Positions 1 to 60,021 of a stretch of 60,021 nt of DNA are shown in pieces; position 1 is the first letter of the stretch; each line of letters starts with the position of its first letter. This DNA is from Hyphochytrium catenoides (lineage: Eukaryota; Sar; Hyphochytriomycetes; Hyphochytriales; Hyphochytriaceae). The stretch lies in contig FLMG01000513.1 of assembly GCA_900088475.1 (NCBI GenBank), positions 1 to 60,021 on the forward strand. Direction: 5' to 3'. The position numbers and the translations under genes were made by a program. The notes under the pieces were generated by a model. It was not told the DNA's origin. It searched no databases and saw nothing but the letters and a program-made list of their open reading frames with translations.

Positions 1-253
1 AACCAGATGTGCATCCTACAAAGTAGTGCACGTTGGTGGGAAGGTTTACGAGCGGAAGGTAACCGGTCAAAGCCGTAACCCCAACAACTAACCACCACAT
101 GTAAGGGCTGCTTCCTCATCTACCGCTAGTGCTTGTTGACAAAAGCCAAGTGCTCTGGGATATACAGGGACTCTTCACATCAGGACGAGCTGATGATTAG
201 AAGTGTTGTTGTACATTCTCGGTCCTTAGGACCAGGAGTCATGATGAACGTCA

Positions 254-1365
254 TCAGGATTTACTCTTTAAAGTGCCTCTTGGAGTGAGTCTAATGGGCA
301 TCAGAGTCCCACACAGATCAAACAGGAAACAAACGAAGGCGTGATGTGATGGTGGCGGTGACTAAGGGGCAACCAGACCGTCTTGCCGGTTGCTAACCGG
401 ATAGGTTGGAGACAAAGTCATAATTCTGTGCTAGACTAGTCTTGCAAAACCCTCCTTCATAAGCTTACGTCCTCTGCATGTTGCTTCGCTGCCTCGTATC
501 GATCGAAGTAGCCCTACATGGCGGTCAATAGGCTGTCATTTGCCAGTTTAATGACGGTTGCCTTACCTTTTTCTGCTCGTCCGAAAGCTTTGCCCAGCGC
601 ATCCCCGCGATCTTCTTGATTTCAGCTTTGGTGGCCTGACGGGTAGTAGCTCAACGTCAGTATGCCAGCCATCTGGTCAATACTACCAAGAAGCCAAGTA
701 AGCAACTCGTCACCTTCGGAAACTCCTTGCGGATTATGTCTCGTTGTTCCTGAAGATTGTGCCAGCGTCAGAGCCTATCTATAAGTAAATGTCAGGTGCT
801 TCCGGGACTGACCTGAGTAAATAGCGCTAGCGGGTTCCTCGGTGCTGCTTCTTTATCAAAGTCAATTCTCTTTCTCTTGGTCGGGTTCACACCGACGGTC
901 TGCGAGGTCTTGATTAGCAGTCTCACCTCTTCTGGTCTCTCTCTCGACATTAATCTCCCAACAGTCTTCGTCCTTCGCGGGTCTAGCTCTTCTACCGGGG
1001 CTGCTGCACTTACCCACTTAGAATTCTCTTCATCGCCATCGGTGTACTCAGCGGCAAATATTTCGGCTTCGCTGAATTTTGCAATCTCTTCTAGTAGTTG
1101 ACTAGGACGGAGAAGAAAATGGCTATAAGGCGGAGTAATTGCCACGGACATGTTAGGTCGGCGCACCTTCTCTCACTTCTAAGCTTCAGGATCTTCGTCT
1201 TCGCTTTAGCTAGCCGCAAGGACAGCTCAAAATTGTCCTAAGGTGGAGTTAGACTTTGCAGGCAGTGCAACGCAAGAAGGCAAATCTTTGATGAACCTGC
1301 TCCAAAGCGACGTAGTTCCTTTTCAGCTCTGCATACTTATCAGCCACCGATGGCGGTGATGACAT
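254..1365 (-). CDS. HMG-box protein, spliced
   Basis: Probable DNA-bending or chromatin protein. Exons read on the minus strand: 1365-1255 (start MSSPPSVADKYAELK, helical, charged), 1166-813, 750-714, 635-567 and 513-469, each flanked by AG/GT. The long second exon is acidic (FAAEYTDGDEE) and ends KRKRIDFDKEAAPRNPLALFTQ, in two readable pieces. The next exons give EQRDIIRKEFPK, ATKAEIKKIAGMRWAKLSDEQKK and GYFDRYEAAKQHAED. Together these form a typical HMG box: basic patch, P-LALF, first helices, the EI.KI.G.RW..LSDE.KK core, and the Y..R YE..K third helix. The first donor (GTCTAA) is weak. The last exon, ending at 254, is only a guess from phase. Confidence is high for the HMG box and lower for the ends. 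Confidence 0.7.
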
Positions 1366-1616
1366 CCTGACAATTGCCGCCGTGGCAGTAACTTCTTGCT
1401 TATTCCAGCCAATGTTCCAGGTCTGGAGCCCTAGCGCCTTCTTCAGTTTTGTCGGACAAGTCGCTGAGGTTTATGGCGTCACCGTTCCGTCATGTGCTCT
1501 CGCTTTGCTATGTTGGCAGCTCTGGTGAGCTAGCTTGAGAAACGAACAGCCGGCATCCCTCACATCAGATGGGATGAACGGTAAGCAGCCTCGGAGGGTC
1601 ACTTAGGTAATGCCGA

Positions 1617-2031
1617 CTATGAAGGTCTTGCTGCTCCTCCGGGTGAGTGTTCAATATTGAAGAGCTGAGCTGCCGCCGCAACAGCGACACCAGTAGAACT
1701 AGAAGGAAGTGTATTCGTTATTGAGCTGAGAGCTCGTACTACGCGATGCCAGAGAGATCAGAGATCAGAGTTTCATCCCTTGCCCTGTTGTAGTTGTTAC
1801 GCTGGCGGCTGTACTCACCTCTGCGCTGTACTTGTGCCATTCTGTGTTTGCTACAATGTGAGTTTGGTTCCTGTTACAGTGAAGAACGGGTGGAGAGGCA
1901 CGCCAGGGAGCCTCATGGGTTTGCAACGATACCTTGACAAGCTCTTCACTCACCAGTCTTCCCCTTGGAGCTGGTTGCTGGCTTGGTTCTGCCTTTCTTC
2001 CACTGATAAAGTCGTCCCAACTCCCCATCAT
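1617..2031 (-). CDS. Small hypothetical protein, weakly supported
   Basis: I do not recognise this. From ATG at 2031 it reads MMGSWDDFISGRKAEPSQQP with a possible donor after about 28-33 codons. It can continue through a short exon (QTQNGTSTAQ) and one reading STGVAVAAAAQLFNIEH to a stop at 1617. Phases agree across the two proposed introns. The product would be about 70 residues, polar and without motifs. It could instead be the tail of a longer gene, or chance. Confidence 0.25.
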
Positions 2032-2289
2032 CTCGAGGCCTCCGGTCCATAAGTCACTGCATCAACACTGCTTCACAGCTTCTACTCCTTATTTCTCATG
2101 TCTTGATAGCAAAAGCATGTTCCAATAGGAAGATAGGCTTCCTCATGCTCGATTAATCGATATATCAACAAGGAGTCATCATCTGGCAAGAGGGCGACGC
2201 TGAGTTTTGAGGAGGAAATGAGCTAGCTATATACTGACGAGCCCTTATGCCTCTCGTTGAGGTTAACTGCTGAGTAAACCATAGGAATT

Positions 2290-2830
2290 ATGGCTTCCGT
2301 GAGCAAAAGAGATATATTAAGGCTCTATCGAGCTTGTCTTCGATCAGCAAGGCGGTGCCCTTCACCAGAGCAGCAGCTGCTTATGTAAGCCTACTCAGCT
2401 ATCATAGGTGTAACCTTTAAGAGGACACGAACTAATCTACCGTGCAGGGCAGTTTACACCAGGAAACGGTTTGATGCTGATCGTCATTTAAGCGATCCGA
2501 GAGCTATCAGGTCTTCGTATGCTCAGGGCTGCGAAGAGCTGCAGCAAATGAATCACTACCACTACATGTTCCAGTTGAAGCAGAGTGAGGAAAGCAAAGT
2601 CACACGTATAGATGATCAGGTAAAAGCACTAGGCAAACCCAACGTCACAGGGCTTAACACCTCTAACGATTCTCTGTCTGTAGTCATCCGCTGCAGCAAC
2701 CCCAAATAGTAGCCCACTCCCAGGGCCTTCCAGCGGGCTAGCAAACTTCTGCATATCTTGTGGTACCAAGTTCTTGGAGACGGCAAAATTTTGTCACCAG
2801 TGTGGAGCTCGAAGGGAATATGCATCATGA
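2290..2830 (+). CDS. LYR-motif (Complex1_LYR) protein with C-terminal zinc ribbon
   Basis: Three exons: 2290-2384, 2448-2619 and 2684-2830, with GTAAGC, GTAAAA donors and GCAG, GTAG acceptors and matching phase. Residues 1-32 read MASVSKRDILRLYRACLRSA..., a canonical LYR tripeptide. A downstream basic-F pair (RKRF), a D..A.R segment and a G.EEL..M helix follow, as in LYRM family mitochondrial assembly factors (Fe-S or respiratory-complex maturation with acyl-ACP). The third exon adds a Ser/Pro linker and a CISC-10 residues-CHQC zinc ribbon, ending GARREYAS. LYR proteins are normally 80-120 residues without such a tail; total here is about 138. No organelle presequence is obvious. Mitochondrial location is inferred from the family only. 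Confidence 0.75.
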
Positions 2831-2861
2831 CGCCGTACAATTGCCGCCTCAAGTAGCTCTA

Positions 2862-4164
2862 TTAAATCTTGAGGTCTATCGTCGTCGCGTCTTGAAGACC
2901 CTGGCAAAGAGCTCTTAAGCGCTCAGGGGTGGCACACTTGACAACAAACTCTGTGTCCGAATCGTTGATCTAGGTCCACAGAAACAACTGGAGATGAGGT
3001 CTACTTAGCCAGACGAGATATTGAAGGCGCTCTGAAATTCACCTTTTGGCCTCCCATGAAGATGCTTTTAGTTGGACGGAAGACCATTTGGCTGACGAAT
3101 GTGTCCCTGCCTATATTCGTCCGAAAAGCAGGCCAAGGCGAGCTCAGAATAATCTACATCAGAGAGTAGTTGTTGGCACCGCTTACCTGAAGCATGGCAC
3201 TCTTTCACTCCGGTCCTTGACACTATTTCTCTGATGTTAGATGGGTTGATTCCTGCTCCAGGCATTATTATCAGGCGATCGCCGGCTTGGCGCTGAAGTT
3301 CTGCCAGTAATGTGACCCCTTCCAGAGCAGTAGCCTCCTATCACGGTAACCTTCAGATAATGTGTCCTTCTCGCCGTGCTCATTATGGGGACATCATACA
3401 TACTTGTCCAGACGTCAGTATTCTGTCAATTCCTAGTTGGCAGCAGATCTAGCCAAAGCTGTTACGTGAAAGTACTCATAGGACAGTCATGGCGGGCGCG
3501 GGAAGGAACATGAACACACCTCGAGTGCATGAAATGGGTTAGGGGTCATGTCGAAGGCCCGATGGAACGTAACGCTGCAACCACAGTGTTAACAACAACT
3601 CCTCTCTAATGCATGATCAAATATTATTGTGGTCTTACCTCATAGGCCTAGCCAAATCGACCAGTAGCTTGGTTCTTTGCCTATCTATTGTGCCATCCGG
3701 GGAAAGGATTCCTAGCACTACCCCACTTGACAGGAGAGAGTTATTCTTTGTGACAGTGAGAGCCAGAATTGCATCAGAAGTTCATACTCTACTCCCAAGG
3801 TCTTGCAAGCCTTGATATCCTCCTGCATAACAGCGAACTAGGGTGGCAGTGTTGATCAAAAGAGGTGGCGAGGTTGTGTGTGTTTCATTGCATGAAAGTA
3901 CGAGCACCTCGTCTTCGGAGTATAGGAAGTCGCCTCCTCGGGGCCGAATGATAACATTCACTTTTATTCTCACGTGACTCCGGACTATTTTAATCATCCC
4001 ATAGCTTGGCGTCGTCCCGCTGCTAAGCACCTTAGTGACTCAAACGGAAGTCCCAATCCTGTGCGCTCTTACCCCTCTAACAGGTTATCACAAAGTTCCA
4101 CTCGAATGGCTCCTCCTTTCTCGGCCGCTATACTGGACGCCACAGAATCGGCACAGATCTCCAT
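2862..4164 (-). CDS. CUTC: CutC-family copper homeostasis protein, spliced
   Basis: CutC is a TIM-barrel-like protein linked to copper handling; its exact reaction is unsettled. At least seven small exons on the minus strand can be joined in phase. They read [30 protein letters not shown] (exon 1, from 4164), [13 protein letters not shown]...[70 protein letters not shown], and [26 protein letters not shown]. These match the CutC hallmarks [21 protein letters not shown] and GAGI.P.N in order. A final exon reading [14 protein letters not shown] to the stop at 2862 is likely. The joint just before it (about 2960-3060) is uncertain. It is convergent with the LYR gene, 31 bp between stop codons. 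Confidence 0.85.
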
Positions 4165-5013
4165 TTTTACCCTCTCTAGTGGGCGTCGCGCTAAAGCCGT
4201 TTACCCCGAGACAACCCCATCAAGGACCCAGGAGAAGCTTCAATGAAAGAGGACCTTAGGCGAGAAGGTTGAGCCGCTGATGTTGATGTCATATGAGCAT
4301 TCCTACAAGTACCCGGAATACACCATACATTTCCTATTATTATGCAGCTGAAAGTTCATCCATCACGAACTTGACTCCTCAGCACCCTCAGAGCTCACGA
4401 TGTGATTCTTGATCCTTAAGGGTTAGGGTTAGGGTTAGGATCCTGAGCGTTAACGGCTACAGGTCCCAGACAAGTTCCAGATCAGGATGTTTCTGCCTTC
4501 AACCAAGGAGCTTCTTATTCTGATTGCATAATCAGATCTGTAGATAATCTCATACTTAGATCAGTACATAAAATCCTTGTTTGCAGAGGAAGGAGACAGT
4601 GGTTCTAGTTTATGTGATAATCATTCGGTGAGTGATTCAGTCACGACAGTTTGGTGCGGTTGTGCATGGAGGGAACAGGAGCTTGGTGGCAGTGAACGTA
4701 TGGGCACGTGACCCAGATCCTAAATCTTGGTACATAATAACAGAAACAAGTGGAGTGACCTTTGCATCTCGATCCTAACCTAAATCTCTAAAATGTGTCA
4801 AATCGCACTTTTGGCCGATAATCTTCGAAGCTGCAGCTGGGCAATCAGAAGGCCCAGAACTCAGGAAATTTGTGTCAGCGGACACTTCTCAACGTTCCAC
4901 CCAGGCCACGCTGGCGGCTCAAAGACTTAGCAGAGTTCTCCAGACCTGTGCATCACTCTGAGGGGCTCAAGAAGTGAGAGACACGGGAGCAGAGTTGGTG
5001 TCATCAAGAAAGA
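4165..5013. other. Divergent intergenic region between CutC and the oxygenase
   Basis: No coding exon was found. This stretch lies between two divergent starts and probably carries both promoters. It holds an interstitial telomere-like tract at about 4418-4440. Confidence 0.5.
4418..4440 (+). repeat. Interstitial (TTAGGG)n telomere-like tract
   Basis: About three and a half perfect GGGTTA units are followed by GGATCC. TTAGGG is the telomere repeat of many eukaryotes. Here the tract sits in a divergent promoter, so it is either a relic or a telo-box-like regulatory element. Confidence 0.85.
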
Positions 5014-7095
5014 ATGGCGCCCAACGATACTGACGAGACAATTGGACGCTCCCTTTCTGCTGAGTCTTCATGGAAGATGGCAGACTCCAACCTCTGGGTG
5101 GACAGCAAGACTGCTAAAGTGAGACCACATGAGCCTCCTGAGACCTATCCGGCCACAAGGAATCCCCTTTTCCACGTCTTCAAGGAAAACTTTGCCAGTG
5201 ATTATCCAATTCCTGTGACACCGTTCGGCACACCAGTGGAACACGCCAAGCCAGCGAAGACATGGTTACCTTCAGAACTTGATCCTGACGTGGAGCCAGG
5301 AGATCGTGTGTACAGGCTAGGAGCTTACTTCACCTGGACAAAATATCACCGGAAAGGCAGGTCGTTGGAGGCCTTGCGTCAGATAGGTGATGACCTTGCT
5401 GACGATGTATTAAACGAGGTACGCGTTCACCAAGAGTCACTGTCTCTCACTCTTGCTTTAGCTGAGCCTGCTGTTCACTGCAGACGGACATCAAACCCAT
5501 GGAAGACACATTGGAGACGATACTAAGACTGGGTTCAGGACAAAGTCCACCAGAAAGCGTGGTGCGCTTGCTGAGGCAGCTCAACTCCATTCCTGAGTGG
5601 TTGGAGGAGGATCGAATAAGACGTGGGCAGCAGTTCTTTATGAAGCGTTCCGGAGCCTGTCTAACCTCTCTTCTGTACTATTCGCTCATCGGCGGCTTCG
5701 CAGCGCCAAAGATCAACAAAGGTGAGCCAAGGGACACTTCGTTCAAGTGTTTACACCCAAAGCGTTTTAAGTCTCTAATGCTGATGGCCTCCTCAGTGCT
5801 AAACTCAACGGGGTATCTCAGTAAGAACAAAGACGCTACTTTTACCCGACTCTTGGAGACGCTCCAGATGATAGTTGATTGCATGGAAGAGGGCGCTTTG
5901 GTTCCTGGAGGCAGCGGATGGAAGTCCGTCATTCGGGTCAGTTTTCTTGTCCGTTTTGCATGGGCTTGTCAACTTTGATACCTCTGACACCCCCAAACCC
6001 TTGATAACAACTCTTCCTTGTGACAGGTGCGATTCCTGCACGCCAAAGTACGCCGTCGGCTGTTGCGGATGCCCCAATGGGACGTTGAACAGTGGGGCAT
6101 TCCGATTAATCAAGAGGACATGGCGGTCACTCAGATGGCATTCACAGTCATTATGATGGGAGGCGTGTCGGCCATGGGCATTCCAATCTCTCGACAAGAC
6201 GCGGAAGATTATTGTCATTTATGGCGCTACATTGGCTACCTTATAGGCGTCAAGGAGGAATATAATCCGAGTGTCTCCCTGGAAGTGGCCACCGCCTGGT
6301 CGGAATCGTCCGTAATGCACCTTGTGGAGCCAGACGCATCCGGCACACTCCTGGCGATCAACAATCTAGAGGCGGTCGCACACAAACCCCCTCATTGTAA
6401 GCCCATCGGTTCCACCTTTTCCCTTGACTACGCATTCCAGTCCGTGTGTTTCGACCATTTCTCCCCCGTTGCCTGTGATTGCCTCTTAGTGGGCTATTTT
6501 ATGGCCCTTTGTCTCCAGCCCGTATCTACCTGATCTCCGTAGGCTCTCCAACCCAAAGAGATAAGAATGTCTGGCTACTTTGGTGGAAATCCCTTTTCCT
6601 TTGAAGCTGCGTCACCTAATATGTTTCCTCGCTGCAGACCTGTCGCCGGAGTTCCATAGCGCGATGGCCAGATGGTTTTGCAACCCCTCCTTAAGCCATG
6701 GATTGGGCTTTCCCCAGTGCTCGAAAAGTAAAGCCATGGGAGCAAAGCTCTACCTCTTTCTCATTGCCTTGGGCGATAGAGTACTTGGGGACTTTCCTGT
6801 CCTTGGGCCCATTCTATGCAGCTCCAGACTCAGAAGGATAAGAAGGGGAATTGAAGTCTTGCTTGGGGGCAAAGCGACTAAATTTCAGATGAAGCACTCG
6901 CCAGGGACGGAGGGAAGTGAAGCAATTGAGGAGGACGGGGTCTTAACGCTCCAGCGTCTTCGGGAACTGCAGCGGTCCCCTACGTTGCGACTGCTTTCTA
7001 TCCTCCTGTTCATCGTTATGTTGCACAACCTTCGGAAGAGAAGATTCCGCTCCTATGTTCGCAGCTGGCTCCTAACAGTTACTGGCAGGGTGTAA
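5014..7095 (+). CDS. MpaB / latex-clearing protein-type oxygenase (DUF2236), spliced
   Basis: This family holds haem-dependent rubber oxygenase Lcp and the ER-bound fungal oxygenase MpaB, which cleave C=C bonds in polyisoprenoid chains. Five exons can be read: from ATG 5014 to a GTACGC donor at about 5419; TDIKPMEDTLETIL..; VLNSTGYLSKNKDATF..; a core exon from 6026; and a last exon from about 6639 to the stop at 7095. The core reads VRFLHAKVRRRLL, then PINQEDMAV and YCHLWRYIGYLIGV. These are the hallmark LHA.VR, INQED and W.Y.GYL.GV blocks. The end has a hydrophobic stretch (LLSILLFIVMLHNL) and a basic tail, compatible with membrane association. Substrate is unknown. It is convergent with the SET-array gene. 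Confidence 0.85.
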
Positions 7096-7470
7096 CTAGC
7101 CTGCCGGCTGCCGCACGATGTAGTCTAACATCAACCTTTCCGTAACTTCGGTGTCTTCGCCTCCCCTTCTCTCCACGTTAGGTCAAAAGCCGAGGCGTGG
7201 TTTGAAGGTTACACTAAGCGCCAGGAAACGATGAGAGGGTGACAGAGAGCTCAAATAGCGGAGGCCTCTATTCGTCTATTATTAATCTATCAGTTCCATG
7301 TCAGCGAGCTTACAGGTGTTAAGTGAGTTTATCATCAACAAAACAGCTAACTCTCTGTTGTTTCCTAGTCCGCACTTGTAACTCCTTTGCGGGGAGAAAA
7401 GAAGAGAGAATGGATTGAGATGCGTCTCCACCTAGAACAATCCCCGCTTCTAGTCTGGCGTTCGGAAGAT
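7096..7470. other. Short 3'-to-3' intergenic region
   Basis: It lies between the convergent oxygenase and SET-array genes. I see no ORF, repeat or clear signal. Confidence 0.5.
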
Positions 7471-10400
7471 CTAAAGCTCATCGTGTACGGAACCCTCTTC
7501 ACTCTTTTCTTTTGAATGGGTAATAGTCTCTTGCTTCAAACTGTCCTCCTTGTTCCACTGTCCATTTACAGTCTCCGGCCATGATAAATGCTGTGGCGCT
7601 TGGACTCCATGAAAGAACGGCTTGAAAGAAATTTCGTGGTTTGCACCTGAGGCCGCGGTGTCCCTGAGCCACTGATTGTAAGCCGTCTGCCACCCTGCTC
7701 CGTAATCTATTGTCAGCTCCTGTCCAGTCTTTATTGGTTGCAACGCTCTGAACCCAAGATACAATCTGCCCCCTTCGAGCTTGTGTTTACCAAGGTCCAA
7801 GATCTCTTTCTGGCTCTCAGGGGTCGTCCAGAAGTACTCCAACAAGGGTTTGGAGGCATGATTGTACAGCGCGCCGTAACCGAGGGGAAACACGGCGACT
7901 TCGCTTCCTTCCTTCACAAAAGCATAATTCAGGGAGTAGTGCAGTTGCAGATCACTCTTATGAGCTAACAACACTGGAACGACCTCCACGACCTCTCCAG
8001 CCCTAAAGTCGGCTGTAGCAAACACGCCACGACCTGCGCCAGCGATCCTTGACGGCTTCAATTCCAATTGTGGGCAGCCAAATAATGGCTCAGGAGGAGT
8101 GTTACCTAGAACGGGGTGGACTCCAGGCAAGCCTCTAGCATCCGCCCAAGCATCGCCAAAAGTGACCAGGAGTTCCTGTCCCTTGAGAATCCCAGGCTTC
8201 GTTGTTTTGAACAGAACATGGGGCGACCGGACAAACGGAAGAGCAAAACCGGAGGGATAGCTCGCATTACTAGGTAAGACGTTATCATTCACGTTCGGGC
8301 TTTCAGCTTCCATTTGGTAGAGCAGGTTCGATGCATCCAGAGAAGAAGAACCATGATTGACCATGACGCAATAACCCAGCATCAGCATCTGCTCGGTATC
8401 AGAGTGGTGCAGCACGTGATCCAGGAGTTCTGTATCCGAACACGCCGCGTATGGGACGAGGATGTTCGGACAGGAGGCAACCACCTCCCCTTCTCTCAGG
8501 TCTCTTCCCGCAAAGATACCTCGGTGTGCTCCTGGGATGCTGGATAGCCCCACATACATGCTGCAGTGAGGGCTGTAGCCAGGATCGTGGACCTCCTCCT
8601 CCATCCCTACCGCATACGTAGGCCACTCCAGTTCCGCAGGCACGCCGATTGTATGATAGAAATTTGGAGAGTCACAGCTGTCTGGCCCCGCGGGGACGCA
8701 ATTCCTTAGATAGGCCCGGTAGGTTTCCCATGCTTGCTCCCAATCTTTTCCATAAGTTATCAGTAGCTCTTCGCCAGCTGCAATGTCCCTAGAAGCCACA
8801 AAGGCTAAGTGTGGCAGCTCTGGAACAGAGTGAGAGAGTTTCATCTCCTGCAGATCAAACCACTGCAATCGAAGATTGTGTCCTGATAGATCATGATTGT
8901 AGAAGGCGCCAAAGCCTGCAGTCAAGACCGTGACTGGAGAGGAGCCCTTCCTAAAGACATGATTTTCCACTGTGGATCCCTTCAGGTGCTGATAGGGTAA
9001 GATACGGGTGGGAGCGATTTCAACGATTTCTCCTGCTCTAAAGGTTCTCTTGGAAAACACTCCGCGCCCTGCTCCAGGAATCGTGGAGGTGTTAAGGTAG
9101 ACTTGAGGGTAAGCAACAGCACGAGTGGTCGGTCTCTTAGGCTTTGCTTGTGAGACTTCTTCAGTTCCCTCGGCTCCAAGGTCACGGCTTCCAAACCAGT
9201 CATCTCCGTACGAAACAAAACCTTCTTGGTCCTTCTCCAACTCTGTCGTGGCCAGCATCACATAGTCCTTCTCCACCGAGAAGGGGAGGATAAGTCCTGT
9301 AGGGACCTCTGCTCCTGCTTGCCCTACTATTGCCTCTATAAAGCTTTCTCTAGACATTACATCCGACTCTACCAGAACATGCTGCAGGGTAGGCTTCTCC
9401 TGATGATTCCAGATCATGCAGAAGCCCAATGTGATGCAGACAGAGCCTTCAGAAGCCTCCCATACATTGTCAAGGAGTACATTTTTAGACACCGCTCTAT
9501 TGGGGGCCAGGATGGTTGGGCATCTCTCTACAGGCTCCCAGACGTCATAGTTCCGGCCAAGAAAAGCTCCTCGGCCAGCTCCAGGGATCGTAGAGTCATC
9601 AAGGTATAGCGAATGGTCTATCGTTGTGGGATCTGCTTCCACACGTCGATAAACAGTGGTGCTGTTTAGCCCCTTCACTCCACTCTCCGGCCACCTCTCA
9701 AGAAGTTCTGGAGGTGGCCTAATGGGACTAAAGAATTGCGGAATATCTTTTGACAAGGATGGCCCATTCGTCGCGGAATGCGACGCCAGGTTTGCTGTGT
9801 ATAATGCCCAATCGCGTTCCCAGTCTTTGCCATAGTCCAGTGTAAGCTCTTCTCCCTCTAGAATATCCCTCAGTGCTTTGAACTCTAGATAGTATGGGCC
9901 ATCGCCAGACGAAGCGCTGCTATCGGGAGTGTCATGATCAGGATGATGGGGCGTTGAAGCCCAGCGCACCACTAGGTTGGGATTCTTGGAGTCATGGTTG
10001 TACATAGTGGCATAGCCTAGAGCCAGCAAAGCAATGCTCTGCCCCTTACCTCTAAACACGTAATTGGCAGCCAGGGACCGTGCTATATGCATGTAGGGGA
10101 CCAACAGCACTAGCACCTTCTCCACTAGCTCGCCGGCTTTTTTGGGTTGAAGGAGAAACGCTCCACGTCCCGCCCCTGGTATCTTGGACCTGCCAATCCT
10201 CACTGGAGGCTTCTGGATGCCAAGCGAGCCATCCACAGGTGTACATTTGCCTAGCTCTGTAGCTTGCTCTCCTTCCTGACATCTTGAGCCTCGATTCTCC
10301 AGGCCCGTCAAGGGCTGAAGAGCTTCGATACCTCGATCCTTTAGCCAATCGGCCCCATAGCTGACATATAGTTCCTGTCCAGGTTCTATATCACGGTTCG

Positions 10401-10935
10401 CCACAAGGCGATGGTCTCCGTTCGTTGTGAAAGGATAGGGGAAGCCCTCTGGCAGCTCCTGACTCGTGCCCGGGCCTAGAATGTCTCCGTTGAACTCAAA
10501 CGGGAGCAGTGTCTCTGTGACATTCTGCACGAAGTGTGGCAGATTCTGTTGGGGCACTGCAGGTGGCATCCATAGATTATACAATGAGTTGTCTTGCTGA
10601 TGATTGTACACAGCGCAATAGCCGAAGCTCTTTGAATCATACGCGGTGTCATACGCCCATACATAGTCCATCATAGCGTTCGGCCGCGCAGCCCCCAAGG
10701 GAATTTTCACAGTCCAGCAGCTTTCAACCACTTGTTCAGCTTTGATTGCCTCGGCCGCGAAGACGCCCCTCCCAGCACCGGGAATGTTTGACTTATCTAC
10801 GAAAAGCCCCGGGAAAATTAGACTTCCGCTAGAGGGCCCAGAAAGACTGTTTTCTTGCTCGCCGGAGCTCCATGGCAAGCAATAGAGAGTGACGCAGAGG
10901 ACTGCGAGCCCATGGAGCACCGGTGACGAGGTCAT
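7471..10935 (-). CDS. ER-lumenal protein with six tandem SET domains (signal peptide, HDEL end)
   Basis: An uninterrupted 1154-residue frame. Residues 1-26 form a signal peptide (hydrophobic LAVLCVTLYCLPW) and the last four residues are HDEL, the classical ER-retention tetrapeptide. Six SET-like domains lie at about 49-199, 250-380, 448-583, 617-739, 797-935 and 961-1089. Each opens with IPGAGRG.F (IAGAGRG or IPGAHRG in two). Each holds a G[YF]...NH motif and ends in a [EF][LF]...[YF]G..W block. They fall into two alternating types: odd domains end DW..[DS]RG-like, even domains end YG..W...W or Y. Each even domain is followed by a linker ending in W-P. So the protein is three copies of a two-SET module. 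SET domains are usually lysine methyltransferases or relatives. Even domains keep NH..(x)PN- and GEEL..DYG-like motifs best. N-glycosylation sequons are present (for example NVT, NST, NTS, NAS). Activity is not proven. Intronless, unlike most neighbours. Confidence 0.93.
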   Translation of the reverse strand: MTSSPVLHGLAVLCVTLYCLPWSSGEQENSLSGPSSGSLIFPGLFVDKSNIPGAGRGVFAAEAIKAEQVVESCWTVKIPLGAARPNAMMDYVWAYDTAYDSKSFGYCAVYNHQQDNSLYNLWMPPAVPQQNLPHFVQNVTETLLPFEFNGDILGPGTSQELPEGFPYPFTTNGDHRLVANRDIEPGQELYVSYGADWLKDRGIEALQPLTGLENRGSRCQEGEQATELGKCTPVDGSLGIQKPPVRIGRSKIPGAGRGAFLLQPKKAGELVEKVLVLLVPYMHIARSLAANYVFRGKGQSIALLALGYATMYNHDSKNPNLVVRWASTPHHPDHDTPDSSASSGDGPYYLEFKALRDILEGEELTLDYGKDWERDWALYTANLASHSATNGPSLSKDIPQFFSPIRPPPELLERWPESGVKGLNSTTVYRRVEADPTTIDHSLYLDDSTIPGAGRGAFLGRNYDVWEPVERCPTILAPNRAVSKNVLLDNVWEASEGSVCITLGFCMIWNHQEKPTLQHVLVESDVMSRESFIEAIVGQAGAEVPTGLILPFSVEKDYVMLATTELEKDQEGFVSYGDDWFGSRDLGAEGTEEVSQAKPKRPTTRAVAYPQVYLNTSTIPGAGRGVFSKRTFRAGEIVEIAPTRILPYQHLKGSTVENHVFRKGSSPVTVLTAGFGAFYNHDLSGHNLRLQWFDLQEMKLSHSVPELPHLAFVASRDIAAGEELLITYGKDWEQAWETYRAYLRNCVPAGPDSCDSPNFYHTIGVPAELEWPTYAVGMEEEVHDPGYSPHCSMYVGLSSIPGAHRGIFAGRDLREGEVVASCPNILVPYAACSDTELLDHVLHHSDTEQMLMLGYCVMVNHGSSSLDASNLLYQMEAESPNVNDNVLPSNASYPSGFALPFVRSPHVLFKTTKPGILKGQELLVTFGDAWADARGLPGVHPVLGNTPPEPLFGCPQLELKPSRIAGAGRGVFATADFRAGEVVEVVPVLLAHKSDLQLHYSLNYAFVKEGSEVAVFPLGYGALYNHASKPLLEYFWTTPESQKEILDLGKHKLEGGRLYLGFRALQPIKTGQELTIDYGAGWQTAYNQWLRDTAASGANHEISFKPFFHGVQAPQHLSWPETVNGQWNKEDSLKQETITHSKEKSEEGSVHDEL

Positions 10936-11413
10936 TGAAGCCGCGCTTTTCGTAGCGGCGGCAGCAGAGCCTTAAATCTATTTCTTTCCTTCTTCTTCTT
11001 TATCACTGCATTTACTAGTGTCCTCGCTCCCGTGATGCTCTCTGTCTGCACCACTCGCGAGAGGAGGATGCAAGAGTAACTCACTTGAAACTCACAGCGT
11101 GATTGACCTGAACAGGAGCACCACCAACAACCACGGGTTTAAGCTGTAGCCTATGAAGCAATAATGGGCAAACAAACAGTCCAAGCGTGTCAGGGCCTCG
11201 AGCGGAGCTTCAGAGCACTCCCAGGCTCAGACCTCGGACCAGAGCTCAGAGCTCAGAGCTCATCAGCTGTTAGTCCAGCGATGAACGAAGGTCCCAGTCC
11301 GTGGAAACTAGAGGAACCGCAAGAAGGGAAACTGCGCGAGAACTGAACGCATTTGAAGATCTTATTCTGTAATATACAACATGGCATAAGCTTCTATTAG
11401 GAATAGGAAGGAG
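10936..11413. other. Upstream region of the SET-array gene
   Basis: No coding exon can be supported. It holds the presumed promoter of the SET-array gene and the unresolved 5' end of the following plus-strand gene. A short direct repeat of GAGCTCA units occurs at about 11243-11262. Confidence 0.4.
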
Positions 11414-11786
11414 GATCGGGAGGATCGGGCTGTGATGTTTCTGGTCCAGGATCGCCAGGTAACGCACGAGACAAATAACGGACAGTCGTTGTCATGATCA
11501 CAGACAGAGAAAGGCTTACTTTATCCAGGCTCCAGTGCTTATTTCTTGCCTTCGACGAGTGTGCAATCCTCTAGCATTCGAAGAGAAGTTGGCGGAGCTC
11601 CGGCCAGTGGCGCTTGCTCTGGGTGTATCAGAGAGCAGTCTGATGGCTCAGTCACCGACGACCGAGGCAGGAAAGCCTCAAAAAACAAGCAATGCCACGA
11701 ATGGGTGGTCACATCACCAAACGATGGCGGAAGTAAGAAGTCGATGTGTTAGGAGCCACCTGCCGCCAAGGCTGCAGGGCATCTAA
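11414..11786 (+). CDS. Hypothetical spliced gene, 5' end not found
   Basis: I do not recognise this. One exon after an ATTAG acceptor reads NRKEDREDRAVMFLVQDRQ to a GTAACG donor at about 11460. The next exon, after TTTATCCAG, reads APVLISCLRRVCNPLAF, EEKLAELRPVALALGVSE, then a polar tail to a stop at 11784-11786. Phase matches across the intron. The amphipathic helix-rich character looks like a real protein, but no family motif is visible and there is no start codon before the first exon in frame. A downstream frame (about 11826-11930) reading DAWQAVAGSVSGLATSLCL may belong to the same or another gene. Confidence 0.35.
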
Positions 11787-12981
11787 AGGATTATAAACAA
11801 GGGGCGGCGCCATCGGAAGGTGCATGATCTAGCTGCGCAGCAGGAGAGCGATGCCTGGCAAGCTGTCGCTGGCAGTGTCAGCGGACTGGCCACCTCTCTC
11901 TGTCTAACGCCGCTCTCATGCTTAGTTTGAGGCAGGACCGAGCGGAAGATCAGCTATGGTAGCAGATGTGGGATACTCGAACTAAAGTGGCTACAACTTC
12001 AGACAAGAAACTATGTTTACAAACAAGTAGCGGCAACGGCATAAAGTTAGGGCCGCGTCGTTCGGCACCTAGCACGCATTCAACGGAGGAAAAGGACGTG
12101 GGGGCTGAGGAGACAATGGCACCTAGTCCGACCTCTCTGCTAGAGTGGCATGCTGTACGTAGGATCTTGTTAGTTGGCTTCTCTAAGTGTCAGATATGCA
12201 CTCCATGCCTATTAGAGCTAGAGCTACTTTTCTCACCCCGGTCCGCGCCCACTGTAGCGTCCATGTAATAATTACGGCTCCCTGGCGTCCCCTCGTCTCA
12301 ACGCCCTCTTCCTCCGTTAAGGGGTCGGGGGTTGCGTTGTTCGCGGTCCCAAGTTAAAAACTTGCGACGCCCAACTTCTCTCAAGATGCTAGAGAATCGC
12401 ACTCAAGGAAGGGAAAACTGAATGGTCGAGTGAGGAACCAAGGAACTGCTCCATAGCGAGTAGAGGTTTTGGCAGAGGGCCGTAACAGACATATGAAAGG
12501 CCGTAGTCGGGAAGCGGCTGATAAAATAAGCAGAGACGGCCGTTCAAAACGCCACGTCGCTTGGAGGGCGCAAGAGCGAGAAGATGGAGGTGCTTTTATA
12601 GGAAGAAAGTTCAAGAGACAGCTTGTGTGTGAGTTCCCCTTTCTATGACCAAGCAAGTTATTGGCAACGAGAAGATGTACAGAAGCAAAATTGGTAAGAG
12701 GACGGCGGTGCCTGACATATAAGGAGTTAACATCTGAGTATGACTTCAGCCTCATTGGATGAGAGGAGCTCTCCTTAGAAAAAGAAACTGGCTCCGACAG
12801 AGAAACTCTCAGGACGATCATATATCAACCCATGGATCCAATAAGTAGGAACTCCATCACTACTATGGACAATGGCGCCTTGTCAGCTTTCCCTCGAGGA
12901 CTCAGCAACTGTCATGATGAAGTGATCACCAAGAGTGCAAATAGTTCTTCGCATTCTCCTCACTCGGCCCTACTATTACAC
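11787..12981. other. Region without a convincing gene
   Basis: There is a short plus frame around 11826-11930 with a carrier-like membrane flavour (SGLATSLCLTPL), too short to call. A minus frame at 12381-12821 has no motif. A TATAAAAG on the minus strand near 12600 could be a core promoter. Confidence 0.35.
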
Positions 12982-14665
12982 TTACAACCAGATGCCCAAG
13001 CTTCTCGATTGAGCACGGTACTCTCTTTCAACTTGTGCGATTCGTTCAGTAAGCTTGTCCATGTCCCTCAAATGTAGCGCTCGGCAACAGTCAGAAGTTG
13101 TACAAGCTCGTTTGGACGTAGACAGTAAACAAACGAGCGCCCTTCCCCGATAGTCCAGAAGTCATATCCTCGTTCTGGTACCACAACTGAGGAAGTGTAG
13201 ATCCACGAGAGCAGTGCCTTGATAACGTTAGGCGGATCCTCTTGTGAAGATAATACAGAGTTCATGTTCTCCTTCATCGGAGACTTGAACATCACATCGA
13301 TGACGTCCGATGCAGACATGAGTATCGACTTGTGCGCCTTCACGCTAGTGCCATCCTGAAGGTGGATTGTCACCATCTGAGACTTGTTCAAAGATGAGAC
13401 AGAGACACGTAGTAGCGGCCAAGGAGGCCTTGCGTCGCGGTAGCCCGTTTCGATAGAACACAGCCGTTTGGTGAGGCCAGCTTCAACAAGGACAATGAGG
13501 TCACCATCGTTGTTAAAATGGAGCTGCCTGGCACACATATTCTCGACGTAAAACATCTGCCAGCGCCTGGATGTACCGCCGTAGTGGCCGACAGAACCCA
13601 ACCAGATATACGAACTAGAGCAAGAAGTTTTAGAACTATAGACGTATTCCCAGGCGTAGAGGTAGAACGAAGAAAGGAGGCGCTGGTGCCGGGGATAGCG
13701 TGCACGACCCAAGATGCTGTTCTCAAGGTGAGAGATATCCACTAAGACCTCATATTGGCGTGTCTCGCGAACCACACGAACGCAATCATAATTATGATGC
13801 AGGTCTTTTGCTCGGATCATAGCAAGGGTGTAAGACTTCTTTCTCAGAGGATATAAGGATACACCCTCATCCCGACTCGATTCCACGATGAGCTGCCTCA
13901 TATGACCTTGTACATGTGCAATCTCACGTGTACGCTTCGTCCTCAGGTTGATCTTGATGAGATAACCGTCTAACACCCAAAGTATAGACACAGGTCTGAT
14001 CTCTTATATCCGTGGCATTCATACAGCGATAAACCATGAATTAGCTGCCCAGGTTTGCTTTGGTACACTTTATGAGCACGCCTCCCATATATACCATGTA
14101 TTTCGTAGTGATTGTCTTCAGAAAAGTGTTCAAGGACGTAGATATCGCCATTGCGGTGGTTGACTTCCATTCCCACCGGTGAACTGAGCGTTCCCCGATC
14201 CTCTCTAGCGCCAGTATCTAAATTGACCTGCCAGAGGTGGAGGAACCTCGTCTCGTCGAGTTTGATCTGCCGTTCTCCAGAAGTAGGACAGTCCCATCCG
14301 GGTGCCACTTCACGTCAGTATATCTACCATCTGGAAGGCTAAGGTACTTACGATGACCATACGCCGGCATCTGGTCTTTGCACGAACCGTTGTCTGGAAG
14401 ATGAGAGACTGAATGCAGAGTCCGCAAGCTTCAGAAAGGATCTGATCCATAGTGATAAGCAACCAGGACCAGGAGGACATACATTCGCATCATACCAGTC
14501 GATTGGGGGTTCGTTCTGATGATTATATAAAATAATACCGTAAATAATGGGAGGATTCAGAGACATTAGAGGCTCTATTCCGAATGAACTGTGTTCGCGC
14601 AAAAAGCTTGGATCCTTTCGCCGCCGAAATTTCTTCTCACATGATGTCTCTTGGACTGATGACAT
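12982..14665 (-). pseudogene. BTB/POZ-domain protein with upstream propeller-like region, three frameshifts
   Basis: BTB domains mediate dimerisation and often recruit substrates to cullin-3. On the minus strand a propeller-like region reads YLSLPDGRYTDVKWHPDG, then in a second frame LHLWQVNLDTGARED... with VGMEVNHRNGDIYVLEHF. In a third frame comes LWVLDGYLIKINLRTKRT. The third frame then holds the BTB domain: VTIHLQDGTSVKAHKSILM, DVMFKSPMKE, IKALLSWIYT and LVQLLTVAERY. It stops at 13068, just where BTB domains continue; the next frame reads LRDMDKLTERIAQVERE to a stop at 12982. The three shifts (about 14260, 13985, 13070) are all in the same direction, each equivalent to one missing base. 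No introns fit in these positions. It is either a decayed gene or base-loss errors in the assembly. The start is uncertain. Confidence 0.6.
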
Positions 14666-14689
14666 CTATGAAGGTCCAGACAAAGCAAC

Positions 14690-15178
14690 AGGTGGGAAGA
14701 GAAACGGAGTGATGGTGGAAGAAGAGTGAAGAACAACAGCCGAAGGGGAAGGCAACGACAGTTGCGGGAGGACTCTGTCTACCCAGAAAGGGAGCGGCAG
14801 GCAATGGGGATGTGATGCGCAATCGGAGGATACAGATTCGCAGTTCCAGCAGGCAGAGAAGAGGCCAAAAGAATCCAACGATCAAGATATTTCGTTGAGG
14901 AATATCGTGAAAGGAGAGAGACAGGCCAATATGATCAGCAAGCAACCAACGCGAGACAACCAACAATACCTTGAAACAAAGGGAGCCAGAATGCTATACC
15001 AAGGAGAAGCAGACGCATTCGGTGAAGCAGAGAAAGAGCAGCAGACGGTCAGGAGAGACGACGAGCCAAGCGCCAGAAGGTAGCAAGAAAGACATGTATT
15101 TCTCAGGAGGCAGACGAGAACAGAAATAGAGCAGTATAGCTTGGCAGGAGTAGGTGACGGGTCCGAAGAAGAAGATGG
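14690..15178 (+). repeat. Inverted repeat, outer left arm
   Basis: Its reverse complement resembles 17753-18200. Shared stretches include TCTTCTTCGGACCCGTCA with CCTGCCAAGC.ATA.TGCTCTAT, and a TGCTGGAACTGCG...CTCCGATTGC block that is itself doubled in the right arm. More diverged than the inner arms. Confidence 0.6.
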
Positions 15179-15184
15179 ATATGG

Positions 15185-15920
15185 TCAAAAGTAATGCCTA
15201 TCTACCATGACTCTCTTCATCCACAATAGGGGCGGCAGGTACTCAAGTCTCCTGCTATGCAGTAGCCAACACATTAGGCCCCATGGCAACGATGCTACCA
15301 ACGAGCGCAGTGGGAATCATCCGCGTGATCCTTGCGGGTGCAATGACAGCAGAGCGGAAAGTTGTGGCAAAAGAGCCATATCTAGCAGGAATGCCTGCTG
15401 ATACGGCGGCGTTGTAGTTCTTGAAAGGCCAAGACAGACAAGACTGTCCTCTTAATAACCGTTCCTACAGAGCGGTCGAACTCGGAGAGGCTCAGAGAGC
15501 TTTTAGAACAGAAGGAAAGAGACTGGACCGCTGTTGCCTATAAATTTCGTCTGACACTTATGCATTTGTCCGTATGATAGTTGACAGGACGCGAAGGACA
15601 GTAGCGCCCCCGTACCTCCAAGGGTCGTGGATGAACTGGAAGAAGCTGGATACAGCGATAGGAAGCAGCGTGACCAAAACACTACTTCTCTCATCACGTC
15701 CCACACGACTTGCTCCAGAACAGAAGAGACGTATGTCTTTCGAAGGTCCAATCTTTTTCTTGACAAGTAACGCGACGGTGGTGGCAGATATTTTCCGAAC
15801 TCCACCGCCGTGGGGAATAGGAGGTCCGGATGAGCGAAGAAGAACTCCTATATCGTTGAAAGCTTGGGTGTGTCACGTTCTAATGTTATCGAGTAGACAG
15901 TTCCCAAGACACCATTCATT
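15185..15920 (+). repeat. Inverted repeat, inner left arm
   Basis: This arm is clearly similar (roughly 80-85% by eye) to the reverse complement of 16330-17082. The similarity starts at AAAAGTAATGCCTATC and continues through CATGACTCTCTTCATCCACA, CCATGGCAAC.ATGCTACCAA, AGAGCGGTCGAACTCGGAGA and GTACCTCCAAGGGTCGT. Both arms have stops in all frames or differ in frame, so this is not a live coding pair. The pair could be a decayed element or an inverted segmental duplication. Confidence 0.85.
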
Positions 15921-16167
15921 TTCCCTCGTCATGTTCAATTGGCTGGCTCGCTCATCTTCTTGCGATAGCAGCCGGGTTTCCAACCACCGGGCACTGAGTG
16001 AGAATGCAGAAACAAAGGATCCCTAGTACGATAGCGCAGCTCCTCAGTAGTAAAAGCTGGGGTCAACCTTGCTCTCTGCAATGAAAGGATAACCAATGTC
16101 CTGAGGCAACTTCCCAAGGTCGGTTAGTGCCGCGAGACCCATTTCCTGGTGCGGCCTGCCGCCGAGC

Positions 16168-16211
16168 TCCACCACGGTCAGGAGTTCACTCCACCACGGT
16201 CAGGAGTTCAC
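16168..16211 (+). repeat. 22-bp perfect tandem duplication
   Basis: Two adjacent copies of a 22-bp unit beginning TCCACCACGGTCAGGAG lie in the spacer between the inverted arms. Confidence 0.95.
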
Positions 16212-16329
16212 TTCGCTTCTAAACGTGAAAGCTGCTATACAGAGTTCCGCAGAACAGAAGCTATTCAACGGAGAGTGGTGCGCATCAACGCTGAGGTTGT
16301 GAATGCCGAAAGACTTGGATTTCCCAATA

Positions 16330-17082
16330 AGCCAGCCGGGTGTCTTGCGAAATGTCTAGTTGATAGCTTTAAAACATGAGAAGACACCAAAGCTTTCAAC
16401 GATATAGAAGTTCTTCTTCGCTCAAGCATCCGAACCTCCTCCTCTTCCCCACGGCAATAGAGTTGGGAAGAAATCTGCAACCACCGCCGCGTTACTGTTC
16501 AGAAAAAGGTTGGACCTCCGGAAGACGTACGTCTCTTCTGTTCTGAAGCAAGTGGTGTGGGACGTGATGAGAGAAGTAGCTGTTTGGTCACCCTGCGTGC
16601 TATCGCTGTATTCAGCTTGTCGCCAGTCCATTTACGACCCTTGGAGGTACAGGGACGTTAATGTCCTCTGTCCTGTCAACTATGACACCTACACATCATG
16701 TACCAATGTCAGACTAAAATCTAAGCAACAGCGGTTCAGTCTCTTTCCTTCTGGTCTACAAGCTCTCTGAGCCTCTCCGAGTTCGACCGCTCTGTAGTGA
16801 TGGATATTAAGAGGACAGTTTTGTCTGTCTTTGCCTTCAAGAACTGCAACGCCGCCGTAACAGCAGGCATTCTTGCTAGATAGTATAGCTCCTTTCCCTC
16901 AAGTTTCTGCTCTGCTGTCATTGCACCTGCAACGCTCACGCCGATGCTCCCCACTGCACTCGTTGGTAGCATTGTTGCCATGGGGCCCGATATGTTGGCT
17001 ACTGCATAGCAGTGTGACTTTAGTACCTGCCTCCTCTATTGTGGATGAAGAGAGTCATGTTTGATAGGCATTACTTTTGTGC
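16330..17082 (-). repeat. Inverted repeat, inner right arm
   Basis: Reverse-complement partner of 15185-15920. On its minus strand the longest open stretch (16981-16736) reads MATMLPTSAVGSIGVSVAGA then MTAEQKLEGKELYYLARM and a polar end. The same frame in the left arm is recognisable but broken. This may be a fragment of a once-coding membrane-type segment; no family recognised. Confidence 0.85.
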
Positions 17083-17752
17083 TTCTTACCGAAGTGGACG
17101 GTGGACTTGAGGACAGCTGGTGATATATAACAAGTCTTCTTCCGTCCGAGTCAGGACTGGCAGCTCTGCAGGCCAGTGATAGCAACAACGACGAACTTGG
17201 GAGTCTTTGATCCTTCACAGGTGAGCGAAGCACGGCCTGCAAATGATTGCTTCTACCTGGACTATTCCCGTCCTCAAAGCTTTCTAGAGAAGCCTGTGAC
17301 ACCACATTGTTTTCTTAGTGCGTGGAATTAGTGAAAGTCTGGCCTTCCTGTACCTTGCTTCGATGAACAGAAAGGCTTCAGTCGTAAGTCATGAACTGAT
17401 GCATCGTACTGTTTCAACAGGGAAGGTCCTCTGAGGGCCGCAGCACGTCAAACTTCTGGACAGACCACGAGTGTTACTATTATGTGGATGAGCATATCAT
17501 AATAACGAACAGCCTCACCTTATTGCAAAGTTCATGCACTACATGTGGTTGGCACTCCTGAAAAGAAGAATTTGCCCGACACAGAGCATCAATCCCATAC
17601 ACAACAGAATCCCATACACAACAGGGTTGCGTATGATAGTCGACAACCTCAATTCGTAGTGCACGAACCGATGACACGGTTCTGATGCTCTGATGATGCA
17701 TCAAGAACTAAAGCCGTTCAGAAGAGGTCCATGACGATATCTACCTTGCTCA

Positions 17753-18200
17753 TTATCTTCTTCGGACCCGTCAACTAACCCTGCCAAGCGATAGTGCTCT
17801 ATGTCTACTTCTTTGTCGCCGCCTTCTGACAAACGCTCTGCTACTGCTCCATCTCTGCTTCTTCACGGAATGCCTGTGACTCTCGGTGGTGTTGCTTCTG
17901 ACCCTTCTTTCCTCACAGTAATGCTGGTTCGTTGTCTCGTCGCTGATGCATTCTGGTCGTAGTATCGCCTCTCTTTCTGTCACGAAAGCTCTCCCCATGT
18001 TGTGTCCTCTTCTCTCTTCCTGCTGGAACTGCGTCAGCGACCCTCCGATTGCTAATCCTCGCCCTGGTGGCCTTTCCCTCTGCCTGCTGGAACTGCGGAG
18101 GGTCTGTCATTCTCCGACTGCGCATCCTATCCCTATCATTGCTTTGCGCACCACATGCTGTCCTCTTTCATCTCGATAAGAAGCAGGATCCTTCCGCCGC
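17753..18200 (-). repeat. Inverted repeat, outer right arm
   Basis: Partner of 14690-15178. A roughly 670-bp segment at 17083-17752 separates it from the inner right arm and has no left counterpart. It is an insertion here or a deletion on the left. The GCTGGAACTGCG unit occurs twice (about 18023 and 18089). Confidence 0.55.
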
Positions 18201-19400
18201 CGGCGCAACTCATGTCGTTTGCTTGCGTTCTGACTCTTCTCCACGCTGCAAGAGCTATCAAGGATCATGCTCTTAACGTGCTTGCTATCTACGATAGGTG
18301 AGAGATATCTAGGATAGCGCTCATTGTATGCTTGCTATTTACGATAGACGAGAGCTAGATGCAGAAGCAGTACCATGCTGGGAATGTAACGGACACAGGA
18401 AGGAAGGAACCCCTCTCATGCCCTCCTCCTTGTGCTGTCAGGCCTGCCAGCCATTGTGTCGACCTGTGGCAAGGAATCCTGCCCGATCTGCCTGAGACAG
18501 CACCTCCACACTCTTTCTTCCCACCTGCCTCCAGTGGCCAGTAGACAGTGGCAGGTAGTAGCCAGCAAGCAGCAGATCCCGCCCTCGCTTCTCCTCTGAC
18601 GCCAAAGAGTTGGCTGGCTGGTTAGGTTGCTAGGAACTAGTAGGCTCCCAGTCATGGTGCTATGAAGCTCTTTAGTGTCAAAGATGGCGTCCTTCTCGAT
18701 GTGCACGAACGGTCCCACAAGCCCTTCTTCTTGCTGCTGGTCTACCTTCTAGTTTACTAGTATTGGATGCCACTCTGGTTGCTGCTGCCATCTGGGGGAG
18801 GCCCATCCTAAGGGGCAAACTCATGAAACATCTTCCTTCTCATATCATGGCATCCTCTCTTTGTTGTTTCCCTCTCTCTAGACAAAAATGCCCTTCCAAC
18901 GGCTAAACATAAGGATGGGCTTGCACTTCTGCTATCTGAGGGATTACTTAGCTCCTCTCCTTGTGATGCAGCTCTGGCAGCTCATTGTCTTGTTGTCCAC
19001 CGGTAACTCTCTAGCGTCCTGCTATTCTCAATCGGTAGCACCTTCTTGGCTCTTGATGCAGACATGACCTTTAGCAGTTGTTTCTTAGAGCGTTCCTCTC
19101 CTATCCTTCGCCTAGCAGCACTGCCCTTGCTAGAAAAAAGCATGAGATAGACACCCATAATTAGCCTTCTCGGTCTCTACTACTGCTGATTACTCGTCTT
19201 TGTTGATGCAAGAAGTAGTAGAGAAGAAAGAAGAAGAGCTGGGTTTCAGTGTGGTCCTGACTCCTCTCAATCAGGCCTTCCTACGTTCTTTGGAGTTAGC
19301 AGAGTGTAGCACCGATGATTGCGCCTGTCTAGTCTGATAATACCTGGGACTATGTAGCCAGTCATTGATTGCACTAACGACGGCGAGGAGGGCGAGAGCG
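18201..19400. other. Upstream region of membrane paralogue A
   Basis: No convincing exon. An imperfect tandem repeat of about 50 bp occurs at 18278-18357 (TGCTTGCTAT.TACGATAG.. twice). The rest is CT-rich and AG-rich single-copy sequence, presumably including the promoter of the next gene. Confidence 0.4.
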
Positions 19401-21421
19401 ATGGGAAACGTTAGGCAACGGCTTTGGGAGCTATGCTCTCTGATGACCTTTTGCCTCTGGGCACTGGTTTATTCCTTCATTGTAGCCATGGGCATTCTCT
19501 TCACGTTCAAGCTCTTGGTCTTCACCTATCCACACTGTTCCAACCACAACGAGTCACAATGTTCAGACCAATCGCCAGCTGCCCCATTTGTCTCCTCCTT
19601 ATCAACGTCCTCTGCACCTAGCCCTCTCCCGTCCTTAGATCCTATAGAACTAGTCCATCGGATGCAGAACTCGCTGGGCGGCATCCTCTACCAGATTCTC
19701 CTAGACGGAGGGGCAGCTAACTGCTGTCCATCAGTGTACGTCATCATCACAGCGGGATACCGAGTAAGGAGCTTACTGCAGAATGCGAAGTGGACTCTTC
19801 GAGCCAACGTCTCTGCCATAATCTTGCATGCTTTAATAGGGCTGATCATGATCTACGTGCATCATCTGGCCGCCCTTGGAGGGCGCCTACTGGTGACAAT
19901 TCTGGTCGTTTTCGACTCTTACTCTTTGGCCGCATATCTACGCAAAGAAAGAAAGGCTCTCCTCAACATGCTGGATGAGGATGCGTCTGACTCTCCAGCT
20001 TGTAACCCTGCCGAGACACCTGTCCAAAGCCAACAACCTTCTTCTTCGAATCCTATCACCCAGACCGCTGCCCCAGGTCCAATGGTTACGGAAAAGCAGA
20101 GGAGGAGAAAGGGAACTTCAGGCTGGCGTCTGGTAGGGTTGGTCCTCCTGCCCGTGCTTTTTGGCTTCAGCGGTGCCATAATCCTTGCAGAGGTGATCTT
20201 TCCTTTACACGTCAGGCTCATGGCATCCTCCTCCATTCCTCCGTGGGTGAAGTTCATCCTTACGAGTGTGTTACTACCCTTCGGGGCCATGGTCTCCCAG
20301 ACCGCCATCCGTCTCCAAGGCTACATTCTGCACGATCAGGACTACTTTCAGCGGCGAAGAATGCGCACGAACTGGTTTCCCTCTGCCGTGTTGGTGGTAG
20401 TTGTCTTAAGCTGCGGGCAGCGGATGATGGACATCTCCGACGACGCAAACTTTCTCTATCTCACTGTCTTATCTGCGGCCATTTCTGTGGCTGGCCTGAT
20501 CTCTGTTTCTGTGCGCGATGCTGTTTCTGAGCGCTCGTGGCGGATAGTGCTCACCCGGCGCGGGGCTTTCAGTGCCAGAGGCCAGAAGGTGCAGGCACTC
20601 ATTGTGACCAACAACCTATGCACTCCTACACCAAGGACCGGGCCTCCCCTTCCTTCCTCCGATGGCTTTGCTTTGGCAAAGGCAGAAGTTAAAGATCCAT
20701 CCGATTTGCTATTTGCGAAGGAGAGGCAAGACTCGAATGCTGCCCGTGCTGAGAAAGCTGGTAGGAAGANNNNNNNNNNNNNNNNNNNNNNNNNNNNNNN
20801 NNNNNNNNNNNNNCCGCTGCCCAAGATGACGGGAACGGCAAGATAGGTAGAGACAAGCAAGAGAAGAGGACAGAATCGGGACTGCTGCATTGCTCCAAGG
20901 GCATTTTTGGGCAACTGAAGATGCGAACAGGACGCGAAGTACATTATACGAAAAGCTTTCGGTGTTCTTCCCTGCAGGAGGTTTGGATTCTCTACGTCTT
21001 TGCCGTGATGTTCTCTAGCTATGTCAGCATAGGGGTTGTCGCGGGTGTTCGGGTGATGTCCACTTTGATCCTGACTGCCATCTCCCCCTCCTGCTCGTCG
21101 CTGATGGAATCCGAGGTTGAGCTTATCCTTCATATCTTGGTGGCCGCATTGCCGAGAGTTCTGTTTCAAGCTCTGGTTGCCTGGGTACAGTCTCTGTTGG
21201 TGATGGGGATCCTTCGCAAGGCCTATGATATCAACCTTTTGGCGGAGTGGAGCGCCACGCCGAGGCATTATTTCTGGCCTACCATCGCCCTTGTGATGTT
21301 GCTTGGTGGGGCTTACTTTTGTCCTTGGTGCTTGATCTATGCGGTAGAGCGGATGGTAATGATAGCCGGAGGAAATCCTGCTATTAGGTGTGAAGGAGGC
21401 CTCCTTCTCCTCAACGATTAG
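19401..21421 (+). CDS. Polytopic membrane protein, paralogue A (interrupted by assembly gap)
   Basis: I do not recognise the family. Start chosen at ATG 19401 (MGNVRQRLWELCSLMTF), which aligns with paralogue B. About ten hydrophobic segments: one near the N-terminus (LWALVYSFIVAMGILFTF), two to three around the VYVHHLA region, GWRLVGLVLLPVLFGFSGAI, a segment before MVSQTAI, WFPSAVLVVVVLSCG, LTVLSAAISVAGLISVSV, then a C-terminal block of three to four. A Cys/Asn-rich loop with N-glycosylation sequons follows the first segment. A run of 44 N (20770-20813) falls in the variable linker. The frame after it differs by one position, so the gap length is not exact; sequence on both sides is open. The C-terminal block is nearly identical to that of paralogue B. 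Confidence 0.85.
20770..20813. other. Assembly gap (44 N)
   Basis: Run of N inside paralogue A. Open frames on the two sides are out of register by one base, so the true gap is probably a multiple of three. Confidence 0.99.
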
Positions 21422-21680
21422 TAGTAGGAGGTAGTAGTGCGTAAGCGAAGAGAAGATAGGAGAGGTTCTGAGGGCGGACTAGAAGGTTACGGTCTTCTGC
21501 CAGATGGAAAGGGGTTGCCTTCTGTTCCTGGGATTGAGAGGACAAAGCAAGAACCTTGGCAAGGCTTGGAGACGTCAGTAAGCTCACCTTAGCATCGACA
21601 GTACCCTGCCATTGCTGGGCCGTGAGTGGCTTCTTCTCTACAGTTGTGACCTTCAGCGCTGTCAAATAGAGAAGCAGCAT
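21411..21680 (-). CDS. Small hypothetical protein overlapping the end of paralogue A
   Basis: Two exons can be read. The first runs from ATG 21680 (MLLLYLTALKVTTVEKKPL...TVDAK) to a GTGAGC donor. The second follows a TCCCAG acceptor and reads EQKATPFHLAEDRNLLVRPQ, then NLSYLLFAYALLPP, to a stop at 21411. The product is about 69 residues with a hydrophobic start and a hydrophobic end. Its 3' end overlaps the last 11 bp of paralogue A on the other strand. Function unknown. Plausible, but it rests on one splice junction. Confidence 0.4.
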   Translation of the reverse strand: MLLLYLTALKVTTVEKKPLTAQQWQGTVDAKVSLLTSPSLAKVLALSSQSQEQKATPFHLAEDRNLLVRPQNLSYLLFAYALLPPTTNR

Positions 21681-21902
21681 CAAAAACTGCTGTACATTAG
21701 CGTGAACTGCACAGCACCCTGATGGTACCAGTGGTCAATCGGTCGCAGCACGCGGTGGAGTCGTATAATAGATGATGTCCTGGCGAGCAGTATATCATAT
21801 TTAGTGTCTAGGCTAGGCCATTATAATAGTAGCAGATCTACCATGAAGGGGTTAGCTGCAAGAGCGAAGTGCACACTATGAGGACAAGTCCCGACGCGAG
21901 CA

Positions 21903-22952
21903 TCACTTGGGAATCCACGGCTTATCTAGAAAGCGAATATCATAAGGAGAGTGTCCCCATTCTCTGTTGATCAGGTTCATATTTTTTTTCTTCTGAAATG
22001 TGGCCAGACTACAGCTAGGCAGCACGGCCTGGCCTGGACCCGTACGCCCTCTTATTTCTCTTAGAAGTTGTTTCACAAGTACAGGCGCTGCAATCCCTAG
22101 CATGTCTTCTAGCACTTGATGTCCGTCATTAGTCCACATAAGCAGCTTCACCAGTTCTTCACCCATGACAATAAAACCTCGCTTGACGCTTTTCCAGCAC
22201 GTGAGCCAACGGTTAGATGAGTCTCCAGCCCTTTGTTCAAGTATGCTGAAAGGCAAAGCTGCTGCTCAACCTATCACTGCCAAGCATTGCATTCCCTTGG
22301 CCCCTGCCTCTCTTGGCAGCTCCTCTTCAATCCCCTTCGCCTATGTATCAGTGCTTGGGCTCTTCTTCACACAAGTATCGCCTTCCCCATCTTGGTAGAA
22401 CCACCTCTGCTTCTGATCCGGGTCTCCTTTCAATGATCTCCTCCTTCTTGCACCTAAGCTATGGTCCCGCGGGCCCCGGGTCCCTATTCCCAGATTTAAT
22501 GGGTGCGCTTGTGAGGTTCTTCAGTTCCTCTTTGTCATGCAGCTTATCATGCTGTCGGTTATCGTCAACCTGCTGCAACAGCAGCACTGAGAAGAGAGCA
22601 ACGGACGAGCGAACGAAAATAGTGGTGGACGCCAGTCCCGCAGTCAACAGACGCTAGTGCGCCATCGCTAAGCTGTTGCTTATGGGTCACTTAGAACGCC
22701 CAGGCTGGTGAAGCTTAAAGAGGAAGTTCTCGACTGAGTTTTGTGCCCTCCTCAAACCTCCTGCCTGTCGATAAAGTAGTAGTAGCTCTGCTCCGGGGTC
22801 TTGGTGTCTTCAACGATGAATCCATTGTCCAGCCAGGCATGTCGTGAATAGGTGCTACCTCTCGTCTCGGCGCCCTCTAAATCAAGGACTGTCAGGAAAT
22901 CATACCCTGAACCTCTAGTATCCAAACCATTGGGAGTAAATAAAATGCCCAA
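21903..22952 (-). CDS. Hypothetical multi-exon protein between the paralogues
   Basis: Several minus-strand exons look coding but I do not recognise them. One reads GSGYDFLTVLDLEGAETRG.., WLDNGFIVEDTKTPEQSYYYFIDRQE to a possible GTTTGA donor. One reads LLTAGLASTTIFVRSSVALF and SVLLLQQ (a membrane segment or signal), with a polar end. The last begins after a TTTCAG acceptor and reads SVKRGFIVMGEELVKLLMW, LEDMLGIAAPVLVKQLLREI and NREWGHSPYDIRFLDKPWIP to a stop at 21903. The start is not found, and the middle exon around 22300-22480 is ambiguous. They may be one gene or two. Confidence 0.35.
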
Positions 22953-23085
22953 TCCTCAAAGGGTCCGGATTGTCCCCTTCACTGTGGTTCTTGGTGAGAG
23001 AAGGAGTGCCATTTCTTCTCATTTCTCCCGCTCATGACCTTCCTTTAGATAGGTAGCACCAGACAGTTGCAGCTCTTGATTATAT

Positions 23086-25263
23086 CTACTCTGTCCAGCT
23101 GATGATGACTTGCCCTCCTTCACAGGTAACAGGATTCCCCCCGGCTATCATTACCATCCGCTCTACCGCATAGATCAAGCACCATGGACAAAAGTAAGCG
23201 CCACCAAGAAACATCAGGGTGGCGATAGTAGGCCAGAAATAATGCCTCGGGGTGGCTCTCCACTCCGCCAACAGGTTGATATCATAGGCCCTGCGAAGGA
23301 TTCCCATCACCAACAGAGACTGTACCCAGGCAACCAGAGCTTGAAACAGCACTCTCGGCAGTGTGGCCACCAAGATATGAAGGATAAGCTCAACCTCGGA
23401 TTCCATCAGCGAGGAGCAGGAGGGGGAGATGGCAGTCAGGATCAAAGTGGACATCACCCGAACACCGGCTACAACCCCTATGCTGACATAGCTGGAGAAC
23501 ATCACGGCAAAGACGTAGAGGATCCAAACCTCCTGCAGTGAATAGCGGTAGAAGCTTCTTTCTTCCCCAGCCGTTAGGCTCTTCCCTCGTTGCTGCTCGG
23601 AAACTCTACTGGTTCTCAGCACCAGTATAGGCGCTGGTTTATTCTTTATTTGATCTCTAGAGTCTGTGGGGGTGTCTTTGCGTTGACCTCCGTCATCTGT
23701 CTCTGCAGAGTTCACTTGCTGCTTTACAGGATCTACAGGGTAGGCAACTGGATCAGCGGTTACGGTAGGAGCTCTTTGGTGGTGGTGCTCTCTGACGGAA
23801 GATCGCGTCGATTGGCCCAGCTTCACCTGACCGCAATAACCATAAGCACTCTCATTCTTCAATGTAGTTGTTGAACCGTTGTGAGCTGCGGTTAGTTCAT
23901 TATCTCTGATTGGCACGGAGCCAATCTCTGGCCCGCTTTGCTTAACAAATGAGCCATCTTGGCGGGGGGAGATGGGATAGTTCTTTCGTGCCTCGGAAGG
24001 GAGATTATCGACCGTCTGCACCTTCTTACGACTCGGTTGGTTAAAGAGTGTTGTTCGTCGCCTTCTGAGCACTGTCTTCCAGGAGCGCTCAGAGAGGGCA
24101 TCTCGAACAGAGACAGAGATCAGACCAGCCACAGATATTGCAGCAGACAACACAGTGAGATAATGAAAATTTGCGTCGTCGGAGATGTCCATCATCCGCT
24201 GACCGCAGCTTAAGACAACCACCACCAGAAGCGCAGAGGGAAACCAGTTCGTGCGCATGTTTCGCGGCTGGAAGTAACCCTGGTCGTGCAGGATGTAGCC
24301 TTGGTGACGGATGGCGGTCTGGGAGACCATGGCTCCGAGGGGCAGCAACACACTGGTAAGCATAAACTTTATCCAGGGAGCAATGTTGGACGCCATGAGG
24401 TTGACGTGTAAAGGGAAGATCATCTCTGCAAGGATGATGGCACCGCTGAAGCCAAACATCTGTGGCAGTAGGACCAAGCCTACCAGGCGCCAGCCTGTCG
24501 GCCCGCTCTCCTTTCCATCTGTCCCCGCCTTCGCAGGAAGGGGTCGTGGACCCGCAGCGGATTCCCTAGCCTTGGGAATGGGTTGTGACTTGACAAGCTG
24601 CTGCTCTGCTGCCGTCAAAGATCCTCCAGGCAAGGATTGAGGAGATTTCTCTAGCTCCTGAGCGTAAAGCTTCTCCTTCCTCAGATACTCCGCCAAGCAA
24701 TAGGAGTTTGAGATCACTACCACTGTCACCATCAGACGCCCTGCAAGTCCTGTTAGGTGGTGGACGTACACCATGGCCATGCCGATGAAGGCGTGCATTA
24801 CGATGGCCGCCACATTCGTTCCAATTGTCCACTTTGCGTCTTGCAGGAGTGTCTTCACTCTGTATCCAGCGGAGATCATGGTGTACGCTAGAGGGCAACA
24901 ATTAGCCGCTCCGCCGTCTACAAGGACCTGATAAAGTATTCCGCCCAGAGAGTTCTGCAGCCTGTGGACCACCTCTATGGCGTTCAGCATTGGGATAAAG
25001 CTAGTTCCGGAGGCAGTCGAGGAGGAGGAGGAGGAGAAAGAAAGACCATGATGGTCCTCTCCTGGTGAGGTTGATCGGTCTGCGGATCTGTCCGTACAAT
25101 CTGACTCGTTGTGGTTGGAGCAGTACGGATACGTGAAGACCAACGTCTTGAGGGCGTAAAGGATGCCCAGTGCGACGACAAAAGAGTAGACCAGGGCCCA
25201 AAGACAGAAGATCATCATAGAGCAGACCTCCCAAAGCCGCTTTCTGATCTTCATCCCTACCAT
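23086..25263 (-). CDS. Polytopic membrane protein, paralogue B (complete)
   Basis: A single open frame of about 725 residues from ATG 25263 (MVGMKIRKRLWEVCSMMIF). Family not recognised. Order: N-terminal membrane segment; loop with CSNHNESDC; membrane segments around VAAIVMHAFIGMAMVYVHHL and RLMVTVVVISNSYCLAEYL; a variable linker; GWRLVGLVLLPQMFGFSGAI; WIKFMLTSVLLPLGAM; WFPSALLVVVVLSCGQRMM; YLTVLSAAISVAGLISV; a long polar loop of about 170 residues with no counterpart order; and a C-terminal block starting SLQEVWILYVFAVMFSSY and ending CPWCLIYAVERMVMIAG. It is tail-to-tail with paralogue A. The long polar loop is Ser/Thr/Gln-rich and differs greatly between copies, whereas membrane blocks are conserved. 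Role (transporter, receptor, adhesion) unknown. Confidence 0.88.
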   Translation of the reverse strand: MVGMKIRKRLWEVCSMMIFCLWALVYSFVVALGILYALKTLVFTYPYCSNHNESDCTDRSADRSTSPGEDHHGLSFSSSSSSTASGTSFIPMLNAIEVVHRLQNSLGGILYQVLVDGGAANCCPLAYTMISAGYRVKTLLQDAKWTIGTNVAAIVMHAFIGMAMVYVHHLTGLAGRLMVTVVVISNSYCLAEYLRKEKLYAQELEKSPQSLPGGSLTAAEQQLVKSQPIPKARESAAGPRPLPAKAGTDGKESGPTGWRLVGLVLLPQMFGFSGAIILAEMIFPLHVNLMASNIAPWIKFMLTSVLLPLGAMVSQTAIRHQGYILHDQGYFQPRNMRTNWFPSALLVVVVLSCGQRMMDISDDANFHYLTVLSAAISVAGLISVSVRDALSERSWKTVLRRRRTTLFNQPSRKKVQTVDNLPSEARKNYPISPRQDGSFVKQSGPEIGSVPIRDNELTAAHNGSTTTLKNESAYGYCGQVKLGQSTRSSVREHHHQRAPTVTADPVAYPVDPVKQQVNSAETDDGGQRKDTPTDSRDQIKNKPAPILVLRTSRVSEQQRGKSLTAGEERSFYRYSLQEVWILYVFAVMFSSYVSIGVVAGVRVMSTLILTAISPSCSSLMESEVELILHILVATLPRVLFQALVAWVQSLLVMGILRRAYDINLLAEWRATPRHYFWPTIATLMFLGGAYFCPWCLIYAVERMVMIAGGNPVTCEGGQVIISWTE

Positions 25264-27156
25264 CCGCAATCCTTGACACCCTACAACGTCTCTTTCATAG
25301 CCACATCACCAGAAAGCGAAGAGCATAAGAGTCCGCCCTGGACGACCCTGAGGAGAGGCGTCATGAGGAGCTGTAAGCCCAGTAGTAAGGACCTATGGAG
25401 GGCATCATCCTCCGCAAGGACTCCTCTCCTCTTGTTCAGTTTTTATATTTTTCTTCATCACCGCAACTCGACAAAGTCCCGCCAACAAGCCAAAGGCCAG
25501 CTCACGATCACGTGGCGGTTATCCCCATAAGGCCAGCGGTGGTACGATCTAAGAAGAACAGCAAGGAAGCAAAGGCCATGAGGGATATAAAGGTGGACCC
25601 AAGCAGAGCTGGCTCTAAGAGCTTGACAACAGTCCCTCCTCACTTTGTTGCCTGCTTGTTACTGCTTATCCCAGCGTGCCATTGAGAGTAAGGAGGTACT
25701 TTATTAATCACAAGGACGCTAAAGAGCTGTGTTGGCCTTCTCCTGCCTGGAGTACATCTTTATTTTCTTCCTCGATTCATTGTAACCTGCCTGGAGTACA
25801 TCTTTATTTTCTTCCTCGATTCATCGTAACCTCACCAGGGAACTGGCTGGTGGAGGTGTATGGCCCACCAGACGGCGGAGGACAGATCACAAGGCAAGCT
25901 GCTTGACTCTATCAACAACGAGGGCAGAACAACAACACTGGCGACGTGCTTCTCCCTCCTCTCTTCTTCACATCCCGGGCAAGTAGACCTCACCACTCAT
26001 CAAAGACCCGGAGCAGCACCTGAGCTACGTCTGTCTCACTTCCTAGTCTAGAGAGAGCAAGGCGGTAAGGGAAGAGGAAGGTTGGAGAGCAAGAGGAGAG
26101 GGGAGAGAGATAGGAGGAGCACTGGTTGGAGTCCGTGATGAGGGTCGTTACACTTGCCACACTAGTCGTGAGGATTAGTAATATCCTTAGTTATTATGCC
26201 GCAAGATGACTCAAATTGGGACGCTTTGTTCCAAATAACACACCTTGGCGGGACATGGCTTGATAACGGGCTGAATCTTGGCAGATCTTGCGGTTTGCCT
26301 CCCTCTTCCCCTCATAGATGTCACGACGATCATCCTCGTGTCTGTCTGTTGGCACCGTCACCGGCTCACTTACTGAACCAGTGGTAAAGGTAAGGGCGAC
26401 GGTACTGTCCAACAGAGAGCTAATAGCATGGTGATGACCGCGTCTCCCGATAACTGTTCCTTCTCTTGATTGGTCACTCTCAGCCTATTATCATCATCCC
26501 AACCCGCAGGAGGCCCCTGCTGCTGCTGCCTTTCTAGCTGTCTCTTCCTCCTCCTAGTAGTGGTTCAGATAGGAAGAGAAGAAGCTTCCTCCCTCCTGCT
26601 GCTGTTGTGCTCCCTAGATCCCCTCTCCTATCCCTTTGTATACCTCCTCCTGCTTGTGGTGACCGTGCTTCGCATGGCGTTGTCTACTTCTTCCAGTTGT
26701 CTCTTCTGATGCTTTCGGCTTCTTGCAATTGTTTGATACGTCCCTGTTCACCCCTCTCTCTGGGTTGGACCATGATCATTTTGTACTCTCCGGGTCGTGG
26801 CGGCTATCCTCATCCTGCACTGTTCCCGTTTAATCGCGCAGCGCTACTGGGAGCTCAGGAACCATTCCATTTGTCAGATTATAGCTACGTTTTTATTCAG
26901 CCTAATGCTCATCGGTCCCAGATGGAGCGGCCATAGCAGAGCACGCAGGCTATTCACGAGGAGATACTCGAAGAGTCGTCAGAGATGTAATTGAGAAATC
27001 AAGAGCTTCTCTGCTTAGTGTTGACATCACCAGTGTTAGTGAACATAATCGATGCGATGTTGTCACAATCCTATGTCACACTGTGACTGTACCAAGGACT
27101 TACACCATACTTCGTTAGGATAGTCGACGAGGTGGTGCGGTGCTGAAGCATCGGCT
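25264..27156. other. Region without a convincing gene
   Basis: It contains the upstream region of paralogue B, a 44-bp tandem repeat, and several overlapping frames at 26470-26994 in both plus frames whose protein character is ambiguous (one with a hydrophobic IIATFLFSLMLIG). No splice model or family match could be supported. Confidence 0.4.
25742..25829 (+). repeat. 44-bp tandem duplication
   Basis: Two adjacent copies of a 44-bp unit beginning CCTGCCTGGAGTACATC, identical except for one base (CATTGTAA versus CATCGTAA). Confidence 0.95.
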
Positions 27157-28493
27157 TTATTCTCGCTTCTTGCCATTCAGTTTTTGTCTAAGTCTATCTA
27201 CCGTCTTTACCACTGACGCAGCCACCAGAGCAGAGATCATGAAGATCCATATGTAGAAGATCTGCTGATCGCAGGTGATAGCTGAGGACACTTGAGCTGG
27301 ACTACAATCACTAGGAGGCACAAAGACTGGGATTGATGAGGTGTCTTCGGTCTTCTGCGTGGGTTTGCATCGCGTGGGACAGTTGGTCTTATGATAATGA
27401 TAGCCAAGAAAAGCAAGAAGAGCGACCACATAGCAGGAGACCGCGAAACCTTGGGTCCAATTCGCGGTCAGACGTTGCCTATCATCATCTTTTTCCTGGG
27501 AGTGCTTCCACATCACAAATCTGAACTTGCCGCACTTCACGTTCATGAAGTTTCCACCTTCATAGACGACTTTGCATTTGAGGTCTGACTCTGAAGCTAC
27601 GACGTGCCAAAGAGGGCCAGACAACGCCGTCAATTGGTTCTAGAGGGGCCAAAAAGAGGTTGCAAGAGTGAGAGAGAAGGTCTTCAGGCGTGGTGCTACA
27701 TTAGCTTACCTTAAGGAGCTGGGCTGCTTGTTCATCACATGAGGCCCGTGATGAGACACTGCGGACGAGCTTCAAGACCTCTGCCATCCGCCCTGGCCCC
27801 ATATCAGAGAAAACTACCTTAGGCGTCCTAAAGATTGTGGAGATGCTTCGTAAATTTTTCGCACGGTTAAGTCTGATCTGGGTGAGCTTACAAAGTGTCT
27901 TCCTTAGTATGAATTTCGGGAATGACTTGTTTAGGCAGTGTGCCGAACTGGGCTGGGGCACTTTTGAATAACAGCACCTTGACGCCAGCCTTAGCATCGT
28001 TCATCACGACACAATAGCCTTTGCGCTGATTGACAAGGATTGGAGAGATCACAATGGGTGCCGGGGAAGTTGAAAAGACAAGGATAACTTACGAAGCGGA
28101 TGTCGACAGAGAAGTCCGTTCCGATGACGCAGTGCCACTCCAGGCCAAACTGTGAGATACCGATTAAGACAAGGCAAGTGATTGGGTGTCGGTCGTGATA
28201 GTGAAGATCAAGTCACAAACCTCTTTGTCAAACTCTTCTTTGAGCTGTGTGACGAAGTCACCAACCTTAGGCCTCGTGGATTTCCAAAGTCTATCTGCTG
28301 ACTAATTGCACGCGCCAGGGTTAGGAAGTTGCTCATCGTCACGAGGCTGTTCTTGGGGCATGTACGTGGGACAGCCTACCTCCTTTGCGAATGTTGCGAT
28401 GGCAAGGTTAACTTGAGGGACAGTTCCAACGACGAAGCCTTTGTACTGATTTCCTGAGCCTGAAGCTCTTTTGGTTGCCCTCTTGGCACTCAT
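27157..28493 (-). CDS. Membrane-anchored protein with two tandem LC8 (dynein light chain-like) domains
   Basis: LC8 proteins are small dimeric hubs that bind linear motifs and serve dynein. Exons from ATG 28493: 28493-28380 (MSAKRATKRASGSGNQYKGF..), 28301-28221 (SADRLWKS..VGDFVTQLKEEFDKE), then FGLEWHCVIGTDFSVDIRF, then RKGYCVVMND..VKVLLFKSAP. The KEEFDK-WHC.(V/I)G-F-(Y)-LLFKS series is the LC8 signature. Splicing at GTAAGC (about 27890) to a TTTAG acceptor keeps frame into TPKVVFSDMGPGRMAEVLKL, then LLKNQLTALSGPLWHVV and KFRFVMWKHS, a second divergent LC8 domain. Two membrane segments follow (GFAVSCYVVALLAFLGYHY and IFYIWIFMISALVAASVV) with a Cys-rich loop. The end is KKRE, a dilysine ER-retrieval pattern if cytosolic. 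Without that splice the frame stops at 27888, giving one soluble LC8 domain. Confidence 0.75.
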
Positions 28494-29336
28494 GTTTATA
28501 GCCTAAAATATTGCTACGTCTTTTACGTCGTTGCAGCGTCGTCTATCGCACTCGGCAGCCTCCAAGCCCGCGGATGCTCTCACTAGCAGCCAGATTCTGA
28601 TGATTGGCTGATGCCAAGCGGGGTCGCCCTTCAAGATACCTGGTCCTACCGGTATTACCGGTAGAGTTAAGAGCTGACCTATCTCCAAGACCGGAGGAGG
28701 AACCACAACTCCCTCTCCCTTCCAGGGAAGGGCAGATGGCCTGAGTAGAGCCTGGCGAGTCAGCCCAGTGCACCTCTATTGTGGCGAGCTCTCACGTTGA
28801 TGGTCCCGTACCTATCAACCGATCATCAGTCTGTCTCAAGAACTGCTAACATCAACCTTGGAGCCTGTGAGGCCCATCAACCTGGCTTCGCCCTTTCACT
28901 CTCAGGCATACAGTTCTGCTCAAGCTACTCGAGTGAGTGCCTCAGAGGAGCGATCTATCCAACCACTGACCAGCCCAGCCTCATCAGAATCACAGAACAG
29001 AAGAGCCAGCAACAGAAGAAGAGAGGGTAAGGGCTCCCTGTCGGCCCCCAGGACTTCCGGGTCTTCCACAGATCGACCCCAGTAGTTGGCTTTGGTTGTC
29101 CTTTGAAGAAGCGAAGCGGCAGCGACGCCCAGCAGCGCAACGCCAACTTCCTCGTTCACATCGGCAATGTGAAGCTTAAGTCGGCCAGTGGTCTCCTCTC
29201 GAGCTCTTTGAAGACTCTTTCCTAATCCTTACGGCTGCGCCTGTCATCCACGGAGCAAACCAAGCAGTACCTTATTGCAAGCTTGTGAAAATGGTGGTTT
29301 GCTAAGACGTGGTGGAGCATCTAGCAGCGGACAACC
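28494..29336. other. Divergent promoter region, LC8 gene / Roadblock-like gene
   Basis: A plus frame from 28858 reads MEPVRPINLASPFHSQAYSS with a Ser/Arg-rich tail to 29085. It may be an upstream exon or chance. Nothing else can be supported. Confidence 0.35.
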
Positions 29337-30006
29337 ATGTCTTGCTGTCGCCGAGCAAACGGGATATCGCCCAAGATCTTGGCGTCTCTGACGGATAAGC
29401 TTCGCGCCATAGAGAAGTATTATCCTGGCACTTCTTTTGCGGCGATCTTGACTACATCAGGAGAGTTAGTGTGAGTGAGAAGGCTAAAGGTGCCACATTT
29501 GAATCTGTAGTGACAATTGTTCTCCCTCTTCGGGCTTCCTTTACAGTGTGTCCAGCAACAAACAGTCGGCCAAGCAGGACGAGCTCTTCCGAGTAATTGC
29601 TTCTTTAAAGCGAGCGGCAATACAATTTGGTAGGCAGCCTCTTTCCTAGTGGACTCGATGTTCGCGGAGAAACGTTAGATTGACTCCTTGCATTGATTCC
29701 CTATTAGCAAGTACTTTGGATCAATCAGATTGTCCCGTCATGCATATTGCCGGCGAGAAGACTCTATTTTCTTGCTATGACATCACCACGCAACTTCCAG
29801 ATGCCGAAAGATTTGTAAGTTGCCAGGGTCTATCTTATCGCGATTCATGCTTTCCCTGATATGTTGGCTTACTTTGTTCGACACAGCTCCTTGCCTTCTT
29901 CACAGAGTTCACGGACACACCGCCATCCGACTTTTCTGGTGCAGATGAGCAGATGGCAGGCGTTGTCGAAGACCTTCGGCAGCTGCTGCGAAATCTGATG
30001 ATATGA
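29337..30006 (+). CDS. Roadblock/LC7-like small protein, spliced (tentative)
   Basis: Four exons joined in phase give about 146 residues: MSCCRRANGISPKILASLT...GTSFAAILTTSGELV (to a GTGAG donor), VSSNKQSAKQDELFRVIASL.., ASTLDQSDCPVMHIAGEKTL.., and LLAFFTEFTD... to the stop at 30006. The order helix, two strands (SFAAILTTSGELVV), helix (DELFRVIASLKRAAIQF), two strands (CPVMHIAGEKTLFSCYDI), strand (FLLAFF) matches the Roadblock/LC7 and LAMTOR-type fold used by dynein light chains and Ragulator subunits. I infer the family from this pattern, not from a diagnostic motif. It is divergent from the LC8 gene. Confidence 0.5.
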
Positions 30007-30558
30007 TCTCTCTTCAGGGAGAGTCACGACCGTATATCCTAGCACTATCTCAATCTATTTATTAAGGCTTTAGCGCCTTCTCCACAATTGACAGGATATG
30101 GGAAGTCCAAAGGGATAAGAACCAACTCTTTAAGAAGTTCATTTTCCACGCTTGTCAATGCCTAAACAGAGACGGGCAGTGTCCTGCATTGACACTATGC
30201 CTGCCTTAAATGAGGGAGAACATGAAAGGTGTCAGAAGTCAGAACAGCTCCTTGGTGCAGTCAAGGAATGGAATGGGACTTTGCCGGACAGATGAACGCT
30301 ACCTGCCTCTTTATGAAGCTTCCCAGTACTTAGTCTTGGCATCTTCTTTCGTTCTTCTTTAGGCCTCATCGATGTTGCTTCACTCTCATTGCTCCTTTTA
30401 AACTTCTCCGCCCATCGTCGTCAAGAATTGCGGCCCTCGTCCCTGAAAATTTCAATCCGTCTTGATGTTGGGCAGAGCCATGGATCCGGTCAATCACGCT
30501 TCTTTTTATAGTCCTGAGTCATATGACATAAGCCTCGTAGGTGATTGAAGATGTGGCC
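30007..30558. other. Intergenic region
   Basis: Between the ends of two convergent genes; no exon or repeat seen. Confidence 0.4.
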
Positions 30559-31366
30559 TTATTCATCACAAGAACAAAGAAGCTGACCTCTCTTGCGTAA
30601 GGGCATTTCTTTTATTGCCTTTAGAGCAAGTAGTACCGCCATTATGGTTGCTGCTGCAGATGAATGGACCGACGCAAACCCGGTTGAATATTCAGAGAAC
30701 CAGATTGTTCCCTTAAAGCTCTTCCATATAGGGAAAGTCTCACAGCCAACAATGAACGATCGGCATACAGAACAACAGTCCTAACAATAACCGGGGACCA
30801 ACAAGGTAGACGGACCAGCCTAAAGCGTCACCAAAAAGGCAGGCAAACAAGCGAGCATGTCGGGGTGCAGAGGTCAACACCGCTGATGGCTTGCAATGGC
30901 CAACAGCAAGGACGCAGATGGTTGGTCTTGAAGAAGCCTCAGATAACCACTAGCAATTCATAACTTTCTCAGACTACGAGATCAGAATAAGCGCTGTCCC
31001 TGACAGCTCTCATGTACTTGAGTGAGATAGAAAGACTCAAGCTTAAACCGGCATACGAGATTCCAGGCCTGTATGTACACCAGCCGATTAAACTCTCCCT
31101 CAAGGGGCTGACTTGTTGCTAATGCTCGCACTCATGTATGGCTATCGAGGCCCAGTCGTATACTTCTCTAGAATAAAACAATCTCTTAATGTGTTAATGC
31201 AGGGCTTCTTCGAACGGCCCCTTAGGCTCCTAACAGAAGCGACGATACTTCGTCGCTGTAGAGAACATTCTTCAGGTGAGATGAGAAGAAATGTGTCCTT
31301 GATGGTCACTGCTACTCCCCGGTCAGTAACAGACATGTACTTTGTCTTGGCTGGGTGTAAAAGCAT
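30559..31366 (-). CDS. Candidate multi-exon membrane protein (tentative)
   Basis: I do not recognise it. Possible exons: ATG 31366 reading MLLHPAKTKYMSVTDRGVAV, TIKDTFLLISPEE and a basic end; a hydrophobic segment at about 30890-30730 reading ARLFACLFGDALGWSVYLVG, PRLLLGLLFCMPIVHCW, ending at a GTGAGA donor; and a long stop-free stretch at about 30780-30559 reading ETFPIWKSFKGTIWFSEYST.. IMAVLLALKAIKEM to a stop at 30559. The last two overlap in different frames, so only one of the two can be a coding reading at that point, and the joint is unresolved. The first exon may belong elsewhere. Confidence 0.3.
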
Positions 31367-31760
31367 CACGTGTGGTCCGGTTACCAGTTCCTATTGATCA
31401 GAGTCAAGTCCATGCTAGTAGGCAGTGGATTCTCACGAAGAAGGCTGAAGGGCTTGCCCAGTCATAGAAAAGCAGGTACAAAATAATCTTCAGCTTGAAC
31501 CTTTCCTACTCCTTCGTACGCTCAGTCAGAGTGGCTGCAAGTCAACCTACCAACGCGCTTGGTGACACAATAAACTGGCAAACGGGATATCGGATTTTAT
31601 TGCCTCCTTCAAGGGCTTTATTGACGGTAATAAGCTACTCCTATAGCAGTTCTACTACTGCTACCTGCTTCACGACCTCTGCCATTCAGCCGCTATTATA
31701 TATTACCTCTATAACCTGTTTCATTGAACTGGTCTCTGTCTAAGACTTCCTTCGTGTCAG
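31367..31760. other. Intergenic region
   Basis: No gene seen. Short plus frames here lack motifs. Confidence 0.35.
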
Positions 31761-32609
31761 CTACCTGAGAAGACACATAGCCGTTAGTAACAACGCCACC
31801 ATGCCACCCCAGTTCTGCACCCTTAGTACTGGTGCATTTGAAGAAGGAATCGGCTGAGACGAGGGTAAGCCTGTATCGTCATTAGGCTGAGCTGTCAACG
31901 ATGAGCCGTTGTCCTGTCCCTCTTCGGTTGGGGTGACGGTCGTGGCCGTAGGGGCTGCAGTCTGCGCAGTTATATTAGCTGCTGTTGACGGCAGCGGCGC
32001 CACAGTTGCTGTTGCTGGGGAGCGAGTCGTTGGACGGGTCGTGGATGGCGAGGGTGTTGATGTTGGAAGAGGAGAAGGAGTCGTGACCGCAGTGGGCTTC
32101 GTCGAAGGCTCTGGCATAGCCGTTGTTGGGCTGGGAGTAGGTGTTGCTTGTGGCGGCGGGGCGGTGGATGGCTGCTGGCTTTGAGCCCACCCCTGCGGGT
32201 ACTTTATGTATTGTGGCTCATTGGGACCCCCCGTTGCCAGAATCGCTTGCTCTGCTGCCGGATATTCAGGACATTGTCCAGCAGGTAGGAAGACCTCTTT
32301 TCCATCTTTTGTCATGCAGCAGTCTTCCGTGGTCTGACTATGCCTCAACTGATCTCTGCAGCAATAGATATACTGTGCATACTCGGAGTTCCCTCTTGTA
32401 TACCGCATATAGTTCAGAGTGTCGACAGAGACTTGGCGATATTCTGTGTAATCATAGCGAAGATTAACGCATTTGTAAGCAGTCCCACAGCAGCCGGAAA
32501 CACCTGGCGGTGCCGCGAGAAGAGAGACCGCTGCCACAAGAAGGGCTGACGTTAGGAAACTCCTTGCCCCTTCTCCAAGTCTTAGAAACGACGATGCCAT
32601 TGTCACCAT
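31761..32609 (-). CDS. Secreted Thr/Pro-rich protein, probably GPI-anchored
   Basis: A single frame of 282 residues. The start MVTMASSFLRLGEGARSFLT and the following hydrophobic LLVAAVSLLAA form a signal peptide. A small Cys-rich module follows (about residues 38-120) with two-Cys clusters (CCGTAYKC, YCCRDQ, DCCMTKD, GQCPEYP). About 100 residues of Thr/Pro/Ala/Ser follow (mucin-like, likely O-glycosylated, for example TPSPTTAMPEPSTKPT). The C-terminus has a hydrophobic tail (MVALLLTAMCLLR) after small residues (NWGG), the usual GPI-signal layout. Likely a cell-surface or wall protein. No known family. The Pro/Thr-rich part is low complexity and would be a poor homology probe; the Cys module is the useful part. 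Confidence 0.85.
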   Translation of the reverse strand: MVTMASSFLRLGEGARSFLTSALLVAAVSLLAAPPGVSGCCGTAYKCVNLRYDYTEYRQVSVDTLNYMRYTRGNSEYAQYIYCCRDQLRHSQTTEDCCMTKDGKEVFLPAGQCPEYPAAEQAILATGGPNEPQYIKYPQGWAQSQQPSTAPPPQATPTPSPTTAMPEPSTKPTAVTTPSPLPTSTPSPSTTRPTTRSPATATVAPLPSTAANITAQTAAPTATTVTPTEEGQDNGSSLTAQPNDDTGLPSSQPIPSSNAPVLRVQNWGGMVALLLTAMCLLR

Positions 32610-34255
32610 TGTATGTTAATATTGCCAGGGGTGGCGTTTGCTGAAAGAGGATATGCTTTTATAATGCTCTTACACAGTGGCATCAACCTAGGAGCTTCTC
32701 CTTTCTTGGAAACAGGGAGAAGAAACCTGAGCACTGGAGGGCTCTTGCTAGGTTGTGAGGCACAGAGACGACCCATGATCACCGCGGACGACCAACCAAG
32801 TGCTCCTTCCTCTTCTCCTTCCTCTACACAGTTGCCCATCAACACTCTCAAGCAGTAGCAGTTCTATCAAGCAGAAGTTACCCTCTTCCGTCTTTGACAG
32901 ACAGAGCCTAGCAGCAGATGAAGGACAAGTGCAAAGCTGTCCTCGTTTTCGCCATCAGTGGCCAGTCCCACTCTGTGGTGGGTGAGGAGGTGACGGAGCG
33001 AGCTGCTAATGGCCAAAGGTCATCCTTGAGTGGACAAGGTCCCGGAATTACGACGGAACATTGCCGAAAGTAAAAGGAAGGTCGTTTTCACTGAGGGTCA
33101 AAACCATCCCCACTACAGTTCCTACCCAAACTGAGCAGTAGAACCCGAAATGCTGTGAGGATGCAGACTGCTCTTCAACACCAGCAACTGAGAAAGGTCA
33201 GACGCATCATCACCGAGCAGGAACATCAGCAGCAGCTGCAAGCTCTCTTCTGCAGACCTCTCTCAAGCAATGTAGAGAGAGAGAGAGGAAGAAGCTGACT
33301 CGACTGCCATGATGTTGTCCGCTATTCTAGCAGCAGGAGGACTGACTGCATGTACTTAGCTCTACGGGGAACGACCAGCATGGAGTGAAGGGAAAGGGGA
33401 CTCTTCCCTCTGACATCATCATAATAGCTGCAACACTCCTATAGTGAGCGCCATCCTCCCGTCTCAGAAACCAGATCTTTACGTCGTTACCTTCGTCTGT
33501 TTCTTTGGAAGCTACGTCAGGAGTTCTGTCCACCGAGCAAACGCTGTGCGGGCGGTTGATGTGAATACACGAGGGTGATACAATGGGAACAGGCGGTCAC
33601 AGAGCCAGATCAAACGCGGTATCAGGGTCAAGGGTGGAGTAGGGAATCCATGGAGGCTATCAGAAGGTAGCCTAATGAAGATCAAATGGCCTCGCGCTAA
33701 CTAATAGTGGCGCTCCTTATACCACTCTTCTTCTCCGTCTCTTCAATCCCTCTTTCCACTTGAACTTGCACTGGTTAGTCTATTATATAGAGCTTGTCTC
33801 CCTGCCGCAGGGGTTATCAAATTAGAAGTAGGACTAGGTATCTGGCTTCTCTAATCACACTAGCTGTCCCAATTGGCCTCGTACTCTTCGAAGTCTTGAT
33901 GTTTATGAACCTTCTCTTCCCTCCATCTTTTTTTGGCGTTAATGCCCTCAGTCCCTTGTCCATCTGCCCCAGATCGCTCCTTTAAGTGGTTGATCTTTGC
34001 TCTTTGGCTCTCAATAACTTTTATCTATACTCGGTTGCTAGTCTTGTCCTTCAACCCATCAGTAGCCGCTGGAACAACCTAAAGAAATCAAGCACCACTA
34101 CTGGTGACTAGCACCAGTCCTCTGATGCCATTAATGCCCTTCTTCTTAGATGTCAGGGTCCTGGGTTCTTTCCTCCACCAAGAGTTCCTAGATGCAGGAT
34201 GAAATCCATCTTCAGCCTCTTTTGTGTCTTGGCCCTTAGTTATCCTCTGAGCAAA
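32610..34255. other. Region without a convincing gene
   Basis: Contains the promoter side of the GPI-type gene and the 3' side of the OSCA gene. A minus frame at 33533-33430 (DRTPDVASKETDEGNDVKIW) looks mildly coding but no splice partners were found. A small GA run lies at 33272-33290. Confidence 0.35.
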
Positions 34256-37200
34256 TCAACTCTCTGCTTCCGCTGAGGTGCTATAGTCCTCGTGGATCTG
34301 TTTCTCGGCTACAGAGTCAGCCCACAATGGAGTTCTGGCTGAAGTCTGGCGCGCGAAGAAGTTCTAAAAGCAGACAAATAATGGGGAAGGCCTCGTAAGT
34401 AAGCTGTCAACGACATAGCATCACCCATGTCTCTTGTTGTCTATCCATCAACATACCTTAAAAGGTTCATCATCAGTGATGAGCACCGGGTCACGGTAAA
34501 GAGATGGGTCTAAGTCTTCCTTCTGGAAGTGAAGGTAAAAGGTTTTAGAACTCGTTACGACGCGCATGGGCAAGAATCTTCACTCACTGGGTTGCTGGTC
34601 AGCAAGGGTGTCTCTTCATCATCTGCATAGTCCATGGGAAGAGAAAAATGTCGTCTCTTGTCCTGCACATACCTACAAAGAGGTCCTATCAGTACCGCAG
34701 CTGCACTACCTTTGCCTCGTTCTTTGTAGCTGCTCCTAGCTTAGCTGTCCTATTCTGCTAAGCATCATTTCTCGTCGTATGTTGGCGTAAGTCTAAGTCA
34801 CTGCCTATCGCTGCTTGAGATAGGATACCAGCTTCGCTCAAGTGAACAGATGTAGTGTATCCTACCAGGAGATGCTAAGGGTCTGAGTGAATAGAGTCAA
34901 AATGGTCACAGCAATCCACTGTGACTTCCTGCCCTGAATCAGGAAGTATGCTGTCATCACGATCTGCATACGGCATTGTCAGCAAGAAAGCCTGTCGTAA
35001 CTGAGATTGGGACCAGTGTACCTGATATATGGCTAGCGGCACCAACATGCCATGTAGGGCTGTTCGGCCCACAAGTCCTCGGCCTGGTACCTTTGGTCGG
35101 ATATAGAGCAGCTGATACCTACACGAGGAACAGCCGCGAGTAAGAAGCGCTCCAAAACTTAGAGAAAAGCAGTGTGGGGATAAAGGCGAGCATAAGTTTT
35201 TTCTTACTTATCCATATTGTGCTTAATATACGAGTAGAGTGTCCCAGCCAGAACAATCAGCGGTATCATCGTGCTGAAAACTGTCACGACGGCGATGACG
35301 CTGCGGACGGAAGAAAGGCATGTTATGAGCAAGGACGAGGGATGCTAAGTTAGCAAAACAGCCGCAGGCACTATATACCTAATAAACATTGCATATTGCA
35401 TGCCGAGATAGAAAGGATCCGCAGAAACGGCCTCGTCTTCCTCTTTCCTGGTTACAGCTCTCGAGCTGAGCCAACAAAACTTACTGGCTTCACCTAACCT
35501 TAGCATCTCCACTGCGCAGCCAAGTAGACCTCTCTGTATGACTGTGTAATATAGCCGTGACACACTGGGGGAAAGGCGATAGTGAGAAGAACAAGGCACT
35601 CACCATAATTGATGTAGAAGATTCCTGAGCTGCTGAAGAAGACACCTCCGATGGTGCTCAGAACCTATGAGGGAGGCAAAATAAAATGAGGAGGGCTTTC
35701 ATTGCCTCACTGACACTGTCAAGAAGAGCGATGCCTAGAGATACACATGCAACATGGAATCCCAGACAAGAGAAGGCGAAAGTTTGCTACGCAGCACCAC
35801 TCACATGCGACGACTCCTGGTTGATATACTTCAGAAAGGCGTCAACAGAACCAAATGCCAGCGATGGCAGAACAATTGTGTTAAAGATAAGATCTGGAGA
35901 AAGCACTGCTGGTTATTTCATAGATTCTCCATTAAGAAGGAGAGAGAAAGACGTCCATTCGAAGAGAGCAGGCACCATGCAAACGATGTGTTGGGGAAAA
36001 GAAGACTTACATATGGTGCAAATTCGCAAGACTTTCCTTTCACAGCCTGAGTAGGTAAGAATGGGCTCCAGGCGAGTGATGGACCAAAGGCTCTGAATCA
36101 GAGCCGCGTTGATTATCATCAGCCTGGAGAGAGACAATACAAGCATCAATGCTAAGTGTTCATGCGTTCTATATATCTCGGAATAAGACACGCACGTTAG
36201 GGTTGGCAGGTAGGTAAATAGAGCACTTGACATCGAGGGTGAGAATTTTGCCGTTGTATGCAGGACTTTATCGATGAGGCTCCAGGCACTTTCCTCCACA
36301 TCTATATGAGATAGCGCGCAAAAGGGGAAATCATTTCTTTTAGAGCCCATACAGAGATCAGGAGACGCCAAGAAGGGGTGTCTGAGTCTTGGTGGTGGAG
36401 ATAGAATGCACTATAGAGCATAGATGGGGAAATGAGCTAAAGAGAAGCGGTCACACACGTCCGGGGAGGAGAAGATCCTCGGCATCGGAGTCGGCATAAA
36501 CTAATACTGGATGAACATCGTACCTTTGAAGACAGTGACGCTGCCCATTGTGGAGACAACAGCAGTTGGCGAGGTAAATAGGATAAGGACGATGGCGATA
36601 AAGATTGAGATAAGCATTCTCCAAAGGAAACGGTAAACGGTGTGATAGGACATGCTGCTCCATTGAATGTCATGAGGATCAGGAGCGACCTGCAACTTCC
36701 AGTCATATACCTTCAGCTCGTTAGTGATGTTGCTAACTAGCAAAGGAAGGCACCGACGGAATAGAGGTTAGAACCTGACAACAAGTAGGTGATCTGTATC
36801 AAGAAGACTCTTTTTCTCTCTCCCCCTTTTGTCCTTGATGGCTCCCATATTTTGACCTTCTTTCACCCAGTCTTATAGTTGCGTATGCTCTCCCCAAGAT
36901 CCGCTACCGCATGCAATTGACACTAGTGACAGATAGCCGCCTCTCCGCCAGTATCGCTCGTTCTTTGTCATCTGCTACATCTCACCTTGCTCATTATCAA
37001 TACGTCGGTCCCCAGCGTAACCCAAGCTCTTGGCATTCCATTGACGGCAGAACTCTAACTTCTTAGTGTATGAAGAGAAAACCACGAAAGCTCGTCCGGT
37101 GCCCTCATGTGCCTTCACTACTCGGTGACGCTCAAGTACTTCATCACCGAAGGTTTGGTGGATGTTCTGTCGAATCTTGATCTCCCTAGCCAAGTGGCAG

Positions 37201-38495
37201 AAAGATTGAGTGTTAAGTCGTAAGGCGTTATCAGCGCTGGGGTTCGAACCACCGCACGAGGACCATACCTTTCCACGCAGCCCTCAAAGTGGCAGTAGTA
37301 AGAGTTTGGCTGGGGGAACAAGGCGTTGCCGGGACATAGTAAAACAGCCCAGGGCACACTTCCGTCATCTATCCTCTGCCTGAGCACTAAGAGGCGGTCA
37401 AGCTCGTCTTCATGCCCCTCTCGTACTCTCTTCAGCTTCCTGAGTTGATTTAGCTTGGGAACGAGGATGACATGCTCAGCCATCCGCGGGGACAACTGCA
37501 TAGACAAAGAGCCGGATGGTTAAAAGACGAGAAGAGCGCGCCAGCGAGATAGAAGTTAAATCCGCAGACGAGCTCGTGAAAGAGTTGAGAGGAGGGAGCA
37601 ACGTAGGGAGTGTACACCGTTCACACAGGGATCCAGGACTAGAATGGGAGGAGAATAGGCGCTCCAGGGCACTATCCGCATCAAGTACTAAAGCACCACT
37701 CTGGAGAAGTGACATTCTATCCCCAAAATTACCTGGTTCAGCAAGTGCCTAGCGCGAGACTCAGAAAGGTCCGTCGGTACACCAGACTTCACAAAAAGCG
37801 AGAGCGCTTGGAGAGAAGAGATTTTTGGAGAAGTAGCTGCATAGTCCCGCTGTTCCACGCTGGTGAGCTTCTCATTGAGCTTGAAGAGGTAGTAACCATA
37901 GCAAAGAGTGAACAGATAGAAGAAAGCAATGGGAAACCACAGCACTTTGGATTGGCGTGGGATGTCCCGAATGGTTGTCACAGCAAAACTCCCCATATCG
38001 CTGTCTTTCTTATGAGACTGCAGGATGTACACAGGCATCAGAAGTATGGATCCCAGAAGGCTTGTCACGCTTAGAAGACGAAAAGTGTACTCCTGGAACA
38101 CCAGGTAAAAGGCACCTTCAGTCCCAGATCTACGCTCTACCTCCATGCTTCTACATAGCACAGTGTCAGAGATGTCAGCGGGGGGAACAACTTCATGTTG
38201 GGCATAAAGAAAATGCTTGCCTCACGTCCAGCTTTCTAAAGTTCTGAAGCTTCTCTCTGAGCTTATGACCCGGCATGCCAGGAGTTCCTCTGCCAAAGCA
38301 GAATAGCTGCCTCCTCCCACTACGGGAGGTGATCAAAATTGTCAGAGTGACCACCAAGATCAGAACATCCAACAGGAAGATACTCAAAGTTCCTCGCCAG
38401 CCATGGGCTTCTGCTATTTGGACTTCGCGCGAACGGCCATGCCAGGGATCAGACATATTCCCCTGAATCGCAAGCCCAGCGAGTTGATCCTCCAT
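34256..38495 (-). CDS. OSCA/CSC1/TMEM63-family membrane channel, many exons
   Basis: This family forms osmotic- or mechano-gated cation channels of plasma and endomembranes. Start taken as ATG 38495 (MEDQLAGLAIQGNMSDPW). Exons in order: first membrane segment (TLSIFLLDVLILVVTLTIL); a second exon with two segments (RLLSVTSLLGSILLMPVYIL and VLWFPIAFFYLFTLCYGYYL); the cytosolic domain (VILVPKLNQLRKLKRVREGH.., then YAGDRRIDNEQ..); the hallmark VAPDPHDIQWSSMSY followed by IFIAIVLILFTSPTAV; then ANAALIQ-type segments, VLSTIGGVFFSSSGIFYINY, YLGMQYAMFIRYIVPAAVLL, VIAVVTVFSTMIPLIVLAGT, and PKVPGRGLVGRTALHGMLV. The APDP-D--W and membrane order match the family. A last exon reading NFFARQTSARTPLWADS ends at 34256. 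Small exons in 34.4-35.1 kb are approximate. Confidence 0.8.
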
Positions 38496-39047
38496 GGCTT
38501 CCACACGCCTTGCAGCGACTTGTCAGCACTCCTCAGGGCTTCATCTGTAAGCTTCTGGGGCGGTATGCTGCGGGCAGAGATGACCATGAACGCGCTTTCT
38601 TGGCGCAGCCTTGTTCCTCGGAGAGAAGATAGTTCACTGGAAGAACATGGAAACTGTAGCCGAGGCGACAATCAGAACAAGCAACCAGACCTACTCCTGG
38701 GGTATTTCTGTACCTGATCAGAGAGCCAGAACTCATCAAACATCACCAAAGCTCTGACTCACACGCTTCTTTTCTATGGTACAGGAGCAGATGACGGCTT
38801 GCGGCGGCTCAGTGAGCGAAGCTGCAGTTTCTTCAATGTGCTCGTCCTGCGGCATCCTGCATCGTTAGCCGATGTAAGGTATGCGCTAAATAACGCTGTT
38901 CTCTTCCACGCGAGTAGAAGCACCTACTACTACTATGTGGTGTCTTGTTTGTAGAGGGAAACTGTCCATAGAGATTGAATGATGAGACGAGGAGAGGCCA
39001 TCATCCGAGTGCAAAGACCAGTAGGCATTAAGCTCATTTTCCAGGTT
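38496..39047. other. Upstream region of the OSCA gene
   Basis: Minus-strand frames at 38740-38540 and a stretch at about 38860-38770 (MPQDEHIEETAASLTEPPQA, ending at a GTGAGT donor) look like possible upstream exons, but joining them to the OSCA frame was not possible by eye. The APRT gene is on the same strand further right, its 3' end facing this region. Confidence 0.35.
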
Positions 39048-39805
39048 CTATAATATTAGGCTCTCATCGATAAGAGAGAAGATCGGCACCGAGGGGTATG
39101 TGGCCTGAATACGCTCTCTCCCTTTCAAAGCACTGAGCTCAATAACACAAGCGCACTCGACCACGCTGCCACCTAGGGCACGGACAAGAGATATCGCAGC
39201 CAAGAGAGTACCACCCGTGGCTATTAGATCATCTATCAGAAGGACCTTATCTCCCGGGGAGATTGCGTCGCGAGACACCGCTAACGCGTCTTCACCTTGC
39301 GCATCATCCCCTTTATACTCCTGGTATCACGGAGGATGCAAATTATTATAGAAGCAGTGACATTAGAGGGTCAGATGCGCCTATCGTTTCACGCAAGGTA
39401 CTGGTGATAGACGGTATGCTTTACCTTTGTATAGCTGGCACCAATGATGCAGTTAGGTAGCTTTCCTGCTTTTCGCATCATAAAAAAGGGAACGCCTAGA
39501 GCGAGCGCTATCGGTGGCCCAAAGAGGAAACCCCTGGCATCTAGGCCGCCTATAGAAGAAAGTGGCCGGGCGGGCTTAGAGGACTTTGGTTGTAAGTCTC
39601 CGTACAGGGTGTCCTAACCTATGCTTTGTATGTCCATTGCTTTATAGCGCTGAATAAATAATGTTATGCACTCCTTGAATTCAATAGGGCTTCGAAGCAG
39701 ACCACTGATGTCATAGAAGCGATCTACGCCCTTGAACGGAAAGTGTGGAATAGTCCCTGCAATGCGTGAGAGAATCTCGCGAGGCTCCTCACTGGCAACA
39801 TCCAT
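39048..39805 (-). CDS. APRT: Adenine phosphoribosyltransferase, three exons
   Basis: Purine salvage: adenine plus PRPP gives AMP. ATG 39805. Exon 1 reads REILSRIAGTIPHFPFKGV, FYDISGLLRSP, the usual APRT N-terminus (PDFP-KGI-F-DI--LL). Exon 2 reads GLDARGFLFGPPIALALGV and RKAGKLPN, the adenine-side G.(D/E)ARGF.FG motif. Exon 3 reads EYKGDDAQGEDALAVSRDAI, GDKVLLIDDLIATGGTLLAA, with the PRPP-binding VLLIDDL.ATGGT loop, to a stop at 39048. About 195 residues, near the family norm (about 180). All catalytic motifs are intact. The 39.4 kb intron is the largest. Confidence 0.92.
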
Positions 39806-40214
39806 TTCAGAGCCTTTCTAACCTTGCAGGTAAAACTTTGTCGACCGCTTTGCTGGACAAGGCAATCTGCAAGGTGATCAGAATCTGCAATAAGTCTTCC
39901 TCCCCAGGAGACCTCAATCTCCGTCTGAGTGATCGATCTTCAGAATGCACCAAACCCAATAAAAATAAATCTCCTTTCAGGCATTCCAGACCTCCTCCAG
40001 TGTTGGATCAAACTACGGATATCAATGAGCACCTCGCTTTAGTTACCAGAGACCCTTTCAACTGCCACCTCCCACAACGCTGTTTGTTGCCCTTTCGAGT
40101 TTAGGAAGGATTCCTTATTCACTATCAGTATATTCATGATAGACCATATGGACGTTCCTTGGATTCAGAACCACTGGGGTCTGGAGGAATATCTCTGAGG
40201 AACTTCAACGCCGT

Positions 40215-40548
40215 TCAGATGCTGAGCCGCAGAATGTGATGGCCGCCGGGCTCAGGCAGCACAGCCATCGACAGAGCTGAGCTTCTGTTATTATTAGGAT
40301 GGAAAGAGGAAGGACAGCGTGCGAGGTGAGAGGAGGTAGAGGATAGGAAAGGACGGTCAACGGTGAAACAGGGCGGGAGGGCCAGTAAGAGATAGAGGTG
40401 ATCAGGCCCAGCACCTCGCGGAGTGCATGGCCAAAAGCTTCGAGCTTGAGATAACGGATCACGCGATACGTTCAGCCAACCGGGCCACACTGTCATTTTC
40501 AAAGTCCTGAGCACTAGCAGTCCTATTTCCCCTACAAAGGCCAGACAT
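40215..40548 (-). CDS. Small hypothetical protein, two exons
   Basis: ATG 40548 reads MSGLCRGNRTASAQDFENDS, then VARLAERIA to a GTGATC donor. A second exon after a TAACAG acceptor reads SSALSMAVLPEPGGHHILRL to a stop at 40215. About 52 residues; phase agrees. No known family. It sits head-to-head with the Hrd3-like gene about 85 bp away. Another minus frame just downstream, ending RDIPPDPSGSESKERPYG, might be an extra exon instead. Confidence 0.3.
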
Positions 40549-40632
40549 TGCAGCATACGAAGCCCATCCCCACCGTGGCTTCATTAGCTGGAGTTCCAAG
40601 GCCCTACAAGGGGAACATTGACGACAAGCAAG

Positions 40633-43600
40633 ATGGGTCGGCTTACCTGTTCTGCAGCTATTATATGGCTCGCACTAGCACTTGTGGCTCTGGGAGCTGT
40701 AAGTGCTGTCGATTCTGAAGCGGTCGCAGCAGGAGACCTTCTCCCATCTGAAAGTTCATCGGGGCAGGTAGGGTGCTTGGACTGCGACGGGTATGAGCCC
40801 CACGATGTGGCGATTGAGGTGCAACAGCCCGAAGAAGCAGAGACGGAGAAGGTCGATTTGATAGACCATCTACATGATGAGCCACTCCTACCTGCCGCGG
40901 ACAATGAGACCACAGCGTGTAGTACTGGATCACCTGGAATGCACTGCACGAAGCACGAACATGCGGCACGAAGTGATGTTATTGAACAAGATGCGTTGGC
41001 AATGGATAGTGGCCTGTCCTCAGATTCCCAGGAAGGACCTAGCGCTACTCTTTTAGTACTCGGTGGCCCTGATGTCTGCGCGCATGACCTCATCCGTGTG
41101 GAGCTTTCTTTCAACAAGGAGTCTGACATACAGTCAGCCGCAGAGCTCCCAGTGCATTGGCTCGAGGTACACAGAGGACGAGAAGTGGCAGCCCGCAGTC
41201 GCGTTCTTTCTTCTGTACCTCTTCACAGAGAGCTGGCGCACGATACCGCAATGAGATCTAGGCCTTCAATTCAGTGCTTTTTCGACAAAGAGCACTGCGT
41301 GCCGCGCGTGGTTCTGGTTGAACTTCTTGAGACAGACATGCATGAGTTCGACCCTACATACTTCTCGGCATCCACCCTCAGGATAAGCTTCAGTCAGGTG
41401 AGTTTTGCGTATAATGCTTCATCGAGTTGTCAGACCGCGTCATCTGATCGTCTTAAATTGGCAGGAAACAAACACACCGGCTGTTGACAATCCTGAGCTC
41501 GTTGCAGAGCTTCTGGATAGCTCTCACAAACTGCAGAAGGGCGCCTGGCTGGACCGCAAGACCCTCATCATGGGGACTATGACCCCTATCAGTCGCTCTG
41601 ACGTGGTGGAGGTAGCCGTGAAGTCCGTTAGCTTTGTGGCGAGACCCGACAAGCACAAATTAAGCGCTGGGATTCGAATTATCACGGAAGGAGAGTATCT
41701 TCTTCGAGCAGTAGGACCCAAGAGCAATGTTCTGGATGCCACGTCTCTTACGGTCAGGAGGTGCGCAGACGTTATCATCTCCAACAGTGGGATGGACACG
41801 CCAGCGCCGTTGCCCACCGTCCTACCTCCACAAACGTAAGTTTCACTACTTCTACGTTGTTCCTTGTCTTCTTCTTCCAAGGCGCCAGTGACCACAGAAG
41901 CGAGACCCAGGATAGTTGTTTTTGCCTCCTTGCCATTTCATACAATCTCTAGAGGTTGTAAACATATGTGCATTGCACTCATACTGTCTACGTACCTCTT
42001 GCAGCTTCTCTCTCAAGGGGAATGTGGCTTTCACGGGCTCAAAAGAGCATGCTCTCCGGCTTCCTGAGTCAGAACTTCCTGCTCGTGGGCGTAAAGACTG
42101 GAGTATGGCGTTCTGGGTCTTCCTATTGGACGAACAGCAAAGAAACATGGACGTAGAGAAAGCAGGTCCCTTGCGGATACTTTTTTATAAGGTGGCCGCT
42201 TTTTTTTCCATTAAATTTTAGATGCCTCCGGTAGCTGCGACTTATATACTGTTCTGCTGCTCCACTCTGGTGTCTCTGCCCACCTCTCTTTTTACATAGG
42301 GTGAGGATGTGGAGAACAGAACTCCGACCTGCTGGTTGGCGCCTGAAAAAGGAACACTGGACGTTAGGGTCACCTCTGCTAGCGAGATGAATGCTGGACA
42401 CTCAGGCTTTGAAAAGCTCAGCCCAGGCCGTTGGACTCATCTGGCCTTCACCTTCGCTAACCTCTCTGAAAGGTCAGTCCGACTACCGCAGTGGCTCTCT
42501 TATGTGCAAGACTCTTCTTCCCTCATGTTACCAGTCCGTTACTTGCTTTCTTGGGCTTGCCTATTACCCCTCCATAATCCTCTCCACGCCTGAGGTCAAT
42601 ACTGCCGCGTTCGTTTGTCATTAGTTCTTAATCAAAATTTTATCCATTGTTGGACTTTTAACAGCTATCCGGAATCAGAGTTCAAGTACGAAGTCAGGCT
42701 CTTCGTAGATGGTCGTCTGGACATCTCGATGGGCTTTCGCGATGCCGTGATCCCGAACGGCGGTGATCTGTGGATTGGCGGCTCGCCGCGCTGGGATTGG
42801 GGCATCAAGGGCTTCATTGCAAATCTTAGGGTCTTCGAAGGTGTGCTCAGTGGCCAACAGGTGAAGACATTGGTGGATATTGAGGGACACGCAGTGCGGT
42901 ACGATGTTGGTCAAGCAGGAAGCAGATTCCTTGTGCCCTTGCGCAAGAGGCAAACCCCTAGTGTTGCCTCCGATTGTCAACCTTCAGGTAAGAGTTTGAA
43001 AGGGCAGATCGGTGGATATGCATTGTGTCATGGGTCCTTTAGCTAGAATGAGGCCGTAGGAATGTCCATTATAGATAACAGAAGCGGGAGAGAATAAGAG
43101 AGCGAAAAGGAGGAGAGTGGCTAGAGTCAATATTTAGTTCCCTCCTTCCCTCATGGCAGATCCCTCTTGTTGCTACGGCGATCACTGCCCGGAACCTGAA
43201 GCTACGGAGATCCTTTCTGTCATCCAGAAGGAGCTGTACGCTACGGCCAAGGACATGTGGGCTAAGTGTGCTCCCGTTACGGAGGTGGTCGATGCCCTTT
43301 TAGAGGCGGGGGAAGAAGGCTCAGCAGATGTAAGTTCTTGGCTCTATAATTGAGCCTTCCTGCTAGGCCTCTTGGCCGTTCTTTCTCTCTCCTGTCTCCT
43401 GTCTGAGCATCATCATCATTCTGACCACTTTCCTCTAGGCGTATTATGACGCAGCCAGAATTCTTTTAGGGAAGACGAGAGGAGAAGTTACAAGCTCCTG
43501 TGCAGAGTCGCGAAACACTCTCCGCGCTCCTGTAGACGTAGGTCGCGCTATTTCCTATTTAGAGAAAGCAGCCGCGGGGGGAAAAGGAGCGGCTTTCTCT

Positions 43601-45331
43601 CTCCTTGCTTCTCTAACGTCGGGCGGTCTCCGGGCGATACAGCTTGGCCGCCATGAACAGCACGCCGTGGCCATGTCAGCTAGAAGAGGGGAAATAGCGG
43701 GTCATATGTACCAAGTGGCCGCGCTAGAGGCTGTACCAACGGCCTGGCTAGCCCTAGCCCACCGCTATAGTAAGGGACAAGGAGTGGTGAAAGACCCCGA
43801 AGTAGCTGCACATTACTATTACTTGGCAGCACTTGAGTCTCAGCGTTTCTATCATACCACGGGCAAACAACCCCGTCATGAGATGCACCAGCTCTCTGAA
43901 AGCACGGAAGAAACCATAGAGATTGGACAGAAGGGCGATGATGATGAGCAAATCCAGTTCCTGACTCTACAGGCAGAACATGGGGACGTAGGAGCCATCC
44001 TCACACTAGGAGATTGGTACTACTGGGGCTCTCACGGCCTTCCTAGGGACCATGGGCGTGCCGCTCAGTACTTTTCAAGAGCCGCACAGCTGCAGAGCGA
44101 CGTTGGAAGGAGCTGCTTGGCTGGCATGTACCGGAGAGGAGAGGGCGTGGAGAGAGACGATTTGAAGGCAAAGGAACTATGGGAAGCAGCTGTCAATTCG
44201 TCGGATAACGTAAGAGGTTTGAACGGGCTTGGGCATCTATACTTCTACGGCGTGGAAGGGGTGATCGAGCAGAACCAAACTAAGGCCCTAGAGTACTTCC
44301 AGAGGGCAGCAGACAAGGGAGAGGAAGCGGACAGTATGTTTAACACGGCCACTTGCTACCAGCAAGGCATAGGAACAGCAAAGAACCTCACCGTCGCCCT
44401 ACATTACTTCAAGAGGGCAGCTGCTGAGTTTGCGCACTTTGACTCTGTGTTGGAGCTTGGAAAGATGTACCTCTTCGGCATCGGCGTCCAGCGTTCTCTG
44501 TCTGCAGCAACAGTCTATTTAAAGCACGCTGCAGAGCAGGGAGAGTGGGGCGGGCTCCTGAGGGAAGGCTTCGACTACTATATCAAGAGGAATATCAACG
44601 CTGCGGTCCTTCGGTATATAGAGGCAGCAGAGTACGGATACACGGTAGCAGAGGGCAATGTCGCCTTTCTAGCGAACAAGAAGATCTCTGATCCTTCTAC
44701 TCTCTTTCAACAGAAGAGTAGAGGGAGAGACGCCGAAGCGGTTGACAGCGATGAGAGTAACGGAGAAAAGCTTGGCCGAGATCGAGAAGGATCAAAGCGC
44801 CAGAGTGAGCATCTGGCATTCAACTACTTGCTGAAAGCTGCAAACAACGGAGACACAGAGGCACTTATCCCGCTGGGAGACATATTTTACTATGGGAAAG
44901 CAGGCGTTGCCATCGACTATGCACGCGCTCTCTGGTGGTACAGCCGCGCCAGTGCTGCTGGCGTGTCTCAAGGAGCCTTCTACGTTGCCTCAATGTACGA
45001 AAGCGGTCAAGGAGTCGAAAAATCGCTTAATCGAGCTGTGCGGTACTATCAGCGCAGTAGAGAGCTGGATGGGTCACTTCCGAATCGTCTCGCTGTGCAG
45101 CTTGCATTGGTCAGGATGGAATTCTGTGAGACCCTGGAAGTCCAGACCGGATGGAAGTGCTTTGGCCAGGATGGGGCTAAGGGAAGTGGTCCTCGCCCAC
45201 AAAGTAATGGAAGAGGAGGAGAGACAACAGACGTGGACAGTGAAACAGTAGGCATCCTGACACTGACGGCTGTGTTGATGACGCTGCTCTACCTCCGAGG
45301 ACGTATGGGTGTCAGGCACCAGGAAGGCTAG
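40633..45331 (+). CDS. LamG plus Sel1-repeat membrane protein, Hrd3/SEL1L type
   Basis: SEL1L/Hrd3 is the ER-lumenal adaptor of the Hrd1 ubiquitin ligase in ER-associated degradation. ATG 40633 gives a signal peptide (IIWLALALVALGAVSAV). Exons follow at about 41464-41837, 42000-42190, 42300-42470, 42663-42987, 43156-43329 and 43440-45331. The middle forms a concanavalin/LamG-like fold: WSMAFWVFLLDEQQR, GRWTHLAFTFANLSER, YEVRLFVDGRLDI and GDLWIGGSPRWDWGIKGFIAN. The long last exon holds many Sel1 repeats (A-Y-ARILLGKTRG, AHRYSKGQGVVKDPEVAAHYY, AGMYRRGEGVERDDLKAKEL, and others). A C-terminal membrane segment (GILTLTAVLMTLLYLRG) and a short basic tail follow. The LamG/Sel1/TM order suits an Hrd3-like role; partner not in window. 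Confidence 0.85.
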
Positions 45332-46134
45332 ACGTAACAGTCGTTCCTGCTCCACATGGTTACGTCCCTGAAGCTCTACATATCTGTCGCTGTACGCTAC
45401 CTTCTGTCTATCTTGTGCATTTCCTATTGTTAGCTTCATCAGCGCTCAGACCTCTCTCTCTCCCCTTCTCTCTGTGTCTACTCGACACATTATAGCTGCG
45501 CCGTGTACAAAGCTCTCATCTCTACAGTCTCGCTTTCACTTTCTGCCTTATGGATGGGCTCCTCTCATCCCAACAGTCTTGGGATATGTACCAATCGTCT
45601 AATCATGCCATAATAAAGCTCAGTATAGCTCTTTGTAAGGGTGTGCCTCACATTCTTCCTTGATCACGTATCACTTTTATGCTATCTCCTTCGCCCATCC
45701 TTCTCTCACCGCTATGGCTGCGACACCGACTGTAGCCGGCAATCTCAAGACACAAGGGTAGCGGCGGGCAAAAAGTCCCAAGTTGTTAGAGGTCAAGGCC
45801 GGCCTCCCGGCAAACATTGAAAGGAGAAGTGCGCATCATGAAAGCTCTTCGTTTCTCGTCCCATATTTAATACGTTAGAGCCAGTTGGCAGAGACAGACC
45901 GGAGTACCAGCGAAGCGCTGATGTGCCTCTTGGCTCTCTCTCGCTCGGTGCTGTTGTCCGTCAGAAGATAAAGCTCATCTATGAACGGCCTGATCGTCCG
46001 CAGATGGAGAAGGAGATGAGCTCAAAGGATGTGAGGCTAGTGTCTCTTTATTCCTTGGCACTTGGGAGGCCAAGGAGCTGAGGAGTTGCGAGAGCGGGTA
46101 AAGTGCATGAGGCTTGGAGACGCAAGTGACCTGC

Positions 46135-46170
<36 letters not shown>

Positions 46171-46275
46171 GTAGGGAGTGAGAGCGAGAGAGAGAGAGGT
46201 GTAGAGGGACAGAGAGACTGAGACAGAGAGACTGAGACAGAGAGACTGAGACAGAGAGACTGAGACAGAGAGACT

Positions 46276-46319
<44 letters not shown>

Positions 46320-47044
46320 CAGAAAGGGAGAGAGAGCTTATAAAACGCACAACCAATCCAACTCTGAAGCTTCTAACGGCTAGCTATAGCCTACAATGAT
46401 GTGAGATGCCACATGGCCTCCCTCCCCTCTGTGTCGTAGTTGTGGGCTGCGTCCATCTAACATCCTGTAACCATCTTCAGCCCTAGGATGAGGAATAATA
46501 GCCATCCTATTATAGATAAACATCAACAAAGGCCTAATTATTCTCAATCCGTTGAATCAGTGAACGTCAGACAGCACAAGGCAAAAAACGCAGCTTCACT
46601 TCTTTGACACGACATTCAGAAGACCTACATTCCTGATTTACAGAGAAATAGTAGCAGACATTCCAAATAGTCTGCCCTTTGTGACATCAGGATCGTGCAG
46701 ATGAGGAACCGAGGTACAGTTCTGAGGAAGAAAGAGCTTGAAGCTCTGTAGCAAGCCAAAGAAGCGACGAAGAAATTTATTTGCTGCCAAAGCTCAGGAA
46801 CGCTGCCTCCTGCCCGATGGCCGAAGGCTGGAACAGCGCCGCGGCGGCATTACCTTCCCATTGTTGCTACATCATAGCGCTCTCACAAGCTTCATCTACA
46901 CTATAAGGCTCCAGAAAGCTATATGAGAATATCTCTGTCTACCTAGCCAGCCACCAGCCAATTCATGACCTCGTGTTTCATCGCCATTTTTAGGGGGAAT
47001 ATACTACGTGAAAACAAGCGTTCTCAGGTTTCTTCCCGATACCA
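45332..47044. other. 3' region of the Hrd3-like gene and microsatellite
   Basis: AATAAA at 45612-45617, about 280 bp after the stop, is a good polyadenylation signal. A GA microsatellite lies at 46139-46314. A TATAAAA sits at 46339. No other gene seen; a short plus frame at 46738 has no support. Confidence 0.5.
46139..46314 (+). repeat. GA microsatellite containing a 14-bp minisatellite
   Basis: A GA run flanks about five copies of a 14-bp unit (GACAGAGAGACTGA). Confidence 0.95.
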
Positions 47045-47350
47045 ATGGCCAGCCTGAATCCGTCAGCAAGCCCCTTCAGGCCCACTCCATCTCCTTCCTA
47101 CTACGAGAGCAGCGATTATGACACTAGTGGTGGCAGCTCTTTCTCTTCTCAAGACTCGGGAGACGACGAGGAGGAGCTGTACTGCAGCCGCTATCACGTT
47201 ATTCCCTGCAAGCCGACACCAGCCGCCCTGTCCATGTATGAAGGCATGAAGACTCCTTCTGGAATCCTTCTAACGACTTACGGGGGCCAGAAAGTTGAAT
47301 TATATACGACTGCGCATGTGCCAGAAAGGTTCTATCAGGGCAACTCATGA
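47045..47350 (+). CDS. Small acidic Ser-rich protein of unknown function
   Basis: An intronless frame of 101 residues, ATG 47045. The N-terminal half is Ser/Pro/Tyr-rich with an acidic patch (YYESSDYDTSGGSSF, DSGDDEEELY). The C-terminal half looks folded: YHVIPCKPTPAALSMYEGMK, GILLTTYGGQKVELY, VPERFYQ. No family recognised. It is convergent with Usb1. Confidence 0.55.
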   Translation: MASLNPSASPFRPTPSPSYYESSDYDTSGGSSFSSQDSGDDEEELYCSRYHVIPCKPTPAALSMYEGMKTPSGILLTTYGGQKVELYTTAHVPERFYQGNS

Positions 47351-47772
47351 GGAAGATGCTGGCCCTCGCTCATAAAACCTTTAGGCTGTTGATTATGTAT
47401 ATCTGGATGTAAGGGGAAGGAGATTGTCTCATCTCCTTCACTTATTATAGGCTGTATCATAGCAAATATCACTTTTCTATACCTTTTGACGTCCGTCCAT
47501 TTGCTCCATTTGCCATGATCGAAAGTTGGGCCAACAAAACAGTCCTCTAATAGCTCTTAAAGACCACCTGCTGGTGCAGACTCTTACCGGCCCACGATTT
47601 CTTTGACAGGTCAAAGTCTGCCGTTCGTAGAGCCGAAAGACAGGTTGTAGAGCTTCCATGAGAAGAAGTAGTGTCAGCAACATTTCCGAAGTCAAGCCGA
47701 AAGGCTAAACCGCTACCTAGGATTAGCGCGTCGGCACGGTCCCATACAGCGTCTTCAGAGACGCGCAGTCTC
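47351..47772. other. 3'-to-3' intergenic region
   Basis: Between the small acidic gene and Usb1; probably both 3' UTRs. Confidence 0.4.
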
Positions 47773-49540
47773 TCAGAGAGACCATCCTAGATTATTTTGT
47801 TGCTGATGTTGGAAAGGTATTTTGAAAACTTTGTTCCCTATGATGGCGATGACTTCCACAGCTTCCACACGGACGGGATCTGTGAGCAGCCTCTTCTCTA
47901 GACTCTCAATCTCGTGAGTCTTGATCTTAGAGAGAACATCGCCAACGGCAGACGCAATGGAGACGTGTGGTTGAGGGTTCTAAGTGTCAGGAAGGAAGAA
48001 GAGGAAAAACGAGCCAGTTAGTGCTATTCCGACAGCGTCTTGGAAAGATGGCCAGACGGCAGCAGAAGAGACATCGTGGGAAGGAAAAACAGCCGAGTGG
48101 AATCATTTGGGAAAGAAGAAGGAGAGAGGGAGAGAGAGAGAGAGAGGGAGAACAACCTGTGGGCGAGAGAGAGAGAAATGAGAGAAGGGGAGTGAAAGAC
48201 ACATACAAACACTTGGAAAGACAGTAGGCTATCCTAGACCTCGTACCTCATAGTATGTAGGCTGCCGAAACTTGAAAAGACATTGATCTATTCTATCTAT
48301 CACTCCGATGACCTTAGAAAAGGAGAATCAGGTAGCAATGAGTAGGGGAGAAGTGAGTTGACAAGAGTCAGACTGAGTGACGTCTCACCTCTTGAGATCC
48401 AAAGGTGACTGGAATTGCTACGAAAGATCGGGTCCGCTCATCGTTGATGAACAGCCGCAGGCCATGCAGGACAAAAGTAAACCTAGGAAACGGCGGTCCA
48501 GCAGACATGATTAGGCTTTATGAGGTAGAGGGGAAGCCTTATTGGCATGTTTCCGTCAACTATTGGGATCTTAAGGGAGAGAGGATTCTAAGGAGATCAT
48601 TGAACTAAAGGTGATAGAGACCGGAAGGGTAAGAGGCAACCAACCGCAAGCAAGAGCTGGTGTAAGACGAGAATGGAAACCTTACCTCTTCTGCCTCCGG
48701 AGCGCCAAGCTGACGTCTTCCACGAACTCGTTTATCTGATTATATCTCAGAACGAAAGTTCTAGACAGGCTCAGGTGCAGACTGTTATCTCCATAGGAGC
48801 ACGGTATGAGCTCCGATCCATTTTGATCCAAGAAGTTCCTTACGAGCTTCCTGCTTCCGGACAGTATCTCCGCCTGTTTCGCTCTTAAGCTCTCGGAAAG
48901 AGGAACTTCATTCGACATGTTAGCCTAACCTTCAGAAAAATGACAAGACTCAGGCAGGAATAACCATAAGAACTCCACATAATTGGTAACACGAGTGCTG
49001 CTGCTGACGTGAGGCGAAGCTATCGCACCTCTAATAAAGAGGTGAGAAGGCCAGTTTCCTTTTACGTGTGCAAAACTCCGGACCCAGGGCACCTTGTTGT
49101 CTGCCTCCGCTCGAACTCTGACCTTCTCAATCTGCTCCTCTAACAGCGGAAAGACCAGAGCAACAGCTTAGAAGATACTCTGTGTAGCTCTGCAGGCTGG
49201 CCATTAAAGCAAAAGATGCCTTTCTCCTGTATGCCTATACCACAAACTTAATGCCCCCTGGCCCTCTATGTCTGAGCTATTCACTTCCCCACCCAGAGGG
49301 TTACAAGGCTCACAGATTAGGTCGCTCACCTTCTTCAGCAAACATAGACCGGACACCTTCTGGGACTTTCAGGATCTTGGTTGCTCTAAGCTCTACGGTG
49401 TTCACAACGTCTGCCAGAGCTCGTTTTCTTGCATCTTTGCTCTCTCTCTCTCGACTGGGTTCGTCGTCTTCCTTGCTCTCCAATAGAACCTCCTCCTCAC
49501 TCTCACTGCTCTGGGCGTAGTTGGCGAAAATGCTATTCAT
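47773..49540 (-). CDS. USB1: Usb1-type U6 snRNA 3'-5' phosphodiesterase, spliced
   Basis: Usb1 trims the U6 snRNA 3' end using two HxS motifs (2H phosphodiesterase fold). Start at ATG 49540 (MNSIFANYAQSSESEEEV), the usual short Ser/Glu-rich head. After a GTGAGC donor the next exon reads EEQIEKVRVRAEADNKVPWV, then RSFAHVKGNWPSHLFI, the family's RSFPHV.GNW.(T/S)H hallmark. Next come SNEVPLSESLRAKQA, then LHLSLSRTFVLRYNQI, the first HxS motif (HLS). An exon reading FTFVLHGLRLFINDERTRSF precedes the last, which has NPQPHVSIASAVGDVLSKI, the second HxS (HVS), ending at 47773. Both catalytic His/Ser pairs are present. A GA run of about 60 bp sits in the last intron (48118-48180). Confidence 0.88.
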
Positions 49541-49932
49541 GGCACCTATCCAGGTCATTTTGCCTCGAAGACTGAGTACGCTAGGCTCCGCCTTGTCTCC
49601 CAAACACCCTGATTGCTCCACAAGGCGAAATCCTTAGCGCCATGCCTTTTAACCTGCCCACGTTTGATTCAGGGAGTTTGGCTTAATGCAGTGAACACAA
49701 TTGGCAGTGACGGAGAGCAGCATACCACCAGCTAGCAGAGCTGCCTCGTCTCCATCAATCTTCAATAGCCGCTGTTGTTGGCAGTCCTGCGATCCTTGGT
49801 GCGCTCTTCCTTCTTCCGCTATTCCTCAGATGCTCATGAGCTGCATGAGCTCGCTGATCGCTGATGAGCTTCTTGCTGTCATGTCTCAGCCTGCTTTGGC
49901 ACTTCTTTTCATTCTCTCTCCTCGTTCCACAG
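49541..49932. other. Upstream region of Usb1
   Basis: Presumed divergent promoter. A plus ATG at 49641 reading MPFNLPTFDS might start the next small gene, but no good donor was found. Confidence 0.35.
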
Positions 49933-50115
49933 CCCAGACACCCCCATGGACACAAAGACACAAACCGAATATTCCAGGGGTACAGGTTTGAGGATGACCC
50001 TATAATACAGAGAGTATGTTGGGCGCAAGCATACCGGGAAGAACGAAAAATATACTCGGACAGATTGGAAGGAAATATGACGCTATGCGAATATATTGGG
50101 TTGAGTAGAGGATGA
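49933..50115 (+). CDS. Terminal exon of an unrecognised gene
   Basis: After a polypyrimidine tract and TTCCACAG, a 61-codon stretch reads RHPHGHKDTNRIFQGYRFED, DPIIQRVCWAQAYREERKI, then YSDRLEGNMTLCEYIGLSRG to a stop at 50115. It is rich in aromatic and charged residues and looks coding. I cannot join upstream exons securely. Family unknown. Confidence 0.4.
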   Translation, partial: PRHPHGHKDTNRIFQGYRFEDDPIIQRVCWAQAYREERKIYSDRLEGNMTLCEYIGLSRG

Positions 50116-50456
50116 TAGCTGCTAACGGCTCCGTGTAGTAGTGGCTTGAAGATCATCTAATGATGGAGTTTATCGGCTCGGAAGATCATGCGTCTCCTTT
50201 CTTGGATGTCTCTACATGGCCGCCGCGGCCGCTCCGCTCCCTACATTCGTCCATTATTGCGAAAGATTGGTCATGCCCTGAGCATCTGGAGCTGCAATAT
50301 TAGCTCTGGAAAAGGAGAGATGGCAAGGGTTCTTGCGCGAGGTCTAGGTTGAAGCAGTGCCAGAGAGATAGTGATCCGCAAGCGGTTCCTCTTTTCTGAT
50401 TCTGCCCATATGTGGACTGGAAAACTTCGTCAGACTGACTCAGAGCTCCGCTTAAC
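50116..50456. other. Upstream region of the CABLES-like gene
   Basis: No exon seen. A NotI-type GCGGCCGC site lies at 50225. Confidence 0.4.
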
Positions 50457-51994
50457 ATGGAACCAGCAGGTCCACGTACCAGTCCTAGGCCTGTGACTCA
50501 GGCTGTGGGTAAGTTCATAGTCTGCAGAGTAGAACTAAGGAGGAACTACGACGAACTCTTTAATGGCATACAAAGTAACGATTCAGCTGTATGGCTCTGT
50601 AAATAGCACAACCTGGGGATGGCGGTTCCGGAGAGATCAAGGCGGTCCTCCTGCCCCTATCAAGACGGCGTCAACCCCCGTTCGCTCCTCGTGGTCTGAC
50701 TGAGATACGACGCTACACTGTCGACACTGAGAGTAACCTGCCTCAACAGGGACTAGAGGCTAAAGGCGTAGACGATGAATACGCCAGCATTAGCTCCTTT
50801 GTTTCCTTATATCAACCCGACCCTATCGCCACACCTAAGTCTGAAGTAGGTGATGAAGATGGCAGAGCTAGCTACGACGTCATCCGTCATGATGCCCGAG
50901 TCCTCCATTCAGGAGATGACTCTACTCCTAAAGCCGATGGAAAATCCAACAAAGGAGTGAAGGTAGGGTTCGATGGAGGAAGGAGATTAGCTAAAGAACA
51001 GCTTAAGGAAGGTACACAGAGACAGATGTCAAGGTTTGAGGATCACCTGAATTGAGGGAGGAGCCAGCCAGAAGTGGATAGAGGGGATACCTCCGAACTA
51101 TAGTGTTCCTCCTCCCACCCTGACGCTGATATGTGTGGGCAGAATGAGAGCAATGGCTCAAACCGCAGCACTCCTTCCTCCATCAGGGGAGCTCCAGGGC
51201 AGCAAGCCTCCTTCTATAGAGCCAGCAGCTCCAACGCCCGGTATATGACCTGTGGCACACTCTTTGAGACAAAGACTTCATGGCGTGCACTTCGCCGATC
51301 TCTTTGCCTTCTTATTCTTCCTTATCGCCTTCAGATAAACTCTACTTGTCGAATTCGTTCTTCTGAGACAACGCTTACGTTCATCGAGGCTACTCCGTCA
51401 CCAGTCCTACAGTGGCTGTTTGGAGGCGGCTTCCCAGTTTCGTCCTCGGCAGTCTCTCTCCTTCTGTATGCTGCTTTGTCTACAGCGAGTAACTCTTCTG
51501 CACTTGTTGGACTCAGATTTAAACGCGCTACGCGTGAGATAGCAGCGTTGGACTTTCTCTTGAACATTCCTATGAAGAATGAAGCAAGAATGCTGCGGAG
51601 CTCCATCGCTCAGACAGAGAACCAGAAGCCGGCCTCTATGAAGCAAGCCTCCGAAGCACAAGGTAGGTACAAACGAAGAAGAACTAGTGGCCGACAAACC
51701 TTGGTGAACTGCCGTAAGCAGACGAGAAAAATTAACCTCAGCTTTCTATTCTCTATAGGCGCCATTGTCATAGATGCCGAAAGTGGTGCTGCGAATGGTG
51801 CAACCTCCTCTTCATTTTTGCTGGACGGCAGAGTCCCTGGCATTCGGTATCGCACGCACTTCACTATCTCTTTATCGTTATCAGACTGAGGAATGATTTG
51901 TCTCATCACGGTTTTCGTCCCCTTCTCCCTCTGTCTTTTTCCTATCTCTCTCTCTCCTTCCCTCTCTCTCTCTCTCTCTCCCTCTCTCTTCCAC

Positions 51995-52030
<36 letters not shown>

Positions 52031-54134
52031 CCTCTCTCTCCTTGTGTGTCTTTTGCTTACTTACCATGTCCTCTTGTCTCCATCTCTCGTTCTCTTGGTG
52101 CTTCGCCTGACGGATGGATCTTCGGGATCTCTTCAGCTTGCCAGGCAAGACGGCAAAAATTATCCACATTCCTGGCGAGTTCCGGCATCGACTGATGACA
52201 AAGTTTCCAGCTCAGTCGACGGTAGTGGGTCGATGGGAGGCCAGCGTGATCAGCGAGGGCCTAATGGACTCCAGAATATACTTCTCAGGGATGCAGGGCT
52301 ATCCGACGGCGGTCTTCTCAGTAATAAAGGTGAATATCTCTCCCTCAACTTTATCTCCATCACTGGTATATCTATCATCTTTCTCGACTTCCTTACTCTT
52401 TGTCGCTTGCGCCACGCCCTTGCCAAATATCCTCACGTCGCCCTATCTTATCCTCCAAGTACGAAACTCCCGCTGAGCAAGCGCATCGCAAGCGCGGGCT
52501 TGGGTCGAGCCAAGCTAATGAGAAGAAAGACGACAAATATGACTGGAGGGGCAAGTCATACTTTCATCTCCTACACGCAAGGTTGTCCGCCAAAGAACGA
52601 GAGATGATTGTACTCTACGAGCGGTTCTTTATCCATTCTATGGGGTCTTCATTTCTCCCGTCTCTAGGATACGGTCTTCCTTCTATTGCTCTCTCTTATC
52701 TGCTTGCAGCTTCTTGGCTTATTGCTACCATCGTGGCGTTCTTGGCAGTCTTCCACCTATGAAGTTCCATCTTCACTCACCCGATGCCCTCCCTGTAGGT
52801 GGACAAAGTGCAATGCCGCACGGGACGCGCGGGATCCTCATCCCGATCGGGGGATGCTGTACGACCCAGTCTTTCTTGATGATCCGGATATGCGGCAGGG
52901 GAAGCATCGGAAGGTTATTCGAGGAGATAAAACCATGGGTGGGAACATCTCTTCCTCACTCTGCCTTCAGCAATACCTCACTGACCTATTTTTAGACTAT
53001 CCTGCGCCGTTTAACTCTTGTTCTCAGCCCGCAGTCTTCTCTTTCTGTAGCTCTCTTTGTCTGTTTGTCAATGACTGATTGAGAAGGAATGTAGGCCCAG
53101 TGATGACAAGTGTGATCCTCTTCGTTCGCCCCGAGGATTTAAAGGAGGAGCTGAACAAAAAGTTCAAGGAGAAACACCCGACAATCCCATCATCACTTTC
53201 TCTGTCAAAAATCCGCGCTCTTAAGCGATCTGCTCTGTCTCTTTCATTAAGGAACCGAATCAACGTCGCTACTGTGGCGCTAGCCTGCGTCTATTTTGAA
53301 AAGTTGGTGCTGAAGGGCGTGGTGACCAAGGCTGATAGGAAGCTAATGATGGCATCCTGCCTTCTGCTGGCCTTCAAATTTAATGAGCCACTCAGCAGCG
53401 AAGAATATAAGATTGTCAGGAAGAAGTTATTGGAAGACGTAGACAGGTGAGCGCCTTTCTCTCTCGGCTTGATAATATTGCTTGCCTCCAAGCACCGCTA
53501 TTGTACGATGTGACCCTTCTTATGGATACTAGATTCGCATCTCCTCACTCTTTTCGCTATCTGCCGTCTGTTGGTCTCTATATTGCTCTTGCCACCGGCT
53601 TTGTCCTTGAGTTCTCTTGGACAGTTGTAAGGTCTTCTCTCTCCCTCTATTGGTTGCCCCATCTCGGTTCTTAGTTCAATGCTGACAGTTCTTAAGTCAG
53701 CCGTGCTCCTCCTTCCCTCCTTGATGCTCTGCGCGCTGGCCATCTGTCTCTCTCACTGTGCATCTATTTCTTCTCTGCATAGAGTGTTTGCCGTTCCTGC
53801 ATCCGAGGTTCTGAAGAACGAGTTTTCAGTTTGGGCCGCCCTCTCCTTTGGCCTTCACATCCAGCTCTATGAGCTGGTTCCACACTTCAATCGCTTACTG
53901 AAGATGTGCGACACCAACCCAGAGAAGTACCTATGCCAAACTATGTTTTTCCAGTATATGGAGAATTGCTATGAGGAGCAGCATGGAGGGGAACTGCCAG
54001 AGAGGAAGGAAGGCGATCTACTAGAGGATGATGAACAAGAAAGTGACAGGGAAGATGAAGAGGAAGAAGAGGAGAGGGAAGCCGAGAATGACTTTATGAG
54101 CGGCTTCAAGTGGATCAACTTCTGGAAGCGATAG
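50457..54134 (+). CDS. CABLES-like protein with C-terminal cyclin box, spliced
   Basis: CABLES1/2 link CDKs with Abl-type kinases in animals and carry a divergent cyclin box. ATG 50457 starts MEPAGPRTSPRPVTQAV to a GTAAG donor. The next exon runs AQPGDGGSGEIKAVLL.., RRYTVDTESNLPQQ. Later exons include REIAALDFLLNIPMKNEA, the CABLES-like AALDFL..I motif, and DLRDLFSLPGKTAKIIHIPG. Then come LYDPVFLDDPDMRQGKHRKV (animal CABLES: DYDP.LLDDP...GKH...), VILFVRPEDLKEELNKKFKE, LSLSKIRALKRSA and VATVALACVYFEKLVLKGVV. Finally VFAVPASEVLKNEFSVWAAL, LSFGLHIQLYELVPHFNRLL and an acidic tail to 54134. Several small exons between 51.1 and 52.8 kb are approximate. CT-rich introns (51940-52030). Confidence 0.85.
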
Positions 54135-55268
54135 CACTGATGCTTACTATACGACCTCGCCTATCCTGAGCCATTCTCTCTACGTCTGGCATCGTGAGTT
54201 CTCTTTTGTACAATCAACGTAACAGTGACCCTTCAACGTGCCAATGCCCCTTGTACTATCGCGTTCCCAGTAGGGTTCGCTTTCTTATCAGAGCTTTGGA
54301 TGTATCTCTAGGAACGATTCAAGTCTTGCTGTTCTTCCATTGCTTCTTCTAATGCTTGAGCGAGCGGCGCAGTGCTCCTACTAGGCAGCGAGAGCGCTCT
54401 CAAAGCCTTCCACGATGGTTTTATAATAAAAATAACACAAAGAGGCGTGCGTCCAAAGACAAAGATCGCGCATGAAGCACCGCAGTGTTCTCAACAGAGA
54501 GAGAGAGAGTCAAACCGTTCAGAACTGCTTAAAATTAACCAGCGGAGGCCCCGCCGCCCGCCAAGAAGCATCGCCAGAGCTCTCAAGAGTCAACAGAAAG
54601 GCAGCCAGAGCGCGCTGGTGAGGATGAGAAGCTGATGATCTGATGATTACCTTGACCAGCGGGGAGCCGTTACGAGGCTAGCCGTTATAAGAAGCTTCCA
54701 GAGGTGAGAGACAGAGTGAATAATTTAGTTGCTGGAATTGATCTCGAGGTGCGAGACAGAATAGCTCATGTAGAGACAGAGTGGGAGAAGGGGAGGAGGG
54801 AGAGAGATACCGCGCCTGTCAGAAAGAGATGCAGAATTCGCATAATTCTTTTTCCTCAAATCTGCAGATCGGCTGCACTTGGCATGGGCGCTTGCGGGCA
54901 GCAGCACCGCGTCGCCTCTTAATGCATATCTCTATCTCTGTTGCTCCTGATCCTCAGTCCTTGCTTGGCATCTGCGCTCTCCTCCCTCGCTACTGCTGCA
55001 GAACACGCGGTGTAGACTCTCCTCTGCTCTTGGGTTGACATTTCTCATCTAGTGTTGGTCTCTGTTCCTTTTCCTACCCGCTACCTAGCGATCCTTAGAA
55101 CTAGGATGTACTATGCGGAGGAAGCAGAGCTTGAGTCTTAGTAGTGCTTAGCGCCACAATCCAGCCGAAGGGGAAAGAGAAGGTCGCTCTTAACCCTTTC
55201 TCGACTTTAAGCTTTACTCCTCCTTCCCTCTCCGTGACCTCTGACATGCGCAAACCCTGACTTTGAAA
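54135..55268. other. Intergenic region
   Basis: Between two plus-strand genes. Short frames at 54372-54635 and 54704-54922 have no motif. Presumed promoter of the SPT2-fusion gene. Confidence 0.4.
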
Positions 55269-55471
55269 ATGGACACTCCGGTTGCCTTGTCAACCCGTCT
55301 TCATCGCCTTGTGAAGACGAAGGCAAAGGCGGATGAGCTAGTTCCCGTCTTGGAGATGCTGCAGAAGGCGCCAGTAACTATTCAGATACTGAAGGACACT
55401 CAAGTCGGCAGGTGAGGAAGAAGCGAGAAAGGGAGAGAAATGAGGAAGAGAAAGTTGTGCGTGAGTGTGTC

Positions 55472-55506
<35 letters not shown>

Positions 55507-58500
55507 CGTGACTTGCTTGACATGAAGAGCAAAAGAGACCTCAGAACGAAAGAGACGTACACGGGGAAGAGAGCTAAACGATAGATAAGCGAGGAGATGG
55601 AGTCAAAGAGAGTGAGAGTGTGTCGATAGAGAAGGACGTCTACCTGGATAATAACGCTTGCTTTGGGGCGGCAGGGTGGTAAATGGACTTCGTGGGCACG
55701 ATAGCGAGAGTGTCAAGGGTCTGGCAAGTAAGTTAGTCAAGCAATGGAGAGACCTGGTGCCTCGCAAGCCTTCCAATAACTCAGGTATGAGGTCAAACTA
55801 TGCGCGCACTCTCCCCCCCTCTCTCTCTTCCCCTCTCTCTCTCTCTCTCTTACTCTCCCTCTCTTGCTTTTTTGTCCAGTCAGTCCGTTCGATGCCACTT
55901 CGATGTCAGTTCTGGCTCTACCACTTGGCCTTATAGCTCACGCTTCTAGTCACTCTCTCTCTGTTTCTTTTCTTCCTTTCCTCTCTGACCTTGCGCTTGT
56001 CACTCTCTCTCTATGGCTATATAGAGATACCTAGTGTCCTAAGACCTGGCTAACCAACTGCCTTACATTCTTCTGCAGCTCCTGGACCCAGGTCCAACGG
56101 TGAGAATGACGATAGAAAAGCCCAGGTTGCAGAGAAGATCAAGGCGCGGTATGAAGAGGCCAGGCAGCACAGAAAGCAGAACTCATTAAAGGTGCGACGC
56201 GTCTTCGCTGTCTTCCTACGTGTCCCTAATGTTCCCTATCACCTGTTGTCCTCCTTGTCCCTTAGAACCTTGCCTCTCTGGCCATGACATCTCCTCACCT
56301 AACAGAGTGCTCTCCTTCTCCTCTCCCTCCACTTCTCTTTCTCTCTAATTTTCTATTTGCTTTGCTGCCCTTCCTCGCATTCGTCTCTCACTCTCTTTCG
56401 TCCCTATTCTCCTTGGCTCCTTTTCCATTTGGCCTTGCTGCAGGTGGTCAACAACCTTGTCGATCAAGGGGATAGGAAAAGAAAGAGACCAGACTCAAAG
56501 GGTCTTACTAAAGGAACACCACCGGTAGCTATGCAATTTTCTTAGCTTCCGCTTGCTCGTATCTCTGATCAACTCGCTTGTTTCTTCTTCTGATCTGCTC
56601 ATATGCCTCCTTGTCTGCTCTCCTATCTTGGCTATTCTACTCTTCGTCGTGCTTTTCCTCTCACATGTGACCGCACGCACTTGCCCAGGTGAGGAGTCCC
56701 GCAGTCTCTCCCGCAAAAGGCGGTGGGGCCTACTCCTCAATGAAAGCTTCCATTCCTGTTAGAAGATCCCAAACGTAAGTCAATATTCTCCTAGGCCGTC
56801 CTTCCTCTAGGCCTGTGCGTCTCTTCCTGCGGATCTGCGGCCTTAGTCCTTCGTCCTTCTCTCTTTTCCTCCAATGACTTAGTGGAATCGAAGACAGTGA
56901 TGAAGAGCTGCGAAGAAAATATTTGGAGAGACGAAAGAAACTAGCAGAAAGAGCTAAAAAATTAGAGAATGGCTTTACAAAGTTTTCCAATCCAAGCGGC
57001 CCCTCTCACCCGAGCAAGTCCCTAGTGACGACTAGCAAGGACAAGAAAGAGAAAGGAAAGGAGAAAGGAGCAGAAAGAGCCAAGGCTTCTCCACCTCAGC
57101 CAACCGCCACCGTGAATCGCGGATTTCAGCGCATTGTCTATAGAGATAGCTCAGGAAAGGCCATAGTGCCTGGGACTGAGGGAAGCGTCCCTTCTCTCTC
57201 TCCTTCCTCCTCCGCTGGCAAAAAGGCTCCACCAGGTGCCATCACTAGAGTTAAGGACAAGCCCACGACACAGAAAGGAAATGGCGTGCCATCGTCTTTA
57301 GGTCCTCTTTCTACGGCGGCAGACTCAAAAGGCGCACAGGAAGTTAAGAAGTGGCTACAAGGTAAGGCATAAATCAAGCGGGAAAGAAAGCTTCCCAAAA
57401 GAGGAAAGGCCTTGGGCAAGACTCTCTGTTTCTCCTCTTCCCTGGTCATCTGATGAAGGAGCCATACAGGTTTACTCTTTTGCTTTTGATCTCGCTCGCT
57501 TTACCATCCTTCTTTCTGCTACACTCTGTCATTGACTGACACCCTTCCATTCTCACCTTCTCCTCTCTCTCTCTCTTCTCCTTTTACGTCCACGATAGGT
57601 TTGACAGGAGATATGAGTCGCTATGCGAGCACTATAATTGAGCAAGGCTTCGACAGCTTGGAGCTATTGAAGACTCTACAGAAGGAAGATCTAGAGAGAA
57701 TCGTGCCAAAGATCGCGCACAATAGAATAATATACGAAGCGGTCCGGCAGCTGCAAAAAGGAGGAAGGTAAGCAAAGAAAGGAACAGGCAAAGAGCCCAC
57801 GACGCTCGAAAGACAACGAGAGGAGTTGAAGCGAAAGGAAGGCATGAGTGAATCTACATGGAGAAAAAGCCTGCAGAGTAGAAGAGTTTTCTCTTTGAAA
57901 CCCCGCTCTGCACTTTCCTGGCTAATTATCCATCTCCTCACAGCAAAAAGCACTCTGTTGGGATGGCTGACAGCGGACGACGGAGATCTGAAAGAGCAGG
58001 AGGAGGAGGCGGTGGAGCGTACAGCCGGCGCTACGATGAGGAAGAGGAAGATAGCGAAGACTCATTCATTGTGGATGATGAGGATGAGTTATCGGGTGAA
58101 GACTATTATAGGTGAGCAAATCTTGAGGGCAGGAAACCAAGGAATGGGAGAAGGGTCAGTCAGGGCGGCACAGTCGCTCTCAGCGAACTCAGAGGCACAG
58201 CTGTGTACACGTGAAGCACAGAAAAAGGGAAGGGAGAGAGAGATAGAGAAAGAAGAGAGAGAGAAGACAAAGATAGAGGACCAAGCGAGAAGATGTCAGC
58301 TGGTAAAAATTGATGCACGCCGATTATCTACCGTCGGTGTTAAAAGCCCAGGCAGAGACATCTACGGCTCGTCAGGGCCGCTTGGGCGGACAGGAGCCAG
58401 AGAAGGGTAACAGACAGCGAAGAGCTCAACACGAGAAAGTGAAGAGGAACAACGGGAGAACGGGTTGGAGACAGAGTTTCCTAGCTAATGCTTGCTCTTC

Positions 58501-58745
58501 CTCTTCATAGCCGCAACTACAGCTCAGAGATCCAAAAGCTCTTTGGTCCAAGAGGTCGGTCCCGCTACGCGAACGACTATTCGGATGACAGCGCCAGTGA
58601 TATGGAGGCAACCTTCGAGGACATCCAAAGAGAAGAAAGGAGGAGGTAAAGCTTCTCCAGTCTTTCCTCGATCTTGACTGCTTTATATCTCCTCTGATTA
58701 GCCAACTGAAGTCCCTTATTCCAGGCTTCCTCTTTCTGCAATCAC

Positions 58746-58778
<33 letters not shown>

Positions 58779-59096
58779 TCGCTCTCTCCTCTCTCTCTTT
58801 CTTGCTCTCTCCTCCTTCCATTCTGCATTCATTAGTCCTATCTTGCCATCTTTGTGCACTGAGTGTCTTCAGGACTATTGCTTGGCTTATGAGCAGACTA
58901 TCCGTTCTCCCACAACTCAATGGTTGATCATGCCCTTTCCTTCTCCTGTCTTTCCTTCCTGAACTACTCGCCGCTGACAATCTCTTTTCTCGTGTCCGGC
59001 AGCGCTCGCATCGGAAAGGCCGAGGATGACGCAGAGCTAGAAAGAGAGTTGGCGGAGTTGGAGGCGAAGAAGCGGAAGAAGAAAAAGAAAGGCTGA
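55269..59096 (+). CDS. TFIIS N-terminal domain, SAM domain and SPT2 chaperone domain in one protein
   Basis: ATG 55269. Exons 1-2 read LSTRLHRLVKTKAKADELVP, VLEMLQKAPVTIQILKDTQV, GLRGHDSESVKGLASKLVKQ, W..LV: a TFIIS N-terminal (LW/TND) helical domain, which docks on elongation factors. After basic exons (GIEDSDEELRRKYLERRKKL, a Lys-rich region) comes VKKWLQGLTGDMSRYASTII, FDSLELLKTLQKEDLERIVP, a SAM domain with L.G....YA...E....S...L..L..EDL. The last three exons give DEEEEDSEDSFIVDDEDELS, RNYSSEIQKLFGPRGRSRYA, then DDSASDMEATFEDIQREERR and SARIGKAEDDAELERELAEL, the SPT2 C-terminal signature that binds H3-H4. The stop is at 59096 after a polylysine tail; AATAAA at 59118-59123. Likely nuclear. 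Confidence 0.85.
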
Positions 59097-59453
59097 AGCT
59101 TGACCGACCTCTTCTATAATAAAGAATTCACATGCTGTCAGAAGACAGCCAACTGTAACTCAAACTCTCTCTCTCTCTCCTCTCTTTTGCTCTTTGGTTT
59201 CTTCTCTCTACTTCTCTCTATTCTGCCGATCACCCTTTCTTCCTTCAGTCTTGCTCTGCAGAGGCCCACCAAACATTTTCCGTCCAAGTGGACAGCGTCA
59301 GCTGCCTGACGTGATGAAGACGCTATATATTAATCTCTCTCTCTCTGTCTCTCTCTCTCTCTCTGTGCTATGTCCCATTCTTCTATCAAGTGCTGGCGTT
59401 GTGTTCAGATGATGCAGTGGTCATCATCCTGTCAACCCTCTAGTTCGGGCTTT

Positions 59454-59495
<42 letters not shown>

Positions 59496-59695
59496 CCTTC
59501 CGACCTCTTTCTTTCGCGTCTTGTTTGTCCTATTCGGTAGTTTGTCATGGATTCCTTCCTCTCCACCTTCTCGTCATGATGGCGGGCACCAAGTGATTGG
59601 CAACAACAAACAGAATGGTTGTCTTGGGGAGTAACAGGGGAGAGAGTAGAGAGAGAGAGAAAGGAAACAGAGTAGTTTAAAGACACAGAGAAAGG

Positions 59696-59726
<31 letters not shown>

Positions 59727-59987
59727 AGTTCCAAGCCCCAGAAGAACAGCCAATCCTTATTCACCCGAAAGTAACCTTGAATATGAAAGGTTTCGCTCTG
59801 CCACGCTCTGTCGCGGTACTACCATAACCGATAGCATGGTTTCAGTACGGCTCATTCGGAAATATTCATATTCTTCATGAAGGCAAAAAGGCAAGGTTCC
59901 TTAACACTTGAAAATAGGGAGCGTAGAAAAGTACCGAAAGAGAGAAACAGAAGAGAGAAAGAGAGGAGAGACAGGGTGTGTGTAAGT

Positions 59988-60021
<34 letters not shown>
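59097..60021. repeat. CT/GA microsatellite-rich right end
   Basis: CT runs at about 59331-59363 and 59458-59492, GA runs at 59640-59720 and 59940-60021. No gene seen. Confidence 0.8.

Follow-up and report, generated by a model that had tools for sequence, protein, structure and literature searches.

The six-SET gene and its termini

On the minus strand of the window, by which we mean the whole analysed stretch of 60,021 nucleotides from Hyphochytrium catenoides, positions 7471..10935 hold a single-exon coding sequence for a protein of 1154 amino acids plus stop, called here P0001. The frame starts with an ATG, has in-frame stops close upstream and proceeds without interruption, and the whole protein matches the Pfam SET profile (PF00856) with 143.3 bits for a cut-off of 22.4 (E 4.2e-42). 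The original prediction had placed one uninterrupted 1154-residue frame at these positions, leaving the strand unstated, and had observed in it a signal peptide, six SET domains and a C-terminal HDEL; this observation was confirmed overall, the start being described here as signal-peptide-like.

Residues 1-25 (10861..10935, minus strand) resemble a signal peptide by sequence and hydropathy. The N-terminus reads MTSSPVLHGLAVLCVTLYCLPWSSG/EQE, where cleavage after ...PWSSG is a guess, and its best 12-residue hydropathy is 2.33. Since 14 of the 130 ATG frames of at least 60 amino acids in the window reach a hydropathy of 2.3 within their first 45 residues, the hydrophobic start of P0001 is by itself weak evidence, and what counts is that a hydrophobic start recurs in a second six-SET gene of the same assembly, on contig C431; as judged from hydropathy and composition, the signal peptide is a putative one. 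The opposite end (7474..7485, minus strand) is exactly GSVHDEL-stop, and its HDEL retention signal recurs in the C431 counterpart (SVLHDEL-stop), in agreement with what had been claimed. The N-glycosylation sequons mentioned in the same claim do exist, but their number (4, with 4.96 expected by shuffling) is at chance level and therefore uninformative, and we rejected them as a sign of glycosylation.

Four of the six SET domains, all on the minus strand, exceed the Pfam cut-off as single domains: SET1 (type A, 10321..10809) with 31.2 bits, SET2 (type B, 9796..10206) with 32.3 bits, SET4 (type B, 8716..9105) with 43.5 bits and SET6 (type B, 7666..8070) with 45.5 bits. The motif-degenerate SET5 (type A, 8122..8562) stays under it with 18.1 bits and SET3 (type A, 9172..9612) gives singly no match up to E 1. 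With leave-one-out HMMs, for which the domain under test and its counterpart in C431 were removed from the same-type set, all six were recognized at 88-116 bits (100.8, 116.4, 93, 115, 88 and 108.1 bits for SET1 to SET6), against -1.9 to 0.9 for reversed segments; Pfam and leave-one-out HMMs run on the six segments thus upheld the predicted number of SET domains. In a tree whose rows came from 11 hand-picked proteins, with the A or B label assigned by position beforehand, the two types split on one branch with a support of 99/97 (20 A rows, 19 B rows), and every P0001 domain, SET3 included, pairs with the same-numbered C431 domain (92/80 to 100/100). By this classification, the P0001 domains are three A-B dyads in tandem (A-B, A-B, A-B). 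The GxG, NH and YG motifs are all present in SET1, 2, 3, 4 and 6, and the type-B domains SET2, 4 and 6 retain GxGRG, NH and G[EQ]ELxxxYG. In SET5, GAHRG replaces GAGRG and FG replaces YG, in P0001 and C431 alike, and the SET3 of C431 has SAGRG where GAGRG is expected.

The second gene, the relatives and the ER context

The C431 gene contains one intron, whereas the window copy has none, and it is colinear with P0001 over all six domains, with 46% identity over 1147 aligned codons. The four-fold sites match at 49 of 184 positions (27%), and this divergence, next to a protein 46% identical, makes purifying selection look likely. Cysteines of the mature protein are the best kept of any residue (13/14, versus 46% overall), which fits an oxidising compartment, though Trp (19/22) and Phe (35/43) are also well kept. 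With the P0001 protein as query and E values up to 0.001, the only matches were the window itself and C431, and frames neighbouring P0001 in the window found no match in the approximately 38 of 87 kb of C431 that were compared, partly masked. The CT/GA load of C431 is extreme, with CT/GA runs making up 0.139 of the bases of L021; elsewhere the fraction is also elevated, though less so, with 0.054 between 55 and 60 kb in the window and 0.048 at locus L023. RPB2-type matches were found on four contigs of the assembly. The C431 gene is a separate copy from P0001, be it of second-species origin or not.

The assembly uses the C-terminal HDEL signal, which ends P0001, the C431 protein and a BiP with a signal-like start (EDEHDEL), and it contains matches to the ERD2-type receptor (ER_lumen_recept) on two contigs. 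In a tree of BiP proteins, this one groups inside the stramenopiles; none of the rows that carry a name is a diatom. Because of the conserved second gene, the HDEL-ending BiP and the ERD2-type receptor gene, both the six-SET layout and the predicted ER-lumenal residence are supported, the latter well.

Sequence comparison places P0001 in a wider SET-dyad family that includes diatom proteins and in which many members have a signal-like start. Among 60 relatives, a set which includes SET proteins of other layouts (P0058-P0061), 54 begin with M, and 34 of these 54 attain 1.9 or more in hydropathy within their first 45 residues, versus 4/54 at residues 101-145. An [ED]L ending is found in 11 of the 61 proteins, P0001 included, versus 0.7 expected from the internal rate, and the other 50 are without it. 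Orthologues had been proposed as a check: domain number, HDEL and hydrophobic start are kept in C431, but HDEL is confined to P0001 and C431. The [ED]L ends of other relatives (RSEL, QSEL, NDEL, RTDL, REDL and RTEL) lie outside the strict retention signal, and some of the proteins with such ends may be fragments or near copies. Diatom-named relatives matching the SET profile of the window come from Nitzschia (P0019), Cyclotella (P0021) and Bacillariaceae (P0026), and the A-B dyad is common to P0001 and P0019, which was placed in the A-B tree. The assembly gave no light-harvesting and no silicon-transporter match, a count taken on a possibly incomplete assembly, and this suggests, short of proof, that the family extends beyond diatoms and that its chemistry would not be bound to silica. 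A viral scan returned 17 loci, of which L048 and L050 were examined and are not orthologues since they are short single-SET frames; the NCBIfam profile search gave no match.

A proposed lumenal methyltransferase array and its alternatives

Our preferred reading, held with moderate confidence, is that P0001 works in the ER lumen as an array of lysine methyltransferase domains whose substrate is secretory cargo. The soluble protein would enter the ER lumen through its N-terminal signal peptide and be retrieved by the HDEL/ERD2 system. Its type-B domains (SET2, 4 and 6) would most probably add methyl groups to lysine side chains of secretory-pathway proteins; the type-A domains would hold the B domains or the substrate in place, and SET5 would be a conserved pseudo-domain. 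Three catalytic units per chain would be suited to multi-site or repetitive lysine-rich cargo. Catalysis, a lumenal AdoMet supply, the lysine target and the identity of the cargo are what we infer here; the putative methyltransferase role of the three type-B domains is supported by motif retention. The original prediction had left the choice between a methyltransferase array and a repurposed scaffold: the lumenal six-SET layout is supported, the array is supported for the type-B domains as far as their motifs tell, and the scaffold fits SET5 and perhaps the other type-A domains.

If P0001 were instead a lumenal scaffold devoid of catalysis, or a lysine-binding chaperone, with SET folds that attach to lysine-rich cargo but leave it unmethylated, this would account for the two motif residues lost from SET5 in both copies and for a SET3 too diverged for Pfam. 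Among relatives, NH is missing in type-A domains of P0003, P0009, P0010, P0016 and P0019 and replaced by NN in both type-B domains of P0008, and therefore the family tolerates inactive SETs. We nevertheless consider such a scaffold unlikely, the three examined motifs being kept in SET2, 4 and 6 of both genes despite the few four-fold matches between them. Quite unlikely, in our opinion, is a lumenal enzyme that N-methylates polyamines or some other small amine instead of protein lysine. It draws on a diatom transcriptome paper which ties SET-domain genes to the methylation of putrescine and long-chain polyamines (PMC11554505), and on a 2012 review in which some aminopropyltransferases are said to be fused to a histone N-methyltransferase domain, with possible N-methylation of long-chain polyamines by that fusion (PMC3820600). 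Against this, the best solved matches of both the A and the B profile are protein-lysine SET enzymes, Pfam found no aminopropyltransferase domain in P0001, and a silica-linked need for polyamines is not evident because the assembly has no silicon-transporter match. Finally, P0001 could be no ER protein at all, but a wrongly started frame, a retrocopy or a decaying gene with accidental tags at both ends. The intronless window copy beside an intron-containing C431 gene and the frequency of hydrophobic starts among window frames speak for this; yet both ends recur in the strongly diverged C431 gene, the frame is intact and the cysteines are kept, which makes it highly improbable.

A broader version of the lumenal array, rather doubtful at present, would make the secreted SET-dyad family a general stramenopile ER machinery for lysine methylation of secretory cargo, predating silica, independent of it and later recruited by diatoms for silaffins. 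Lysine is present in diatom silaffins as di- and trimethyl-lysine and as trimethyl-hydroxylysine (PMC4557024; PMC3820600), and the 2012 review considered that elucidation of the multistep enzymatic machinery was only starting (PMC3820600). In 9 of the 60 relatives, the SET part is followed by a further, C-terminal domain whose HxD...H...R pattern resembles the one in 2-oxoglutarate oxygenases, so one chain could be able both to methylate and to hydroxylate lysine, leading to the trimethyl-hydroxylysine of diatom walls. The constancy of HxD...H is partly by construction because the nine were selected by it, which is not the case for the R and other shared residues, and P0026 (Bacillariaceae) is the only one of them with an organism name. 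Matches to Pfam or PDB profiles gave no backing to an oxygenase, and we rejected this assignment of the extra domain for want of profile support.

With its six SETs and HDEL retention, P0001 offers a compact candidate for protein methylation in the ER lumen, one that can be put to the test. It poses the question of the route of AdoMet into the ER lumen and hints at a little-studied methylation system for proteins leaving the cell.

Comparison with known systems

Among solved structures, the type-B profile best matches vSET, the H3K27 methyltransferase of chlorella virus PBCV-1 (PDB 1n3j, 9e-12), a single 119-residue chain; P0001 has six domains and so is not a single stand-alone SET. The best solved match of the type-A profile is the Plasmodium SET protein PFL0690c (PDB 4rz0, 8.6e-10), which the type-B profile also matches (6e-10) and whose chain end YGHSW resembles the YGxxW of P0001; compared on the solved chain alone, it is one 146-residue domain versus six. 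KMT5A/SETD8, a nuclear histone enzyme with one SET, also gives a SET match in P0001 and to the type-B profile. Closer in layout are P0002, P0007, P0008 and P0009, which have alternating A-B arrays like P0001 but four or five domains, these counts being rough since domains were broken up by long inserts (the 6 domains of C431 came out as 8 pieces). In P0002 and P0008, part of the start may be missing. Unlike P0001, none of the four ends in HDEL, P0002 ending in RSEL.

The six-domain HDEL layout had been said to match no described protein, and we likewise found no description of it in the literature searched, among the matches listed. Lysine methylation by SET enzymes is commonly assigned to the cytosol and the nucleus; the original prediction took this as its premise and overlooked the diatom SET family of Nemoto et al. 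2020, whose members are reportedly putative ER-targeted proteins. That methyltransferase family, reported as 'diatom-specific', is cited in two further papers (PMC11554505; PMC11151724). The diatom-named relatives P0019, P0021 and P0026 are candidate members of it. P0001, encoded in an assembly without light-harvesting or silicon-transporter match, differs from this diatom family by its six SETs and its canonical HDEL.

The six-SET frame and its second gene

The coding frame at 7471-10935 has the predicted length of 1154 residues and lies on the minus strand, with in-frame stops a short way upstream of its ATG. Its product, P0001, matches SET as a whole in Pfam (4.2e-42); PRDM2_PR, a related model, is matched weakly (28.2 bits; cut-off 27). 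When single domains, numbered from the N-terminus, were searched against Pfam, SET1, SET2, SET4 and SET6 passed the SET cut-off, SET5 fell under it and SET3 alone gave no SET match. Each segment was then scored with a leave-one-out HMM made for its own domain type, omitting the tested domain and its partner in the second gene, the other domains of both genes being retained. All six reached 88-116 bits, while the segments in reverse gave -1.9 to 0.9, so the six SET domains of the original prediction are correct, two of them having diverged.

The assembly comprises 42.5 Mb in 1105 contigs. Searching it for SET and with P0001 itself pointed to a single further six-SET gene, on contig C431. It has one GT-AG intron, and its spliced product of 1377 residues aligns with P0001 across all six domains, starts with a hydrophobic stretch and ends in SVLHDEL. 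CT/GA repeats are heavy at this locus and extend into the coding sequence; a milder patch occupies the right end of the window (55001-60021). The two proteins are 46% identical over 1147 aligned codons, while 49 of 184 four-fold sites agree (27%), near the quarter expected for random bases, a figure uncorrected for base composition, in which the genes differ strongly. From this the protein looks held by selection. Cysteine is the best conserved residue of the mature proteins (13/14 kept), followed by Trp (19/22) and Phe (35/43). A tree was built from 39 domains of 11 proteins, hand-picked out of 62 (P0001, the C431 product and 60 relatives). In it, every P0001 domain pairs with the C431 domain of the same number (support 92/80 to 100/100), so the six-unit array is older than the divergence of the two genes. 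The C431 gene would be either a paralogue or a gene from a second species within the assembly.

Alternating domain types among the relatives

Two domain types alternate: type A (SET1, 3, 5) ends in [YF]GxxW..xR and type B (SET2, 4, 6) in YGxxW[EQ]xx[WY]. In the tree a single branch (99/97) separates the 20 A rows from the 19 B rows without exception, the labels having been assigned beforehand by position. Two solved chains were matched by both profiles, in opposite order: vSET (9e-12) before PFL0690c (6e-10) for type B, PFL0690c (8.6e-10) before vSET (4.4e-7) for type A. The two profiles match each other with an hhalign probability of 99.6, and by profile both types are SET. GxGRG, NH and the YG tyrosine, the catalytic tyrosine in the SET family, are present in SET2, 4 and 6 of both genes. 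SET5 carries GAHRG and FG in both, a change that is, judged from its motifs, a conserved loss; the C431 SET3 reads SAGRG. NH is absent from the type-A domains of the relatives P0003, P0009, P0010, P0016 and P0019, and the type-B domains of P0008 have NN in its place.

The 60 relatives were drawn from two homology searches, limited to 8,000 scored candidates in one case and 7,998 in the other; a few of them (P0058-P0061) are SET proteins with a different layout. Alternating arrays of four or five SETs occur in P0002, P0007, P0008 and P0009; six is the longest array among the proteins compared, though other arrays exist. Nine relatives (P0003, P0004, P0005, P0006, P0012, P0026, P0038, P0044 and P0045) carry a C-terminal domain with the pattern searched for in all 60, HxD followed after 45-80 residues by [YF]HxT; hydropathy at the start is at least 1.8 in seven, the exceptions being P0006 and P0044. 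Selected by this very pattern, the nine, when aligned, have further residues in common, among them a downstream R, giving an HxD...H...R arrangement like that of iron- and 2-oxoglutarate-dependent oxygenases. Profile searches against Pfam and PDB with five of the nine did not confirm an oxygenase, nor did profile searches with whole P0004, P0026 and P0044. The domain has no Pfam name, and the HxD...H pattern is absent from five other long relatives. An oxygenase-like domain is a lead from motif only.

In the window, an MPAB/Lcp oxygenase-type catalytic domain fragment (PF09995; 6027-6533, plus strand) adjoins the SET gene on the opposite strand. Further away are a BTB/POZ frame (13068-13991, minus), an RSN1_TM-type membrane protein fragment (37688-38161, minus; 40 bits, cut-off 27) and a frame with six stretches of Sel1 repeats (43667-45331, plus). 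Outside the window, viral contigs carry short single-SET frames (L050:2998-3788, with two adjoining, and L048:2947-3411), each locus adjoining a frame that is helicase-like by eye.

Evidence for residence in the ER lumen

P0001 starts with a hydrophobic stretch followed by PWSSG/EQE. Of the predicted signal peptide, the hydrophobic start stands, in the C431 product too, and is signal-like by hydrophobicity only. The C-terminal HDEL was confirmed (GSVHDEL), while the N-glycosylation sequons lost their weight as a feature, being at chance level (4 observed, 4.96 expected). Among the relatives, 54 of 60 begin with M; 34 of these 54 reach a hydropathy of at least 1.9 in the first 45 residues, against four in residues 101-145. 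[ED]L ends (RSEL, QSEL, NDEL, RTDL, REDL, RTEL, HDEL) occur in 11 of 61 proteins, P0001 included, against 0.7 expected, in rows that are non-independent, some being near copies or possible fragments.

A BiP gene of the assembly lies on contig C695; its product begins with a signal-like stretch and ends in EDEHDEL. Two contigs match the HDEL receptor (ER_lumen_recept); HDEL is therefore very likely the retention code in use, on the assumption that these contigs and the window belong to one organism. This BiP groups with stramenopile-named rows (100/98) in a tree whose 24 other rows were hand-picked from its own top matches, 10 lacking an organism name and the named ones including no diatom and no alveolate. 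In both genes the type-A domains have two cysteines in common, which could pair if the lumen is oxidising. P0001 is a real, conserved six-SET protein and, on these sequence features, very probably ER-lumenal.

Proposed role and comparison with known SET families

Most likely, P0001 would enter the ER by its signal peptide and be retained by HDEL, its type-B domains, with type-A domains as partners, putatively methylating lysines of secretory cargo. The three-unit array suggests repetitive or multi-lysine targets. Diatom silaffins contain dimethyl- and trimethyl-lysine, the trimethyl form also hydroxylated, according to PMC4557024 and PMC3820600. Polyamines as the methylation substrate instead have some support in print, in PMC3820600 and PMC11554505.

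Light-harvesting proteins and silicon transporters gave no match in the assembly; these absences are provisional, as it may be incomplete and could, though improbably, come from a diatom that has lost photosynthesis. None of the open-licence papers matched in a literature search is on a tandem, multiple, two- or six-SET array, judged by title and opening lines of the abstract.

The SET proteins of Nemoto et al. 2020 are reportedly putatively ER-targeted. That work, on a SET methyltransferase family from diatoms, is discussed in PMC11554505 and listed among the references of PMC11151724, and the diatom-named relatives of P0001 (Nitzschia, Cyclotella, Bacillariaceae) fit this family. Compared with it, P0001 adds six domains and a canonical HDEL and, to judge from the assembly, does not come from a silica-forming alga; it extends a recently recognised SET family as a new variant.
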